Part shown: positions 1-47,463 of the stretch, one piece after another
Layout of the letters: each line of letters begins with the position of its first letter
How positions within the stretch are numbered: the stretch's first letter is position 1
From: Sunxiuqinia dokdonensis
GTDB taxonomy: Bacteria > Bacteroidota > Bacteroidia > Bacteroidales > Prolixibacteraceae
Direction of reading: 5' to 3'
Length of the DNA stretch: 47,463 bases
NCBI RefSeq assembly: GCF_001270965.1
Contig: NZ_LGIA01000165.1
Coordinates: 1 to 47,463 of the forward strand
The notes under the pieces: model-generated
The model's database searches: none
What the model was told of the DNA's origin: nothing
Seen by the model: the letters and a program-made list of their open reading frames with translations, nothing else
Position numbers and translations under genes: made by a program

Positions 1-158
1 TTGTTTTTAAGGATTGACTATTTATCGACCGAATTGGTTTTTCGGTAGCGAATTAAGCTAAACAAATTGAAAACTCCTACTATTTTTACATCAAAAATCA
101 ACAGGTTACAATTTATTAACAAACCGTTATAAATTCAGGAACCAGTCCCATGGCGTAT

Positions 159-1595
159 CTATTGGTCACTAAAAGGAAAGGGCTCTGAAGGTATCCGGGC
201 TTCGGACAGAAGCGCTTTCATTTCTTCAACAACCTCCGGATGCTCGCTGGCCACATTGTTTTCTTCGCCCAAATCAACCGACACATCATACAGCTCTTCA
301 GTTTGTTTTTCAGGATTGAAGACCTGGTAAGTAACAAACTTCCAGTTTCCTTTCCGAATAGCCTGGCGTCCGCCCTGCTCATGAAACTCCCAATACAGCT
401 GATCATGCTGCTCCTGGCCTTCTTCGCCAAGCAAGGCCGGCAGAAATGAAATGCCTTGAATATTTTGAGGCTTTTCAGCATCAACTATTTCAGCAAAAGT
501 TGGCATGACGTCCCAAAAAGCGGAAACATGATCCGATACGCTCCCAGCAACAATATTGGCTGGCCAACGGGCAATCATGGGCACGCGGATTCCCCCTTCG
601 TATAAATCGCGTTTATAACCTTTCAAGGGGCCATTGCTGTTGAAAAAATCCGGATCGGCACCGCCTTCCAGGTGCGGGCCATTGTCCGAAGTAAAAATGA
701 CAAGGGTATTGTCTTCAAGACCCAGCTCCGCGAGTTTTGCCATCACATCCCCCACTTGCTGATCCAACAGGGTGACCATGGCCGCAAATGCCGCATGCGA
801 TTCTTCCTGGTAGCCATACGATCCTTCACGAAAACGGCTGTCGCCGGGCTTGGCACCGTCATAAACACGTTCGGGTAAAAACTTATTCCTGAATTCGGCC
901 ATATACTCCTCCGGAATCAGCAATTCGGCATGCGGAATCACATTGGGATAAAATAAAAAGAACGACGTATCCTTATTATCTTCGATGAAACGCAGGGCCT
1001 GCTCATGAATCAAAGTGGGCGCATAGGTTTCAAACTGATCTTCCACATTGCCTTCCAGTTCAATTTTCTCCTGGTTGTGCCACAAATGCCCGGGATAGTA
1101 ATTGTGCGCCAAACTCTGGCAGTTGTACCCGTAAAACTCATCAATGCCTTGCTTGTTCGGATCGCCTTCGGTACCAACAAAGCCAAGTCCCCACTTACCA
1201 AAAGCACCGGTAACATAGCCAGCTTCTTTCAGCATTTCGGGTACCGTGAATGATTCGGCAGGTAATGGCCACTGGCCTTCCGGCTCCCAACCTTTATTCC
1301 CGCGGATCGGTGTATGCCCGGTATCCAACCCGGTCATCAGCGATGAACGCGACGGAGCGCAAACCGTACTTCCGGCATAGTGCTGGGTAAACAGCATGCC
1401 CTGACTGGCCAGCCGATCGAGATGAGGTGTCTGAAACTTTTGCTGGCCGTAACAACTTAAGTCGCCATAGCCCAAGTCATCGGCCAGAATATAAACAATG
1501 TTGGGCTTTGGTGTTTGTTTTTCCTTTTCTGGTGCAGTTTGGCAGGCCGTAAATACAGACAACGCTGCCAACCCACTGAAAATCGATTTATTCAT
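159..1595 (-). CDS. Arylsulfatase-family lipoprotein (S1 family, Cys-type)
   Basis: Family S1 sulfatase that would hydrolyse sulfate esters, probably on sulfated glycans, at the cell surface or in the periplasm. The start is placed at the ATG at 1595 because it gives a lipoprotein signal: a short hydrophobic stretch ending in a lipobox-like SVFTAC with Cys18. A longer in-frame extension to 1733 lacks a sensible start. Residues NIVYILADDLGYGD (32-45) supply the Asp-Asp metal ligands. The sulfatase signature CAPSR begins at Cys79, the residue converted to formylglycine; the Cys form needs an anaerobic sulfatase-maturating enzyme, which is not in this window. The length (478 aa) suits the N-acetylgalactosamine-6-sulfatase-like group, but the substrate cannot be read from the sequence. 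No SusCD or glycosidase genes lie beside it in the window; the left edge is only 158 bp away. Confidence 0.9.
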   Translation of the reverse strand: MNKSIFSGLAALSVFTACQTAPEKEKQTPKPNIVYILADDLGYGDLSCYGQQKFQTPHLDRLASQGMLFTQHYAGSTVCAPSRSSLMTGLDTGHTPIRGNKGWEPEGQWPLPAESFTVPEMLKEAGYVTGAFGKWGLGFVGTEGDPNKQGIDEFYGYNCQSLAHNYYPGHLWHNQEKIELEGNVEDQFETYAPTLIHEQALRFIEDNKDTSFFLFYPNVIPHAELLIPEEYMAEFRNKFLPERVYDGAKPGDSRFREGSYGYQEESHAAFAAMVTLLDQQVGDVMAKLAELGLEDNTLVIFTSDNGPHLEGGADPDFFNSNGPLKGYKRDLYEGGIRVPMIARWPANIVAGSVSDHVSAFWDVMPTFAEIVDAEKPQNIQGISFLPALLGEEGQEQHDQLYWEFHEQGGRQAIRKGNWKFVTYQVFNPEKQTEELYDVSVDLGEENNVASEHPEVVEEMKALLSEARIPSEPFPFSDQ

Positions 1596-2002
1596 TTTTT
1601 TGAGATTGATTTGAGTAGTAGATCTATTTAGCAGGACCAAAATAAACAATAATGCCCCAACAACAAAGCTGCCGGGGCAATATACACCAAAATCTTCACT
1701 TGATCTGGACTTTGCTATATGAGTAGAAGACAAAACTCATGCATTAAAATAAGTTTGTTTTGTTTTCAATTCCAGAGGAATTTTATGTTTGTAGAAATTG
1801 AATTGGTATCATGAGTTCGACCCCGCGGGGTCGCATCTATACGCCATTATCAATTTCTATAACCATTTGAACCCGCTGGGTTCGTTTTTAAGAGCAAATA
1901 AATTCGTGATGATACGAAGTTATAATCGCGGTTCGGAAACCGCGACACCCAATGACTAAGCACGCTGGCGGTGGCTTTTCCTTCCCTTTTATGGCATGCC
2001 AT
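1596..2002. other. Spacer between ilvD and the sulfatase gene
   Basis: About 400 bp with no convincing gene. Besides the REP-like cluster it holds a small hairpin at 1654-1677 (TGCCCC paired with GGGGCA) in the sulfatase leader and a perfect 12-bp palindrome ATGGCATGCCAT at 1991-2002, directly after the ilvD stop codon. I saw no clear TAnnTTTG promoter for the sulfatase gene. Confidence 0.5.
1793..1945. repeat. Cluster of three REP-like palindromes
   Basis: Three GC-rich inverted repeats sit in an otherwise AT-rich spacer. The first is a perfect 16-bp palindrome at 1818-1833 (CGACCCCGCGGGGTCG). The second is at 1869-1883 (GAACCC, 3-base loop, GGGTTC). The third is at 1926-1945 (TCGCGGTT, 4-base loop, AACCGCGA). 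An outer inverted repeat, AGAAATTGA at 1793-1801 and TCAATTTCT at 1850-1858, brackets the first palindrome. The arrangement resembles REP/BIME elements, which are often mobilised by RAYT transposases. No transposase is present here, so the assignment is inference. Confidence 0.5.
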
Positions 2003-3679
2003 TTAAACCGTCACACAGCCTTCAGAAGCAGTCCCTACCAACTGGACGTACTTCTTCAGCATTCCGCCAGTGGCTTTGCTTTCGGGCTTCACCCAGGCTT
2101 TTCGGCGTTCGGCAATTTCCGCTTCACTCAAATCAACCGACAACTGGTTTTTAGTGATGTCGATGGTGATTCTATCACCATTTCGAAGCAAGCCGATCAG
2201 CCCGCCTTCAACCGCCTCGGGGGTGATGTGCCCTACCACAAATCCGTGTGAGCCGCCTGAGAACCGGCCGTCGGTGATCAGTGCCACATCCTTGCCCAGG
2301 CCGGCACCAATCACCGCGCTGGTTGGCTTCAACATCTCCGGCATGCCCGGCCCGCCTTTGGGCCCCGAGTTGCGGATGACAATCACCTCGCCTTTCTGCA
2401 CTTCAGATAAAATTCCCTTGATGGCTAAAAACTCATCGTCGTACACCCGCGCCGGGCCGGTGAATGATTCGCCTTCCTTACCCGTAATCTTGGCCACCGC
2501 GCCATCTTCGGCCAGGTTTCCATACAAGATTTGCAGGTGACCCGTCTTTTTGATGGGGTTGCTCAAGGGCCGGATAATTTTTTGATTCTGATCCAGGTCT
2601 CTCACCCGTTCGAGGTTTTCACCCAAAGTTTTCCCGGTTACCGTCAGACAGTTTCCATCCAGAAAACCTTCTTTCAGCATAAATTTCATCACTGCCGGCA
2701 CACCACCCTGATCATGCAGGTCTTCCATCAGGTATTCGCCACTGGGTTTTAAATCAGCCAAAAACGGCGTTGAATTGCTGAGCCGCTGAAAATCATCAAT
2801 CTTCAAATCCACTCCAACGGCTTTTGCCATCGCAACCAAATGAATCACCGCATTGGTCGATCCGCCCAAAATCATGATCAGGCGAATGGCATTCTCAAAA
2901 GCTTGCTTGGTCATGATATCGCGGGGTTTGATGTCTTTCCGCAGCAATTCGTTGATCGCTTCGCCCAGCTGAACGGTCTCTGATTTTTTCTCCTGGCTCA
3001 AAGCCGGATTGGAGGAGGTATAAGGCAAGCTCATGCCCATACATTCAATGGCAGCAGCCATGGTGTTGGCCGTGTACATGCCCCCGCAAGCACCGAACCC
3101 CGGAATACAATGCTGAATAATGCCTTTGTAATCGTCGTCGCTCATGTTGCCTTTGATGCGTTCGCCGTAGGCTTCAAAAGCCGACACAATATTCAAGTCC
3201 CGGTTTTTCCACCGTCCTTTTTTTACCGTGCCGCCGTACATCAGAATTCCCGGACGATTTAGCCGCCCCAAGGCAATCATGGCTCCGGGCATGTTTTTGT
3301 CGCAACCCACAATCGGGATCACGGCGTCGTAAAACTGGGCGCTCACAACGGTTTCTATCGAATCGGCAATGATTTCGCGCGAGGGAAGCGAATATTTCAT
3401 TCCTTCGGTGCCATTGGTGATACCATCGCTCACGCCAATCGTATGAAAAACCAGTCCATACAACTCTTTCTGAGCATCGACTCCCCGCTTGACCGCGTCG
3501 GCCAAACCATTCAAATGCATGTTGCACGGGTTCCCCTGAAAGCCGGTACTTACAATTCCCACTTGGGCTTTCCGGAGATCATTCTCACTCATCCCGATGG
3601 CATAAAGCATGGCTTGCGACGCGGGAAGGCTCTCGTCTTGTGTAATTTTTTCGCTATATCGATTCAATTTCTTTTCCAT
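2003..3679 (-). CDS. ilvD: Dihydroxy-acid dehydratase IlvD
   Basis: Cytoplasmic Fe-S enzyme that dehydrates 2,3-dihydroxy-isovalerate and 2,3-dihydroxy-3-methylvalerate in valine, isoleucine and pantothenate synthesis. The 558-residue length is normal for the family. Three cysteines fit the expected cluster ligands: Cys52 in GNPCN, Cys126 in VGCDKNMPG and Cys198 in [12 protein letters not shown]. The C-terminal half contains [10 protein letters not shown], typical of the IlvD/Edd superfamily, and distinguishes IlvD from Edd together with overall similarity. The gene follows iorB by 81 bp on the same strand and may be read with iorAB. The other ilv genes (ilvB, ilvN, ilvC) that usually accompany it in Bacteroidota are absent from this window. 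Confidence 0.96.
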
Positions 3680-3760
3680 AACAATTTCATTCAGGTCGTT
3701 AATACTGATTTGTTAACGTTTCCTGTTGAATATTGTTTGGAAGGATATAGTCGCTAAACC

Positions 3761-4342
3761 TTACTTGTTTTCCTCTGAGAACTGCCGGCCTGCGCGAATC
3801 GCTTTCAAGTTGATTTCCACAATCTGCTCCCCTTTTCGGGCAAATACCTCGCGGATCCCATCTTCCAGTTTCGCAAAATCGATGTCGATAAACGGGCTGG
3901 CAGCGCCAAGCATCACCATGTTTGAAGCACGCGCGTTGCCGGCTTCCTTGGCGATCCGGTCCGCATCAATCGCAATAAAGCGAGGAAGCTTATGGATTTC
4001 TTCCATCACCTTTTCGTATTCCGGATAATTCGGAATATTGACGAAAGGCGTGGTGTTGGTCACAAGGTAACCCTTTGCTGAAAGAAAAGGCAAGTAACGC
4101 AACGATTCCATGGGTTCAACCGACAAAATCAGGTCGGCAGTTCCCATCTGGATTAAATCCGAAGCGATGGGTTTGTCGGAAATACGCATGTGCGAAACCA
4201 CCGCACCGCCGCGCTGGCTCATACCATGGGTTTCGGCTTGTTTTAGGTACAGGTTGTTTTCGAGGGCGGCGGTTCCCAAGGCGGCGGCAATGGATAAAAT
4301 TCCTTGTCCGCCAACGCCGGCTAATATGATGTTTGATTTCAT
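3761..4342 (-). CDS. iorB: Indolepyruvate oxidoreductase beta subunit
   Basis: Gamma/beta-type subunit (193 aa) of the 2-oxoacid:ferredoxin oxidoreductase family. With IorA it would oxidatively decarboxylate aryl pyruvates to aryl-acetyl-CoA, coupled to ferredoxin, or run in reverse for aromatic amino-acid synthesis. The N-terminal GVGGQGILSIAAALG (residues 9-23) is the hallmark of this subunit, followed by the conserved TEAETHGMSQRGG-like segment (here AETHGMSQRGG). The start lies 12 bp after the iorA stop, so the two are cotranscribed. The substrate is assigned from family resemblance and the pairing with IorA. Confidence 0.93.
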   Translation of the reverse strand: MKSNIILAGVGGQGILSIAAALGTAALENNLYLKQAETHGMSQRGGAVVSHMRISDKPIASDLIQMGTADLILSVEPMESLRYLPFLSAKGYLVTNTTPFVNIPNYPEYEKVMEEIHKLPRFIAIDADRIAKEAGNARASNMVMLGAASPFIDIDFAKLEDGIREVFARKGEQIVEINLKAIRAGRQFSEENK

Positions 4343-4354
4343 TGTTTCAGTTTT

Positions 4355-5965
4355 TTAATGATTGGCATGACGGCTGATATTTCTCTTGCGGCGGCTGGCC
4401 CGCTGAATACATTCGCGGCGCGGAATAATCACCGAAACACCTTCGTATTCGAGCTCTTCGCGGAACAGCTTCACCAATTCAGCATGATTCTTTTTCAAGG
4501 GAACAATCACATGAATGTGTGCCGGGTCAACGCCCAATCCTTCGCAAATGCTTTCAATTTTTCCATAGGCCGACGAATCCTGTCCACCGGTCATCGATAC
4601 GGATTCATTATCAGAAATCACTACGGTGATGTTTGACTTTTCGTTCACTGCGTCGAGCAAGCCGGTAATTCCCGAGTGCGCAAAAGTGGAGTCGCCAATG
4701 ACGGCCACTGCGGGGATCAAACCCGCGTCAGCCGCGCCCTTCGCCATGGTAATCGACGCCCCCATATCCACACACGAGTTGATCGTTTCGTAAGGCGGAA
4801 GCGCCCCCAAAGTATAGCAGCCAATATCCGAAAACACACGGCCCTTGCCATAGTCGGCCAGCACTTCGTTCATGGCTTCGTAAGCATCCTGGTGGCCGCA
4901 GCCCTGGCACAAAGCCGGTGGACGGTTAGCAACCACCGAAGGAACCTGAATGCCCACGTAAGTTTCCTTACCCAAAGCTTTCGCTACCAAATCCGGGTTC
5001 AACTCACCATCGCGTGGCAAAGTTCCATCGAGCCGCCCTTTGATTGGCGTTCCGCCCGCAAAATAGCCTTTCAGTTGCTCTTCAACCAGCGGATAGCCTT
5101 CTTCCAACACCAAAATCGAATCGCATTCCGCCTCCATCTTTTTCAATTGTTTTTCGGGAAGCGGGTATTGCGAAATCTTCAACACCGGATAAGGACAAGC
5201 TTCATCGGGATAATTCTCCATCAGGTAGTTGTACGAAATTCCGCAGCAAACAATGCCCATGCTTTTGTCGGCTGCATCGGTATATTGATTGTATTTCGAT
5301 GCTTCGGAAAGTTTGACAAACGACGCTTGCTTGTCGAGCAAAGACTTATACCGGCGGCGCGCAATGGCCGGAAGCAGCACAAACTGACGTGGATCTTGCG
5401 GCATGCTCAGCTGGTTTTCATCCAACACCGGCTTGTACTCCACCCCGGCCCTGGAGTGAGCCAGGCGCGTGGTGATCCGTAACATCACCGGCACTCCGGT
5501 TTCTTCGGAAAGGGCAAAACCCTCTCGGGCCATATCGTAGGCTTCCTGCTGGTTTGATGGCTCCAGCACCGGAATCATGGCGAACTGTCCGTAATACCGC
5601 GAGTCCTGCTCATTCTGCGACGAATGCATGGACGGGTCGTCAGCAACAGTCAGCACAAAGCCACCATTCACCCCGGTAATAGCCGAATTGATAAAGGCGT
5701 CAGCCGCTACGTTCAGCCCCACGTGCTTCATACAGGCCATGGTTCGCTTTCCGGCGTAGCTCATGCCCAAAGCTGTTTCGTAGGCCGTTTTCTCATTGGC
5801 CGACCACTTGCTGTGCAGTTGGCGCTCAATAGCCAACTCATTCTCCTGAATATATTCGGTAATTTCTGTTGAAGGTGTTCCCGGATAGGCATATACGCCC
5901 GACATTCCTCCGTCGATCGCGCCCTGCCCAATCGCTTCCACTCCAAGTAATAAATGCTTATGCAT
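4355..5965 (-). CDS. iorA: Indolepyruvate oxidoreductase alpha subunit, short form
   Basis: Thiamine-diphosphate-binding catalytic subunit of indolepyruvate oxidoreductase. The N-terminal pyrimidine-binding domain shows YAYPGTPSTEI near residue 25. The C-terminal TPP domain has CQGCGHQ and the metal-TPP motif starting GDS at 424 and ending in the DNE around 453. At 536 residues it is shorter than archaeal IorA (over 600 aa). The chain stops about 20 residues after VIIPRREC (near 513-519), exactly where the two-[4Fe-4S] ferredoxin domain would begin. This looks genuine rather than a frameshift because iorB starts 12 bp later. An external ferredoxin would have to accept the electrons. The gene leads an iorA-iorB (perhaps -ilvD) operon. 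Confidence 0.93.
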   Translation of the reverse strand: MHKHLLLGVEAIGQGAIDGGMSGVYAYPGTPSTEITEYIQENELAIERQLHSKWSANEKTAYETALGMSYAGKRTMACMKHVGLNVAADAFINSAITGVNGGFVLTVADDPSMHSSQNEQDSRYYGQFAMIPVLEPSNQQEAYDMAREGFALSEETGVPVMLRITTRLAHSRAGVEYKPVLDENQLSMPQDPRQFVLLPAIARRRYKSLLDKQASFVKLSEASKYNQYTDAADKSMGIVCCGISYNYLMENYPDEACPYPVLKISQYPLPEKQLKKMEAECDSILVLEEGYPLVEEQLKGYFAGGTPIKGRLDGTLPRDGELNPDLVAKALGKETYVGIQVPSVVANRPPALCQGCGHQDAYEAMNEVLADYGKGRVFSDIGCYTLGALPPYETINSCVDMGASITMAKGAADAGLIPAVAVIGDSTFAHSGITGLLDAVNEKSNITVVISDNESVSMTGGQDSSAYGKIESICEGLGVDPAHIHVIVPLKKNHAELVKLFREELEYEGVSVIIPRRECIQRASRRKRNISRHANH

Positions 5966-5997
5966 AGTGTTGATTTATTGATTTCGTTTTGAGACTT

Positions 5998-6005
5998 CAA
6001 AATTA
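5998..6005 (-). promoter_or_regulatory. Promoter -7 element for iorAB
   Basis: On the minus strand this reads TAATTTTG, a full match to the Bacteroidota -7 consensus TAnnTTTG, 33 bp upstream of the iorA ATG. A weak TTGG lies about 17 bp further upstream as a possible -33 element. Confidence 0.5.
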
Positions 6006-6089
6006 GCAGTCCACACCTTAGAACCAATATAAATTACAAAGCTCGGAAAATGATAAAACCACGGTTTCGATGTACGTCCGGAGCTGGCT

Positions 6090-6260
6090 AAAAAACATCT
6101 AGACTTTTTTGAAAAACATCCGGACTTTTTTTAGAAATATCTAGACTTTTTTGAAAAAGGTCTGGACCTTGCTGAAAAAACATCCAGACTTTTTTGAAAA
6201 AGATCAGGACCTTTTTCAAAAACATCGGTACCTTTTTTAAAAAGGTCCGGACATTTTTAG
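6090..6260. repeat. Degenerate ~21-bp tandem repeat with phased A/T tracts
   Basis: Eight imperfect units of 20-22 bp follow the pattern AAAAA-CATCCGGAC-TTTTTTG. Each unit is close to a palindrome centred on TCCGGA or TCTAGA. A-tracts recur every ~21 bp with T-tracts between, so runs are roughly in helical phase and the DNA may be intrinsically curved. No open frame is conserved. It lies upstream of iorA and downstream of truA. Confidence 0.8.
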
Positions 6261-6281
6261 ACAGTCGATCCTTCGCCTAAG

Positions 6282-6456
6282 GTTTGGATACTGGATTCTC
6301 GATACTGGATGCTTGATACTTGCAGCCCACTCCTTGGCTTTTCGCGACAAAACGATCGCTATCACTAAACCTGCAGCGTTCCTCAATTTGGAACTTGAAA
6401 CTCGAAACCCGAAACTCGAAACTTGGAACTTGAAACTTAGAACTTGAAACCTGAAA
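6282..6456. repeat. GATACTGGAT and GAAACTN short tandem repeats
   Basis: Two short-period repeats. At 6282-6322 the word GATACTGGAT/GATACTTG recurs. At 6376-6456 a 7-bp or 10-bp word of the type GAAACTC/GAACTTG is repeated about eleven times. The array runs up to the truA stop codon at 6458-6460. Translations of such arrays give the familiar artefact SSFKFQVSS. I regard it as non-coding. Confidence 0.75.
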
Positions 6457-6457
6457 C

Positions 6458-7222
6458 TCAACCCTCCATCCGTTGAAAAACATTCTCAGGATAACTGATG
6501 TCGGCCAGAAACAAGCCCTCGGCAGGAGCTGATGCGCCGGCCAGACCGCGGTCTTTTGCTTCAATGATCTGCCGTACTTCGGAAATTGTCAGCTTACCGC
6601 GCCCCACTTCAACCAGCGTACCCACAATGGCCCGCACCATGTTGCGCAAAAAGCGGTCGGCCTTAATGGTAAACACCAACTGCTGACCCTTGCGAGCCCA
6701 ACTGGCCTCGTAAATCGTACAATTGTTGGTTTTCACGTCAGTGTGCAGTTTGCTAAAGCTGGTAAAATCGATGTAGTCAAACAGAACCGCGCAGGCCGCA
6801 TTCATTTCATCCACATCGAGCGGGCGGTTCAAATACCAGGAAGTTTCCTGTGCAAACGGATCTTTACGCTTGTTGATGAAATAATGGTAGGTACGCGAGG
6901 TAGCATCGAAGCGGGCATGCGCTTCGGAATTCACTTTACTGATGCGAAACAACACCAAATCGGCACCCAGAAAACTGTTCATTTTATAGCTGAAATCCGG
7001 ATGATCGAGCGCCGTTTTCTCCGAATCGAAATGCGCCACAAAGTAGCTGGCATGTACACCGGTGTCGGTTCGTCCGGCACCAGTCACCGCAATCGGTTCG
7101 CGGCAAACCGTGCTCAGCGCTTTTTCCAGCGATTCCTGCACCGTTTTCGCATTGGGCTGAACCTGCCAACCATGAAAGCGGGTGCCATTATACGCTAACT
7201 CGATAAAATAACGTTGTTTCAA
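6458..7222 (-). CDS. truA: tRNA pseudouridine synthase A
   Basis: Converts uridines 38-40 in the anticodon stem-loop of many tRNAs to pseudouridine. It has 254 residues, the normal size. The catalytic motif GRTDTGVHA spans residues 50-58 with Asp53 as the nucleophile. A second conserved block RFLRNMVRAIVG lies near residue 190. The gene stands alone between a repeat-rich spacer and the divergent moxR-bat operon. Its last codons and stop adjoin the GAAACTN array, and the last residues (QRMEG) may have been set by repeat expansion. Confidence 0.96.
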   Translation of the reverse strand: MKQRYFIELAYNGTRFHGWQVQPNAKTVQESLEKALSTVCREPIAVTGAGRTDTGVHASYFVAHFDSEKTALDHPDFSYKMNSFLGADLVLFRISKVNSEAHARFDATSRTYHYFINKRKDPFAQETSWYLNRPLDVDEMNAACAVLFDYIDFTSFSKLHTDVKTNNCTIYEASWARKGQQLVFTIKADRFLRNMVRAIVGTLVEVGRGKLTISEVRQIIEAKDRGLAGASAPAEGLFLADISYPENVFQRMEG

Positions 7223-7238
7223 AATCAGTTAATTTTCG

Positions 7239-7246
7239 CAAATGTA
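7239..7246 (-). promoter_or_regulatory. Promoter -7 element for truA
   Basis: Minus-strand TACATTTG matches TAnnTTTG and ends 16 bp before the truA ATG, implying a very short 5' leader of roughly ten bases. Confidence 0.5.
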
Positions 7247-7366
7247 AAAAAGATATCAGAAAAGGCTGAATGAACAGCTGAAATTGTTAATTTTACAGCT
7301 CTTTCAGCGGGAGGTTAACTTAACAACTTTTAACAAAGTTACATCCTTTTTAGTAGATGATTGAAG

Positions 7367-7374
7367 TATTTTCG
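7367..7374 (+). promoter_or_regulatory. Possible -7 element of the moxR-bat operon
   Basis: TATTTTCG differs from TAnnTTTG at one base and lies 30 bp before the moxR ATG. It is the best promoter-like site in the truA/moxR divergent spacer on this strand, but it is weak. Confidence 0.35.
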
Positions 7375-7404
7375 TCAACCAAAATCGAAACAAATAATTA
7401 AAAT

Positions 7405-8400
7405 ATGGATCAAGCAGTTGATATTCGTGAATTGAATGAACGAATCCAAAAGGAAAGCTCTTTTGTGGATTTGATCAGTTTGGAAATGAACAAGGTCATT
7501 GTTGGCCAAAAACATTTGGTAGAAAGTTTATTAATTGGCTTGCTTTCCGGCGGTCACATTCTGCTGGAAGGGGTGCCCGGACTGGCAAAAACCCTGGCCA
7601 TTAACACGCTGGCTCAAACCATCAGTGCCGATTTTGCCCGCATTCAGTTCACCCCCGACTTGTTACCCGCCGACTTGCTGGGTACGTTGATTTACAGTCA
7701 GAAAAACGAAGAATTCATCGTTAAGAAAGGGCCCATCTTTACCAACTTTGTATTGGCCGACGAGATTAACCGGGCACCGGCTAAAGTGCAATCCGCCTTG
7801 CTGGAAGCCATGCAGGAACGCCAGATCACCATTGGCGACGAAACCTTCAAATTGCAGGAACCTTTCCTGGTGATGGCTACCCAAAACCCGATTGAGCAGG
7901 AAGGAACTTACCCACTGCCCGAAGCACAGGTTGACCGTTTCATGCTGAAAGTGGTGATTGACTATCCGAAAAAGGCGGAGGAAAAACTGATCATTCAGCA
8001 AAATCTGCTGAAGCAGTTTCCGAAGGCAACTACCATCTTGCAACCACAAGATATTTTGAACGCCCGCGAAGTCGTCAAAGATGTTTACCTGGATGAGAAA
8101 ATCAGCCAGTACATTGTCGACATTGTGTTTGCCACCCGCGAGCCTGCCGAGTACAAGCTCGAAAAATACGCCGACATGATTTCATACGGAGGTTCGCCCC
8201 GGGCAAGTATCAGCCTGGCGCAGGCCGCCAAAGCCTATGCGTTTATTAAACGACGCGGGTATGTTGTGCCGGAAGACGTGCGTGCCGTGTGCTACGACGT
8301 GCTGCGCCACCGGATCGGACTAAGCTATGAAGCCGAGGCCAACAACATCACATCCGAAGAAATTATTACCGATATTTTGAACACGGTTGAAGTTCCGTAA
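7405..8400 (+). CDS. MoxR-family AAA+ ATPase
   Basis: Cytoplasmic AAA+ chaperone-like ATPase of the MoxR family, thought to help VWA-domain partners mature or bind metal. Walker A is GVPGLAKT at 56-63, Walker B is FVLADE at 115-120, followed by the INRAPAKVQSALLEAM segment characteristic of MoxR. The C-terminal lid contains GGSPRAS, a typical sensor-2 region. 331 residues is normal. It is the first gene of the bat operon and is followed by a DUF58 protein and two VWA proteins, the standard MoxR gene order. An 82-bp gap with imperfect inverted repeats separates it from the next gene. Confidence 0.94.
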   Translation: MDQAVDIRELNERIQKESSFVDLISLEMNKVIVGQKHLVESLLIGLLSGGHILLEGVPGLAKTLAINTLAQTISADFARIQFTPDLLPADLLGTLIYSQKNEEFIVKKGPIFTNFVLADEINRAPAKVQSALLEAMQERQITIGDETFKLQEPFLVMATQNPIEQEGTYPLPEAQVDRFMLKVVIDYPKKAEEKLIIQQNLLKQFPKATTILQPQDILNAREVVKDVYLDEKISQYIVDIVFATREPAEYKLEKYADMISYGGSPRASISLAQAAKAYAFIKRRGYVVPEDVRAVCYDVLRHRIGLSYEAEANNITSEEIITDILNTVEVP

Positions 8401-8404
8401 AACG

Positions 8405-8468
8405 AGTTTTGAGTTACGGGTTATGAGTTGCGAGTTGGGCAACTTGAAACTTTAAACTTTGAACTTTT
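8405..8468. repeat. GAGTT/AACTT short repeats forming an imperfect hairpin
   Basis: The left half repeats GAGTT four times and the right half repeats AACTT/AACTTT four times, so the two halves are complementary and could fold into a long imperfect stem-loop in the mRNA between moxR and the DUF58 gene. The word set is related to the GAAACTN array at 6376-6456. Confidence 0.55.
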
Positions 8469-8482
8469 ACAAACTTGTAAGT

Positions 8483-9364
8483 ATGGAACACACGGAGTTA
8501 CTAAAGAAGGTACGGAAGATTGAAATTAAAACGCGGGGTTTGAGCCGGAATATTTTTGCCGGCGAATACCACTCAGCGTTCAAGGGGCGCGGAATGGCCT
8601 TCAGCGAAGTGCGCGAATACCAGTTTGGCGACGACATCCGAAACATCGACTGGAATGTGACTGCCCGCTACCACAAGCCGTACATCAAAATATTTGAGGA
8701 AGAACGTGAACTGACGGTCATGTTGCTGATTGACGTGAGTGGTTCGCGCGAATTTGGTTCGCTCGAAAAATTCAAAAAAAATGTGATCACCGAGATTTCG
8801 GCCATTCTATCGTTTTCTGCTATTCAAAACAACGATAAAATTGGGGTGATTTTCTTTTCTGAAAAGATTGAAAAATTTATCCCGCCAAAAAAAGGAAAAT
8901 CCCACATCCTGCGGATCATCCGTGAGTTGATTGACTTTGAACCGGAAAACAAAGGCACGAACATTACCGAAGCCATTCGTTACCTGACCAACGCCATTAA
9001 AAAGCGATGCACCAGTTTCATTATTTCCGACTTCATTCAAAATGAACCGGATTTTGACAAGGCGCTTTCCATTGCCAACAATAAGCACGACATTGTGGCC
9101 CTGCGCATATACGACGAACGAGAAACCGAACTGCCTCCAATTGGTATGGTTAAGCTGAAGGATGCCGAAACCAATGAATACGTTTGGGTGGACAGCAGTA
9201 GCAAAAAGGTTCGGGAAAACTATGCCCGCTGGTGGCGCGAAACCAATCAGAAGCTGGACACGGCCTTCAAAAAAAGTGGCGTGGATTATGCCAACATCAA
9301 CACCAACGAAGACTATGTGAGATCGCTGATGACATTGTTCAAAAAGCGGGGGTTAAAAGCATAA
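8483..9364 (+). CDS. DUF58 domain protein of the bat operon
   Basis: DUF58 proteins have a degenerate or intact von Willebrand factor A fold and act with MoxR ATPases. The ATG at 8483 is used because it gives the conserved start MEHTELLKKVRKIEIKTRGL; an upstream TTG at 8459 lies inside the repeat and is unlikely. The DUF58 core GRGMAFSEVREYQFGDD..RNIDWNVTAR spans about 35-61, and a MIDAS-type DVSGS lies at 84-88, so metal binding is plausible. There is no signal peptide or membrane segment, which suggests a cytoplasmic protein of 293 residues. It is followed after 5 bp by the next gene. Confidence 0.92.
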   Translation: MEHTELLKKVRKIEIKTRGLSRNIFAGEYHSAFKGRGMAFSEVREYQFGDDIRNIDWNVTARYHKPYIKIFEEERELTVMLLIDVSGSREFGSLEKFKKNVITEISAILSFSAIQNNDKIGVIFFSEKIEKFIPPKKGKSHILRIIRELIDFEPENKGTNITEAIRYLTNAIKKRCTSFIISDFIQNEPDFDKALSIANNKHDIVALRIYDERETELPPIGMVKLKDAETNEYVWVDSSSKKVRENYARWWRETNQKLDTAFKKSGVDYANINTNEDYVRSLMTLFKKRGLKA

Positions 9365-9369
9365 AAAGC

Positions 9370-10362
9370 ATGAGAGGATTTAAAAACATAGCGGTTGTGA
9401 TCGGACTGATCCTGATTCAGACAACAGCCGTTCAGGCACAACGCATACAGGCCCGGGCCGTCATTGATTCAACCAATGTTTTAATTGGCGATCAATTTAA
9501 CCTGCGGATTGAGCTGGACCAGCCCAACAATGTGAACATTGAATTTCCGTTGATTGGCGATTCGCTGTCACCGACCGTTGAAGTGATTGAGCAATCGCCG
9601 CTGGACACCTTCGAGTTGGATGAAGCCAACCAAATTAAGATCATCCAAAACCTGACCATCACCTCCTTCGACAGCGGAAAACAGGTAGTCCCATCGCTTC
9701 AGTTTCGCCTGCAGTACGATGAGTTGGCTGACACCATCGAAACCCTGCCAGCCGAGTTTTTTGTCCACAGTATGCCCATTGACACCACCAAGGGGCCAGT
9801 TGACATCAAAAAACCTTACGAGGCGCCGGTGACGCTGAAAGAAGTAACACCCTATATTTTGGGTGCGATTTTAATTGGAGCTTTGCTCTTTTTCTTGTTC
9901 TACTACCTGCAGCGGAGACGCAAGAACAAGCCTATTTTTGTAAAGCCGGCCAAGCCCAAAGAACCGCCGCACATTGTTGCGCTTCGTGAGCTGGATCGGA
10001 TCAAGGAAGAAAAGCTTTGGCAAACCGAAGACATCAAAACCTACTACAGTTTGGTGTCCGACACCCTGCGTACCTACATTGAAGACCGGTTCAATATTCA
10101 GGCGATGGAATACACCTCTCACGAAACCATCCGGGCTTTTGAAGAACGCAAAAACCTGATTTCGCAAAAATCATTGGAAGAACTGAAAAACATTCTGAGC
10201 CTGTCGGACTTGGTGAAGTTCGCCAAATACAAGCCACTCCCTGACGATCATAACCTGACGCTGATGAACGCTTACTTTTTTGTGAACCAGACCAAGCAAG
10301 AAGACAAAAAAGCCAGCCAGCCAAAAGATGAACGCGAAGGCGAAGATGTTGATTTAAAATAA
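9370..10362 (+). CDS. BatD-like membrane protein with DUF4381-type cytoplasmic tail
   Basis: A 330-residue protein placed between DUF58 and batA. The ATG at 9370 gives a clean signal peptide (about 1-24, ending AVQAQ). An extracytoplasmic beta-sandwich region, about 25-160, resembles the first repeat of BatD. One membrane segment follows at about 165-182, then a basic stop-transfer stretch (QRRRKNK). The cytoplasmic tail LRELDRIKEEKLWQ...YIEDRFNI.AMEYTSHE is typical of the DUF4381/BatD C-terminus. It probably pairs its membrane anchor and sandwich domain with the VWA proteins. The function is inferred from operon context; no enzyme motif is seen. Confidence 0.85.
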   Translation: MRGFKNIAVVIGLILIQTTAVQAQRIQARAVIDSTNVLIGDQFNLRIELDQPNNVNIEFPLIGDSLSPTVEVIEQSPLDTFELDEANQIKIIQNLTITSFDSGKQVVPSLQFRLQYDELADTIETLPAEFFVHSMPIDTTKGPVDIKKPYEAPVTLKEVTPYILGAILIGALLFFLFYYLQRRRKNKPIFVKPAKPKEPPHIVALRELDRIKEEKLWQTEDIKTYYSLVSDTLRTYIEDRFNIQAMEYTSHETIRAFEERKNLISQKSLEELKNILSLSDLVKFAKYKPLPDDHNLTLMNAYFFVNQTKQEDKKASQPKDEREGEDVDLK

Positions 10363-10369
10363 CAGAAAG

Positions 10370-11365
10370 ATGATGAACGGAATAACATATAAGAATCCGG
10401 AGTTTTTTTACCTCTTGCTGGTATTGATTCCCATGATCGTGTGGTACTTGTTTCAGTATCGCAAGGCGGGAGCCAGCATCCGGTATTCGAGCGTGAAAGG
10501 ATTTGCCGGCTTATCGAAAAGCTGGAAACACTACTTGCGACACCTACCCTTTTTACTGCAACTGGCTGGCATCGGACTACTCACCGTGGCGCTGGCCCGT
10601 CCACAGTCGTCCAACAGCTGGCAGGATGTGACCACCGAAGGAATTGACATTGTGATTGCGCTCGATATTTCCAGCTCCATGCTGGCCCGCGACTTTCAGC
10701 CCAACCGGCTGGTGGCCGCCAAAAATGTAGCAACCGAATTTATCTCGGGCCGCCGCGACGACAAAATGGGCCTGGTTGTGTTCGCCGGCGAAAGTTTTAC
10801 GCAATGTCCGCTAACCACCGACCATGCCGTACTGATCAATCTGTTTAAGGATATTGAAAGTGGCATGATTGAAGATGGGACAGCCATTGGGAACGGATTG
10901 GCCACTTCGGTAGCACGGCTAAAAGAAAGCGACGCCATCAGTAAAGTCATTATTTTACTCACCGATGGTGAAAACAACCGGGGCGAAATCGCGCCGGAAA
11001 CGGCTGCCGAGCTGGCCAGAACCTTTGGTATTCGCGTGTACACGGTTGGCGTGGGAACGATCGGAACAGCGCCCTACCCTGTTCAAACCCCCTTCGGCAT
11101 ACAAATGCAGGATGTGGAAGTGAAGATTGATGAAGAAACCTTGCAGAAAATAGCCGACATTACCGATGGTCAGTACTTCCGCGCCACCAATAACGACAAG
11201 CTGGTTCAGATTTACGAAGAAATTGACCAATTGGAAAAATCTAAAATGGATGTGAAAGAATACAGTCGGAAAGATGAAGAGTTTAGCCGCTATGCCTTGC
11301 TTGCCGGATTCATTTTACTGACAGGACTATTTCTGAAAACCACCTTATTTAGAAACATTCCTTAA
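10370..11365 (+). CDS. batA: BatA, VWA-domain membrane protein
   Basis: Inner-membrane VWA protein of the Bacteroides aerotolerance locus. Two N-terminal membrane helices lie at about 10-30 and 59-76. The VWA domain carries an intact MIDAS motif DISSS at 99-103, and there is a C-terminal helix near 308-326. The length is 331 aa. The stop codon abuts the ATG of batB, implying translational coupling. In Bacteroides fragilis, bat genes affect oxygen tolerance (known for the family). The molecular task is not established, but metal-dependent protein-protein binding is likely. Confidence 0.93.
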   Translation: MMNGITYKNPEFFYLLLVLIPMIVWYLFQYRKAGASIRYSSVKGFAGLSKSWKHYLRHLPFLLQLAGIGLLTVALARPQSSNSWQDVTTEGIDIVIALDISSSMLARDFQPNRLVAAKNVATEFISGRRDDKMGLVVFAGESFTQCPLTTDHAVLINLFKDIESGMIEDGTAIGNGLATSVARLKESDAISKVIILLTDGENNRGEIAPETAAELARTFGIRVYTVGVGTIGTAPYPVQTPFGIQMQDVEVKIDEETLQKIADITDGQYFRATNNDKLVQIYEEIDQLEKSKMDVKEYSRKDEEFSRYALLAGFILLTGLFLKTTLFRNIP

Positions 11366-12409
11366 ATGGAGCAGACTATGGAAATGTTCAGATTTGCACA
11401 TATCGAATACTTATACGCACTGGCCATCATCCCCGTGCTCATCATCCTTTTTTGGATGACGCGGAGACAGCGCCGCAAGGCTTTAGAGCGTTTTGGACAA
11501 AAGGAAATCATCAGCCAGCTGATGCCCAATGTAAGCCAATCACGCCCGGTTGTTAAGTTTATCATTTGGTTGCTGGCCATCAGCGCCATTATTGTGGGCA
11601 TCGCCCAGCCCCAATTCGGCAGCAAGCTCAAAACCGTTAAACGCGAAGGCGTTGAACTAATCATCGCGCTGGATGTCTCCAACTCCATGCTGGCTGAAGA
11701 TATTCAGCCCAACAGGTTGGAACGCTCCAAGCGAGCCATTTCACGTCTGGTCGACAACCTGACGGATGACAAAATCGGGCTGATTGTATTTGCCGGCGAT
11801 GCCTACACGCAATTACCCATCACCTCGGATTACCCATCGGCGAAATTGTTTCTGAATGCGGTTAGTACAGATATCGTACCCCGCCAGGGAACCGCCATTG
11901 GCGCAGCGATTGAAATGGCCTCGGTCTCCTTCAGCCCCCAATTTGAGGGTAATAAAGCCATCATTGTCATTACCGACGGGGAAAACCACGAGGACGATGC
12001 CATTGGGGCAGCCACAGCCGCTGCTGAAAACGGAATCATCGTGCATACCATTGGGATGGGATTGCCACAAGGCGGTCCGATTCCCGTTGTCAACAATGGT
12101 CAACGTGATTACCGCAGAGACAAAGAAGGCAACGTTGTGGTTACTAAACTGAACGAGGAAATGCTGCAGCAAATCTCTGCGGCCGGAAATGGCATTTACG
12201 TGCGGGCCAACAACGCGCAAGTGGGTTTAAATACCCTATTTAATGAGATCAACAAAATGGAAGAAGCAGAAATGGAGTCACTGGTTTATTCCGATTACGA
12301 AGACCAATTTCAGTGGTTCCTGGGATTTGCCATCTTGATGCTGCTGTTTGACTTTTTGATTTTAGATCGAAAAAACAAATATTTGAAAAACATCAAATTA
12401 TTTGGATGA
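11366..12409 (+). CDS. batB: BatB, VWA-domain membrane protein
   Basis: Paralogue of BatA (347 aa) with the same topology: helices near 14-31 and 64-80, a VWA domain with MIDAS motif DVSNS at 103-107, and a C-terminal helix near 317-335. It overlaps batC by 4 bp (ATGA). BatA and BatB share the run ALD(I/V)S(S/N)SMLA.D.QPNRL, so they arose by tandem duplication. It is expected to form a membrane complex with BatA, BatC and BatE. Confidence 0.93.
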   Translation: MEQTMEMFRFAHIEYLYALAIIPVLIILFWMTRRQRRKALERFGQKEIISQLMPNVSQSRPVVKFIIWLLAISAIIVGIAQPQFGSKLKTVKREGVELIIALDVSNSMLAEDIQPNRLERSKRAISRLVDNLTDDKIGLIVFAGDAYTQLPITSDYPSAKLFLNAVSTDIVPRQGTAIGAAIEMASVSFSPQFEGNKAIIVITDGENHEDDAIGAATAAAENGIIVHTIGMGLPQGGPIPVVNNGQRDYRRDKEGNVVVTKLNEEMLQQISAAGNGIYVRANNAQVGLNTLFNEINKMEEAEMESLVYSDYEDQFQWFLGFAILMLLFDFLILDRKNKYLKNIKLFG

Positions 12410-13218
12410 TGATGAAAAAGTTAATGACACATACCGGAATAATCCTTCTCCTGCTGGTAATGGGAATAACTGCCCAGGCACAAAACGAACGCAAATTTGT
12501 GCGGCAGGGAAACGAAATTTTTGAGCAAGCGCTACAAGACAGCACTAAGCTGGACACCACGGCTTTTAGCCAGGCTGAAACGGCGTACCGTAGAGCATTG
12601 GAAAAACGACCCGATGATTTGAAGTGGAACTTTAACCTCGGCGATGCGCTGTACAAGCAAATGAAGTTTGAAGAGGCAACCTCCAAGTTTGAAGAAATTG
12701 CCGAAAAGAGTGAGGACAAAATTGAAAAGTCGCGGGCTTATCACAACCTCGGCAATTCGATGATGATGCAGGACAAGCTCGATGAAAGCATTGAAGCTTA
12801 TAAAAAAGCCTTACGCAACAACCCGGAAGACCTGGAAAGCAAATACAACCTGGTTTACGCCATGAACCTGAAAAAGCAGCAAGAACAGCAACAGCAGCAA
12901 AATCAGGATCAGAATAAAGATCAGGACAAAGATCAACAAGATCAAAATCAGGACCAACAGCAAAATCAGGATCAACAAGATCAGAACAAAGATCAGGATC
13001 AAAAGGACAAGGACCAGCAGAAACAGGATCAGCAAAATCAAGATCAGAATAAACAAGACCAGCAGCAAAAACAACAACCTCAGGAACAAAAAATTTCGAA
13101 GGAAAACGCGGAACGGTTGTTGCAGGCCTTGCAAAACGATGAAGAAAAAATTCAGGAAAAAGTAAAAAAAGCACAAGCAGCCAAAGCACAACAGCGCCAA
13201 ACCGACAAAGACTGGTAG
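12406..13218 (+). CDS. batC: BatC, TPR protein with Gln/Asp/Lys-rich region
   Basis: 270-residue exported TPR protein. A signal peptide (about 1-26, ending TAQAQ) leads into TPR-like helices at about 30-155. There follows a striking low-complexity region, about 157-229, made of Q, N, D and K in short words such as NQDQNKDQ, then a helical tail to 270. Three consecutive or near-consecutive ATG codons (12406, 12409, 12412) make the exact start uncertain; all give the same signal peptide. The low-complexity region is common in BatC and is probably a flexible linker. Its DNA is a CAG/GAT/AAA-type microsatellite and may vary in length between strains (inference). Confidence 0.92.
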   Translation: MMMKKLMTHTGIILLLLVMGITAQAQNERKFVRQGNEIFEQALQDSTKLDTTAFSQAETAYRRALEKRPDDLKWNFNLGDALYKQMKFEEATSKFEEIAEKSEDKIEKSRAYHNLGNSMMMQDKLDESIEAYKKALRNNPEDLESKYNLVYAMNLKKQQEQQQQQNQDQNKDQDKDQQDQNQDQQQNQDQQDQNKDQDQKDKDQQKQDQQNQDQNKQDQQQKQQPQEQKISKENAERLLQALQNDEEKIQEKVKKAQAAKAQQRQTDKDW

Positions 13219-13231
13219 TGGTTTAATTTCT

Positions 13232-13239
13232 TACTTTTG
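13232..13239 (+). promoter_or_regulatory. Internal -7 element upstream of batD
   Basis: TACTTTTG fits TAnnTTTG fully and lies in the 55-bp gap between batC and batD, the only sizeable gap in the second half of the operon. It may allow batDE to be transcribed separately. Confidence 0.5.
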
Positions 13240-13273
13240 CACGAAAATTAAAATTACAGCATAACTGAGTAAA

Positions 13274-15088
13274 ATGGTTAAAAGACTCCTATTTACACTT
13301 TTGCTTCTCATTCCGGCCTTTTTTGCCGAGGCCGACGCCGTGAAGTTCACCATGTCGGGCCCAAATGCGGTTTCCGTTGGCGAACAGTTTCGTTTGTCAT
13401 TCGTCTCAAACGAACGTGGAACAGACCTGAAACTGCCAGACATCTCAAACTTTGATGTATTGATGGGCCCGTCTTCATCCACAAGTTTCAGCAGTCAAAC
13501 AATCAATGGTGTGGTCACACAGTCTTACACCTATTCCTACATTTATATTCTGCGGGCCAAAGAGGAAGGAACCTTTACCATTCGACCAGCGTCCATCACC
13601 ATTGACGGCAAAGTTTACGAGTCCAATGAGCTGACCATCGAAGTGGTCAAGGAACAGCGTTCGCAAGGCGCTACAGGCAGCCAGCAACAACAGCAGTCGG
13701 CAACGCCAAGTGGAACGATTAGCAAAGAGGACTTGTTTGTGAAAGTCGAACTCGACAAAAGCAACGTTTTTAGGGGAGAGCAAATCATAGCTACCGTTAA
13801 AATCTATGTTTCTCCCGAGGTTCCCATCACCAGCTTTGATGATGTCAAAATTCCTTCCTACGCTGGTTTTTGGACACAGGAAATTCAAATTCCCAACCAG
13901 ATTAGCTTCTCCAGGGAAGTGTACAACAACAAAATTTACCAGGTTGGTGTGCTGAAAAAGACCATCCTCTTTCCGCAGCAAACTGGTCGGATTACCGTCG
14001 ATCCCTTTGAAATTACCTGCATGGTGCGGCAGCAAATCCGCCAGCAACGCAGCTTTTTCGACGACTTTTTCGACAACTACCGAACCATTCAGGCCAAGGT
14101 GGTCAGCGATCCGGTAAACATTAACGTGAAAGAATTGCCATCGCGGCCCGATGGATTTTATGGCGGTGTTGGCAATCTGAATTTTGCGGCCACAATCGAT
14201 AAGCAGCAGCTCAAATCAAATGAAGCAGCAACCCTGAAAATTACCGTTTCGGGCAGCGGAAACCTTCGTTTAATTGACGCGCCCGAAATCGAATTCCCGG
14301 TCGATTTTGAGGTTTACGACCCCAAAACAAACGAGAGCTTAAATGCCACCAACAATGGCTTGAACGGAACAAAAACCTTCGAATACCTCTTTATACCAAG
14401 GTTTGCAGGCGACTACACCATTCCACCAATCAAGTTTGCCAGCTTTAATCCGGCCACGGGCCAGTTCAAACAACAGCAATCGCAGGAGTTTGTCCTATCG
14501 GTCGAAAAAGGCAGCGACGAACAAAGCGCTACGGTCACCAGCGCCTACTCCAAAGAAAATCTTCGGCTGATTGGTCAGGATATTCGATACATCAAACAAG
14601 GCAAATACAAATTGAAGGAGAAAGAAGCCCTTTTCTTCGGAAGCACCGCTTTCTACTTAATTTATCTTGGTGCGTTACTGGCCTTTGCCATCATTGTACT
14701 GGTTTACCGTAAGAAACTAAAAGAAAACGCCAATGTACAACTTCTTCGAAATAAAAAAGCCAACAAGGTAGCACGCAAACGCCTGAAAGTGGCTGCCACA
14801 CACCTGAAAAACAACAAGAAAGAAGAGTTTTACGAGGCTGTTTTAAAAGCTTTCTGGGGCTATTTAAGCGACAAGCTGAGTATTCCGGTAGCCGACCTAA
14901 ATCGTGTCAATGCCACCGAAGCACTCAAAAAACGCCAGGTTGAAACCGAAGCCATTGAAGAGTTTATTCACATTGTAGATAATTGTGAATACGCCCGTTA
15001 CGCGCCAAGTGCTGTTGAAGGAACCATTGAGGAGATTTACCAAAAGGCCGTCAAATTGATGGGGAAACTGGAAAAACAAATTCGTTAA
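13274..15088 (+). CDS. batD: BatD, oxygen-tolerance protein
   Basis: 604-residue exported membrane protein with a signal peptide (1-22), an extracytoplasmic part of several beta-sandwich repeats at about 23-440, one membrane segment at about 455-475 and a basic cytoplasmic tail of about 130 residues. The repeats show the family pattern VSVGEQFRLSFVSNERG.DLKLPDI and SKNVFRGEQI-like strands (here SNVFRGEQIIATVKIYV). There is a Q-rich linker near 138-145. The 55-bp gap upstream carries its own promoter-like site. BatD is thought to act outside the membrane as a partner for the VWA proteins. The tail resembles that of the 9370-10362 protein. Confidence 0.92.
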   Translation: MVKRLLFTLLLLIPAFFAEADAVKFTMSGPNAVSVGEQFRLSFVSNERGTDLKLPDISNFDVLMGPSSSTSFSSQTINGVVTQSYTYSYIYILRAKEEGTFTIRPASITIDGKVYESNELTIEVVKEQRSQGATGSQQQQQSATPSGTISKEDLFVKVELDKSNVFRGEQIIATVKIYVSPEVPITSFDDVKIPSYAGFWTQEIQIPNQISFSREVYNNKIYQVGVLKKTILFPQQTGRITVDPFEITCMVRQQIRQQRSFFDDFFDNYRTIQAKVVSDPVNINVKELPSRPDGFYGGVGNLNFAATIDKQQLKSNEAATLKITVSGSGNLRLIDAPEIEFPVDFEVYDPKTNESLNATNNGLNGTKTFEYLFIPRFAGDYTIPPIKFASFNPATGQFKQQQSQEFVLSVEKGSDEQSATVTSAYSKENLRLIGQDIRYIKQGKYKLKEKEALFFGSTAFYLIYLGALLAFAIIVLVYRKKLKENANVQLLRNKKANKVARKRLKVAATHLKNNKKEEFYEAVLKAFWGYLSDKLSIPVADLNRVNATEALKKRQVETEAIEEFIHIVDNCEYARYAPSAVEGTIEEIYQKAVKLMGKLEKQIR

Positions 15089-15099
15089 AAACTGGAAAA

Positions 15100-15849
15100 A
15101 TGAAAACGAGCTTTCAAATCCTATTCATCCTGCTTCTTTCATTGAGTGCGCCGGCACAAGATGCCCTGTTGGAAAAAGCCAACGAGCATTACGCCAATCA
15201 GCAATACGAAGAAGCCATTACCGCTTACCAGGAGGTTTTAAACAGCAACCGGGAGTCGGCTGAAGTGTACTACAACCTGGGAAACGCCTACTACAAAAAT
15301 GGCCAAATTACGCCAGCTATCATCAATTACGAACGGGCCAAACTTCTGGCACCCAACGATGAAGACATTGAGTTTAATCTCGAGCTGGCCAACCAGCATG
15401 TGATTGATGCCATTGAACCTTTGCCGCAAGTTTTTTTTGTGCGCTGGTGGAACAACCTGGCCAACAAGTACCCGGCTGACGGCTGGGCAAAGATCAGTGT
15501 CATATCCTTTATTCTGTTTCTTGTTTTGGCCGGCTTGTTCTTTTTTACCCGTACAACGGCAGTCAAACGGCTTTCGTTTTGGGTGGGAATTTTAATTGTA
15601 GCCATTTCCATATTTAGTTTTAACTTTGCCGCGCGGCAGAAAAAACAGATGATCAGCCATAATTTTGCCATTATTGTTCAACCTAGCGTAACGGTAAAGA
15701 GTTCGCCGGCAGAAAGTGGAACCGATCTCTTTTTAATTCATGAAGGACTAAAGGTTGAAATAAAAGATAGCCTGGGAAGTTGGAGACAAATCCGTTTGGC
15801 TGATGGAAACCAGGGCTGGTTACCTGAAAACAGTCTGGAAAAAATCTAA
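15100..15849 (+). CDS. batE: BatE, TPR and SH3b protein
   Basis: 249 residues. A signal peptide (1-20, ending SAPAQ) precedes TPR motifs (YYNLGNAYYKNGQ... at about 46-75). Two closely spaced membrane helices follow at about 130-150 and 158-174. The C-terminal extracytoplasmic domain is SH3b-like, with the segment VTVKSSPAESGTDLFLIHEG at about 200-219 and a GNQGWLP motif near the end. It closes the operon, 11 bp after batD, and is followed at once by a strong intrinsic terminator. Probably part of the Bat membrane complex. Confidence 0.9.
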   Translation: MKTSFQILFILLLSLSAPAQDALLEKANEHYANQQYEEAITAYQEVLNSNRESAEVYYNLGNAYYKNGQITPAIINYERAKLLAPNDEDIEFNLELANQHVIDAIEPLPQVFFVRWWNNLANKYPADGWAKISVISFILFLVLAGLFFFTRTTAVKRLSFWVGILIVAISIFSFNFAARQKKQMISHNFAIIVQPSVTVKSSPAESGTDLFLIHEGLKVEIKDSLGSWRQIRLADGNQGWLPENSLEKI

Positions 15850-15876
15850 AAAACGCCGGCAACAGCCGGTTTTTTT
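15850..15876 (+). terminator. Terminator of the bat operon
   Basis: CCGGC-AACA-GCCGG stem-loop with a run of seven T residues, starting right after the batE stop. Confidence 0.85.
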
Positions 15877-15939
15877 ATTGTTCGAAACATTTTTACAACC
15901 ATTTTTAACGAGCGTTGTTTTACTCATAAATTTAAAATC

Positions 15940-16809
15940 ATGGCTTATAATTTACTTAAAGGTAAAAAGGGAATCATTTTCGGTGCACTAAACGCCGATT
16001 CGATTGCCTGGAAAGTTGCAGAACGTGCTTTTGAAGAAGGAGCGACATTTACATTAACGAATACTTCCGTGGCCCTGCGTATGGGCGAAACCGCAAAACT
16101 TGCTGAAAAATGTGGTGCTGAATTGATTGCTGCTGATGCAACCAATGTTGAAGACCTCGAAAATCTAGTCAAAAAATCGATGGAAGTTTTGGGTGGAAAA
16201 ATAGATTTCATTCTACATTCCATCGGCATGTCGCCCAATGTTCGCAAAGGCCGCCACTACAGTGACCTGGATTACAACTATCTCGACAAAACGCTGGATA
16301 TTTCCGCGATCTCTTTTCACAAAGTCTTGCAGGTTGCGCGCAAGCTCGACGCCATTAACGAATGGGGTTCCGTGGTTGCACTTTCGTATGTTGCCGCTCA
16401 GCGCACTTTTTACGGCTACAACGACATGGCCGATGCCAAAGCACTGCTTGAGTCAATCGGACGCAGTTTCGGCTATATCTACGGCCGCGAACGGAACGTT
16501 CGAATCAACACGGTTTCGCAGTCACCAACAGTGACTACAGCCGGAAGTGGAGTGAAAGGAATTGATAAATTGCTGGATTTCGGAGAACGCATGTCTCCAC
16601 TGGGTAATGCCACCGGCGATGAATGTGCCGACTACTGTATCACCTTATTTTCGGATTTGACCCGCAAAGTAACCATGCAGAACCTCTTTCACGATGGTGG
16701 ATTCTCCTCAATGGGAATGAGCCTGAGAGCGCTGGAACAATACGAAAAGGGATTGGGATGTGATTGTGAATGTGGCGATGCCGGAGATCACGATCATCGT
16801 TACGATTAG
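15940..16809 (+). CDS. fabI: Enoyl-ACP reductase FabI
   Basis: NADH-dependent enoyl-acyl carrier protein reductase of type II fatty-acid synthesis, a divergent short-chain dehydrogenase. The nucleotide-binding N-terminus has GIIFGALNADSIAW (11-24), typical of FabI rather than classical SDRs. The catalytic pair is Tyr160 and Lys167 in Y-x6-K spacing (YNDMADAK). The 289-residue length is slightly longer than Escherichia coli FabI because of a Cys/His/Asp-rich tail, 274-289 (C, D, C, E, C, then DHDH). The tail is not needed for the fold and is a possible metal-binding feature. It is a single-gene unit between two terminators. Confidence 0.95.
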   Translation: MAYNLLKGKKGIIFGALNADSIAWKVAERAFEEGATFTLTNTSVALRMGETAKLAEKCGAELIAADATNVEDLENLVKKSMEVLGGKIDFILHSIGMSPNVRKGRHYSDLDYNYLDKTLDISAISFHKVLQVARKLDAINEWGSVVALSYVAAQRTFYGYNDMADAKALLESIGRSFGYIYGRERNVRINTVSQSPTVTTAGSGVKGIDKLLDFGERMSPLGNATGDECADYCITLFSDLTRKVTMQNLFHDGGFSSMGMSLRALEQYEKGLGCDCECGDAGDHDHRYD

Positions 16810-16830
16810 TAAACCAAAAACGTATAAAAC

Positions 16831-16867
16831 AAAAAACGAAGCCGGGGAAACTGACTTCGTTTTTTTG
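16831..16867. terminator. Bidirectional terminator after fabI
   Basis: Stem ACGAAG (16836-16841) paired with CTTCGT (16855-16860), flanked by A- and T-runs on the two sides. It can serve fabI on the plus strand and the convergent 16872-17348 gene on the minus strand. Confidence 0.75.
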
Positions 16868-16871
16868 TGCC

Positions 16872-17348
16872 TTAAGCTTTTAGAAACCGAAGGTCATCCT
16901 GATAGTCAATCTGAATATCCTCATGCAGTTTCGCCAAAACAGACTCTATTTTTGCTACTTGCCGCACATAGATATTTTGCAAGGCCACACTTCGCGATAG
17001 AGGAATCTTCGATGTCCTGACTTTGCGGCAAAAATAGATCAGCAGATCTAGCTCGGTGGTTTTTATGCCCGAATATTTGATGTATTTGTTGGTGTCGCGC
17101 AAAATTTTACGCAGGCTTTTTTTGATTAAATAAGTGCTTCGCCTGTTTATTGATTCAAAACTTTCATCCATCTCTATTTTCACCGATTCGACATAAGATT
17201 GCTCATTATCAGCCTCAAACAACAAATAAGTGAGCAGTTCTTTATTTTCTTTCTTGAATTTTGCCAGGCGAATACACAACGCCTGCAATTGCTCAGGAGG
17301 ATAAATCTTCAACTCGTCTCGTAATTCTTTCAGGGAGGAAGCTTTCAT
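16872..17348 (-). CDS. Conserved hypothetical protein, helical
   Basis: 158-residue protein I cannot assign to a named family. The start at 17348 (MKASSLKELRDEL) is preferred over an upstream in-frame codon at 17426 that overlaps the next gene. It is predicted helical, with charged runs and no signal peptide or membrane segment. The segment LLTYLLFEADNEQSYVESVK suggests a soluble protein that may bind nucleic acid or another protein. It begins 16 bp after the stop of the phosphoesterase gene, so it may be cotranscribed with it. No catalytic motif is visible. Confidence 0.75.
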   Translation of the reverse strand: MKASSLKELRDELKIYPPEQLQALCIRLAKFKKENKELLTYLLFEADNEQSYVESVKIEMDESFESINRRSTYLIKKSLRKILRDTNKYIKYSGIKTTELDLLIYFCRKVRTSKIPLSRSVALQNIYVRQVAKIESVLAKLHEDIQIDYQDDLRFLKA

Positions 17349-17364
17349 GTTTTTGATTAAAAAA

Positions 17365-18360
17365 TTATTCTTCAGAAAGAAAATCAGCCGGAAATTCAAC
17401 GGGCAAAAGTTTGTCGCCGTTTCCAAGCCTGATCCAACTGCTGAATGCGCGTTTTCCTTCCTTCAGCACAATCACCCGCGCGCCATTGGGCAAATCACCA
17501 TAAGTGGTCTTTCCACCCGTAAAACGTCCGTAGGTCAACGCAATTCCATTCAGGTAAGCCATATAATCATTTACATGGTCGTGGCCGACAAAAGTCCCCA
17601 TTACATCGCCGGCATGCAGCATGGCAGCGTACATGCCCGTATTAATCTCCGGTGCGCATTCGTCTTCAAATCGAACACCAATGGGCGGATTTTTTTCGTT
17701 TCCATACGCTTGCCGGTACTCGGGGAGCGGAATATGGAAAAAAGCCAAAGCCGGCAGAATCTTGCCATGTCTCTGTTGCTGAATCTGGCTTTGCTCAAGA
17801 TACCAATTCACCTGGTCGATATGAAACCATCCATAGCCTTCAATCCCTTCCATGGTGCTGTAGGCGTTTGAATCCATGCAATAAAGTAATGCCGCATTCC
17901 CATCGCTTTTGGCCGACTTAATTTCCAACACATAATTGCCATAGCCATTTACTCCGTCCACTTTGGGCTGCAACAAGCTATAAGGCATCCGGGTTATCAG
18001 TTCCGTCAACTGCGCCCGCGAAACCCCATCTTCATCATCATGATTTCCAAATACTACCGCAAACGGAATGTCACGTTCGATACAAAGCGCTGTTGCCAGA
18101 TTCCACCCTTTTTCCACCGGCTTTCCCGTGACGATGTCACCAGTATAAACAACCAGATCGGGCTGTTCAAGATCGAGCACTGCCGCCATGGTTGCAAACG
18201 CTGCCTTCGATGCGGGATCATTGGCTTTGATGTGCGCATCGGTAAACTGAACAATTTTAAACGATTGGTCAGCACGAAATTTCAAGTTAATTTCCTGTGC
18301 CTGAATCAGATTGGTCATGGTCAGGAAAAACAGGAGGGTAAAACTTAATCTTTTATTCAT
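17365..18360 (-). CDS. Secreted metallophosphoesterase
   Basis: Calcineurin-like metallophosphoesterase of 331 residues. The ATG at 18360 gives a signal peptide (about 1-22, ending IQAQ), so it is periplasmic or exported. Dinuclear metal motifs are all present: FTDAHI near 40, YTGDIV near 75, FGNHDD near 110, HIP near 214 and GHDHVND near 256. The group resembles the PhoD/Icc-type purple phosphoesterases found in Bacteroidota, which hydrolyse phosphodiesters or phosphomonoesters. The substrate is unknown. It probably forms a unit with the small gene at 16872-17348. Confidence 0.9.
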   Translation of the reverse strand: MNKRLSFTLLFFLTMTNLIQAQEINLKFRADQSFKIVQFTDAHIKANDPASKAAFATMAAVLDLEQPDLVVYTGDIVTGKPVEKGWNLATALCIERDIPFAVVFGNHDDEDGVSRAQLTELITRMPYSLLQPKVDGVNGYGNYVLEIKSAKSDGNAALLYCMDSNAYSTMEGIEGYGWFHIDQVNWYLEQSQIQQQRHGKILPALAFFHIPLPEYRQAYGNEKNPPIGVRFEDECAPEINTGMYAAMLHAGDVMGTFVGHDHVNDYMAYLNGIALTYGRFTGGKTTYGDLPNGARVIVLKEGKRAFSSWIRLGNGDKLLPVEFPADFLSEE

Positions 18361-18499
18361 TATCCTTATTTTTGAAGTTTCAAAATACGAAAATCCTTGC
18401 GAACCAAACAAGCTATCGTACAATCAAATTGAGAATATCATTATCAAAAGTGTTATTCTGAAATAACAACAAAAACGAACGTGACACGTTAAGAAAATC

Positions 18500-18889
18500 A
18501 TGAAAAAATTATTCAATCATGTTCCATTTCGAATAAAAATTGCAACAACTGGCTTCTATGTCTTTCTGGTTGCAACTTTGTCGCTCATTCCGGCCAACGA
18601 CTTACCCAACGTTCCATTTTTTCCGGGTGCCGACAAACTAGTGCACGCCGGGATGTATTTTGTACTTTCAATTCTGATTTTATGGACCTTTCATGCTAAG
18701 AAAATTGCCCGCTGGAAATTGTACAGCTTTGTTATTGGCTGGGGATTATTGATGGAGTGGTTGCAAATTCTAATGAATGCCGGCCGTCACTTTTCGGTTT
18801 TTGATATTGTGGCCAATATTACTGGAGTTGCCCTGGGAATTGCGCTTTATAATTTCATGAATAAGCATATGCGATTACAACATACCTAG
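18500..18889 (+). CDS. VanZ-like membrane protein
   Basis: 129-residue integral membrane protein with about four helices. The family pattern is visible as DKLVHAGMYFVLS near 45-57, then EWLQ (around 92), R and D (in GRHFSVFDIVANI) and G. VanZ-like proteins occur in glycopeptide teicoplanin resistance and many other settings, so no resistance role is implied here. It converges on the UpxY gene with only 19 bp between the stop codons. Confidence 0.85.
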   Translation: MKKLFNHVPFRIKIATTGFYVFLVATLSLIPANDLPNVPFFPGADKLVHAGMYFVLSILILWTFHAKKIARWKLYSFVIGWGLLMEWLQILMNAGRHFSVFDIVANITGVALGIALYNFMNKHMRLQHT

Positions 18890-18890
18890 C

Positions 18891-18922
18891 TGCAAATCGG
18901 TCAATCGGTCAATCGTCAATCG
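18891..18922. repeat. TCAATCGG short tandem repeat
   Basis: About four copies of TCAATCGG or a shortened form lie across the 3' end of the UpxY gene and its convergent spacer with VanZ. The final codons of UpxY (PIDD and stop) fall inside it. Confidence 0.5.
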
Positions 18923-19430
18923 GTTCAACTGTTTCAATAAACTCAATGGCCACATCGGCAAAAATGGAACATCCCAATTTATCGAAACGCAAAACGATTC
19001 TTTTCTTTCCCCTGATTTCGGAAATTTCCCCCTCAATTCCAGCTAAAGCCCCGACAACGATCCGCACTTTTTGCCCTTTGGCAACAGTCTCATTGGTCAC
19101 CTGAACTGATGAGTTCACTTTTTCAAGAAAAAGTTTCAAATCGCTAATTTGCTTCTCAGGTATTTCTGCCAATTCGTCGCCAAACGAGATAAAAGCCATC
19201 ACCCCGCTGGGCTTAAGCACCTCAACATATTCGCGAAAGCTGACCCGCACAAACATGTAGCCACGCAACAACGGCTCTTCAACCATTTTCACACGATCGC
19301 TCCACTGTTTTTTTGTAATTCGAAGGGGCAAATAAGCCTCGATGCCTCTGCGTGTCAGTTCATCAAGTGACTTCTTCTCTGTTCTCGATTTTACATATAC
19401 GGCATGCCATTTGTATTCGCCTTTTTCCAT
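18909..19430 (-). CDS. UpxY-family transcription antiterminator (NusG-like)
   Basis: 173-residue NusG paralogue. The N-terminal NGN domain begins KWHAVYVKSRTEKK (residues 7-20). The C-terminal KOW domain has GQKVRIVVGALAGIEGEI near 120-137. UpxY proteins travel with RNA polymerase and promote read-through of long capsule operons in Bacteroides, and they are normally the first gene of such operons. Here the gene is monocistronic, ends at VanZ, and no polysaccharide operon follows. It diverges from the WecA/MraY-like gene 339 bp away. The start at 19430 gives a normal NGN N-terminus. Confidence 0.88.
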   Translation of the reverse strand: MEKGEYKWHAVYVKSRTEKKSLDELTRRGIEAYLPLRITKKQWSDRVKMVEEPLLRGYMFVRVSFREYVEVLKPSGVMAFISFGDELAEIPEKQISDLKLFLEKVNSSVQVTNETVAKGQKVRIVVGALAGIEGEISEIRGKKRIVLRFDKLGCSIFADVAIEFIETVEPIDD

Positions 19431-19768
19431 CGTATGAAAATATTTTGTCGAACAACGCAACTGTTTTTGAAATATTTCATCTAAAAATAAGTTGAACAGG
19501 GGTTACCATTTTGGCTTTTTCGGAATTCATTAGAAGATGCCTTCCATGACTAACCAGTCCACAAAGGTATGCAATTTGGAGTTTGCGCTGATGCGGAATC
19601 TTGAAAATACGATGACAGACAAGGGAAATCAGAAAATATCGAGACGTATTGATCATCGGGAAATAAATAGCGAACCCCTTGAAAATGAAAAAGAAAACAT
19701 TTTAATAACATTAAAACCTGTTAAAAAACATAGGGTAATTTTATCTTTGCCGAATCAAACCATTTTTT
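19431..19768. other. Spacer between UpxY and the WecA-like gene
   Basis: 338 bp with no convincing gene. An open frame at 19537-19776 overlaps the next start, has no recognised motif and contains the wecA-like promoter, so I treat it as leader DNA. The strand-plus -7 element at 19742-19749 is the only clear feature. Confidence 0.4.
19742..19749 (+). promoter_or_regulatory. Promoter -7 element for the WecA-like gene
   Basis: TATCTTTG matches TAnnTTTG, 20 bp before the ATG at 19769. Confidence 0.5.
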
Positions 19769-20938
19769 ATGACTGAATACTTATTAATAATCTTCGCAGC
19801 GGTTACAGCCAGTTTTTTGTTTACATACATAACCATTCCGCCAATCGTGCGGATCTCAAACGAAAAACACCTGTTTGATGTTCCAAATTCAAGAAAACTG
19901 AACAAGACTGTGGTTCCCACCCTGGGCGGAGTCGCCATTTTTATTGGTATTTGCCTGGGCTCCACCCTCTTCATGGGAAATCTTGAATTCACAGAACTGC
20001 GATACATTTTTGCTGCACTTTTAATGCTCTTTTTTATTGGTTTGAAAGATGACATCTTAATTATTTCAGCACGTAAAAAGTTATTCGTTCAGATGGCCGC
20101 GGCGGCCATTTTAGTGGGTTTAGGCAATGTCCAGATTACAAGTCTTGCCAATTTATTCTTTTTCAATCAAATTAGTATTTGGCTCAGTGCCCCACTTTCT
20201 TTCATGATTTTGCTACTGCTAATCAATGCGATGAATTTAATTGACGGCATTGACGGATTGGCCGCGGGAATTTCGTTTTTCGCATCGGGTGTGCTGGGAA
20301 TCTGGTTTTTCATCACCGGACATTTTGAATATGCTATATTGAGTTTTGCGGTGAGCGGCAGCTTGCTGGCATTCCTGCGGTTCAACTTATGGGGCGGCGA
20401 CAATAAAGTTTTCATGGGCGATACAGGCTCCTTAATTCTGGGTGGCTTACTGGGAATTCTGGTGATAAAGTTTCTCAGTTTTAACGTAACTGCCCCGGCG
20501 CTCTTAAAGGTTCAAAATGCACCAGCTTTTGCCTTGGCGCTATTTATCGTACCGGTAACGGATACCCTGCGGGTATTTATTATCCGCCTATACCAAAAAC
20601 GATCACCTTTTTCGCCCGATATGAATCATATTCACCATCTGCTGATTCAATCGGGGATGAAGCATATCCAGGCCAGTGCTTTCTTGGTTTTGTACACAGG
20701 ATTTTTTGTTTCGTTTACCCTGGCCACTTCAGCTTATTTATCAGCGACTTCAAGTTTTCTGATCCTTTTAGGCCTAAGTTTTGCGGCCATTGGCCTCCTT
20801 AAAAGACGGAGTGACCAAATCAAGCTTAGCAGAGATCATCAAATCAAGCTGACTCGAAAAATTCTTTCAACAGGAATCCCAATTCAGGAAGACCCTTTCC
20901 GGTTTACGGAGGCAAAAAAGAAAATCTATCAGAATTAA
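19769..20938 (+). CDS. Undecaprenyl-phosphate N-acetylglucosaminyl/glycosyl 1-phosphate transferase (WecA/MraY family)
   Basis: Polytopic membrane enzyme of 389 residues with about ten helices. It would transfer a sugar-1-phosphate from a UDP-sugar to undecaprenyl phosphate, the first step of a surface glycan. Family motifs: NAMNLIDGIDGLAAGIS (catalytic Asp pair region) near 152, MGDTGSLILGG near 216 and the HIHHLL histidine motif near 290. MraY would normally sit in a mur cluster; the absence of mur genes and the neighbouring UpxY and Wzi genes favour a WecA-like O-antigen or capsule role. The C-terminal tail (about 50 residues) is cytoplasmic and basic. Confidence 0.92.
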   Translation: MTEYLLIIFAAVTASFLFTYITIPPIVRISNEKHLFDVPNSRKLNKTVVPTLGGVAIFIGICLGSTLFMGNLEFTELRYIFAALLMLFFIGLKDDILIISARKKLFVQMAAAAILVGLGNVQITSLANLFFFNQISIWLSAPLSFMILLLLINAMNLIDGIDGLAAGISFFASGVLGIWFFITGHFEYAILSFAVSGSLLAFLRFNLWGGDNKVFMGDTGSLILGGLLGILVIKFLSFNVTAPALLKVQNAPAFALALFIVPVTDTLRVFIIRLYQKRSPFSPDMNHIHHLLIQSGMKHIQASAFLVLYTGFFVSFTLATSAYLSATSSFLILLGLSFAAIGLLKRRSDQIKLSRDHQIKLTRKILSTGIPIQEDPFRFTEAKKKIYQN

Positions 20939-20945
20939 TTGGAAA

Positions 20946-22361
20946 TCAATTTAGCTCGAACAAGATTCGAAATTCAGCGCCAAAGCCTGAATCCATCAGT
21001 GAGCCTTGGTCGTAAGCCAGTTTTAATGTGAATGCCAGTGGCTTTTTCGGAAGTGAATAGGCAAGCTGGGTACCGAGCGACAAAAATTCTTTGGGAGCGT
21101 CATACTCTGCCCCATGTTGCCCGTAGTGTTTCGAATAAGTGAGCAAAGTTTTCCAGCTTAAATCATCCGACAGCCAGCCCCTCATGCCTTGATGAATGGC
21201 CCACATGCGGGTGTTTGCAAAACCAACAGAAACCCCATCCTCATTGATTACCGGCATAAATAACGGAAGTCCCATCATCCGATCATAGGAAACAAAACCC
21301 GAGCGATACACGCTGTTGTTGAAGTAATTGTCACGGCCATTGCCAAACACTTCACCCGGGCGATCAGGATCGGGCGCTTTGTGAAACCGCCCGCTTTGAT
21401 GCCGGGTGTTGACGTATTCAACCACAGCAGACTCCAGCAAGCGATCTTGTTCTTTTTGTTTCCAATGAATTCCCCACAAGCCATCAGGCGCATTCTCAAA
21501 ACGCGTGCCCGAGCCGTCTTCCCAAAGGTGTTGCCAGTATAAGTTTAGATGATGTCTTTGATTGTCGTGTTGCAAGGAAACGAGATATTGCCCCAACTGG
21601 TCGCCGGCAACATTATTGCGGTCGGTTTCCGGAGCAGTGTCACTGCCAACTTTTCCAAACACATATCGCAAATAATCTTCAAAACCCGGCAACTGGCCAT
21701 ACTCAGGCGAGTTGCCGCCCCAATAAACCCAATGATCCAATCCGGCAGAAAAAGTCCATTCAGAAGAAATCGAATACTGAATATCCAATCGTTTATGATG
21801 CAATTTGGCATCCTCTACCACCCGATCATCCAGTAAAAAATACTCGTTGTACTCCAAGTCAAAAGCAAACCGATTCGACCAGCCCTGGTTAAACGGGTGC
21901 CAACCAGTTACTCCAAACCCAACGCGCGGCATGGGGCGGGCATTGTTCGACAAAAACAAATTCCCGTTGGTGAGTGAAAGTCCATCCGCAAAAACAGGTT
22001 CTGATTTGGCCCCCACATGCAGATACCATTGCTTCAAATGCATGCGTCCCCAATATTCGATCGGCTGAAATGCGGCTTGCTCGGAAAGACGGCCCAACAG
22101 ATTTAATCCGTAGGAAACCATCGGTTGATCCGTTGATTCCATAGGATTTCGGGACAATTGAAATAAAAAGAGTTGCTGGAACGGGTCTTCCGAATCAATC
22201 ACTCCAAGCTGATTGCTTTGCAACCAAAAGGGAATTTGTCCTCCAGACGAAATCAAGCTTCGGGCGTGAAGGTTAATGGAAGGCTTTTCATCATCTAACT
22301 GGGCCAGCAAACTGCATGACATCAGAACGGCGGTGAAGAGCGAGAATAGTTTTTTTATCAT
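20946..22361 (-). CDS. Wzi-like capsule-assembly outer-membrane protein
   Basis: 471-residue protein with a signal peptide (about 1-20, ending SLLAQ) and an alternating hydrophobic pattern typical of an outer-membrane beta-barrel. The stretch LHARSLISSGGQIPFWLQSNQLGVID near 30-55 is the start of the capsule-assembly Wzi domain. The C-terminus ends in aromatic or hydrophobic residues (FELN). Wzi anchors surface polysaccharide in Escherichia coli; a similar surface role is likely but the glycan is unknown. It converges on the WecA-like gene with only 7 bp between the two genes, so the link between them is by proximity only. Confidence 0.85.
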   Translation of the reverse strand: MIKKLFSLFTAVLMSCSLLAQLDDEKPSINLHARSLISSGGQIPFWLQSNQLGVIDSEDPFQQLFLFQLSRNPMESTDQPMVSYGLNLLGRLSEQAAFQPIEYWGRMHLKQWYLHVGAKSEPVFADGLSLTNGNLFLSNNARPMPRVGFGVTGWHPFNQGWSNRFAFDLEYNEYFLLDDRVVEDAKLHHKRLDIQYSISSEWTFSAGLDHWVYWGGNSPEYGQLPGFEDYLRYVFGKVGSDTAPETDRNNVAGDQLGQYLVSLQHDNQRHHLNLYWQHLWEDGSGTRFENAPDGLWGIHWKQKEQDRLLESAVVEYVNTRHQSGRFHKAPDPDRPGEVFGNGRDNYFNNSVYRSGFVSYDRMMGLPLFMPVINEDGVSVGFANTRMWAIHQGMRGWLSDDLSWKTLLTYSKHYGQHGAEYDAPKEFLSLGTQLAYSLPKKPLAFTLKLAYDQGSLMDSGFGAEFRILFELN

Positions 22362-22405
22362 GGGTTTGAAACACTTTCAAGCTTGCTCTTGCCTTATCAT
22401 CAAAA

Positions 22406-22447
22406 CCACACAAACAATTTTGGTATTCACGTCAATCGTTTGTGTGG
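22406..22447. repeat. Inverted repeat between rnpB and the Wzi gene
   Basis: CCACACAAAC at 22406-22415 pairs with GTTTGTGTGG at 22438-22447, with further partial pairing inwards after one mismatch. It lies just downstream of the rnpB terminator and upstream of the Wzi start, and could be a second terminator or an operator. It lacks a long T-run after the stem. Confidence 0.45.
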
Positions 22448-22450
22448 ATT

Positions 22451-22462
22451 AAAAAAAAAAAC
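22451..22462 (-). terminator. rnpB terminator tail
   Basis: The P1-closing helix at the rnpB 3' end is followed by a run of ten or more T residues on the minus strand, a P1-dependent terminator. Confidence 0.6.
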
Positions 22463-22838
22463 GCAGACCTGTAAGCCGGGTTCTGTACTCTCCGTAAAAA
22501 ACGAAGAGCCTCTATCATTTATCTGGCCACAGCATCACTGCTACGATCTAGCAACCTACCCCTCACGACTTCCGACTAAGTCGGAATGGGACGGGCCGCC
22601 CCTGGTCGTGATATATTTGGTCTTGCAACCCAAGAGGTGTACGGCTTCCGAAGTCACCCCCGGAACCGGTGAGCTCTTACCTCACCTTTTCACCCTTACC
22701 CCGAGTACTCGGGGCGGTTATTTTCTGCTACACTACTGCAAGCTTTCGCCCGCCTTCCCATTAAGAAACTTGGTGCCCTGCGTTGCCCGGACTTTCCTCC
22801 TTCCCCGACGAATCGGGAAAAGCGATAGAGCGGTCTGC
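22463..22838 (-). ncRNA. rnpB: RNase P RNA (bacterial class A)
   Basis: Catalytic RNA of RNase P, which removes the 5' leader from pre-tRNA. Read on the minus strand, the 5' end GCAGACC pairs with the 3' end GGTCTGC to form P1. The universally conserved blocks follow: GGAGGAAAGTCCGGGC (CR I), then GCAGTAGTGTAGCAGAAAA-like sequence in the middle, and the 3' AGAACCCGGCTTACAGG block. The length is about 376 nt. A run of T residues follows the 3' end at once. Confidence 0.95.
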
Positions 22839-22842
22839 GCTG

Positions 22843-22850
22843 CAAAATTA
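22843..22850 (-). promoter_or_regulatory. Promoter -7 element for rnpB
   Basis: Minus-strand TAATTTTG, 5 bp upstream of the deduced rnpB 5' end; the spacing fits a Bacteroidota promoter and supports the 5' end call. Confidence 0.6.
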
Positions 22851-22885
22851 TGAAAATCAATGAAATTCCAATTCTTCCAGATGAT

Positions 22886-23926
22886 TTATTTTCGTAGAAT
22901 AACCATGGTTGCGCCATAGCCGTATTCCTGGAAACTGGCATCCTGAAAAGCGTATTTCTTATAGCGATGTGAGAGCTCGCGACGCAGCTCCTGCTTTAAG
23001 GTTCCATTGCCCAAACCATGAATGAATACCACTTTCTTCACCTGCTTTTTGATGGCTTCATCCATTTTCCCATGAAAATGAGTCAACTGCAAATCCAACA
23101 TTTCCTTGTTGGATAAGCCGGTCGTGTCGTCGAGTAGCTCATGAATGTGCAAGTCCACTTCCAGCAAATCGGTATTTTCAAGCACCGGCTTTGGTTTTCG
23201 GGCTGGTTCTTTCTGACGAACCGCCTGCTTCACATCCTTCTCCGTCAGCGCTTCCACCGCCTGCTCCATGACATTCTGATTCAGCTTGATCAACATGGCT
23301 TTTTCGCTGAAAAAGTCATTGGCCACAAAACTTCCGGACTTATAAAACTTCACCGGGTTGACTTTCACCGACGCCTCCACCGGACGCTCCAATCGACTGG
23401 ATTTTTCGCGGTAGCAAATCAACTGAAAGAAATACTCCGGCAGTCCGGCAATGTCAACCTGCGCAATGGAGTCCAGCCACAGCTTGGTATTGGGTTCCAG
23501 CTCACCTGCTTCTTTTGTTTCATATTCCACGCCATCAAACTGCGAAAAATGATACAAAACCGAGAAATTACTATCGTTGATCAGGTAAAGCTTAATCGAT
23601 CCATCCAGTGGATTTCGGCTGTCGTCGGGTACAAAGGCCAATTGAAAATTAGGCTCATCATTGCCCTCAATCAGCACGGCTTCTTCCTTTGCCGGGGCTT
23701 TCTCCGGTTCCTTTTTGCCCGGTTGGGCCTGCGCAACAAAATCCTGAACGGAAGGTTTTTTCGTGGCTGCCAATTCTTCACTGACCACAACCAACTCCGA
23801 AACCAAGGTGGGAATCTCAAAGCCATCGTCATTCTCCACATTCACCAACGACTTACTCACTACTTTGGTCACGATGCCGCCGCCGACATCATTCATAAAT
23901 TTAACCCGATCGCCTACTTTTATCAT
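22886..23926 (-). CDS. DUF2027 and Smr domain protein
   Basis: 346-residue Bacteroidota-type protein. The N-terminal DUF2027 region begins KVGDRVKFMNDVGGGIVTKV (residues 3-22), similar to a small beta-barrel. The C-terminal Smr domain is clear: LEVDLHIHEL near 255 and VFIHGLGNGTLKQEL near 306, with the HGxGxGxL motif that in MutS2/Smr proteins belongs to an RNA or DNA endonuclease fold. The exact substrate is unknown. It is divergent from queA and separated from it by 71 bp with two promoter-like sites. Confidence 0.87.
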   Translation of the reverse strand: MIKVGDRVKFMNDVGGGIVTKVVSKSLVNVENDDGFEIPTLVSELVVVSEELAATKKPSVQDFVAQAQPGKKEPEKAPAKEEAVLIEGNDEPNFQLAFVPDDSRNPLDGSIKLYLINDSNFSVLYHFSQFDGVEYETKEAGELEPNTKLWLDSIAQVDIAGLPEYFFQLICYREKSSRLERPVEASVKVNPVKFYKSGSFVANDFFSEKAMLIKLNQNVMEQAVEALTEKDVKQAVRQKEPARKPKPVLENTDLLEVDLHIHELLDDTTGLSNKEMLDLQLTHFHGKMDEAIKKQVKKVVFIHGLGNGTLKQELRRELSHRYKKYAFQDASFQEYGYGATMVILRK

Positions 23927-23944
23927 GACATTCTAATTTTATCC

Positions 23945-23952
23945 CAAAATTA
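23945..23952 (-). promoter_or_regulatory. Promoter -7 element for the Smr gene
   Basis: Minus-strand TAATTTTG, 18 bp before the ATG at 23926; the implied leader is short. Confidence 0.5.
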
Positions 23953-23983
23953 AGAACAATTTCTACCGAAAATAATTATTCCG

Positions 23984-23991
23984 TACTTTTG
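23984..23991 (+). promoter_or_regulatory. Promoter -7 element for queA, near-leaderless
   Basis: TACTTTTG ends only 6 bp before the queA ATG at 23998, so transcription would start at or within a base or two of the start codon. Confidence 0.55.
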
Positions 23992-23997
23992 CGCCCC

Positions 23998-25233
23998 ATG
24001 AGTGAAAAATCATCCATAAAACCGGTATTTGACCAAAGTGCGCAAGCTTTGAACTATGAGCTACCCGACGAGCGGGTTGCAAAATATCCACTGGCTGAGC
24101 GCGATGCTTCAAAGCTGTTGGTTTGGAAGAATGGCCAAATTGAAGATGCGAGCTTCCAAAGCCTTGCTGATTTTTTGCCCGAATCAAGCTTGCTGGTTTT
24201 CAACAATACGAAAGTGATTCGCGCCAGGATGCCGTTTCAGAAAAAAACCGGTGCTCAAATTGAAATCTTCTGTCTCGACCCGGCTCATCCGGCCGACTAC
24301 CAATTGGCTTTTCAGCAAACCCGCCGCTGTAGCTGGAATTGTATGGTAGGCAACCTGAAGAAATGGAAACACGAACCCCTGGAGCGGTTGGTTGACGTGG
24401 ATGGAAAAGCAGTAACGCTGGTGGCCGAAAAGCTAAGCCAGTCGCGCGAGCATGTGCTGGTTGAGTTTAGCTGGAATGATGATTCGGTTGATTTTGCGTC
24501 GCTGATTGAAGCCAGCGGAATTTTGCCCATTCCACCCTACTTGCACCGTGACACCGAAGCCAGCGACCTGGAGCGCTACCAAACCATTTATTCGAAAATC
24601 AAAGGCTCGGTTGCCGCACCTACGGCCGGACTGCATTTTACGGATTCGGTTTTTGCTTCGCTGAAAAAGAAAAACATCAGCTGCACCGAAGTGACCCTGC
24701 ATGTGGGGGCCGGAACATTCAAACCTGTAAAGGCAGCCACCATTGCCGATCATGAGATGCATGCGGAACAGTTTGTGGTTTCGCGCCAGCTGATTGAACA
24801 GCTTCTTCGGAAAGAAGGGAAGCTCATTGCCGTGGGAACGACCTCCATTCGCACGCTGGAAAGCCTGTATTGGCTGGGAGTTTCAGTGATGAACGATGCC
24901 AACCAGTCACCCGCCAATCTGCATGTCGAACAGTGGGCGCCCTACGAAAATGCCGATCAACAGCCAGTCAAAATCGTTTTGCAAGCACTAATCAACTACA
25001 TGGATCGCCACCAACTTACCGTCCTGATTGCTTCTACGCAAATCATCATCGTTCCCGGCTATCAATTCCAAATTGTTGATGGGATGATCACCAACTTTCA
25101 CCAACCACAAAGCACGCTGCTGCTGCTCATTTCTGCTTATGTGGGCAACGACTGGCAGCGCATTTACCAGCATGCGCTCGACAACAACTACCGCTTTCTG
25201 AGTTACGGCGACAGCAATTTGTATTTGAAGTAG
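23998..25233 (+). CDS. queA: S-adenosylmethionine:tRNA ribosyltransferase-isomerase
   Basis: Makes epoxyqueuosine in tRNA from 7-aminomethyl-7-deazaguanine in queuosine biosynthesis, transferring ribose from SAM. 411 residues, including a modest insertion relative to the compact bacterial form. Family blocks are present: LPDERVAKYPLAERDASKLLV near 17-37, SLLVFNNTKVIRARMPFQKKTGA near 63-85, GSVAAPTAGLHFT near 202-214 and the C-terminal VDGMITNFHQPQSTLLLLISA near 361-381. The start at 23998 is set by the promoter placed just before it; an earlier TTG would lie in that promoter. It is followed by a 41-bp tandem repeat. Confidence 0.94.
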   Translation: MSEKSSIKPVFDQSAQALNYELPDERVAKYPLAERDASKLLVWKNGQIEDASFQSLADFLPESSLLVFNNTKVIRARMPFQKKTGAQIEIFCLDPAHPADYQLAFQQTRRCSWNCMVGNLKKWKHEPLERLVDVDGKAVTLVAEKLSQSREHVLVEFSWNDDSVDFASLIEASGILPIPPYLHRDTEASDLERYQTIYSKIKGSVAAPTAGLHFTDSVFASLKKKNISCTEVTLHVGAGTFKPVKAATIADHEMHAEQFVVSRQLIEQLLRKEGKLIAVGTTSIRTLESLYWLGVSVMNDANQSPANLHVEQWAPYENADQQPVKIVLQALINYMDRHQLTVLIASTQIIIVPGYQFQIVDGMITNFHQPQSTLLLLISAYVGNDWQRIYQHALDNNYRFLSYGDSNLYLK

Positions 25234-25328
25234 CCGGCCAGCGAGGGCTTCACCCGAAGTGAACGGCACTATGCTCCGCGAAAGCTTTAACAACGTTTAA
25301 AAACTTGTCCGGCCGAAAAATGGGGCTT

Positions 25329-25663
25329 GAATGTTTGTACACGACCGTCTTACAAAAATGAGGCGTGTACGTTCGTACATCGCTTCCCCGCCAAGAAGTG
25401 GAGGCATGTAGGTTTGTACAAAGCTTCCCCGGTGAAAAGTGAACGCGTGTACATTTGTACAAAGCTTCCCCGCCAAGAAGTGAACGCGTGTAGGTTCGTA
25501 CATGGCTTCCCCGCCAAGAAGTGGACGCGTGTAGGTTTATACACGGCTTCCCCGCCAGGAAGTGGACGCGTGTAGGTTTATACACGGCTTCCCCGCCAGG
25601 AAGTGAGCACGTGTAGGTTTGTACATGAGTCTTTCCATCGACGAACCCGTGTAGGAAAACACG
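25329..25663. repeat. 41-bp tandem minisatellite
   Basis: Six contiguous 41-bp units start at 25382, 25423, 25464, 25505, 25546 and 25587, each opening GCTTCCCC, with degenerate units on both flanks. Each unit holds a small CTTC...GAAG hairpin and a TGTA...TACA dyad. Units differ at scattered positions; the fourth and fifth are almost identical. Because 41 is not a multiple of three, every reading frame changes from unit to unit, so long minus-strand open frames here are artefacts. No spacers exist, so it is not CRISPR. Confidence 0.9.
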
Positions 25664-25692
25664 ACCACATGACCAACCAGGCCACGCTGGCT

Positions 25693-26541
25693 TTAGCTGC
25701 TTAAAGCTGATTTCACGGATTCTGCCATTGGCGTGGTTGGTCTGCCAATTAGTTTTGAAAGCTGTTGAGAATCATCAAATAAGTCTCCTTTCGACGCGCT
25801 GACATCCCAGCTGGCTATCCCATCGGCAAAAACTTTCGGAATACTAAAACTCTCCAGTATTTTGGCATATTCCTTTTCCGGTAAATTCTTGTACGGAATA
25901 TCCTTTCCTGTTTGCTTTGATATTTCAGCCGCTAAATCGTGAAGCGTATAAGCCTCGTCGCCAGCCAATTCAAACACTTTTCCTTTATAGCTTTCGTCAG
26001 TTAAAACAATTGCCGCGGCCTCGGCGTAGTCCAGTCTTGCTGCTGAGGATATTTTCCCAGACCCAGCACTGCCAATAAATGCACCGCCAGCCAATGCTCC
26101 GCCAATCGATCCCGTATAATTTTCAGTGTACCATCCATTTCGAAGGATGGTATGATCAATACCTGAGTCCTTCAAGAGCTTTTCGGTTTCCAGGTGTTCG
26201 CCTGCAAGGTTAATTGTTGTCGAATCGGCATGTAACAAACTCGTATAAACAAGCCATTTAATTCCTGCGTTTTTTGCTGCGTCAATTACATTTTTGTGTT
26301 GCCTTGCACGTTGGCCGAGTTCGTTGGCCGAAATAAGCAACAGCCGGTCAATCCCTTTTAGCTGTTCAGCTAAGCCATCCGGCTTGTCGTAGTCGAAAGG
26401 CCGCGATTCCACGCCAAGCTCTTTGGCCTTTTCAGGGTTACGCACGAAAGCGACTAAGCGATCTTTACCAACTTTTCCTTTTAATTGGTCAACCACCAGT
26501 TGTCCTAACTGGCCTGTTGCTCCTGTTATTCCGATTTTCAT
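25693..26541 (-). CDS. qorB: NAD(P)H:quinone oxidoreductase-like, NmrA/atypical SDR
   Basis: 282-residue atypical short-chain dehydrogenase closely resembling QOR2 (YtfG/QorB), which reduces quinones with NADPH. The Rossmann motif GATGQLG is at 7-13. The TSLLHAD and NGWYTENY segments near 104 and 145 are typical of the QorB group; there is no classical SDR Tyr-x3-Lys. It lies 34 bp downstream of the dioxygenase gene and is probably in the same operon. The exact substrate is not proven. Confidence 0.85.
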   Translation of the reverse strand: MKIGITGATGQLGQLVVDQLKGKVGKDRLVAFVRNPEKAKELGVESRPFDYDKPDGLAEQLKGIDRLLLISANELGQRARQHKNVIDAAKNAGIKWLVYTSLLHADSTTINLAGEHLETEKLLKDSGIDHTILRNGWYTENYTGSIGGALAGGAFIGSAGSGKISSAARLDYAEAAAIVLTDESYKGKVFELAGDEAYTLHDLAAEISKQTGKDIPYKNLPEKEYAKILESFSIPKVFADGIASWDVSASKGDLFDDSQQLSKLIGRPTTPMAESVKSALSS

Positions 26542-26575
26542 TTTTGAAAGTTTTAAATTGTTATCAATTAGGTGC

Positions 26576-27463
26576 TCACGCCCCGATTTTAACCGAGGTC
26601 ATGGTTAATGACCCGGCAACCGGTTCGTCATTAAATATTTTTATTTCTTCCTTGTTATCCTGCAGCGCAAGTGCATACAGCAACGGCAGGTAATGTTCGG
26701 GAGTAGGTATCGACAATTCAAATGCCTTACCGAGTTTTGAATAGTTTATCAACGCCTGGTGATTGCCATCTAAAATCAATTGCTTCATTTTGTCGTTGGC
26801 CTCATTTGCCCAATCATAACCATAGTTTTCGTTTAGCTTTTGCCAATGAACCATTCTGAGATTATGAACTAAATTCCCACTGCCAACGATTAAAATGCCT
26901 TTATGCCGCAACTCATAAAGCTCCTTTGCCAGCTCGTAATGTTGTTGCGGCTTCTTATAATAATCCAGGCTTAGCTGGATGACAGGAATATTGGCCTGGG
27001 GGTACATGTGCCGGATGACCGTCCATGCACCGTGGTCCAAACCCCATTTTTCATCCAAAGAAACCTCCGTATTTTTTGCCATACTTTTCACCTCTCTGGC
27101 CAATTGAGGCATCCCCGGAGCAGGATACTGAATGTCGTACAGCGCTTTGGGGAAGCCTCCAAAATCATGAATGGTAGCAGGATTCTCCATAGCCGTGACC
27201 TGAGTGCCTTTCGTTTCCCAATGGGCTGAAATAACGAGAATAGCCTTAGGAATTTCAATTTCCGAAGAAATGTGCCTGAAGCCCTGCACAAACTCATTTT
27301 CTTCAATGGCATTCATTGGGCTACCATGCCCTAAAAAAAGTACCGGCATTTTGGGCGTATTTTCCATGGTTTCGTTAATCATCTTCATTGCATTAAGTTT
27401 TGTACCGATTATTATTCCGGAAGCTGTTGCTGAAAGCGCTTTTATAAATGTGTTCCTATCCAT
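26576..27463 (-). CDS. LigB/DODA-family extradiol dioxygenase
   Basis: 295-residue member of the 4,5-DOPA extradiol dioxygenase family (YgiD-like, class III aromatic-ring opening). Metal-binding histidines are seen at His46 (FLGHGSP), His81 (SAHWE) and further conserved sites His99 (HDFGG), His144 (LDHGAW) and the GSGNLVHN segment. The ATG at 27463 gives a short hydrophobic N-terminus (KALSATASGIIIG) that may be an export or Tat-like signal with no twin arginine, so export is uncertain. Paired with a quinone reductase downstream; catechol or quinone detoxification is a plausible shared role. Confidence 0.82.
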   Translation of the reverse strand: MDRNTFIKALSATASGIIIGTKLNAMKMINETMENTPKMPVLFLGHGSPMNAIEENEFVQGFRHISSEIEIPKAILVISAHWETKGTQVTAMENPATIHDFGGFPKALYDIQYPAPGMPQLAREVKSMAKNTEVSLDEKWGLDHGAWTVIRHMYPQANIPVIQLSLDYYKKPQQHYELAKELYELRHKGILIVGSGNLVHNLRMVHWQKLNENYGYDWANEANDKMKQLILDGNHQALINYSKLGKAFELSIPTPEHYLPLLYALALQDNKEEIKIFNDEPVAGSLTMTSVKIGA

Positions 27464-27657
27464 TACCAATAAATAACCGTTTAACCCCACAAAAAGATTA
27501 AAAGATCACCTGGCCGTTATTGGTATGCAATAAATTACGGGTTGTAAAACAGCTGCAAAGAAAAAAACTGAATAGCAAGAACAAAGATGTCGGCCATCGC
27601 CTTATCAACAAATTGACAAACATCGACTTAAACCCAGATAAGCAATTGAGAATACGC

Positions 27658-27690
27658 CAAAAAAAAGGCGCCCACATGGAGCGCCTTGAA
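27658..27690 (-). terminator. Terminator of glyA
   Basis: Stem AAGGCGC (27665-27671) and GCGCCTT (27681-27687), followed on the minus strand by a long T-run (27658-27666 as A residues on plus). Confidence 0.8.
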
Positions 27691-27713
27691 ACTATTATAA
27701 GGATAAAAAACTT

Positions 27714-28994
27714 CTACCAGGCAAACAATGGCAGGTCTTTCATCATTTTATTGACTTTTTCACGTACGGCTTTGATCACTGCTTCGTTTTCCACATCGCT
27801 CAGAACCTCGTCAATTAAATCAACAATCAGGGCCATTTGGTCTTCTTTCAACCCACGCGTGGTAATGGCAGGTGTTCCAACCCGCAAACCGGAAGTAGTA
27901 AATGGCGATCGGCTGTCGAACGGAACCATGTTCTTGTTGATGGTAATATCGGCCTTCACCAGCGTATTTTCGGCTACTTTACCCGTCAAATCAGGGAATT
28001 TGGTCCGCAAGTCAATCAGCATGCTGTGGTTGTCGGTTCCACCCGAAATCACCTTGTAGCCTTTGTCAACAAAAGCCTGCGCCATTACTGATGCATTCTT
28101 TTTCACCTGGGCTTGGTATTCCTTGTACGAAGGGTCGAGCGCCTCGCCAAACGAAATGGCTTTCGAAGCAATCACATGCTCCAGCGGTCCGCCTTGTTGT
28201 CCTGGGAATACCGCAAAATCCAACACTGCCGACATCATTTTGGTCTCCCCTTTTGGCGTTTTAAAACCAAACGGATTTTCAAAATCTTCACCCATCAAGA
28301 TGATTCCGCCACGTGGGCCGCGCAAGGTTTTGTGGGTGGTTGAAGTGACAATGTGCGCATGTTTCACCGGGTTTTCCAGAAGGCCGGCAGCAATTAAACC
28401 GGCCGGGTGAGCCATGTCAACCATAAACATGGCGCCTACTTCGTCGGCAATTTTCCGCATGCGGGCGTAATCCCACTCGCGCGAGTAAGCCGACGCACCA
28501 CCAATAATCAGCTTCGGCTGATGTTCGCGTGCCAAAGCTTCCATTTCGTCGTAATCAACCAAGCCGGTTTCTTCCTTAACGTGATAAGCGATGGGCTGAT
28601 ATAAGATGCCTGATGAATTGACCGGCGAACCGTGTGAGAGGTGGCCGCCGTGCGAGAGATCAAGCCCCAGAAACTTATCGCCGGGATTGAGGATCACGCT
28701 CAATACCGCCGCGTTGGCTTGTGCACCGGAGTGCGGTTGTACGTTGGCATAAACGGCGCCGAAGAGTTCCTTCAGGCGGTCAATCGCCAGTTGTTCGGTT
28801 AAATCTACAAACTGGCACCCGCCGTAGTAACGTTTTCCCGGGTAGCCTTCGGCATATTTGTTCGTCATGACAGAGCCCATTGCTTCCATGACCTGCTCGC
28901 TCACAAAGTTTTCCGAAGCAATCAATTCAATTCCGCCCAACTGACGCTGGCGTTCTTTTTCGATAATGTCAAATACAAGTTGATCTCTTTTCAT
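27714..28994 (-). CDS. glyA: Serine hydroxymethyltransferase
   Basis: PLP enzyme interconverting serine and glycine and loading tetrahydrofolate with a one-carbon unit. 426 residues from the ATG at 28994; an earlier in-frame codon at 29030 lies in the promoter region. Conserved features: [11 protein letters not shown] near 22-32, [10 protein letters not shown] near 50-59, and the PLP-binding [13 protein letters not shown] with Lys222. It is monocistronic with its own promoter and terminator. Confidence 0.97.
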
Positions 28995-29350
28995 CTCTGG
29001 TGGTTGTTTCAATAATGAATTAAAGCCCAAAGGTAAAACATTTTATACCGAACGTGAACGAATAGAAATCAACAAAAGCGAGTTTTTTTAAACGTTTAAC
29101 ATTCCACTGGTTTCAATCGGTCCGTGCGCCTACCTCCATTCAAATAGATTTTCAAACATCAACACAACAAGTAACCAAAACGGAAATGATCAGTAATAAT
29201 AATTAAACATCAAGTTTGTTGTTGCCGTTTTCTCTGTCTGCCGATTTGATCTGTAGCCGTTTCGCTTCCATCTCCAAGGGTTACCGGTTAAATAATACGC
29301 GATGTGATTGTCACATCTGCTACTTAAAATCAATAAAAAACGATACCGTT
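28995..29350. other. Divergent spacer between glyA and the YbaK-like gene
   Basis: About 355 bp. It holds the glyA promoter and a symmetric site GATGTGA-TTG-TCACATC at 29301-29317, 33 bp before the YbaK-like start. This resembles a half-site pair for a dimeric regulator, but the 3-bp centre is not the CRP spacing. No gene is evident; an in-frame extension upstream of 29351 has no conserved content. Confidence 0.4.
29028..29035 (-). promoter_or_regulatory. Promoter -7 element for glyA
   Basis: Minus-strand TACCTTTG matches TAnnTTTG, 33 bp before the glyA ATG. Confidence 0.5.
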
Positions 29351-29824
29351 ATGCCAATCAAAAAATTGAAAGACTACCTGGACAAAAACAACATTGAGTA
29401 CATTACCATTCGCCATTCGCTGGCCTTTAATGCACAGCAAATTGCTGCTACCACCCACATTCCCGGCAAAGAACTGGCCAAAACGGTGATGGTCAAGATT
29501 GACGGAAAGATGGCGATGGCGGTTTTGCCGGCATCGTACCTGGTGAATCTAAATCGACTAAAAGAACTGACTGGAGCAAAAACGCTGGAGCTGGCCAACG
29601 AAATGGAATTTAAGCACTTGTTCCCCGAATGCGAAATTGGCGCCATGCCTCCCTTCGGAAATTTGTACGACATGGAAGTTTTTGTGGCACAAAGCCTTGC
29701 TGAAGATGAAGAAATCGCTTTCAACGCCGGAACGCATGTTGAACTGATCAGAATGGCCTATGCTGATTTTGAACGTTTGGTTCAACCTGTTGTGCTGGCA
29801 TTTTCGACTGCAAGGACAGCCTAA
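29351..29824 (+). CDS. YbaK/EbsC-type aminoacyl-tRNA deacylase
   Basis: 157-residue protein of the YbaK/ProX deacylase superfamily, which hydrolyses mischarged aminoacyl-tRNAs in trans. The fold markers are visible: HSLAFNAQQIA near 22, the conserved lysine region GKELAKTVMVKIDGK near 39-53, and GAMPPFGNLYDMEVFVAQ near 98-115. The ATG at 29351 matches the family N-terminus. Substrate specificity (Cys-tRNA-Pro, Ala-tRNA-Pro or other) cannot be told from sequence alone. Confidence 0.85.
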   Translation: MPIKKLKDYLDKNNIEYITIRHSLAFNAQQIAATTHIPGKELAKTVMVKIDGKMAMAVLPASYLVNLNRLKELTGAKTLELANEMEFKHLFPECEIGAMPPFGNLYDMEVFVAQSLAEDEEIAFNAGTHVELIRMAYADFERLVQPVVLAFSTARTA

Positions 29825-29849
29825 ATTTGCCATTCCGAAAATTGCTTTT

Positions 29850-29886
29850 AAAAGAAACCTCCGGCATGCGGAGGTTTCTTTTTTAG
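29850..29886 (+). terminator. Terminator after the YbaK-like gene
   Basis: Perfect 13-bp stem at 29851-29863 and 29869-29881 with a GCATG loop and a run of T residues. Confidence 0.9.
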
Positions 29887-29889
29887 TTT

Positions 29890-29897
29890 TAATTTTG
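29890..29897 (+). promoter_or_regulatory. Promoter-like -7 element before the small membrane protein
   Basis: TAATTTTG fits TAnnTTTG and directly follows the preceding terminator. The ATG of the downstream gene is 84 bp away, leaving room for an 11-codon frame at 29908-29943 (MKYWGFSLSNP). Confidence 0.4.
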
Positions 29898-29980
29898 CAG
29901 GAATTCATGAAGTACTGGGGTTTCAGTTTATCAAATCCATGAGAGCAAACCGGTCCTTCTGAGCTAAAAAGGCAGATTCC

Positions 29981-30379
29981 ATGCGACAGACTAAAGAAAA
30001 TCAACCCCTATTATTTGTGTCGGCCACCACACTTAGCCTGCTTGGCAGCGGTATTGGCCTGGTGCTTTTTGGCCTGGCGGCCCTGTTTTTCACTCCGGCA
30101 AAAGCCTGGGTGATCGGCATCACCAACTCGACCAGCATGGATCGGATAACACCTCTGTATTTTCTGCTATTTATGGCGCTTTGTTTGCTTTCGTTCGTGG
30201 GGGTCATCAAGATCAGAAAATGGCAAAAATCCGGATTGTTCTTCTACCTCGGCGCTCAGTTGGTCATGCTATTTCTTCCGGTTATTTGGCTCGACTGGAA
30301 CGCATTTTCAGTCAATAACCTCATTTTCACCACGATCTTCGTTTTTATTTATTTTTCCTTTTTCAACCGGATGGCCTAA
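29981..30379 (+). CDS. Small membrane protein, four helices
   Basis: 132-residue integral membrane protein of unknown function. Predicted helices lie near 17-38, 58-76, 85-103 and 111-128, with a short basic N-terminus and an RKWQK cluster between the second and third. No family motif is recognised. It precedes the large sensor-like gene on the same strand by 266 bp but with no evidence of a shared transcript. Confidence 0.65.
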   Translation: MRQTKENQPLLFVSATTLSLLGSGIGLVLFGLAALFFTPAKAWVIGITNSTSMDRITPLYFLLFMALCLLSFVGVIKIRKWQKSGLFFYLGAQLVMLFLPVIWLDWNAFSVNNLIFTTIFVFIYFSFFNRMA

Positions 30380-30585
30380 TTCAACAGTTAAACCAATACC
30401 ATACTTACGTTCAATTCATTATTTCTTCCAGCTTTGTCTGCCTCAATCATCAAGGATTGACACGGCTATACATTCCAATCTTTTGTGCGGTTTTTCGGCA
30501 TTCGACTCCCTTTTTCGAGCTGGCCATTCAACTGAACACAAACCAGATAAGCTTCAAAACCATTGACTTTCGCCCGCTATTGCCG

Positions 30586-30593
30586 TATATTTA
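30586..30593 (+). promoter_or_regulatory. Promoter-like site before the large membrane protein
   Basis: TATATTTA is one base from TAnnTTTG, with TTGAC about 20 bp upstream at 30563 as a -33 or sigma70-like -35. It lies 53 bp before the chosen ATG. Confidence 0.3.
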
Positions 30594-30645
30594 TACATGT
30601 CGGGCTATACATAGCACGCGTTAAACTAAATAACCGGTGAACTCA

Positions 30646-33600
30646 ATGAAAAATAAAGGGTTTCAACATATCAATTACATCAGCTGGATCGTCATTGTAC
30701 TATCCATTTCCGCACTTTACCTGTCCTATTTTTTCTTCTACATCCCTCAGCAAGAGTCGGTTCTTCAAGAACGCGCGTTTCGGATTCTCAAAGAATATGG
30801 GAATAACCTGTACGGAAAATTTGATTACTACCAGACCCATCTTAAAAACTACGGCGGCTACTACACCATCCGGGAGGAACTGAGAAGTGAATCGGCTTTG
30901 CAAGCCCACGACCGACTCAGACAGAAAGCGTTAAAAACGACCAAGGAGCCATCGGGTCGAACAAAGGAAATCTTGAATATTTACCGGGTGATTGGTAGTT
31001 TGGACGCCAGCATCGAAGCCGAGAAAATTTTGGAATCGCAAATGCCTGAAAATCCGGTTTTATCAGACGACAGAAAATACCTGATTATCCCGCATCGTCC
31101 TGAATTTAACATGATTCTGCCCAAAACGATTGACAACATCAATCAACAGCTCGACCAGAATTTTGATGCGCCCGGCCAGAATTTCATTTACAAGGTGCCT
31201 GTTGAAACCCTGATGGAGGGACTCAAATTTGACGGGCTTCTGGACAACATTATCCTATTTGACAAGACGATGGTGATTCACAATTCCCGACAAGATGTTA
31301 TTCATGACATCACCAACCCGGAAGCCCTGAGCGACAGCGCAGAAAATCATCAGGGTGGTGTAGTCGAAACCATGATGATTCAGGGAGAACGGCAACGAAT
31401 GATGATTCTTCCCATTGAATTTGCCAATGCAAAAATTTACTTGGCCGGGGCGATGCCCGCCACCGAGTTCAAGAAAAAAACACGCACAATTAACAGCCAG
31501 CTGTTGACGGTGATTTCGGCGGTTTTATTGCTTTTGCTGGTCAGCATTCCTGAACTGAAAATCATCATGATCAACCGACAGGAGCGCCTAAAAGTGTTCG
31601 ATGCCTACGGCACAATTATCTCGGTACTGATGAGCACTGCCCTGCTCATTCTGATCGCCATCAGCCTGTTGAAGCACCAGATTGAAGATAAAACGATTCA
31701 GCATAAGCGCGTTGAAATGGTTTCAGACACGCTCTACCAGAATGTAAGCTCCGACTTTCGTGCCCTTGTTGATCTTTACAAGGGAATCACCAACAAGGCG
31801 AATGCAGACTCCAGCAGTTTCTCGTTCTTTGTCCGCGAGTGCTTCAACTCAGAGGAAAATTTCGCCCAAATACCAGATCATTTTATTGGAAAACCGGTCC
31901 CCATCAACGAAATCATTTTAATCGACTCTGCCGGAATTGTTTCGAAAGCAGTGACCAAAACTGTTTTTTCAGATGCCGTAACGGTTGACCTCAGCCAACG
32001 TGGTTACTTTAAAAATGTGATTGCCCCCGAACGCAGCTGGCTGAATGCCGATCACGACCACTATTTTATCGAATCCATCAAGTCGTACAATACGGGTTAC
32101 CAGGAAACCGCGATTTCCTTTTTACTAAATGAACCGATCGAACCCAGTCGGGCCTCCGTGCTCGCCATCACCTCTCCTATTCCATCGCTCTATCATCAGA
32201 TTTTACCCAAAGACGTGAAGTTTTTAGTGATTGACGCGCAAGGCAATGTTTTATTCCATTCGACTCAATCGAAAAACCTGCATGAGAATTTTCTGGAGGA
32301 ATGCGATTTGGACGCCAAGCTGCTCAGCGCCATCAGGCTGCGGATAGCCGAAACCCTGCACTTGAGCTACAATGAAAAAGAATGGCTGGCCCGAATTAAA
32401 CCCATGGCCGATTCGCCACTGTATCACATTACCTTGCTGGATCATGATCGGATAGACAACCAAAACGCACGCATTTTTCTCTTCACCTTCTATTTTCTGA
32501 TCATTACGCTGCTTTGCACCGGCGTTGGGCTGTTGATTATGCGCTGGGCAAATGCCAAAAGCGACTTTCTGCAAATGCGCTGCTGGTCGCTGAGCTGGCT
32601 GCTGTTGCAAACTCAAAACTACCTGAAATACAAAGCGCTTATTTTAATTATGGGCGCCATACTCTTGTTTCAGGTGCTTGGCAGCTTTGCGATAGAAAAG
32701 CCTGTGACCATGCTGATTTATCAACTCATTTATATTAGCTATACCGGTTTTGTAGCGATGACCATTTTGGGGCGCAACAGCTCAAAATCCAAACAAGCCG
32801 ACATCAAATCATTCCGTGCCGCAGCCCTGGCCCTTGCCATCACAGGCTTGTTAATCATCCTGCTGCTTTGGAAGCTCGATCCGCAGCCCATTGTTATTCT
32901 TCCAATCATGCTTACCATCCTGCTTTCCGGGTTTACGTTTTACGTCACCAACGAGCGCTTTGCCAGCTTGCCGCAGCCCAAACGGCTTTTTGACAAACTT
33001 CCGCTAATTCCCTTTCGGTTGGGAGAAAGTCAGTCCATCAGGCAAATGGGCGGCGAACTTGCCTTTAGTCCTTCGTCACGCGCGGTTAAAAAAGTGTACA
33101 GCGCCTTTATGATTCTCTGGCTCACCTCCTTGTCGGTTGTGCCAGTCATTCAATATTACTGGGTAATTCAGAAACAAGAGGAACGAATTGCCAAATGGGA
33201 ACAAATGCAACACATCGCCTTCCAAAATCTAATCCTCTCCAAAGATTTCAAGGCGTTTAAACAGGAACCGTGGTATAAGAGAATTCAGGGCAACGGAATT
33301 GACAAACTTCAGGTTACCAGCCTCGACTCCAGCCGGGTAATAATTGATACCCAAGAAACAGACGAACACGAACATCTGCTGAACAGCGACCAAATCTACT
33401 CGCGGCTACCCGATTTAATTTCGAACGATGCCTACCTGATGACCTATCTGAAGGACCAGCATGCCATTGGACAACTGACCTCACCCGATGAACTGGAATA
33501 TTCCTACAGCGGTTTTGAAGGGATTATTCATACGAAACTTCCTGCTTACATCAAGTTAAGTTCAAACTATTGGCTTTTGTATCTCATATTGGCTACTTTG

Positions 33601-34794
33601 CTGGTTTCGCTGGTCATTTGGCAATTGTACCAATACATGGCCGAGAATATCCTCAATACCAATCCCGCCATTCGCATTGTGCCTGAAACCCATGGACTAA
33701 AAAGCCTTCTATTCAATTCAAAAATTAGACGCATTCTTCTGGATTCGTATGATGGCGAACATTGCCTTCGGCTTGTCAGCGAACTGATTGAAAAATCGGA
33801 TGCCCCTGATGACGGACAAAAACCATCGCTGGAAGTCATTCACACAGATAAACTGATTGAAGACAACTTTCAGCTCGATGATCTGCTGACAGGCCGTTCA
33901 AAAATTATTTGGATCAGCGATATCGACCAATGTATTCAGCACATCAAAAAACATGAGCTCATTCTGGGCAGGTTGATGCGATTGAACCAGCATGCTGAAG
34001 GAAAAGTAATCGTTGTGTTGCCGTTTGAGTTTGATTTCATCAACGAATATTACGACGATTATCTGACAGAAAATGAGCTGGAAAACGATGAAAGAACACA
34101 AATTTTTACCTGGCGAAGAACTTGGAAAAGTATTTTTAAGAGTTTCAGCAAATACTCGGGCTACTTTGTACCTGACAGCGAAACCGAGAATCTCAAAACG
34201 ACTATAGCAGACGATTCAAAAACGACCGCTGCAGCTCTCCCGAAGAAAGAGCCAGAAGACTACGGAAATTCTTTGTTCAACCAATCGGCTATTGAAAAAC
34301 AGTCGATTATGGATGGTAAAGATGAAAAGGGCCTGGAAGAACGGATTCTGGACATTGAATACAAAATGGAACCGCGCTATCATCACATTTGGAATAATCT
34401 GTGTCATATTGAAAAACTCATCCTGTTTGATTTGGCCGACGACGGAATTACCAACCTGAAAAACAAACACGTCATCAAGCGACTGGTAATAAAAGGCTTA
34501 ATCATTGCAGAACCGTATCCCCGGCTTTACACGCAAAGTTTTAAATACTTCATCAACAATGCCATCACCCCCGATGAGATTAAAAGTCTGGAGAGCAAAC
34601 TAAACCGCAAAGGCAGCTGGCATAACATGCGCTACCTGATTCTGCTGATTTTCATTATGCTTGCAGGCTTCGTGCTCATCTCTCAGGGAATTTCCATTGA
34701 AAAGGTGCTCGGAATTTTTGCAGGAATACTGGCCTTACTCTCCGGCGTGGTCCGGTTGTTCGATAGTGGCATGTTTCGATCAGCTGTCAAGTAA
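30646..34794 (+). CDS. Large orphan membrane protein with Cache-like sensor regions
   Basis: About 1,382 residues, function unknown. The ATG at 30646 is used; an in-frame GTG at 30637 would add three residues (numbering below counts from the GTG). Region 1: a membrane helix near 16-35, then an extracytoplasmic domain to about 285 with IILFDKTMVIHNS near 205. Helices follow near 288-310 and 325-345. Region 2 (about 350-610) resembles a double Cache domain: IILIDSAGIV near 426, DLSQRGYFKNV near 451 and FLVIDAQGNVLFHS near 529. A block of about six helices spans 612-770, with another at 822-845. A third extracytoplasmic segment (846-975) is closed by a helix at 976-998. The cytoplasmic part has a Walker B-like IIWISDIDQCI near 1090 but no P-loop, then a possible winged-helix near 1255-1310, and two C-terminal helices (1332-1374). 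No kinase, cyclase or methyl-accepting output is visible. Confidence 0.8.
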   Translation: MKNKGFQHINYISWIVIVLSISALYLSYFFFYIPQQESVLQERAFRILKEYGNNLYGKFDYYQTHLKNYGGYYTIREELRSESALQAHDRLRQKALKTTKEPSGRTKEILNIYRVIGSLDASIEAEKILESQMPENPVLSDDRKYLIIPHRPEFNMILPKTIDNINQQLDQNFDAPGQNFIYKVPVETLMEGLKFDGLLDNIILFDKTMVIHNSRQDVIHDITNPEALSDSAENHQGGVVETMMIQGERQRMMILPIEFANAKIYLAGAMPATEFKKKTRTINSQLLTVISAVLLLLLVSIPELKIIMINRQERLKVFDAYGTIISVLMSTALLILIAISLLKHQIEDKTIQHKRVEMVSDTLYQNVSSDFRALVDLYKGITNKANADSSSFSFFVRECFNSEENFAQIPDHFIGKPVPINEIILIDSAGIVSKAVTKTVFSDAVTVDLSQRGYFKNVIAPERSWLNADHDHYFIESIKSYNTGYQETAISFLLNEPIEPSRASVLAITSPIPSLYHQILPKDVKFLVIDAQGNVLFHSTQSKNLHENFLEECDLDAKLLSAIRLRIAETLHLSYNEKEWLARIKPMADSPLYHITLLDHDRIDNQNARIFLFTFYFLIITLLCTGVGLLIMRWANAKSDFLQMRCWSLSWLLLQTQNYLKYKALILIMGAILLFQVLGSFAIEKPVTMLIYQLIYISYTGFVAMTILGRNSSKSKQADIKSFRAAALALAITGLLIILLLWKLDPQPIVILPIMLTILLSGFTFYVTNERFASLPQPKRLFDKLPLIPFRLGESQSIRQMGGELAFSPSSRAVKKVYSAFMILWLTSLSVVPVIQYYWVIQKQEERIAKWEQMQHIAFQNLILSKDFKAFKQEPWYKRIQGNGIDKLQVTSLDSSRVIIDTQETDEHEHLLNSDQIYSRLPDLISNDAYLMTYLKDQHAIGQLTSPDELEYSYSGFEGIIHTKLPAYIKLSSNYWLLYLILATLLVSLVIWQLYQYMAENILNTNPAIRIVPETHGLKSLLFNSKIRRILLDSYDGEHCLRLVSELIEKSDAPDDGQKPSLEVIHTDKLIEDNFQLDDLLTGRSKIIWISDIDQCIQHIKKHELILGRLMRLNQHAEGKVIVVLPFEFDFINEYYDDYLTENELENDERTQIFTWRRTWKSIFKSFSKYSGYFVPDSETENLKTTIADDSKTTAAALPKKEPEDYGNSLFNQSAIEKQSIMDGKDEKGLEERILDIEYKMEPRYHHIWNNLCHIEKLILFDLADDGITNLKNKHVIKRLVIKGLIIAEPYPRLYTQSFKYFINNAITPDEIKSLESKLNRKGSWHNMRYLILLIFIMLAGFVLISQGISIEKVLGIFAGILALLSGVVRLFDSGMFRSAVK

Positions 34795-34815
34795 AGCTCT
34801 CTGAAAAATCGGTCA

Positions 34816-36591
34816 TCACTCGTGCGAGAAGGTACGAACAGTTTTTCTGTAGTCGGTAAATACGGTTGCCCTCGAAATAAAACCGATGTATTTTCCATCG
34901 TCGATCACCGCCAGATTGTATCGGCCGCTGGTCTCAAATTTTTCGGCCACGGTATGCATGGTATCATTCGGCGAAATAAAAAACTCGGGCATATACATCA
35001 AATCCTTAACAAAAACGGTATCGTAAAGCTCCTGCTTAAAAACAATATCGCGAATGTCATTCATTTTCACCATCCCTTTCAGCATGCCATCCTGATCGAC
35101 CACCGGAAACAGGTCGCGTTTTGAGCGGGAAATCGCCTGTACCAGATCGCCCAGTGTCGCTGCCGGATCAATAATTTCCAGGTCGGTTTCAATCAGTTCA
35201 CCCACTTCCATAAAGTGCAACACGGCTTTGTCCTTATGATGCGTAACCAATTGTCCCTCTTCGGCCAGGCGTTTGGTATAAATTGAATGCGGCTCAAACC
35301 GCATGATGGTGATGTAGGCCGCCAAAGCCGAAATTATCAACGGGAAGAAAAGCTCGTAACCGCCTGTAATCTCCGCCGTCAGAAAGATCCCAAGCAATGG
35401 CGCATGCATCACACCGGCCATCATGGCACTCATTCCGGCCAATGCGAAATTATCCAGGGGCAAATTCAATCCAAAAAGCAAGTTCAGGAAAAAAGCGATG
35501 AAGTATCCGCCTATGGCGCCAACAAACAAAGTGGGTGCAAAAATACCACCAATTCCACCGCTAGCCGTAGTTACCGACATGGCAATAACCTTGAAAAAGA
35601 GCAACGAGAGCAAAAACACCACAAAAAACCAGGGATTATCGCGAAATCCGTAAAACATGGAATTGTCCAGCAAGCTCAATCCCATGTCGTTGAACACTTT
35701 GTTGATGGAAGAATATCCTTCACCCCAAAGCGGCGGAAATACAAAAATAAGTACGCCAAGCGCTATTCCGCCATACAACAACCTTGAAATCTGTCGTTTA
35801 ACGCCTTTCATTCGTCGCTCAATCCACATGGTCACCCGGGTAAAGTAGAGCGAAAACAAGCCGGCAAAAATGCCCAGCAAAATGTAAAAAGGAATATTGG
35901 AAGCATCGAAAGAATGAATGACGTTGAATTTAAACAAAACGGCATCGCCCATGAAATAGACGGCAATGACCGCGGCGGTAATTCCGGAAATCAAAAGTGG
36001 CACCAATGAGGCCATGGTCAGGTCAAGCATCAGCACTTCGAGCGTAAAAACAATACCTGCAATGGGAGCCTTGAAAATGCCCGCAATCGCACCCGTTGCT
36101 CCACAACCAATCATCAGCATAATATCAGCTTGCCCAAGCTTGAAAAAACGCCCCAGGTTTGAACCAATTGCCGCACCGGTTAATACGACAGGCGCCTCGG
36201 CCCCTACCGAACCGCCGAAACCAATGGTAAAGCTACTGGTGATCATGGACGAGAATGAGTTATGCGGCTTAATTTTCCCCTTGTCCAGCGAGATCGATTT
36301 CAAGATTTTGGAAACACCGTGCCCAATATCATCTTTCACAAAAAACCGGATAATTAAAAGGGTAATGATGATGCCAATCACGGGAAGTGCTAGATACCAA
36401 TAATTTTCGGTTGTAATTACCGAATGCCCGACCAGCCGCGTATCAATAAAATGGATTAGATTTTTAAGGGTCAGCGCAGCCAAACCGCTAACCACACCAA
36501 TGATAAAACTGATCCAGTACAACTTTTTTGCACCCATCAACTGCTTAGCCAATGTATCCAGCTTCAACTTTTTTATACTCAACATGCTCAT
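34816..36591 (-). CDS. ClC-type chloride channel with CBS pair (second of tandem pair)
   Basis: 591-residue voltage-gated chloride channel family protein. The membrane domain carries GSVGAEAP (gating Glu region), KAPIAGIVFTLEVLM and GGIFAPTLF, the selectivity-filter motifs. At the site aligned with proton glutamate E203 of ClC-ec1 the residue is Val (LEV), as in channel-type ClCs. Two CBS motifs fill about 450-580. It starts 2 bp after the stop of its paralogue. It would carry chloride or another anion across the inner membrane; channel versus exchanger is inferred from the one residue only. Confidence 0.9.
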   Translation of the reverse strand: MSMLSIKKLKLDTLAKQLMGAKKLYWISFIIGVVSGLAALTLKNLIHFIDTRLVGHSVITTENYWYLALPVIGIIITLLIIRFFVKDDIGHGVSKILKSISLDKGKIKPHNSFSSMITSSFTIGFGGSVGAEAPVVLTGAAIGSNLGRFFKLGQADIMLMIGCGATGAIAGIFKAPIAGIVFTLEVLMLDLTMASLVPLLISGITAAVIAVYFMGDAVLFKFNVIHSFDASNIPFYILLGIFAGLFSLYFTRVTMWIERRMKGVKRQISRLLYGGIALGVLIFVFPPLWGEGYSSINKVFNDMGLSLLDNSMFYGFRDNPWFFVVFLLSLLFFKVIAMSVTTASGGIGGIFAPTLFVGAIGGYFIAFFLNLLFGLNLPLDNFALAGMSAMMAGVMHAPLLGIFLTAEITGGYELFFPLIISALAAYITIMRFEPHSIYTKRLAEEGQLVTHHKDKAVLHFMEVGELIETDLEIIDPAATLGDLVQAISRSKRDLFPVVDQDGMLKGMVKMNDIRDIVFKQELYDTVFVKDLMYMPEFFISPNDTMHTVAEKFETSGRYNLAVIDDGKYIGFISRATVFTDYRKTVRTFSHE

Positions 36592-36593
36592 CT

Positions 36594-38375
36594 TTATTCG
36601 TGTGAAAAGTCAGCCATTTTTTTCCGGTAGAAAGAAAAAACCCGGGCTCTCGAAATAAAACCAATGTATATACCCTGATCGATGACAGCCAAATTATACC
36701 GACCGCTCGATTCAAATTTTTCCACGACCTGTTCCATCGAATCGGTTGTAGAAATTGAATGTTCGGGCAGGTACATTAAGTGGCTTACGTGCACCTTATC
36801 GTACAATTCCTGCCTGAATATCAGATGCCTCACATCGTCCATCTTCACCATTCCCTTGAGGTAACCATCTTCGTCAACAATTGGAAACAGGTTCCGGTGC
36901 GCTTTTGAAATGGCGTCCGTAAGATCTCTCAAAGTAGAATCAGACCGTAAAACAACAAAGTCTGTCTCAACAAGCTTTTTTACTTCCATCATCCGGATGA
37001 TATTTAAATCTTTATCATGAGTCATGAGCTCCTTGCGCTTAGCCAACTGAATATGATAAACCGAATTGGGTGTAAACGCCTTCACTGTAAGGTAGGCAAA
37101 AGTAGCCACAATCATCAGCGGTACAAATAACTTGTAGCCACCCGAAATATCAGCAATCAAAAAAATTCCGGTTAAAGGTGCCTGCAGCACACCGGCAATT
37201 AGTCCGGCCATGCCTATTAAAGCAAAATTATTGATGCTCAACTGCTTCACTCCGGTCATGTTGATAAATTGGGCGAATAACATCCCGGTATTCACGCCCA
37301 TAAACAAGGTTGGCGCAAAGATACCACCGATACCGCCCGCTCCAAATGTCAGGGTGGTGGCAATAATTTTCAAAAGAACAACTGCAGCCAGAAGCATAAA
37401 TACGCTCCAATACTGATCTTTCAACTCAAAAAACAGCGAGTTATCATACAGGTAAGTCAAATCGCCTTCCAAGCACTTATTAATAGCTTCGTAGCCTTCA
37501 CCGTAAAGCGATGGGAAAAAGAAAATCAGAGCGCCAAGCCCGATACCGCCAACAGCGAGGCGATTCCATTTGCTTTGAATGCCTTCGAAAATATTTTCAA
37601 CACTCAAATACATTTTGGTGAAATAGGCCGAAACAAGGCCGGCAAAAATGCCCAGCAAAATGTAGTAGGGCAAATCGCTCATTTCGAAACTGGTCTCAAC
37701 CGAAAAGGGATACAGCACGTCTTGCCCCATGAAAAAGTACGAAGTGAGCACGGCAGCCGACGAAGCCAGCAGCAGCGGAACCAGTGAAAAAACGGTCAAG
37801 TCGATCATGATGACCTCAACGGCAAAAACGATGGCGGCAATGGGTGCTTTAAAAATGGCAGCCATGGCGCCTGCTGCAGCACAAGCCAACATCAGAATGG
37901 TATTCTTGTAGTTCAAACGAGCCACCCGCGAAATCCACGATCCGTAAGCCGCGCCGGTAGCCACAGTTGGCCCCTCCAACCCAACAGAACCGCCAAAGCC
38001 AACCGTAAATGCCGAGGTTAACACCGATGAGAACAAATTATGTCGGCTCAGTTCGCCACGCCGTCGGGATAGGCTGTGCAAAACGTTGGGAATTCCGTGC
38101 CTGACCGGACTTTTTATGAGGTAATTGACGATTAAAACAGCTACGAAGATTCCAATGATCGGAAGAATGAAATAGCTGTAGTGCTCCACATTATTTCCTG
38201 TGGTCAGGGTATGCACCAACCGCTCGGTAAGCCACACCGCATTTTTGATAAGCGTAGCAGCAAGCCCGGCAATAATACCAATTACCACACTTAAAATCAC
38301 CACAAAACGACGTTCGCTCAAATGTCGTAAACGCCAACGGTGAAAACGCACAATCAAGGGCAACTTGTTTTCCAT
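36594..38375 (-). CDS. ClC-type chloride channel with CBS pair (first of tandem pair)
   Basis: 593-residue paralogue, upstream in the same operon. It has GSVGLEGP, KAPIAAIVFAVEVIM and GGIFAPTLFMG. As in its partner the E203-equivalent is Val (VEV). The CBS region contains VDEDGYLKGMVKMDDV and ends YIGFISRARVFSFYR. The two proteins are clearly duplicates, sharing their C-terminal ending pattern (FSHE). A -7 element lies a few bases before the ATG, so this is the first gene and the transcript is near-leaderless. Confidence 0.9.
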   Translation of the reverse strand: MENKLPLIVRFHRWRLRHLSERRFVVILSVVIGIIAGLAATLIKNAVWLTERLVHTLTTGNNVEHYSYFILPIIGIFVAVLIVNYLIKSPVRHGIPNVLHSLSRRRGELSRHNLFSSVLTSAFTVGFGGSVGLEGPTVATGAAYGSWISRVARLNYKNTILMLACAAAGAMAAIFKAPIAAIVFAVEVIMIDLTVFSLVPLLLASSAAVLTSYFFMGQDVLYPFSVETSFEMSDLPYYILLGIFAGLVSAYFTKMYLSVENIFEGIQSKWNRLAVGGIGLGALIFFFPSLYGEGYEAINKCLEGDLTYLYDNSLFFELKDQYWSVFMLLAAVVLLKIIATTLTFGAGGIGGIFAPTLFMGVNTGMLFAQFINMTGVKQLSINNFALIGMAGLIAGVLQAPLTGIFLIADISGGYKLFVPLMIVATFAYLTVKAFTPNSVYHIQLAKRKELMTHDKDLNIIRMMEVKKLVETDFVVLRSDSTLRDLTDAISKAHRNLFPIVDEDGYLKGMVKMDDVRHLIFRQELYDKVHVSHLMYLPEHSISTTDSMEQVVEKFESSGRYNLAVIDQGIYIGFISRARVFSFYRKKMADFSHE

Positions 38376-38382
38376 TTGAGCG

Positions 38383-38390
38383 CAAAAGTA
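38383..38390 (-). promoter_or_regulatory. Promoter -7 element for the ClC operon, near-leaderless
   Basis: Minus-strand TACTTTTG ends 7 bp before the ATG at 38375, the same layout as queA. Confidence 0.55.
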
Positions 38391-38419
38391 ATAAAAGGCG
38401 AATTAAATAAGGATCGAAA

Positions 38420-40813
38420 CTATTTTTTCTTTTTGAAAATTCCTTTGATCACTTCCCAAACTTTTGGCTTGTCTTTCGCTGCATCCGACTCTCTGATTTC
38501 CTGCAACTTATCTTCTTTTGACTGTCCGGCAAACAGTCGCTCAATGAAGTTATCCTCCCCTTCCAGTTCAAATAACTCCTTGTAGGGTGGAATATCCAAA
38601 TCGGCAAGCAACTCCTGGTCCAGCGGCGGGAACGAGGCATATTGCATATTTTTGTAGCGGGAATCGCGATATAGCTTATGAAAGAATTTGCCCACAATGG
38701 GCAATGCCATGTAGGCGCCTTGTCCAAATCGAATGGTTCGAAAGTGAACACCGGGATCCTCAGCCCCAACCCAGCAACCGGTTACCAAATCGGGCGTTAT
38801 GCCCACAAACCAGCCATCCGAATGATTCTGGGTGGTCCCGGTTTTGCCGGCAAAATCGCCCGGAATGTGATAAACCGAACGAATGGAAGTCCCGGTTCCA
38901 TTGTTGACCGCCGTCTGCATCATTCGAGTAACAATCTGGCAATTGACCGCATTCAGGCTGGTTGGTTCGCCAAGCTCAGGCACAAACTCCTCGAGCATTT
39001 CACCTTGATTGTTGGCTATCGAAACCAGATAATTGGGCTGCACCCGAATGCCGCGATTTGAAATGGTGGCATAAGCAAACAACAATTCTTTCAAACTCAT
39101 TGATGCGACGCCCAAAGCCAGCGATGGAAATTTGGGCAGGTCGCTTGAAATACCCAATTCTCTGGAGATTGAAACGGTTTCCTCAATCCCCGTTTTCATC
39201 ATCACATCAACCGCCACCGTATTAAGCGATTGCGACAAGGCACCTTCCATCGAATAAAACCCTTGATACTCATCGTGCGAATTGCTGGGCGACCAATCCT
39301 GGTAATCTTCGTAAACCTTTTTCTCGTTTGGATAATACTCAAACGGGCTTAATCCATTCTCCAATGCCGCCAAATAAACAAAGGGCTTGAAAGTCGATCC
39401 AACCTGTCGTTTTGATATCACATGATCGTATTTAAAAAAACGGAAATCAATACCACCAACCCAGGCTTTCAACGCACCGGAAGACGGCTCAACAGCCAAA
39501 AAGCCCGAATTCAAGTAGCGCAGGTAATGCTTCACCGAATCGAGCGGGGTAGTTTCCACTTGTTTCAGCCCATCCCAGGTAAACAAGGTCGTATTTATTT
39601 TTTGCTGAAATGCCGCGTCAATTTGCTCGTTTGTTTTTCCACTGGCCTTCATAGCCTGATAGCGCTCCGAGCGCTTGACTGCCCGTTGCAAAATGCTGGC
39701 ATCGCCACGCCACGGGTCAGCACCACTCCAATGATCGTCGAATACATTTTGAAGATTCTGCATGTACTCCTGAACCGACTGCGTGGCGAAATACTGCAAA
39801 TCGTAGTTGATGGTCGTTTCAATTCGAAGTCCGTCGGTGTACAAATTGTAGGGTTCGCCGTTGTCCTTGGTGTGATTGGCACACCAATCGAGCAGCTCGG
39901 GTTTAAGCATTTCCAAAAAGTATGGAGCCGGCCCCTCGTTGTAAGAGATTCGACGATATTTCAAGCTCAGGGGTTTAGCCTGAAAAATATCTCCCTCCGC
40001 TTCAGTTAAAAAATCATTGGCCACCATTTGACTAATCACCACATTGCGCCTTGCTTTCGAGCGCTCAGGATTGATCCTCGGATTGTAGGTGTAATTTGCC
40101 TTGAGCATGCCAACCAATACGGCGGCCTCATCCACCGTCAGGTTTCGTGGGCTTTTGCTGAAAAACCTTTCCGAAGCCACCTCAATACCAAAAATATTTT
40201 CGCCAAACGGAACTGTATTTAGGTACAAGGTGAGAATCTCTTCTTTGGAATAAATCCGCTCCAAACGATAGGCGATAATGGCTTCGCGCAACTTATTGAC
40301 CGGCATGCTAAAAATCCACAAATCGTTTCGCGGAAACAGATTTTTTGCGATCTGCTGACTCAAGGTGCTACCGCCGCCCGAACTGCGATTCTGCAATAAA
40401 ATGGTTTTAAAAAACACCCGCATCAAGGCAATCTCGTCCACTCCGCGATGCTCATAAAAACGGGCATCCTCCGTTGCAATCAGGGCATTGATCACATTGG
40501 GCGAAATTTCATCAAACCGGACATTGCTTCGATTTTCAACATAGTAACGCCCCAGCAATTTTCCATCTTCTGAGAAAACTTCAGAGGCCTGCGGATTCTT
40601 TATTTCGTTGAGCTGTCTGGAACTGGGCACATGACCTGTAAAACCCAGATACACCAGCATAAAAAAGGTAAAAAACAAAACCAAACCAACAACAGCCAGT
40701 TGCAGCAGAATCAGCCAAATCCTGCGCTTTCCGCGTTTCGATTTGCTTTTCCTCGGTTTAGTAGCTGGCTTTTGTTTCTTTGTTTGTATCTTATTCAATT
40801 TCTTTGAAGTCAT
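38420..40813 (-). CDS. Class A penicillin-binding protein 1A
   Basis: Bifunctional peptidoglycan synthase, 797 residues from the ATG at 40813 (an in-frame extension upstream is spurious since it crosses the promoter and the divergent gene). A basic cytoplasmic N-terminus (about 1-30) precedes one membrane helix at 31-57. The GT51 glycosyltransferase domain has ATEDARFYEHRG with Glu115. The transpeptidase domain has S473-TFK, the SLN motif near 529-531 and KTGTTQN near 645. The C-terminal tail is lysine-rich. It is monocistronic and diverges from the TIGR01777 gene. Confidence 0.95.
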   Translation of the reverse strand: MTSKKLNKIQTKKQKPATKPRKSKSKRGKRRIWLILLQLAVVGLVLFFTFFMLVYLGFTGHVPSSRQLNEIKNPQASEVFSEDGKLLGRYYVENRSNVRFDEISPNVINALIATEDARFYEHRGVDEIALMRVFFKTILLQNRSSGGGSTLSQQIAKNLFPRNDLWIFSMPVNKLREAIIAYRLERIYSKEEILTLYLNTVPFGENIFGIEVASERFFSKSPRNLTVDEAAVLVGMLKANYTYNPRINPERSKARRNVVISQMVANDFLTEAEGDIFQAKPLSLKYRRISYNEGPAPYFLEMLKPELLDWCANHTKDNGEPYNLYTDGLRIETTINYDLQYFATQSVQEYMQNLQNVFDDHWSGADPWRGDASILQRAVKRSERYQAMKASGKTNEQIDAAFQQKINTTLFTWDGLKQVETTPLDSVKHYLRYLNSGFLAVEPSSGALKAWVGGIDFRFFKYDHVISKRQVGSTFKPFVYLAALENGLSPFEYYPNEKKVYEDYQDWSPSNSHDEYQGFYSMEGALSQSLNTVAVDVMMKTGIEETVSISRELGISSDLPKFPSLALGVASMSLKELLFAYATISNRGIRVQPNYLVSIANNQGEMLEEFVPELGEPTSLNAVNCQIVTRMMQTAVNNGTGTSIRSVYHIPGDFAGKTGTTQNHSDGWFVGITPDLVTGCWVGAEDPGVHFRTIRFGQGAYMALPIVGKFFHKLYRDSRYKNMQYASFPPLDQELLADLDIPPYKELFELEGEDNFIERLFAGQSKEDKLQEIRESDAAKDKPKVWEVIKGIFKKKK

Positions 40814-40834
40814 TTTTATCAGGGTTAGAAAAAA

Positions 40835-40842
40835 CAAAATTA
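40835..40842 (-). promoter_or_regulatory. Promoter -7 element for PBP1A
   Basis: Minus-strand TAATTTTG, 21 bp before the ATG at 40813, in the 106-bp divergent spacer. Confidence 0.5.
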
Positions 40843-40919
40843 GATAAATAAAACGGAAGGACTGGCCCAAATTAGTACTTACAGTTAAGAACTTTTCAAT
40901 TGCCAAGTTTGTCTTTAGA

Positions 40920-41807
40920 ATGAATATTAAGATTGATACCGGAATGAAAGTAGTGATGACAGGGGCGAGTGGCTTTCTTGGCCAGAACATAATCGAAGAA
41001 CTTCAGAAAAAACAGATTGAAATTAATGGCCTTGACCGGAAACTTTTATATGGTGATCCGAATAAGCTGGCTGAAAAACTGGCCGGTGCCGACGCGGTGA
41101 TAAATCTTGCCGGAGCACCGATCATCAAACGCTGGACATCAAAAAATAAAGCCATCATTTATAACAGCCGTGTTTTGACCACTAAAAACCTCACGAGGGC
41201 CATCAACAGCCTGCCGAAAGCCATGCAGCCTAATACCTTCGTTTCGGCATCAGCTGTGGGCATTTATCGCGAAGGAATGGTTCACGATGAATCCAGCTCG
41301 AGGTTTGCCAACCATTTTGCTGCACGCGTAACCGACGACTGGGAAGACGCTTTGGTTGACTTACCAGACACGATTCGCCAGGTGATTTTTCGAATTGGAG
41401 TGGTCTTAGGCAAAGATTCGCAGTTTATTCAGCAAGTTTTACCCGTTTTCAAAATGGGTTTGGGAGGAAAGATTGGCACGGGAAAACAAGCCTTTCCCTT
41501 TATTCATCTTCATGATTTAGTTCAGGCATTTGTACAATCCGTAACCGACGAGGGCTACCTTGGGATTTATAACTTGGTAGCTCCACAGCAAATCGACAAC
41601 AAAACCTTCACCCAGATTCTTGCGAAAAAACTTAATCGTCCGGCTATACTTCCGGTTCCCGCTTTCGCACTAAAATTGCTTTATGGAAAAGCTTCAACCT
41701 TAATTTTAAAAAACCCGGTGGTTCTTCCAAAACGCCTTGAAATGCAGAACTTTGCTCACCAGTTTCCGACAATGGAATCCTGTCTGGATCAAATTCTTGA
41801 CCAGTAA
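40920..41807 (+). CDS. TIGR01777-family NAD-dependent epimerase (SDR39U1-like)
   Basis: 295-residue extended-type SDR of the TIGR01777/YfcH group. The Rossmann motif TGASGFLG lies near 14-21, and VINLAGAPI near 60 is diagnostic of this family. The C-terminal DUF1731 segment PVVLPKRLE...F.FPT lies near 264-285. The substrate is unknown; related proteins are linked to nucleotide-sugar or lipid steps. The ATG at 40920 is used, but MKVVMTG at 40944 is a plausible shorter start that is more typical for the family. Confidence 0.87.
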   Translation: MNIKIDTGMKVVMTGASGFLGQNIIEELQKKQIEINGLDRKLLYGDPNKLAEKLAGADAVINLAGAPIIKRWTSKNKAIIYNSRVLTTKNLTRAINSLPKAMQPNTFVSASAVGIYREGMVHDESSSRFANHFAARVTDDWEDALVDLPDTIRQVIFRIGVVLGKDSQFIQQVLPVFKMGLGGKIGTGKQAFPFIHLHDLVQAFVQSVTDEGYLGIYNLVAPQQIDNKTFTQILAKKLNRPAILPVPAFALKLLYGKASTLILKNPVVLPKRLEMQNFAHQFPTMESCLDQILDQ

Positions 41808-41836
41808 TACATTGACTACGCATTTGCGTCAAGCAA

Positions 41837-41864
41837 AAAGCCCTGCACCAAAGTGCAAGGCTTT
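41837..41864. terminator. Bidirectional terminator between the epimerase gene and pckA
   Basis: Stem AAAGCC-C-TGCAC / GTGCA-A-GGCTTT with one mismatch and a CAAA loop, between two convergent stop codons. Confidence 0.7.
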
Positions 41865-41885
41865 CCATTAATCATACCCGTTAAA

Positions 41886-43487
41886 TTACAACTGAGGACC
41901 GGCAGCAACCAATGCTTTACCAGCTTCGTTATCAGTATATTTTTCGAAATTTTTGATAAAACGGGCTCCCAGGTCTTTTGCTTTTGCGTCCCATTCCGCC
42001 GCATCGGCATAAGTATCGCGGGGATCCAACACTTTCGTATCCACACCTTTCAATTCGGTAGGAATTTCCAAGTTGAATACCGGCAAGTTCTTGGTCGGTG
42101 CGCCTTCGATAGAACCATCAAGAATTGCCGTAATAATTCCACGGGTATCTTTAATAGAAATTCGCTTTCCGGTACCATTCCATCCGGTATTTACCAGGTA
42201 AGCCTCGGCACCATGCTCTTCCATTTTTTTCACCAATTCCTCACCATATCTTGTTGGGTGAAGTGACAGGAAAGCAGCACCAAAACAAGCTGAGAAAGTA
42301 GGCTGCGGAGTAGTTACACCGCGCTCAGTTCCAGCTAATTTAGCAGTAAATCCACTCAAGAAATGATACTGAGTTTGCTCAGGGGTCAACTTTGCAACCG
42401 GAGGTAGCACGCCAAATGCATCGGCAGTCAGGAAAATGACTTTGTTTGCATGGCCCGCTTTTGAAACTGGCTTGACAATGTTCTCGATGTGGTAAATTGG
42501 GTACGAAACACGTGTGTTTGCGGTCACCGAACTATCATTGAAATCGATTTTACCAGCTGCATCAACCGTGACGTTTTCCAACAGCGCGTTGCGCTTGATT
42601 GCACCATAGATCTCTGGTTCAGCATCTTTGTCCAGGTTAATCGTTTTGGCATAACAGCCACCTTCAAAGTTGAAGATACCATCATCATCCCAACCATGCT
42701 CATCATCACCAATCAGTTTGCGATTCGGATCGGTTGAAAGTGTTGTTTTACCCGTGCCTGAAAGGCCAAAAAAGATAGCGACATCACCTTTATCGCCTAC
42801 GTTGGCCGAACAGTGCATCGAAGCGATTCCGGCTTTTGGCAAATAGTAGTTCATCATGGCGAACATCCCTTTTTTCATCTCACCACCATACCAACTTCCG
42901 CCAATAACCTGCATCTTTTCTTTCAGGTTGAAAACTGTGTAAACTTCCGAGTTCATGCCAAATTCCTGCCACCTAGCGTTTGTTGTTTTCGACGCATTCA
43001 TGACCACAAAATCGGGCTCTCCGAAAGTTTCCAATTCTTCGGCAGTTGGACGGATAAACATGTTTTTAACAAAGTGCGCCTGCCAGGCCACCTCCATGAT
43101 GAACCGAATTTTCAAACGCGAGTTTTCATTCGCACCAAGAAAAGTATCAACAACATACAACCGCTTGTTTGAAAGTTGCTTCGTTGTAATTTCCTTTAAG
43201 TGCGACCAAGCTTCTTCAGAAACTTTTTTGTTGTCGTTTGGAGACTCCGGCGATGTCCACCAAATATCACGCGATTCATCGTTCTCCACAATGAACTTGT
43301 CTTTTGGCGAACGGCCGGTAAACACTCCGGTCATCACGTTTACAGCGTCTAACTCTGTTAACTGACCTTTCTCGAAGCCATTCAGCCCAGGCTTCATTTC
43401 CTCTTCAAATAATTGCTCGTAAGAAGGGTTATGTACAATTTCCTTAACATCAACAATGCCGTACTTCGACAAATCTAAATTTTTCAT
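41886..43487 (-). CDS. pckA: ATP-dependent phosphoenolpyruvate carboxykinase
   Basis: Converts oxaloacetate and ATP to phosphoenolpyruvate in gluconeogenesis, or runs in the reverse direction during fermentative succinate formation. 533 residues from the ATG at 43487; an upstream TTG at 43496 would add only three. The ATP P-loop GLSGTGKT is at 241-248, the metal and PEP site around His225 ([12 protein letters not shown]), and the substrate Arg region TGRSPKDKF near 57-65. The leader contains three copies of TTGTTGGA (see findings). Confidence 0.97.
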
Positions 43488-43488
43488 A

Positions 43489-43539
43489 TCCAACAATTAA
43501 AAATTAATAGTTCCAACAAAGATTGAATAGCTCCAACAA
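43489..43539 (-). promoter_or_regulatory. Three TTGTTGGA repeats in the pckA leader
   Basis: Read on the minus strand, TTGTTGGA occurs at 43532-43539, 43512-43519 and 43489-43496, spaced 20 and 23 bp. The last copy is next to the start codon and includes a GGA that could act in ribosome binding. The downstream two share a longer word (ATAGnTCCAACAAA on plus). A role in binding a regulator or RNA structure is inferred. Confidence 0.4.
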
Positions 43540-43560
43540 ACTATTTTTTATCTCTAAAGA

Positions 43561-43568
43561 CAAAAATA
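43561..43568 (-). promoter_or_regulatory. Promoter -7 element for pckA
   Basis: Minus-strand TATTTTTG, 73 bp before the ATG, so the repeats above lie in the 5' leader. Confidence 0.5.
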
Positions 43569-43638
43569 ATTGATTTTCCCGACGAGCTCCGGTCCGGATT
43601 TTGAAATAACGATAAGTTCAGAACAAAATATAAAAAAA

Positions 43639-43668
43639 AAGGCAGCGCATTTACTAATGCGCTGCCTT
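43639..43668 (-). terminator. Terminator of xerD
   Basis: Perfect 13-bp stem at 43639-43651 and 43656-43668 with a TACT loop, followed on the minus strand by nine T residues. Confidence 0.9.
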
Positions 43669-43739
43669 GCAGTCTTATATCGACAAAAAATCGACAAATG
43701 TAAAGTGTTAAGAAATTGTTAACAGAACCAATTAATTTC

Positions 43740-44639
43740 TTAAGATCTTGGATGAAATTGACTGATGGTTGATTTCAGGTAGTCGCGATCCAAATGGGTA
43801 TAAATTTCTGTTGTCAAAATTGACTCATGCCCTAACATTTCCTGAACAGCACGCAGGTCGGCTCCTCCCGAAATCAAATGAGTAGCGAACGAATGGCGGA
43901 AAGTGTGCGGACTGATTTTTTTGTCCATGCCCACTTTTTGCGCTAAATTTTTGATGATGGTAAAAATCATCACACGGCTTAATTTTTTACCCCTGCGGTT
44001 CAGGAATAAAACATTTTCGCTTTCCGGACTAATTCTCAAGGTTTTCCGATAACCGTTGAGATATTTGTTGATTTCAACCACTGCCTTTTCACTGACAGGT
44101 ACTAAGCGCTCTTTCTCCGATTTTCCTTCGACCTTAACAAAGCCTTGTTCAAAGAATAAATTGGTAACCTTCAGGTTGACCAATTCTGACACGCGTAATC
44201 CACAGCTGTACAAAGTTTCAAGCATTGCCTTGTTTCGCTGTCCTTCCGGTTTTTCCAGATCAACAGCGTCAATAATGGTGTCAATTTCTTCCATGGTTAA
44301 AACATCCGGAAGCTTGCGACCAATTTTCGGCGATTCCAGTAATGTGGTTGGGTCGCCTTGAATTTTACCTTCAATCAACAAATACTTAAAGAATGATTTA
44401 ATCCCTGAGATTGTGCGCGCCTGGGTTCTTGGCGATACGCCTCGATCATTCAGATGCTCCACAAAACTTCTTAAGTGATTTAGTTTCACTTTTTCAGGTG
44501 CCAGCTTTTTAAAATTTCCTTCCAAAAAAACCATCAGCTTGTTAATGTCATTCACATAAGCCGCGATGGAATTCTGTGATAAAGATTTCTCCAGCCTCAA
44601 GAAATTCTCAAAACCTTTTTTGCTATCTTCCCATTTCAT
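43740..44639 (-). CDS. xerD: Site-specific tyrosine recombinase XerD
   Basis: 299-residue chromosome-dimer resolution recombinase acting with XerC and FtsK at dif. All six catalytic residues are present: Arg149 (GLRVSEL), Lys173, His245, Arg248 (HTFRHSFATHL), His271 (GHESI) and Tyr280 (EIYTHL). The N-terminal SAM-like core-binding domain covers about 5-95. It diverges from aroQ and pyk, an arrangement that recurs in Bacteroides (known synteny), which supports XerD over a mobile-element integrase. No dif-like site was noticed nearby. Confidence 0.93.
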   Translation of the reverse strand: MKWEDSKKGFENFLRLEKSLSQNSIAAYVNDINKLMVFLEGNFKKLAPEKVKLNHLRSFVEHLNDRGVSPRTQARTISGIKSFFKYLLIEGKIQGDPTTLLESPKIGRKLPDVLTMEEIDTIIDAVDLEKPEGQRNKAMLETLYSCGLRVSELVNLKVTNLFFEQGFVKVEGKSEKERLVPVSEKAVVEINKYLNGYRKTLRISPESENVLFLNRRGKKLSRVMIFTIIKNLAQKVGMDKKISPHTFRHSFATHLISGGADLRAVQEMLGHESILTTEIYTHLDRDYLKSTISQFHPRS

Positions 44640-44804
44640 AATTAAAAGAATTTAAATTTGTTCTCAAATCAATTTTAGTAATTTTGGTTCTGTAGTTTTC
44701 AAGCGTATTCTAATTAAATAGTTTCTTCCCCAAGAATACATAATTATCACTACGCCCTTCGACTTGGGAAAGTTACTAAAATTTTAAATAAAAGCACAAT
44801 AAAA

Positions 44805-45224
44805 ATGAAAATATTGTTAATCAATGGTCCAAATTTAAATCTTTTAGGGAAAAGAGAAAAGAATATTTATGGTGATTTATCTTTCGAAGAATACTTTAAA
44901 ACACTCAAAAACAACTATCAACAACACGAATTAAGCTATTTTCAATCGAATATTGAAGGAGAAATTGTTAATAAAATTCATGAATTTGGATTTGATCATG
45001 ATGGAATCGTCATTAATGCCGGCGCCTACACGCACACTTCTATTGCCATTCGCGATGCCATTGCCGGTGTTACTACGCCTGTTGTTGAGGTGCATATCTC
45101 AAACATTCTGACTCGAGAAAGTTTCAGACACGAATCGATAATCGGCCCGGTTTGTGTGGGAAGCATTATGGGATTTGGACTGAACTCCTACCGCTTGGGG
45201 ATTGAAAGTTTTTGTCAAGGTTAA
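44805..45224 (+). CDS. aroQ: 3-dehydroquinate dehydratase, type II
   Basis: Third step of the shikimate pathway, removing water from 3-dehydroquinate. 139 residues, normal for the dodecameric type II enzyme. Conserved sites: INGPNLNLLGKRE (6-18), the catalytic Tyr in NIYG near 22, NAGAYTHTS near 73, and the EVHISN and SFRHESI loops near 100-120. Start is unambiguous. It is followed by pyk after about 90 bp with its own promoter. Confidence 0.95.
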   Translation: MKILLINGPNLNLLGKREKNIYGDLSFEEYFKTLKNNYQQHELSYFQSNIEGEIVNKIHEFGFDHDGIVINAGAYTHTSIAIRDAIAGVTTPVVEVHISNILTRESFRHESIIGPVCVGSIMGFGLNSYRLGIESFCQG

Positions 45225-45283
45225 CTTTAGAATCATTTAACGGAGATGCAAGCTTAAATTTCCATGCAGTCAATAAAAAAGTC

Positions 45284-45291
45284 TATTTTTG
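45284..45291 (+). promoter_or_regulatory. Promoter -7 element for pyk
   Basis: TATTTTTG, 26 bp before the pyk ATG. Confidence 0.5.
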
Positions 45292-45316
45292 CCGCCCTTA
45301 ATTTTAAGTAACAGTT

Positions 45317-46738
45317 ATGAAACACACCAAAATTGTCGCTACGATTTCGGATAAAAGGTGCGAACCCGAGTTCATAAAAGCCTTATATCATGCGGGGATG
45401 AATGTTGCCCGGCTGAATACAGCCCACATTACCGAAGAGACAGCATTAATGATGATCAATAATATTCGGTCTGTGTCAGACTCAATTGCAATCCTGGTAG
45501 ACACCAAAGGCCCGGAGATCAGAACGACGCATATCGACCTTCCGCTGGAAGTAGAGCAAGGAGAATTGGTTGAAGTATCAGGCATTGTCCGAACAAGCCA
45601 AAAAGGCAGAAAAGTATTGACCGTATCCTACAATCAATTTCATGCAGACATCCCGGAAGATGGGACCATTTTGATTGACGACGGCGAACTGGAACTTTCA
45701 GTTCAGGAAAAATTTGACGATCATGTTCTGTGCCGGGTTGAAAATTCGGGTGAAATAAAAAACATGAAAAGTGTAAATACGCCTGGACACAGTGTAAATC
45801 TGCCTTCCGTATCAGAAAAAGATAAATCGTTTATCGAATTTGCAGCCAAGCACCGGCTGGATTTTATTGCCCACTCTTTTGTACGAAACAAGGAGGATGT
45901 ACTGAAAGTCCAGGAACAGTTGGACGAATACAACAGTCCGATTGAAATTATTGCGAAAATTGAAAACCTCGATGGGGTCAACAACATCAACGAGATTCTG
46001 GATTACGCATACGGCATTATGGTTGCCCGTGGCGATTTGGGTATTGAAATTGCAGCGGAGAAAATTCCGGGCATTCAACGTCAACTCATCAAAAAAGCTG
46101 TTCAGCGCAAAAAGCCAGTAATTATTGCGACCCAGATGTTGCACACCATGATTGAAAATCCGCGCCCTACAAGAGCAGAAGTCAGTGATGTGGCAAACGC
46201 GATTTACTCCAGAACCGACGCCGTGATGTTGAGTGGTGAAACAGCTTACGGCGATTACCCGGTTGAAGCCGTGGAATACATGAGCCGCATTGCCAACCAG
46301 GTAGAAGGAAGTAAGGATAAACGAAATGACATCACTCTCCCGGCAGTGAACAACGAAGTTGTTGCCTATTTGGCTGAAGCGGCCATTCTGGCATCGGACC
46401 AACTGCAAACCAAAGCCATTGTAACCAATACGCTAACCGGAAAAACCGCTCGTTACCTGGCTGCATTTCGCGGAAAAACACCGGTGTATGCCAGCTGCTA
46501 CGACATGAGTATTGCACGAAAACTGGCCTTGTCCTACGGCGTTGATGCTATGTTGATTGAACCCAAAAAAGACAAATTCAAAATTGTCCGCAACTCTCTT
46601 AAAACATTTGAAAAGGCAGGCAAGCTTGATAAAAACGACTTGGTCGTATACGTTGGCGGGAGCTTTGGAATAGGAGGCGGATCGACCTTTATGGAAATTT
46701 CAACGGTTGATCGATTAACCTATAAAGAGAAAAAATAG
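45317..46738 (+). CDS. pyk: Pyruvate kinase
   Basis: Transfers phosphate from phosphoenolpyruvate to ADP at the end of glycolysis. 473 residues. The divergent N-terminus KIVATISDKR...NVARLNTAH replaces the usual KIVxTIGPAS..RLNFSHG; this variant is the form familiar in Bacteroidota. VDTKGPEIR lies near 62, MVARGDLGIEI near 235, and the signature IIATQML...ENPRPTRAE near 270-288. The C-terminal allosteric domain ends in YVGGSFGIGGGST. The start is clear. Confidence 0.96.
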   Translation: MKHTKIVATISDKRCEPEFIKALYHAGMNVARLNTAHITEETALMMINNIRSVSDSIAILVDTKGPEIRTTHIDLPLEVEQGELVEVSGIVRTSQKGRKVLTVSYNQFHADIPEDGTILIDDGELELSVQEKFDDHVLCRVENSGEIKNMKSVNTPGHSVNLPSVSEKDKSFIEFAAKHRLDFIAHSFVRNKEDVLKVQEQLDEYNSPIEIIAKIENLDGVNNINEILDYAYGIMVARGDLGIEIAAEKIPGIQRQLIKKAVQRKKPVIIATQMLHTMIENPRPTRAEVSDVANAIYSRTDAVMLSGETAYGDYPVEAVEYMSRIANQVEGSKDKRNDITLPAVNNEVVAYLAEAAILASDQLQTKAIVTNTLTGKTARYLAAFRGKTPVYASCYDMSIARKLALSYGVDAMLIEPKKDKFKIVRNSLKTFEKAGKLDKNDLVVYVGGSFGIGGGSTFMEISTVDRLTYKEKK

Positions 46739-46744
46739 CAATAT

Positions 46745-46773
46745 AAAAAAAGGAGCTTAAAGCTCCTTTTTTT
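46745..46773. terminator. Bidirectional terminator between pyk and the LolA-like gene
   Basis: Stem AAAGGAGCT / AGCTCCTTT with a TAA loop, flanked by A- and T-runs on opposite sides, between convergent genes. Confidence 0.9.
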
Positions 46774-46778
46774 ATTTA

Positions 46779-47429
46779 TCATCGTAAGTCAATCACTTCC
46801 ACACCTTTATGCTTTCCTGGGTCAAACTCAAAATCGGCAGCCGAAGCCGGAACATTGGTTTTCAAATCTTCAACCACAACAATATAGTTGCTCCCTTCGT
46901 GCCCAATCATATCAGCCTGGCGAATCAACATTCGGTTCTTATCCACCTGAATCCGGATTCTGGAATACTCAATTTGTTGGTCTTCAGGAATTAAATCGAT
47001 TACGTACACCGGGGTTCCGTCAATTGTTTTTTCTTCAACAAACTGATAATCGAAGCCTTCTTCGTAAATCGTAAACAACTTCGACGGATCCATCATCTCG
47101 TTCATTTCGTCATCGGCTTCAGCAACGGTCACCTCACCGGCATCCTTCATGTAAGTCCAAACGGTTTGGCCATTGTTAAAAACCTCCATGCCCAACTGCG
47201 AAAGATCCAGATGAAACTGATTGCCTTTCATCAAGATTTTACCATTATTTTCTTCGAGAATGCCTTCGGCCTTGTTTTCCATCACGTATTTAAACGACGC
47301 ACTTATCGTGGAATATCCCCGGGTGGTACTGGTTACCTGCTCTAAAATGCCTTTGGCTTTTTCGTCTTGCTGAGCCATGCCCATGGTCCAGCAAAGAACC
47401 ACGACCATTAAAAATGTCAATTTCTTCAT
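46779..47429 (-). CDS. lolA: LolA-like outer-membrane lipoprotein carrier
   Basis: 216-residue exported protein with a signal peptide (about 1-19, ending GMAQ). The fold matches the periplasmic LolA/LolB family: ISASFKYVMENKAEGILEE near 43-61, then GKILMKGNQFHLDL and a C-terminal strand-rich half with TPVYVIDLIPE near 143. LolA carries lipoproteins from the inner to the outer membrane. In many Bacteroidota it follows ftsK, which would lie outside this window. Its own promoter was not seen because the window ends at 47463. Confidence 0.88.
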   Translation of the reverse strand: MKKLTFLMVVVLCWTMGMAQQDEKAKGILEQVTSTTRGYSTISASFKYVMENKAEGILEENNGKILMKGNQFHLDLSQLGMEVFNNGQTVWTYMKDAGEVTVAEADDEMNEMMDPSKLFTIYEEGFDYQFVEEKTIDGTPVYVIDLIPEDQQIEYSRIRIQVDKNRMLIRQADMIGHEGSNYIVVVEDLKTNVPASAADFEFDPGKHKGVEVIDLR

Positions 47430-47463
47430 TGTGATATTTAAAAATTTCTACAAGCTATTCAAT

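Follow-up and report, generated by a model that had tools for sequence, protein, structure and literature searches.

A rare Bacteroidota family of very large membrane proteins with a dCache domain and a putative NTPase-like core that lacks the P-loop

Among the extracellular sensors of prokaryotes, Cache domains have been described as the largest superfamily; a 2016 census reported known signalling outputs in all Cache families except SMP_2 (PMC4822843). Because that census gathered proteins by known outputs, other proteins could have escaped it. A catalytically inactive STAND domain has been described as the conserved core of the iSTAND proteins of MoxR-vWA systems (Kaur et al. 2020, PMC7159879), a paper whose main text does not contain the word Cache. 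Here we describe a gene from the window, the whole 47,463-nucleotide stretch of Sunxiuqinia dokdonensis DNA that was analysed, whose product, P0001, appears to join a dCache sensor to a decayed NTPase-like module.

The gene occupies 30646..34794 (+) and is genuine: an intact ORF of 1382 amino acids with no internal stop. Hydropathy and structure models give several membrane segments, in agreement with the very long polytopic protein described from the sequence alone. Profile searches of the same genome with the C-terminal and dCache profiles found no second copy. Phage or plasmid origin was rejected, as neither 72,556 plasmid records nor 50,697 phage records gave a match at E 0.01 and the G+C of the gene is similar to its surroundings. 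The sole Pfam match to P0001 is DUF3040 (E 0.067), so P0001 is read as being without kinase, cyclase, GGDEF and HAMP, as first proposed; known output domains (kinase, MCP, GGDEF, cyclase and the like) are absent in the 10 members scanned. Sequence comparison with PDB gave nothing significant, whether with the whole protein, with its profile or with the C-terminal profiles; the lowest value, 0.016, belonged to a histone chaperone. Weak matches were also seen for DUF3040 on the C-terminal hairpin (0.0079) and for HpsJ in 1 of 4 members (1.7e-4).

The earlier label of orphan is rejected, as 26 distinct proteins, P0001 included, have a common layout and the relatives of P0001 align over the whole length. 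On sequence evidence, P0001 is a member of a rare Bacteroidota family of very large membrane proteins. The full-length gene is present in 3/392 other genomes of the order and 6/394 other genomes of the phylum, and at the locus in four further genomes of the genus the gene is missing or reduced to a remnant. L050, L054, L064 and L065, identical to P0003, P0006, P0002 and P0009, respectively, were removed before counting. Twenty-five of the 26 proteins are whole, L053 being cut at its C-terminal end, and alignments A4-A6 and A8-A12 hold 14 to 21 of the members. A later member, L079:4141-7704, is 39% identical to P0011 and stands outside the counts. L003 (G059) was rejected as a chance match with four stops, and weak matches were recorded for G598, G738, G429 and G564.

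Hydropathy and two models place three large regions (residues ~36–282, 346–602 and 836–974) all on the dCache side of the membrane, as the sequence-only reading had it; besides these, the chain has a four-helix bundle at its centre, a C-terminal part facing the opposite side and a terminal hairpin. In the model of residues 1–700 (pLDDT 77.5, pTM 0.70), two membrane helices flank a double PAS-like fold, and the first helix is long. Foldseek gave 127 matches in PDB at E <= 0.001, listed without aligned ranges, and 44 of the 50 matches listed are, by title, sensor domains of bacterial kinases, chemoreceptors or cyclases; the dCache fold is assigned to region 2 (residues 346–602; 31681..32451, +). 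Pfam dCache_1 was found in 7/21 members at E <= 0.1 (best 8.6e-12), and in P0001 at E 0.0038 over residues 421–591, with 17.2 bits against a gathering cut-off of 45. The N-terminal profile compared with PDB matched a designed helical bundle at 0.0033 and a dCache sensor at 0.33. Within region 2, the motif DLSQRGYFK (residues 448–456; 31987..32013, +) has R452 in 26/26 and Y454 in 25/26 proteins (F in P0008), and FLVIDAQGNVLFHS (residues 526–539; 32221..32262, +) corresponds to the membrane-proximal Cache strands. Helices 2–3 and dCache show 28% mean pairwise identity. The double-Cache pattern noticed in the sequence is thereby borne out, and region 2 is supported as a dCache domain lying outside. 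Region 1 (residues 36–282; 30751..31491, +), modelled as a long helix followed by a sheet, is Cache-like by eye and its profile comparison with region 2 is only suggestive (E 0.027); a second, smaller Cache-like unit outside is probable. Region 3 (residues 836–974; 33151..33567, +) is poorly modelled, has no known domain and showed no similarity to regions 1 and 2 when compared with them.

On the opposite side, the model, Foldseek and alignment point to an AAA+/STAND-like, P-loop-NTPase-like core without a P-loop (residues 1027–1176; 33724..34173, +). The strand order of the AAA+ fold is 51432. The alignment puts the first strand and the site of the lost P-loop at RRILLDSYDGEHC (33727..33765, +), and the Walker-B-like strand IIWISDIDQCI (residues 1087–1097; 33904..33936, +) and the sensor-1-like strand VIVVLPFEFDF (residues 1121–1131; 34006..34038, +), both singled out earlier, lie within the core. 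An intact P-loop elsewhere in P0001 was rejected, since [AG]x4GK[ST] does not occur over the whole chain, in line with the earlier claim; GxxxxGK occurs at residue 52, followed by F, within the helix continuing the first membrane segment. The proposed check on whether homologues sharing the Cache region also lack the P-loop gave canonical GxxxxGK[ST] in 0/24 proteins possessing the core; at Walker-B-type position 1094, D/E is present in 14/24 and missing in 10/24. The only canonical motif among the 26 proteins is at residue 209 of P0010, in the first extracytoplasmic region. At the P-loop position, P0007 has GSPGSGKL and L057 has GIPNSGRNT, and because of these two relatives the core is taken to be a probable decayed NTPase. 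Sequence conservation in the core is low (18% mean pairwise identity, no column at 85%, the alignment being uncertain here), and the core is absent in 2/26 proteins, P0008 and L056, which both keep the winged helix and the hairpin; as these two are sisters, one deletion suffices for the loss. The near-P-loops, together with P0001 being the sole one of 24 with D at both Walker-B-type positions (position 1092 is D in P0001 alone), would fit a core that still binds nucleotide by a non-canonical loop, as a slow or non-hydrolysing switch. We consider this unlikely, given that the other 22/24 proteins with the core have no near-canonical loop and that two members do without the core altogether.

The decayed core is followed by a winged-helix-like segment (residues 1231–1306; 34336..34563, +), recognized in the model by its helices and its short strands, and also by its conservation, and by a C-terminal two-helix membrane hairpin (residues 1331–1372; 34636..34761, +), recognized by conservation and hydropathy; both had been read from the sequence. 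The winged-helix-like segment, which was read from the model and is by itself unmatched to a solved winged helix, shows the highest conservation in the family (34% mean pairwise identity; hairpin, 30%). Searching 218 genomes with a winged-helix/hairpin profile yielded 6 clear matches, in 5 genomes and all within full-length family members; six more matches, at E 0.002–0.008, span 43–75 of the 137 positions, and stops interrupt four of these. Because the core is poorly conserved and dropped in 2/26 members whereas the winged helix and hairpin are among the best conserved parts, sequence conservation suggests that the latter are the likely output and the core a decayed coupling module. As for the pseudo-ATPase output proposed earlier, a P-loop-less NTPase-like core is supported, but with 18% identity, where the winged helix has 34%, and with two members lacking it, this core probably does not serve as the essential output. 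A poorly conserved part need not be idle.

A conserved hairpin could also belong to a stress or anti-phage effector, in which the hairpin damages the membrane once the STAND-like part is triggered and the Cache domains serve as input. The patchy, rare occurrence and decay of the family would fit, as would defence-type genes beside four members: a patatin phospholipase gene that ends 11 bp before P0007 and matches PADLOC phospholipase effector models, a TIR-STING gene ∼345 bp after L055, a split type ISP restriction gene on the strand opposite to L054 and ∼1 kb before it (families attributed by eye), and a gene for a Tle1-like lipase 53 bp ahead of P0010. However, no defence-type neighbour recurs among the 20 loci. 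Nineteen neighbour families recur in these loci, 12 of them confined to Maribellus (L059, L068, L069) or Cyclobacterium (L061, L066) and seven found in two or three loci each: a D-Ala-D-Ala-ligase-type family in L050, L060 and L063, its neighbour, shared by L060 and L063, and five further families in pairs of loci at unlike distances. The check on the neighbours of homologues thus gave no neighbour at a fixed place across the family in the 20 loci. The scans covered 93 of 100 neighbour ORFs plus three from L045 and L048; two of these scans list 25 families each and give the matches by family, not by matching member. The ten scanned neighbours in the window are metabolic, cell-wall, channel or uncharacterised genes, and PADLOC gave no match at E <= 0.1 for P0001, P0002, P0003 and P0007 and weak ones for P0006 (HEC-02B, 4.9e-5, first 106 residues) and P0010 (0.035). 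An effector role is improbable on these grounds.

The fold of the core bears on a further reading. The C-terminal model is weak (pLDDT 67.3, pTM 0.45), and Foldseek gave no match to the core at E <= 0.001 (best 0.025, low TM-scores). Among the 50 matches listed, sorted mainly by title, 49 are P-loop NTPases, 45 of these AAA+/STAND, and one is TIR. In P0007, and in this member only, nSTAND1 matches from P-loop to sensor 1 (20.9 bits, 3.1e-4, below the Pfam cut-off of 27.1); by sequence, the P0007 core matched adenylate kinase 5 in PDB at E 1. These weak matches suggest a P-loop-NTPase fold for residues 1027–1176. Another Rossmann-like fold, receiver- or TIR-like and no NTPase relic, could be argued from the lack of a significant structural match, the TIR hit and a phmmer match of residues 1070–1133 to a receiver domain (E 1.7), but is quite improbable beside the 49/50 NTPases, the near-P-loops at the expected site and the nSTAND1 match. 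It is equally improbable that the central membrane bundle (four helices, residues 656–774; 32611..32967, +, by model and hydropathy) is the working part, a transporter or channel that the Cache and cytoplasmic parts merely regulate: its four extra helices and the third extracytoplasmic region are unneeded in plain receptors, but its conservation is among the lowest in the protein (mean identity of 17%, a length that varies from 54 to 132 residues, and a single column at 85%) and Pfam finds no transporter family in P0001.

We favor, with a probability of about one half, a dCache receptor whose P-loop-less core passes the signal to a winged-helix/hairpin output without NTP hydrolysis. A small molecule bound by the dCache domain would shift the membrane helices, and the winged-helix/hairpin unit would receive this shift through the pseudo-NTPase, acting as a hinge or docking piece without hydrolysis. 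The succession of core, winged-helix-like segment and membrane hairpin implies a cytoplasmic module held to the membrane at both ends, and as the core lacks the usual nucleotide-binding loop the signal is probably relayed without burning ATP. The output unit may touch a partner protein or alter the membrane, again without NTP hydrolysis.

New here, as read from the alignments, is a core that is poorly conserved and lost in 2/26 sister proteins while conservation is highest in the winged helix, the hairpin and the dCache domain. More tentatively, the family may represent a receptor class in which a STAND-type switch works without nucleotide chemistry, the dCache domain driving the winged-helix/hairpin output directly and the relic serving as a coupler that one lineage has dropped; if so, dCache sensors would gain a new type of output. 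A dCache sensor with a decayed STAND module would show a nucleotide switch turning into a plain coupler, with the stages of decay (near-P-loop, no P-loop, no domain) kept in living relatives, and the anatomy of the family offers a testable layout for very large hypothetical genes. Among known systems, the iSTAND proteins have an inactive STAND core, as the P0001 family appears to, but sit with MoxR and vWA genes (PMC7159879), none of which is among the ten window neighbours of P0001. nSTAND1/STAND and AAA+ proteins (by Foldseek Hda, ORC, DnaA and Avs4) appear to resemble P0001, as modelled, in strand and helix order and in a winged-helix-like segment after the core, a likeness extended by the near-P-loops of two relatives and the nSTAND1 match of one; they differ from the family in the canonical P-loop and in the second Walker-B-type D/E, which 10/24 lack, and in that two of its members have no core. 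Known dCache receptors share with the family a double Cache between membrane helices and a long first helix; unlike the 10 members scanned they have a known output domain, and the P0001 family has extra extracytoplasmic regions and ∼12 membrane helices.

The gene encoding the 1382-aa membrane protein P0001 is a single unbroken ORF at positions 30646-34794, counted from an ATG, with a GTG nine bases upstream as a possible alternative start, and it is single-copy in the 4.96 Mb genome. A candidate promoter at 30563-30593 (TTG, 20 bp, TATATTTA) resembles the Bacteroidetes promoter. All of the motif strings quoted in the sequence-only reading were found in P0001, and the P-loop that it described as missing is indeed absent: [AG]x4GK[ST] does not occur anywhere in the protein.

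P0001 belongs to a real and rare family. Among 61 related genomes three matched, its own, G006 of the same genus and G059; the G059 match contains four stops and was taken as chance. At the order level, P0001 alone matched 6/393 genomes and a four-row profile matched 5/393 (its own genome, G207, G272, G365 and G411). At the phylum level 10/395 genomes matched: its own, six with large ORFs spanning the match (G546, G562, G595, G635, G704 and G773) and three with weak matches. In a one-genome-per-species collection P0001 alone found no match; searching with a five-row alignment yielded 237 pattern matches, from which 20 loci were confirmed. These include Maribellus (3), Cyclobacterium (2), Gracilimonas, Niastella, a Mariniphaga MAG, six MAGs titled Bacteroidales and one titled Ignavibacteriae (G773, counted within the same phylum in the phylum-level search). 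After removal of four duplicates the alignment holds 26 distinct proteins of 1159-1551 aa, 25 of them whole and one, at locus L053, cut at its end. No published description of the family was found in the titles and abstracts of the part of the literature covered.

The gene has been lost at its locus within the genus. It is flanked by a 132-aa ORF (29981-30379, + strand), probably a four-helix membrane protein, that lies between a tRNA-editing gene and the P0001 gene, and on the other strand by a pair of adjoining CBS-domain CLC chloride-channel genes (34816-38375, − strand). Four of the six other genomes of the genus could be placed via the tRNA-editing gene (G002 and G003 could not); the P0001 gene is absent at the locus in G001, G004 and G005, with a remnant in G006. 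The 132-aa ORF has a 55% identical counterpart at the same place in G005 and counterparts in G001 and G004, by size and position. The CLC pair is also present, by size, in G001 and G005, and the CLC protein next to the locus in G004 and in G005 shares 81% identity with its window counterpart, G001's being judged by size. In G005 104 bp separate the flanking ORFs, and the G001 locus instead holds two genes that look by eye like a regulator of LytTR type and a desaturase. The G006 remnant comprises 86 C-terminal residues with one stop (L019:4843-5100). G411 also has only a remnant (L018:7856-8320), and both correspond to the C-terminal end of the gene. The G411 remnant keeps an open frame of 154 codons across the winged-helix-like segment (residues 1231-1306) and hairpin (1331-1372), and therefore might function alone. 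A winged-helix/hairpin profile gave six clear matches in 5/218 genomes, every one within a full-length member.

Mean pairwise identity is 34% in the winged-helix segment, 30% in the hairpin and 28% in helices 2-3 and the dCache region, and falls to 21% in extracytoplasmic region 1, 18% in the NTPase-like core, 17% in the central bundle (656-774) and 16% in region 3, the figures for the variable parts hinging on an uncertain alignment. By the fold of the predicted model, the dCache domain occupies residues 346-602. Residues 1-700 were modelled with pLDDT 77.5 and pTM 0.70, and a Foldseek comparison of this model with the PDB yields 127 matches at E <= 0.001; sorted by title, the best 50 comprise 44 bacterial kinase, chemoreceptor or cyclase sensors, four calcium-channel entries and two others, the Cache region covered not being specified. 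Pfam dCache_1 matched 7/21 members at E <= 0.1 (best 8.6e-12), with P0001 under the cut-off (E 0.0038 over 421-591), and R452 is conserved in 26/26 proteins and Y454 in 25/26. In the model residues 36-282 look like another Cache unit of smaller size, for which the profile comparison (E 0.027) is only suggestive. Region 3 (836-974) has no recognisable domain. Hydropathy gave 11 to 13 segments across seven scanned proteins, 12 in P0002 and P0003; of the 12 in P0001 two overlap, and a helix modelled at 686-708 is not among them. In the relative P0010 (locus L048), a repeated DSTEFDSIRL-type stretch at about 392-461 within the dCache region matches a pentapeptide-repeat model (3.8e-4).

The core (1027-1176) resembles AAA+ and STAND proteins in a weaker model of residues 640-1382 (pLDDT 67.3, pTM 0.45), in which ten-residue blocks across 1020-1169 have pLDDT 80-87 with one exception at 64. 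At E <= 10 Foldseek returned 474 matches, of which none reached E <= 0.001; the best 50 comprise 45 AAA+ or STAND proteins, three adenylate kinases, one thymidylate kinase and one TIR domain, sorted by title, a few chains such as 2ce7 and 5he8 being putatively placed. The first, Walker-B-like and sensor-1-like strands align across relatives. The second Walker-B-type position is D/E in 14/24, and the first is D in P0001 alone. The canonical P-loop occurs in 0/24 proteins having the core, so its absence extends to the relatives. Near-P-loops occur in P0007 (GSPGSGKL) and L057 (GIPNSGRNT), and P0007 matches nSTAND1 from P-loop to sensor 1 at 3.1e-4, under the cut-off. In the tree L057 joins the window's clade (0.842) and P0007 comes next with a support of just 0.165. 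The core is missing from P0008 and L056 (29 and 19 residues vs 131-204); the two group as sisters with support 1.000, and a single deletion accounts for both. We read this as the probable decay of a formerly working NTPase.

Family-wide, no neighbour occupies a fixed place. Defence-type genes adjoin L045, L055 and L054 and a lipase gene adjoins L048, which we treat as a lead only. A patatin-like phospholipase gene (L045:4035-5345), matching PADLOC phospholipase effector models, ends 11 bp upstream of P0007, the relative that best keeps the P-loop. A TIR-STING gene (L055:10918-11955) lies ~345 bp downstream of the L055 relative, and the gene after it is by eye amidase-like, not a cyclase. L060:10996-12540 and L063:4074-6549 share a downstream gene run including a D-Ala-D-Ala-ligase-type family.

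A Cache census tabulates the outputs HK, MCP, GCD, AC, SP, STK, IC and TF (PMC4822843), and inactive STAND proteins are described in MoxR-vWA systems (PMC7159879). Within the partial literature covered, no paper was found joining Cache with STAND, nSTAND, an inactive NTPase or an AAA ATPase. The P0001 family bears a dCache domain by its modelled fold and would work like a dCache receptor. What the data show is the ORF, the family, its dCache, the missing P-loop, the pattern of conservation and the loss at the locus; its ligand, signal path and output are inferred. Its resemblance to STAND/AAA+ proteins does not extend to the P-loop, so we class it as a derived and probably inactive relative rather than as a STAND NTPase.
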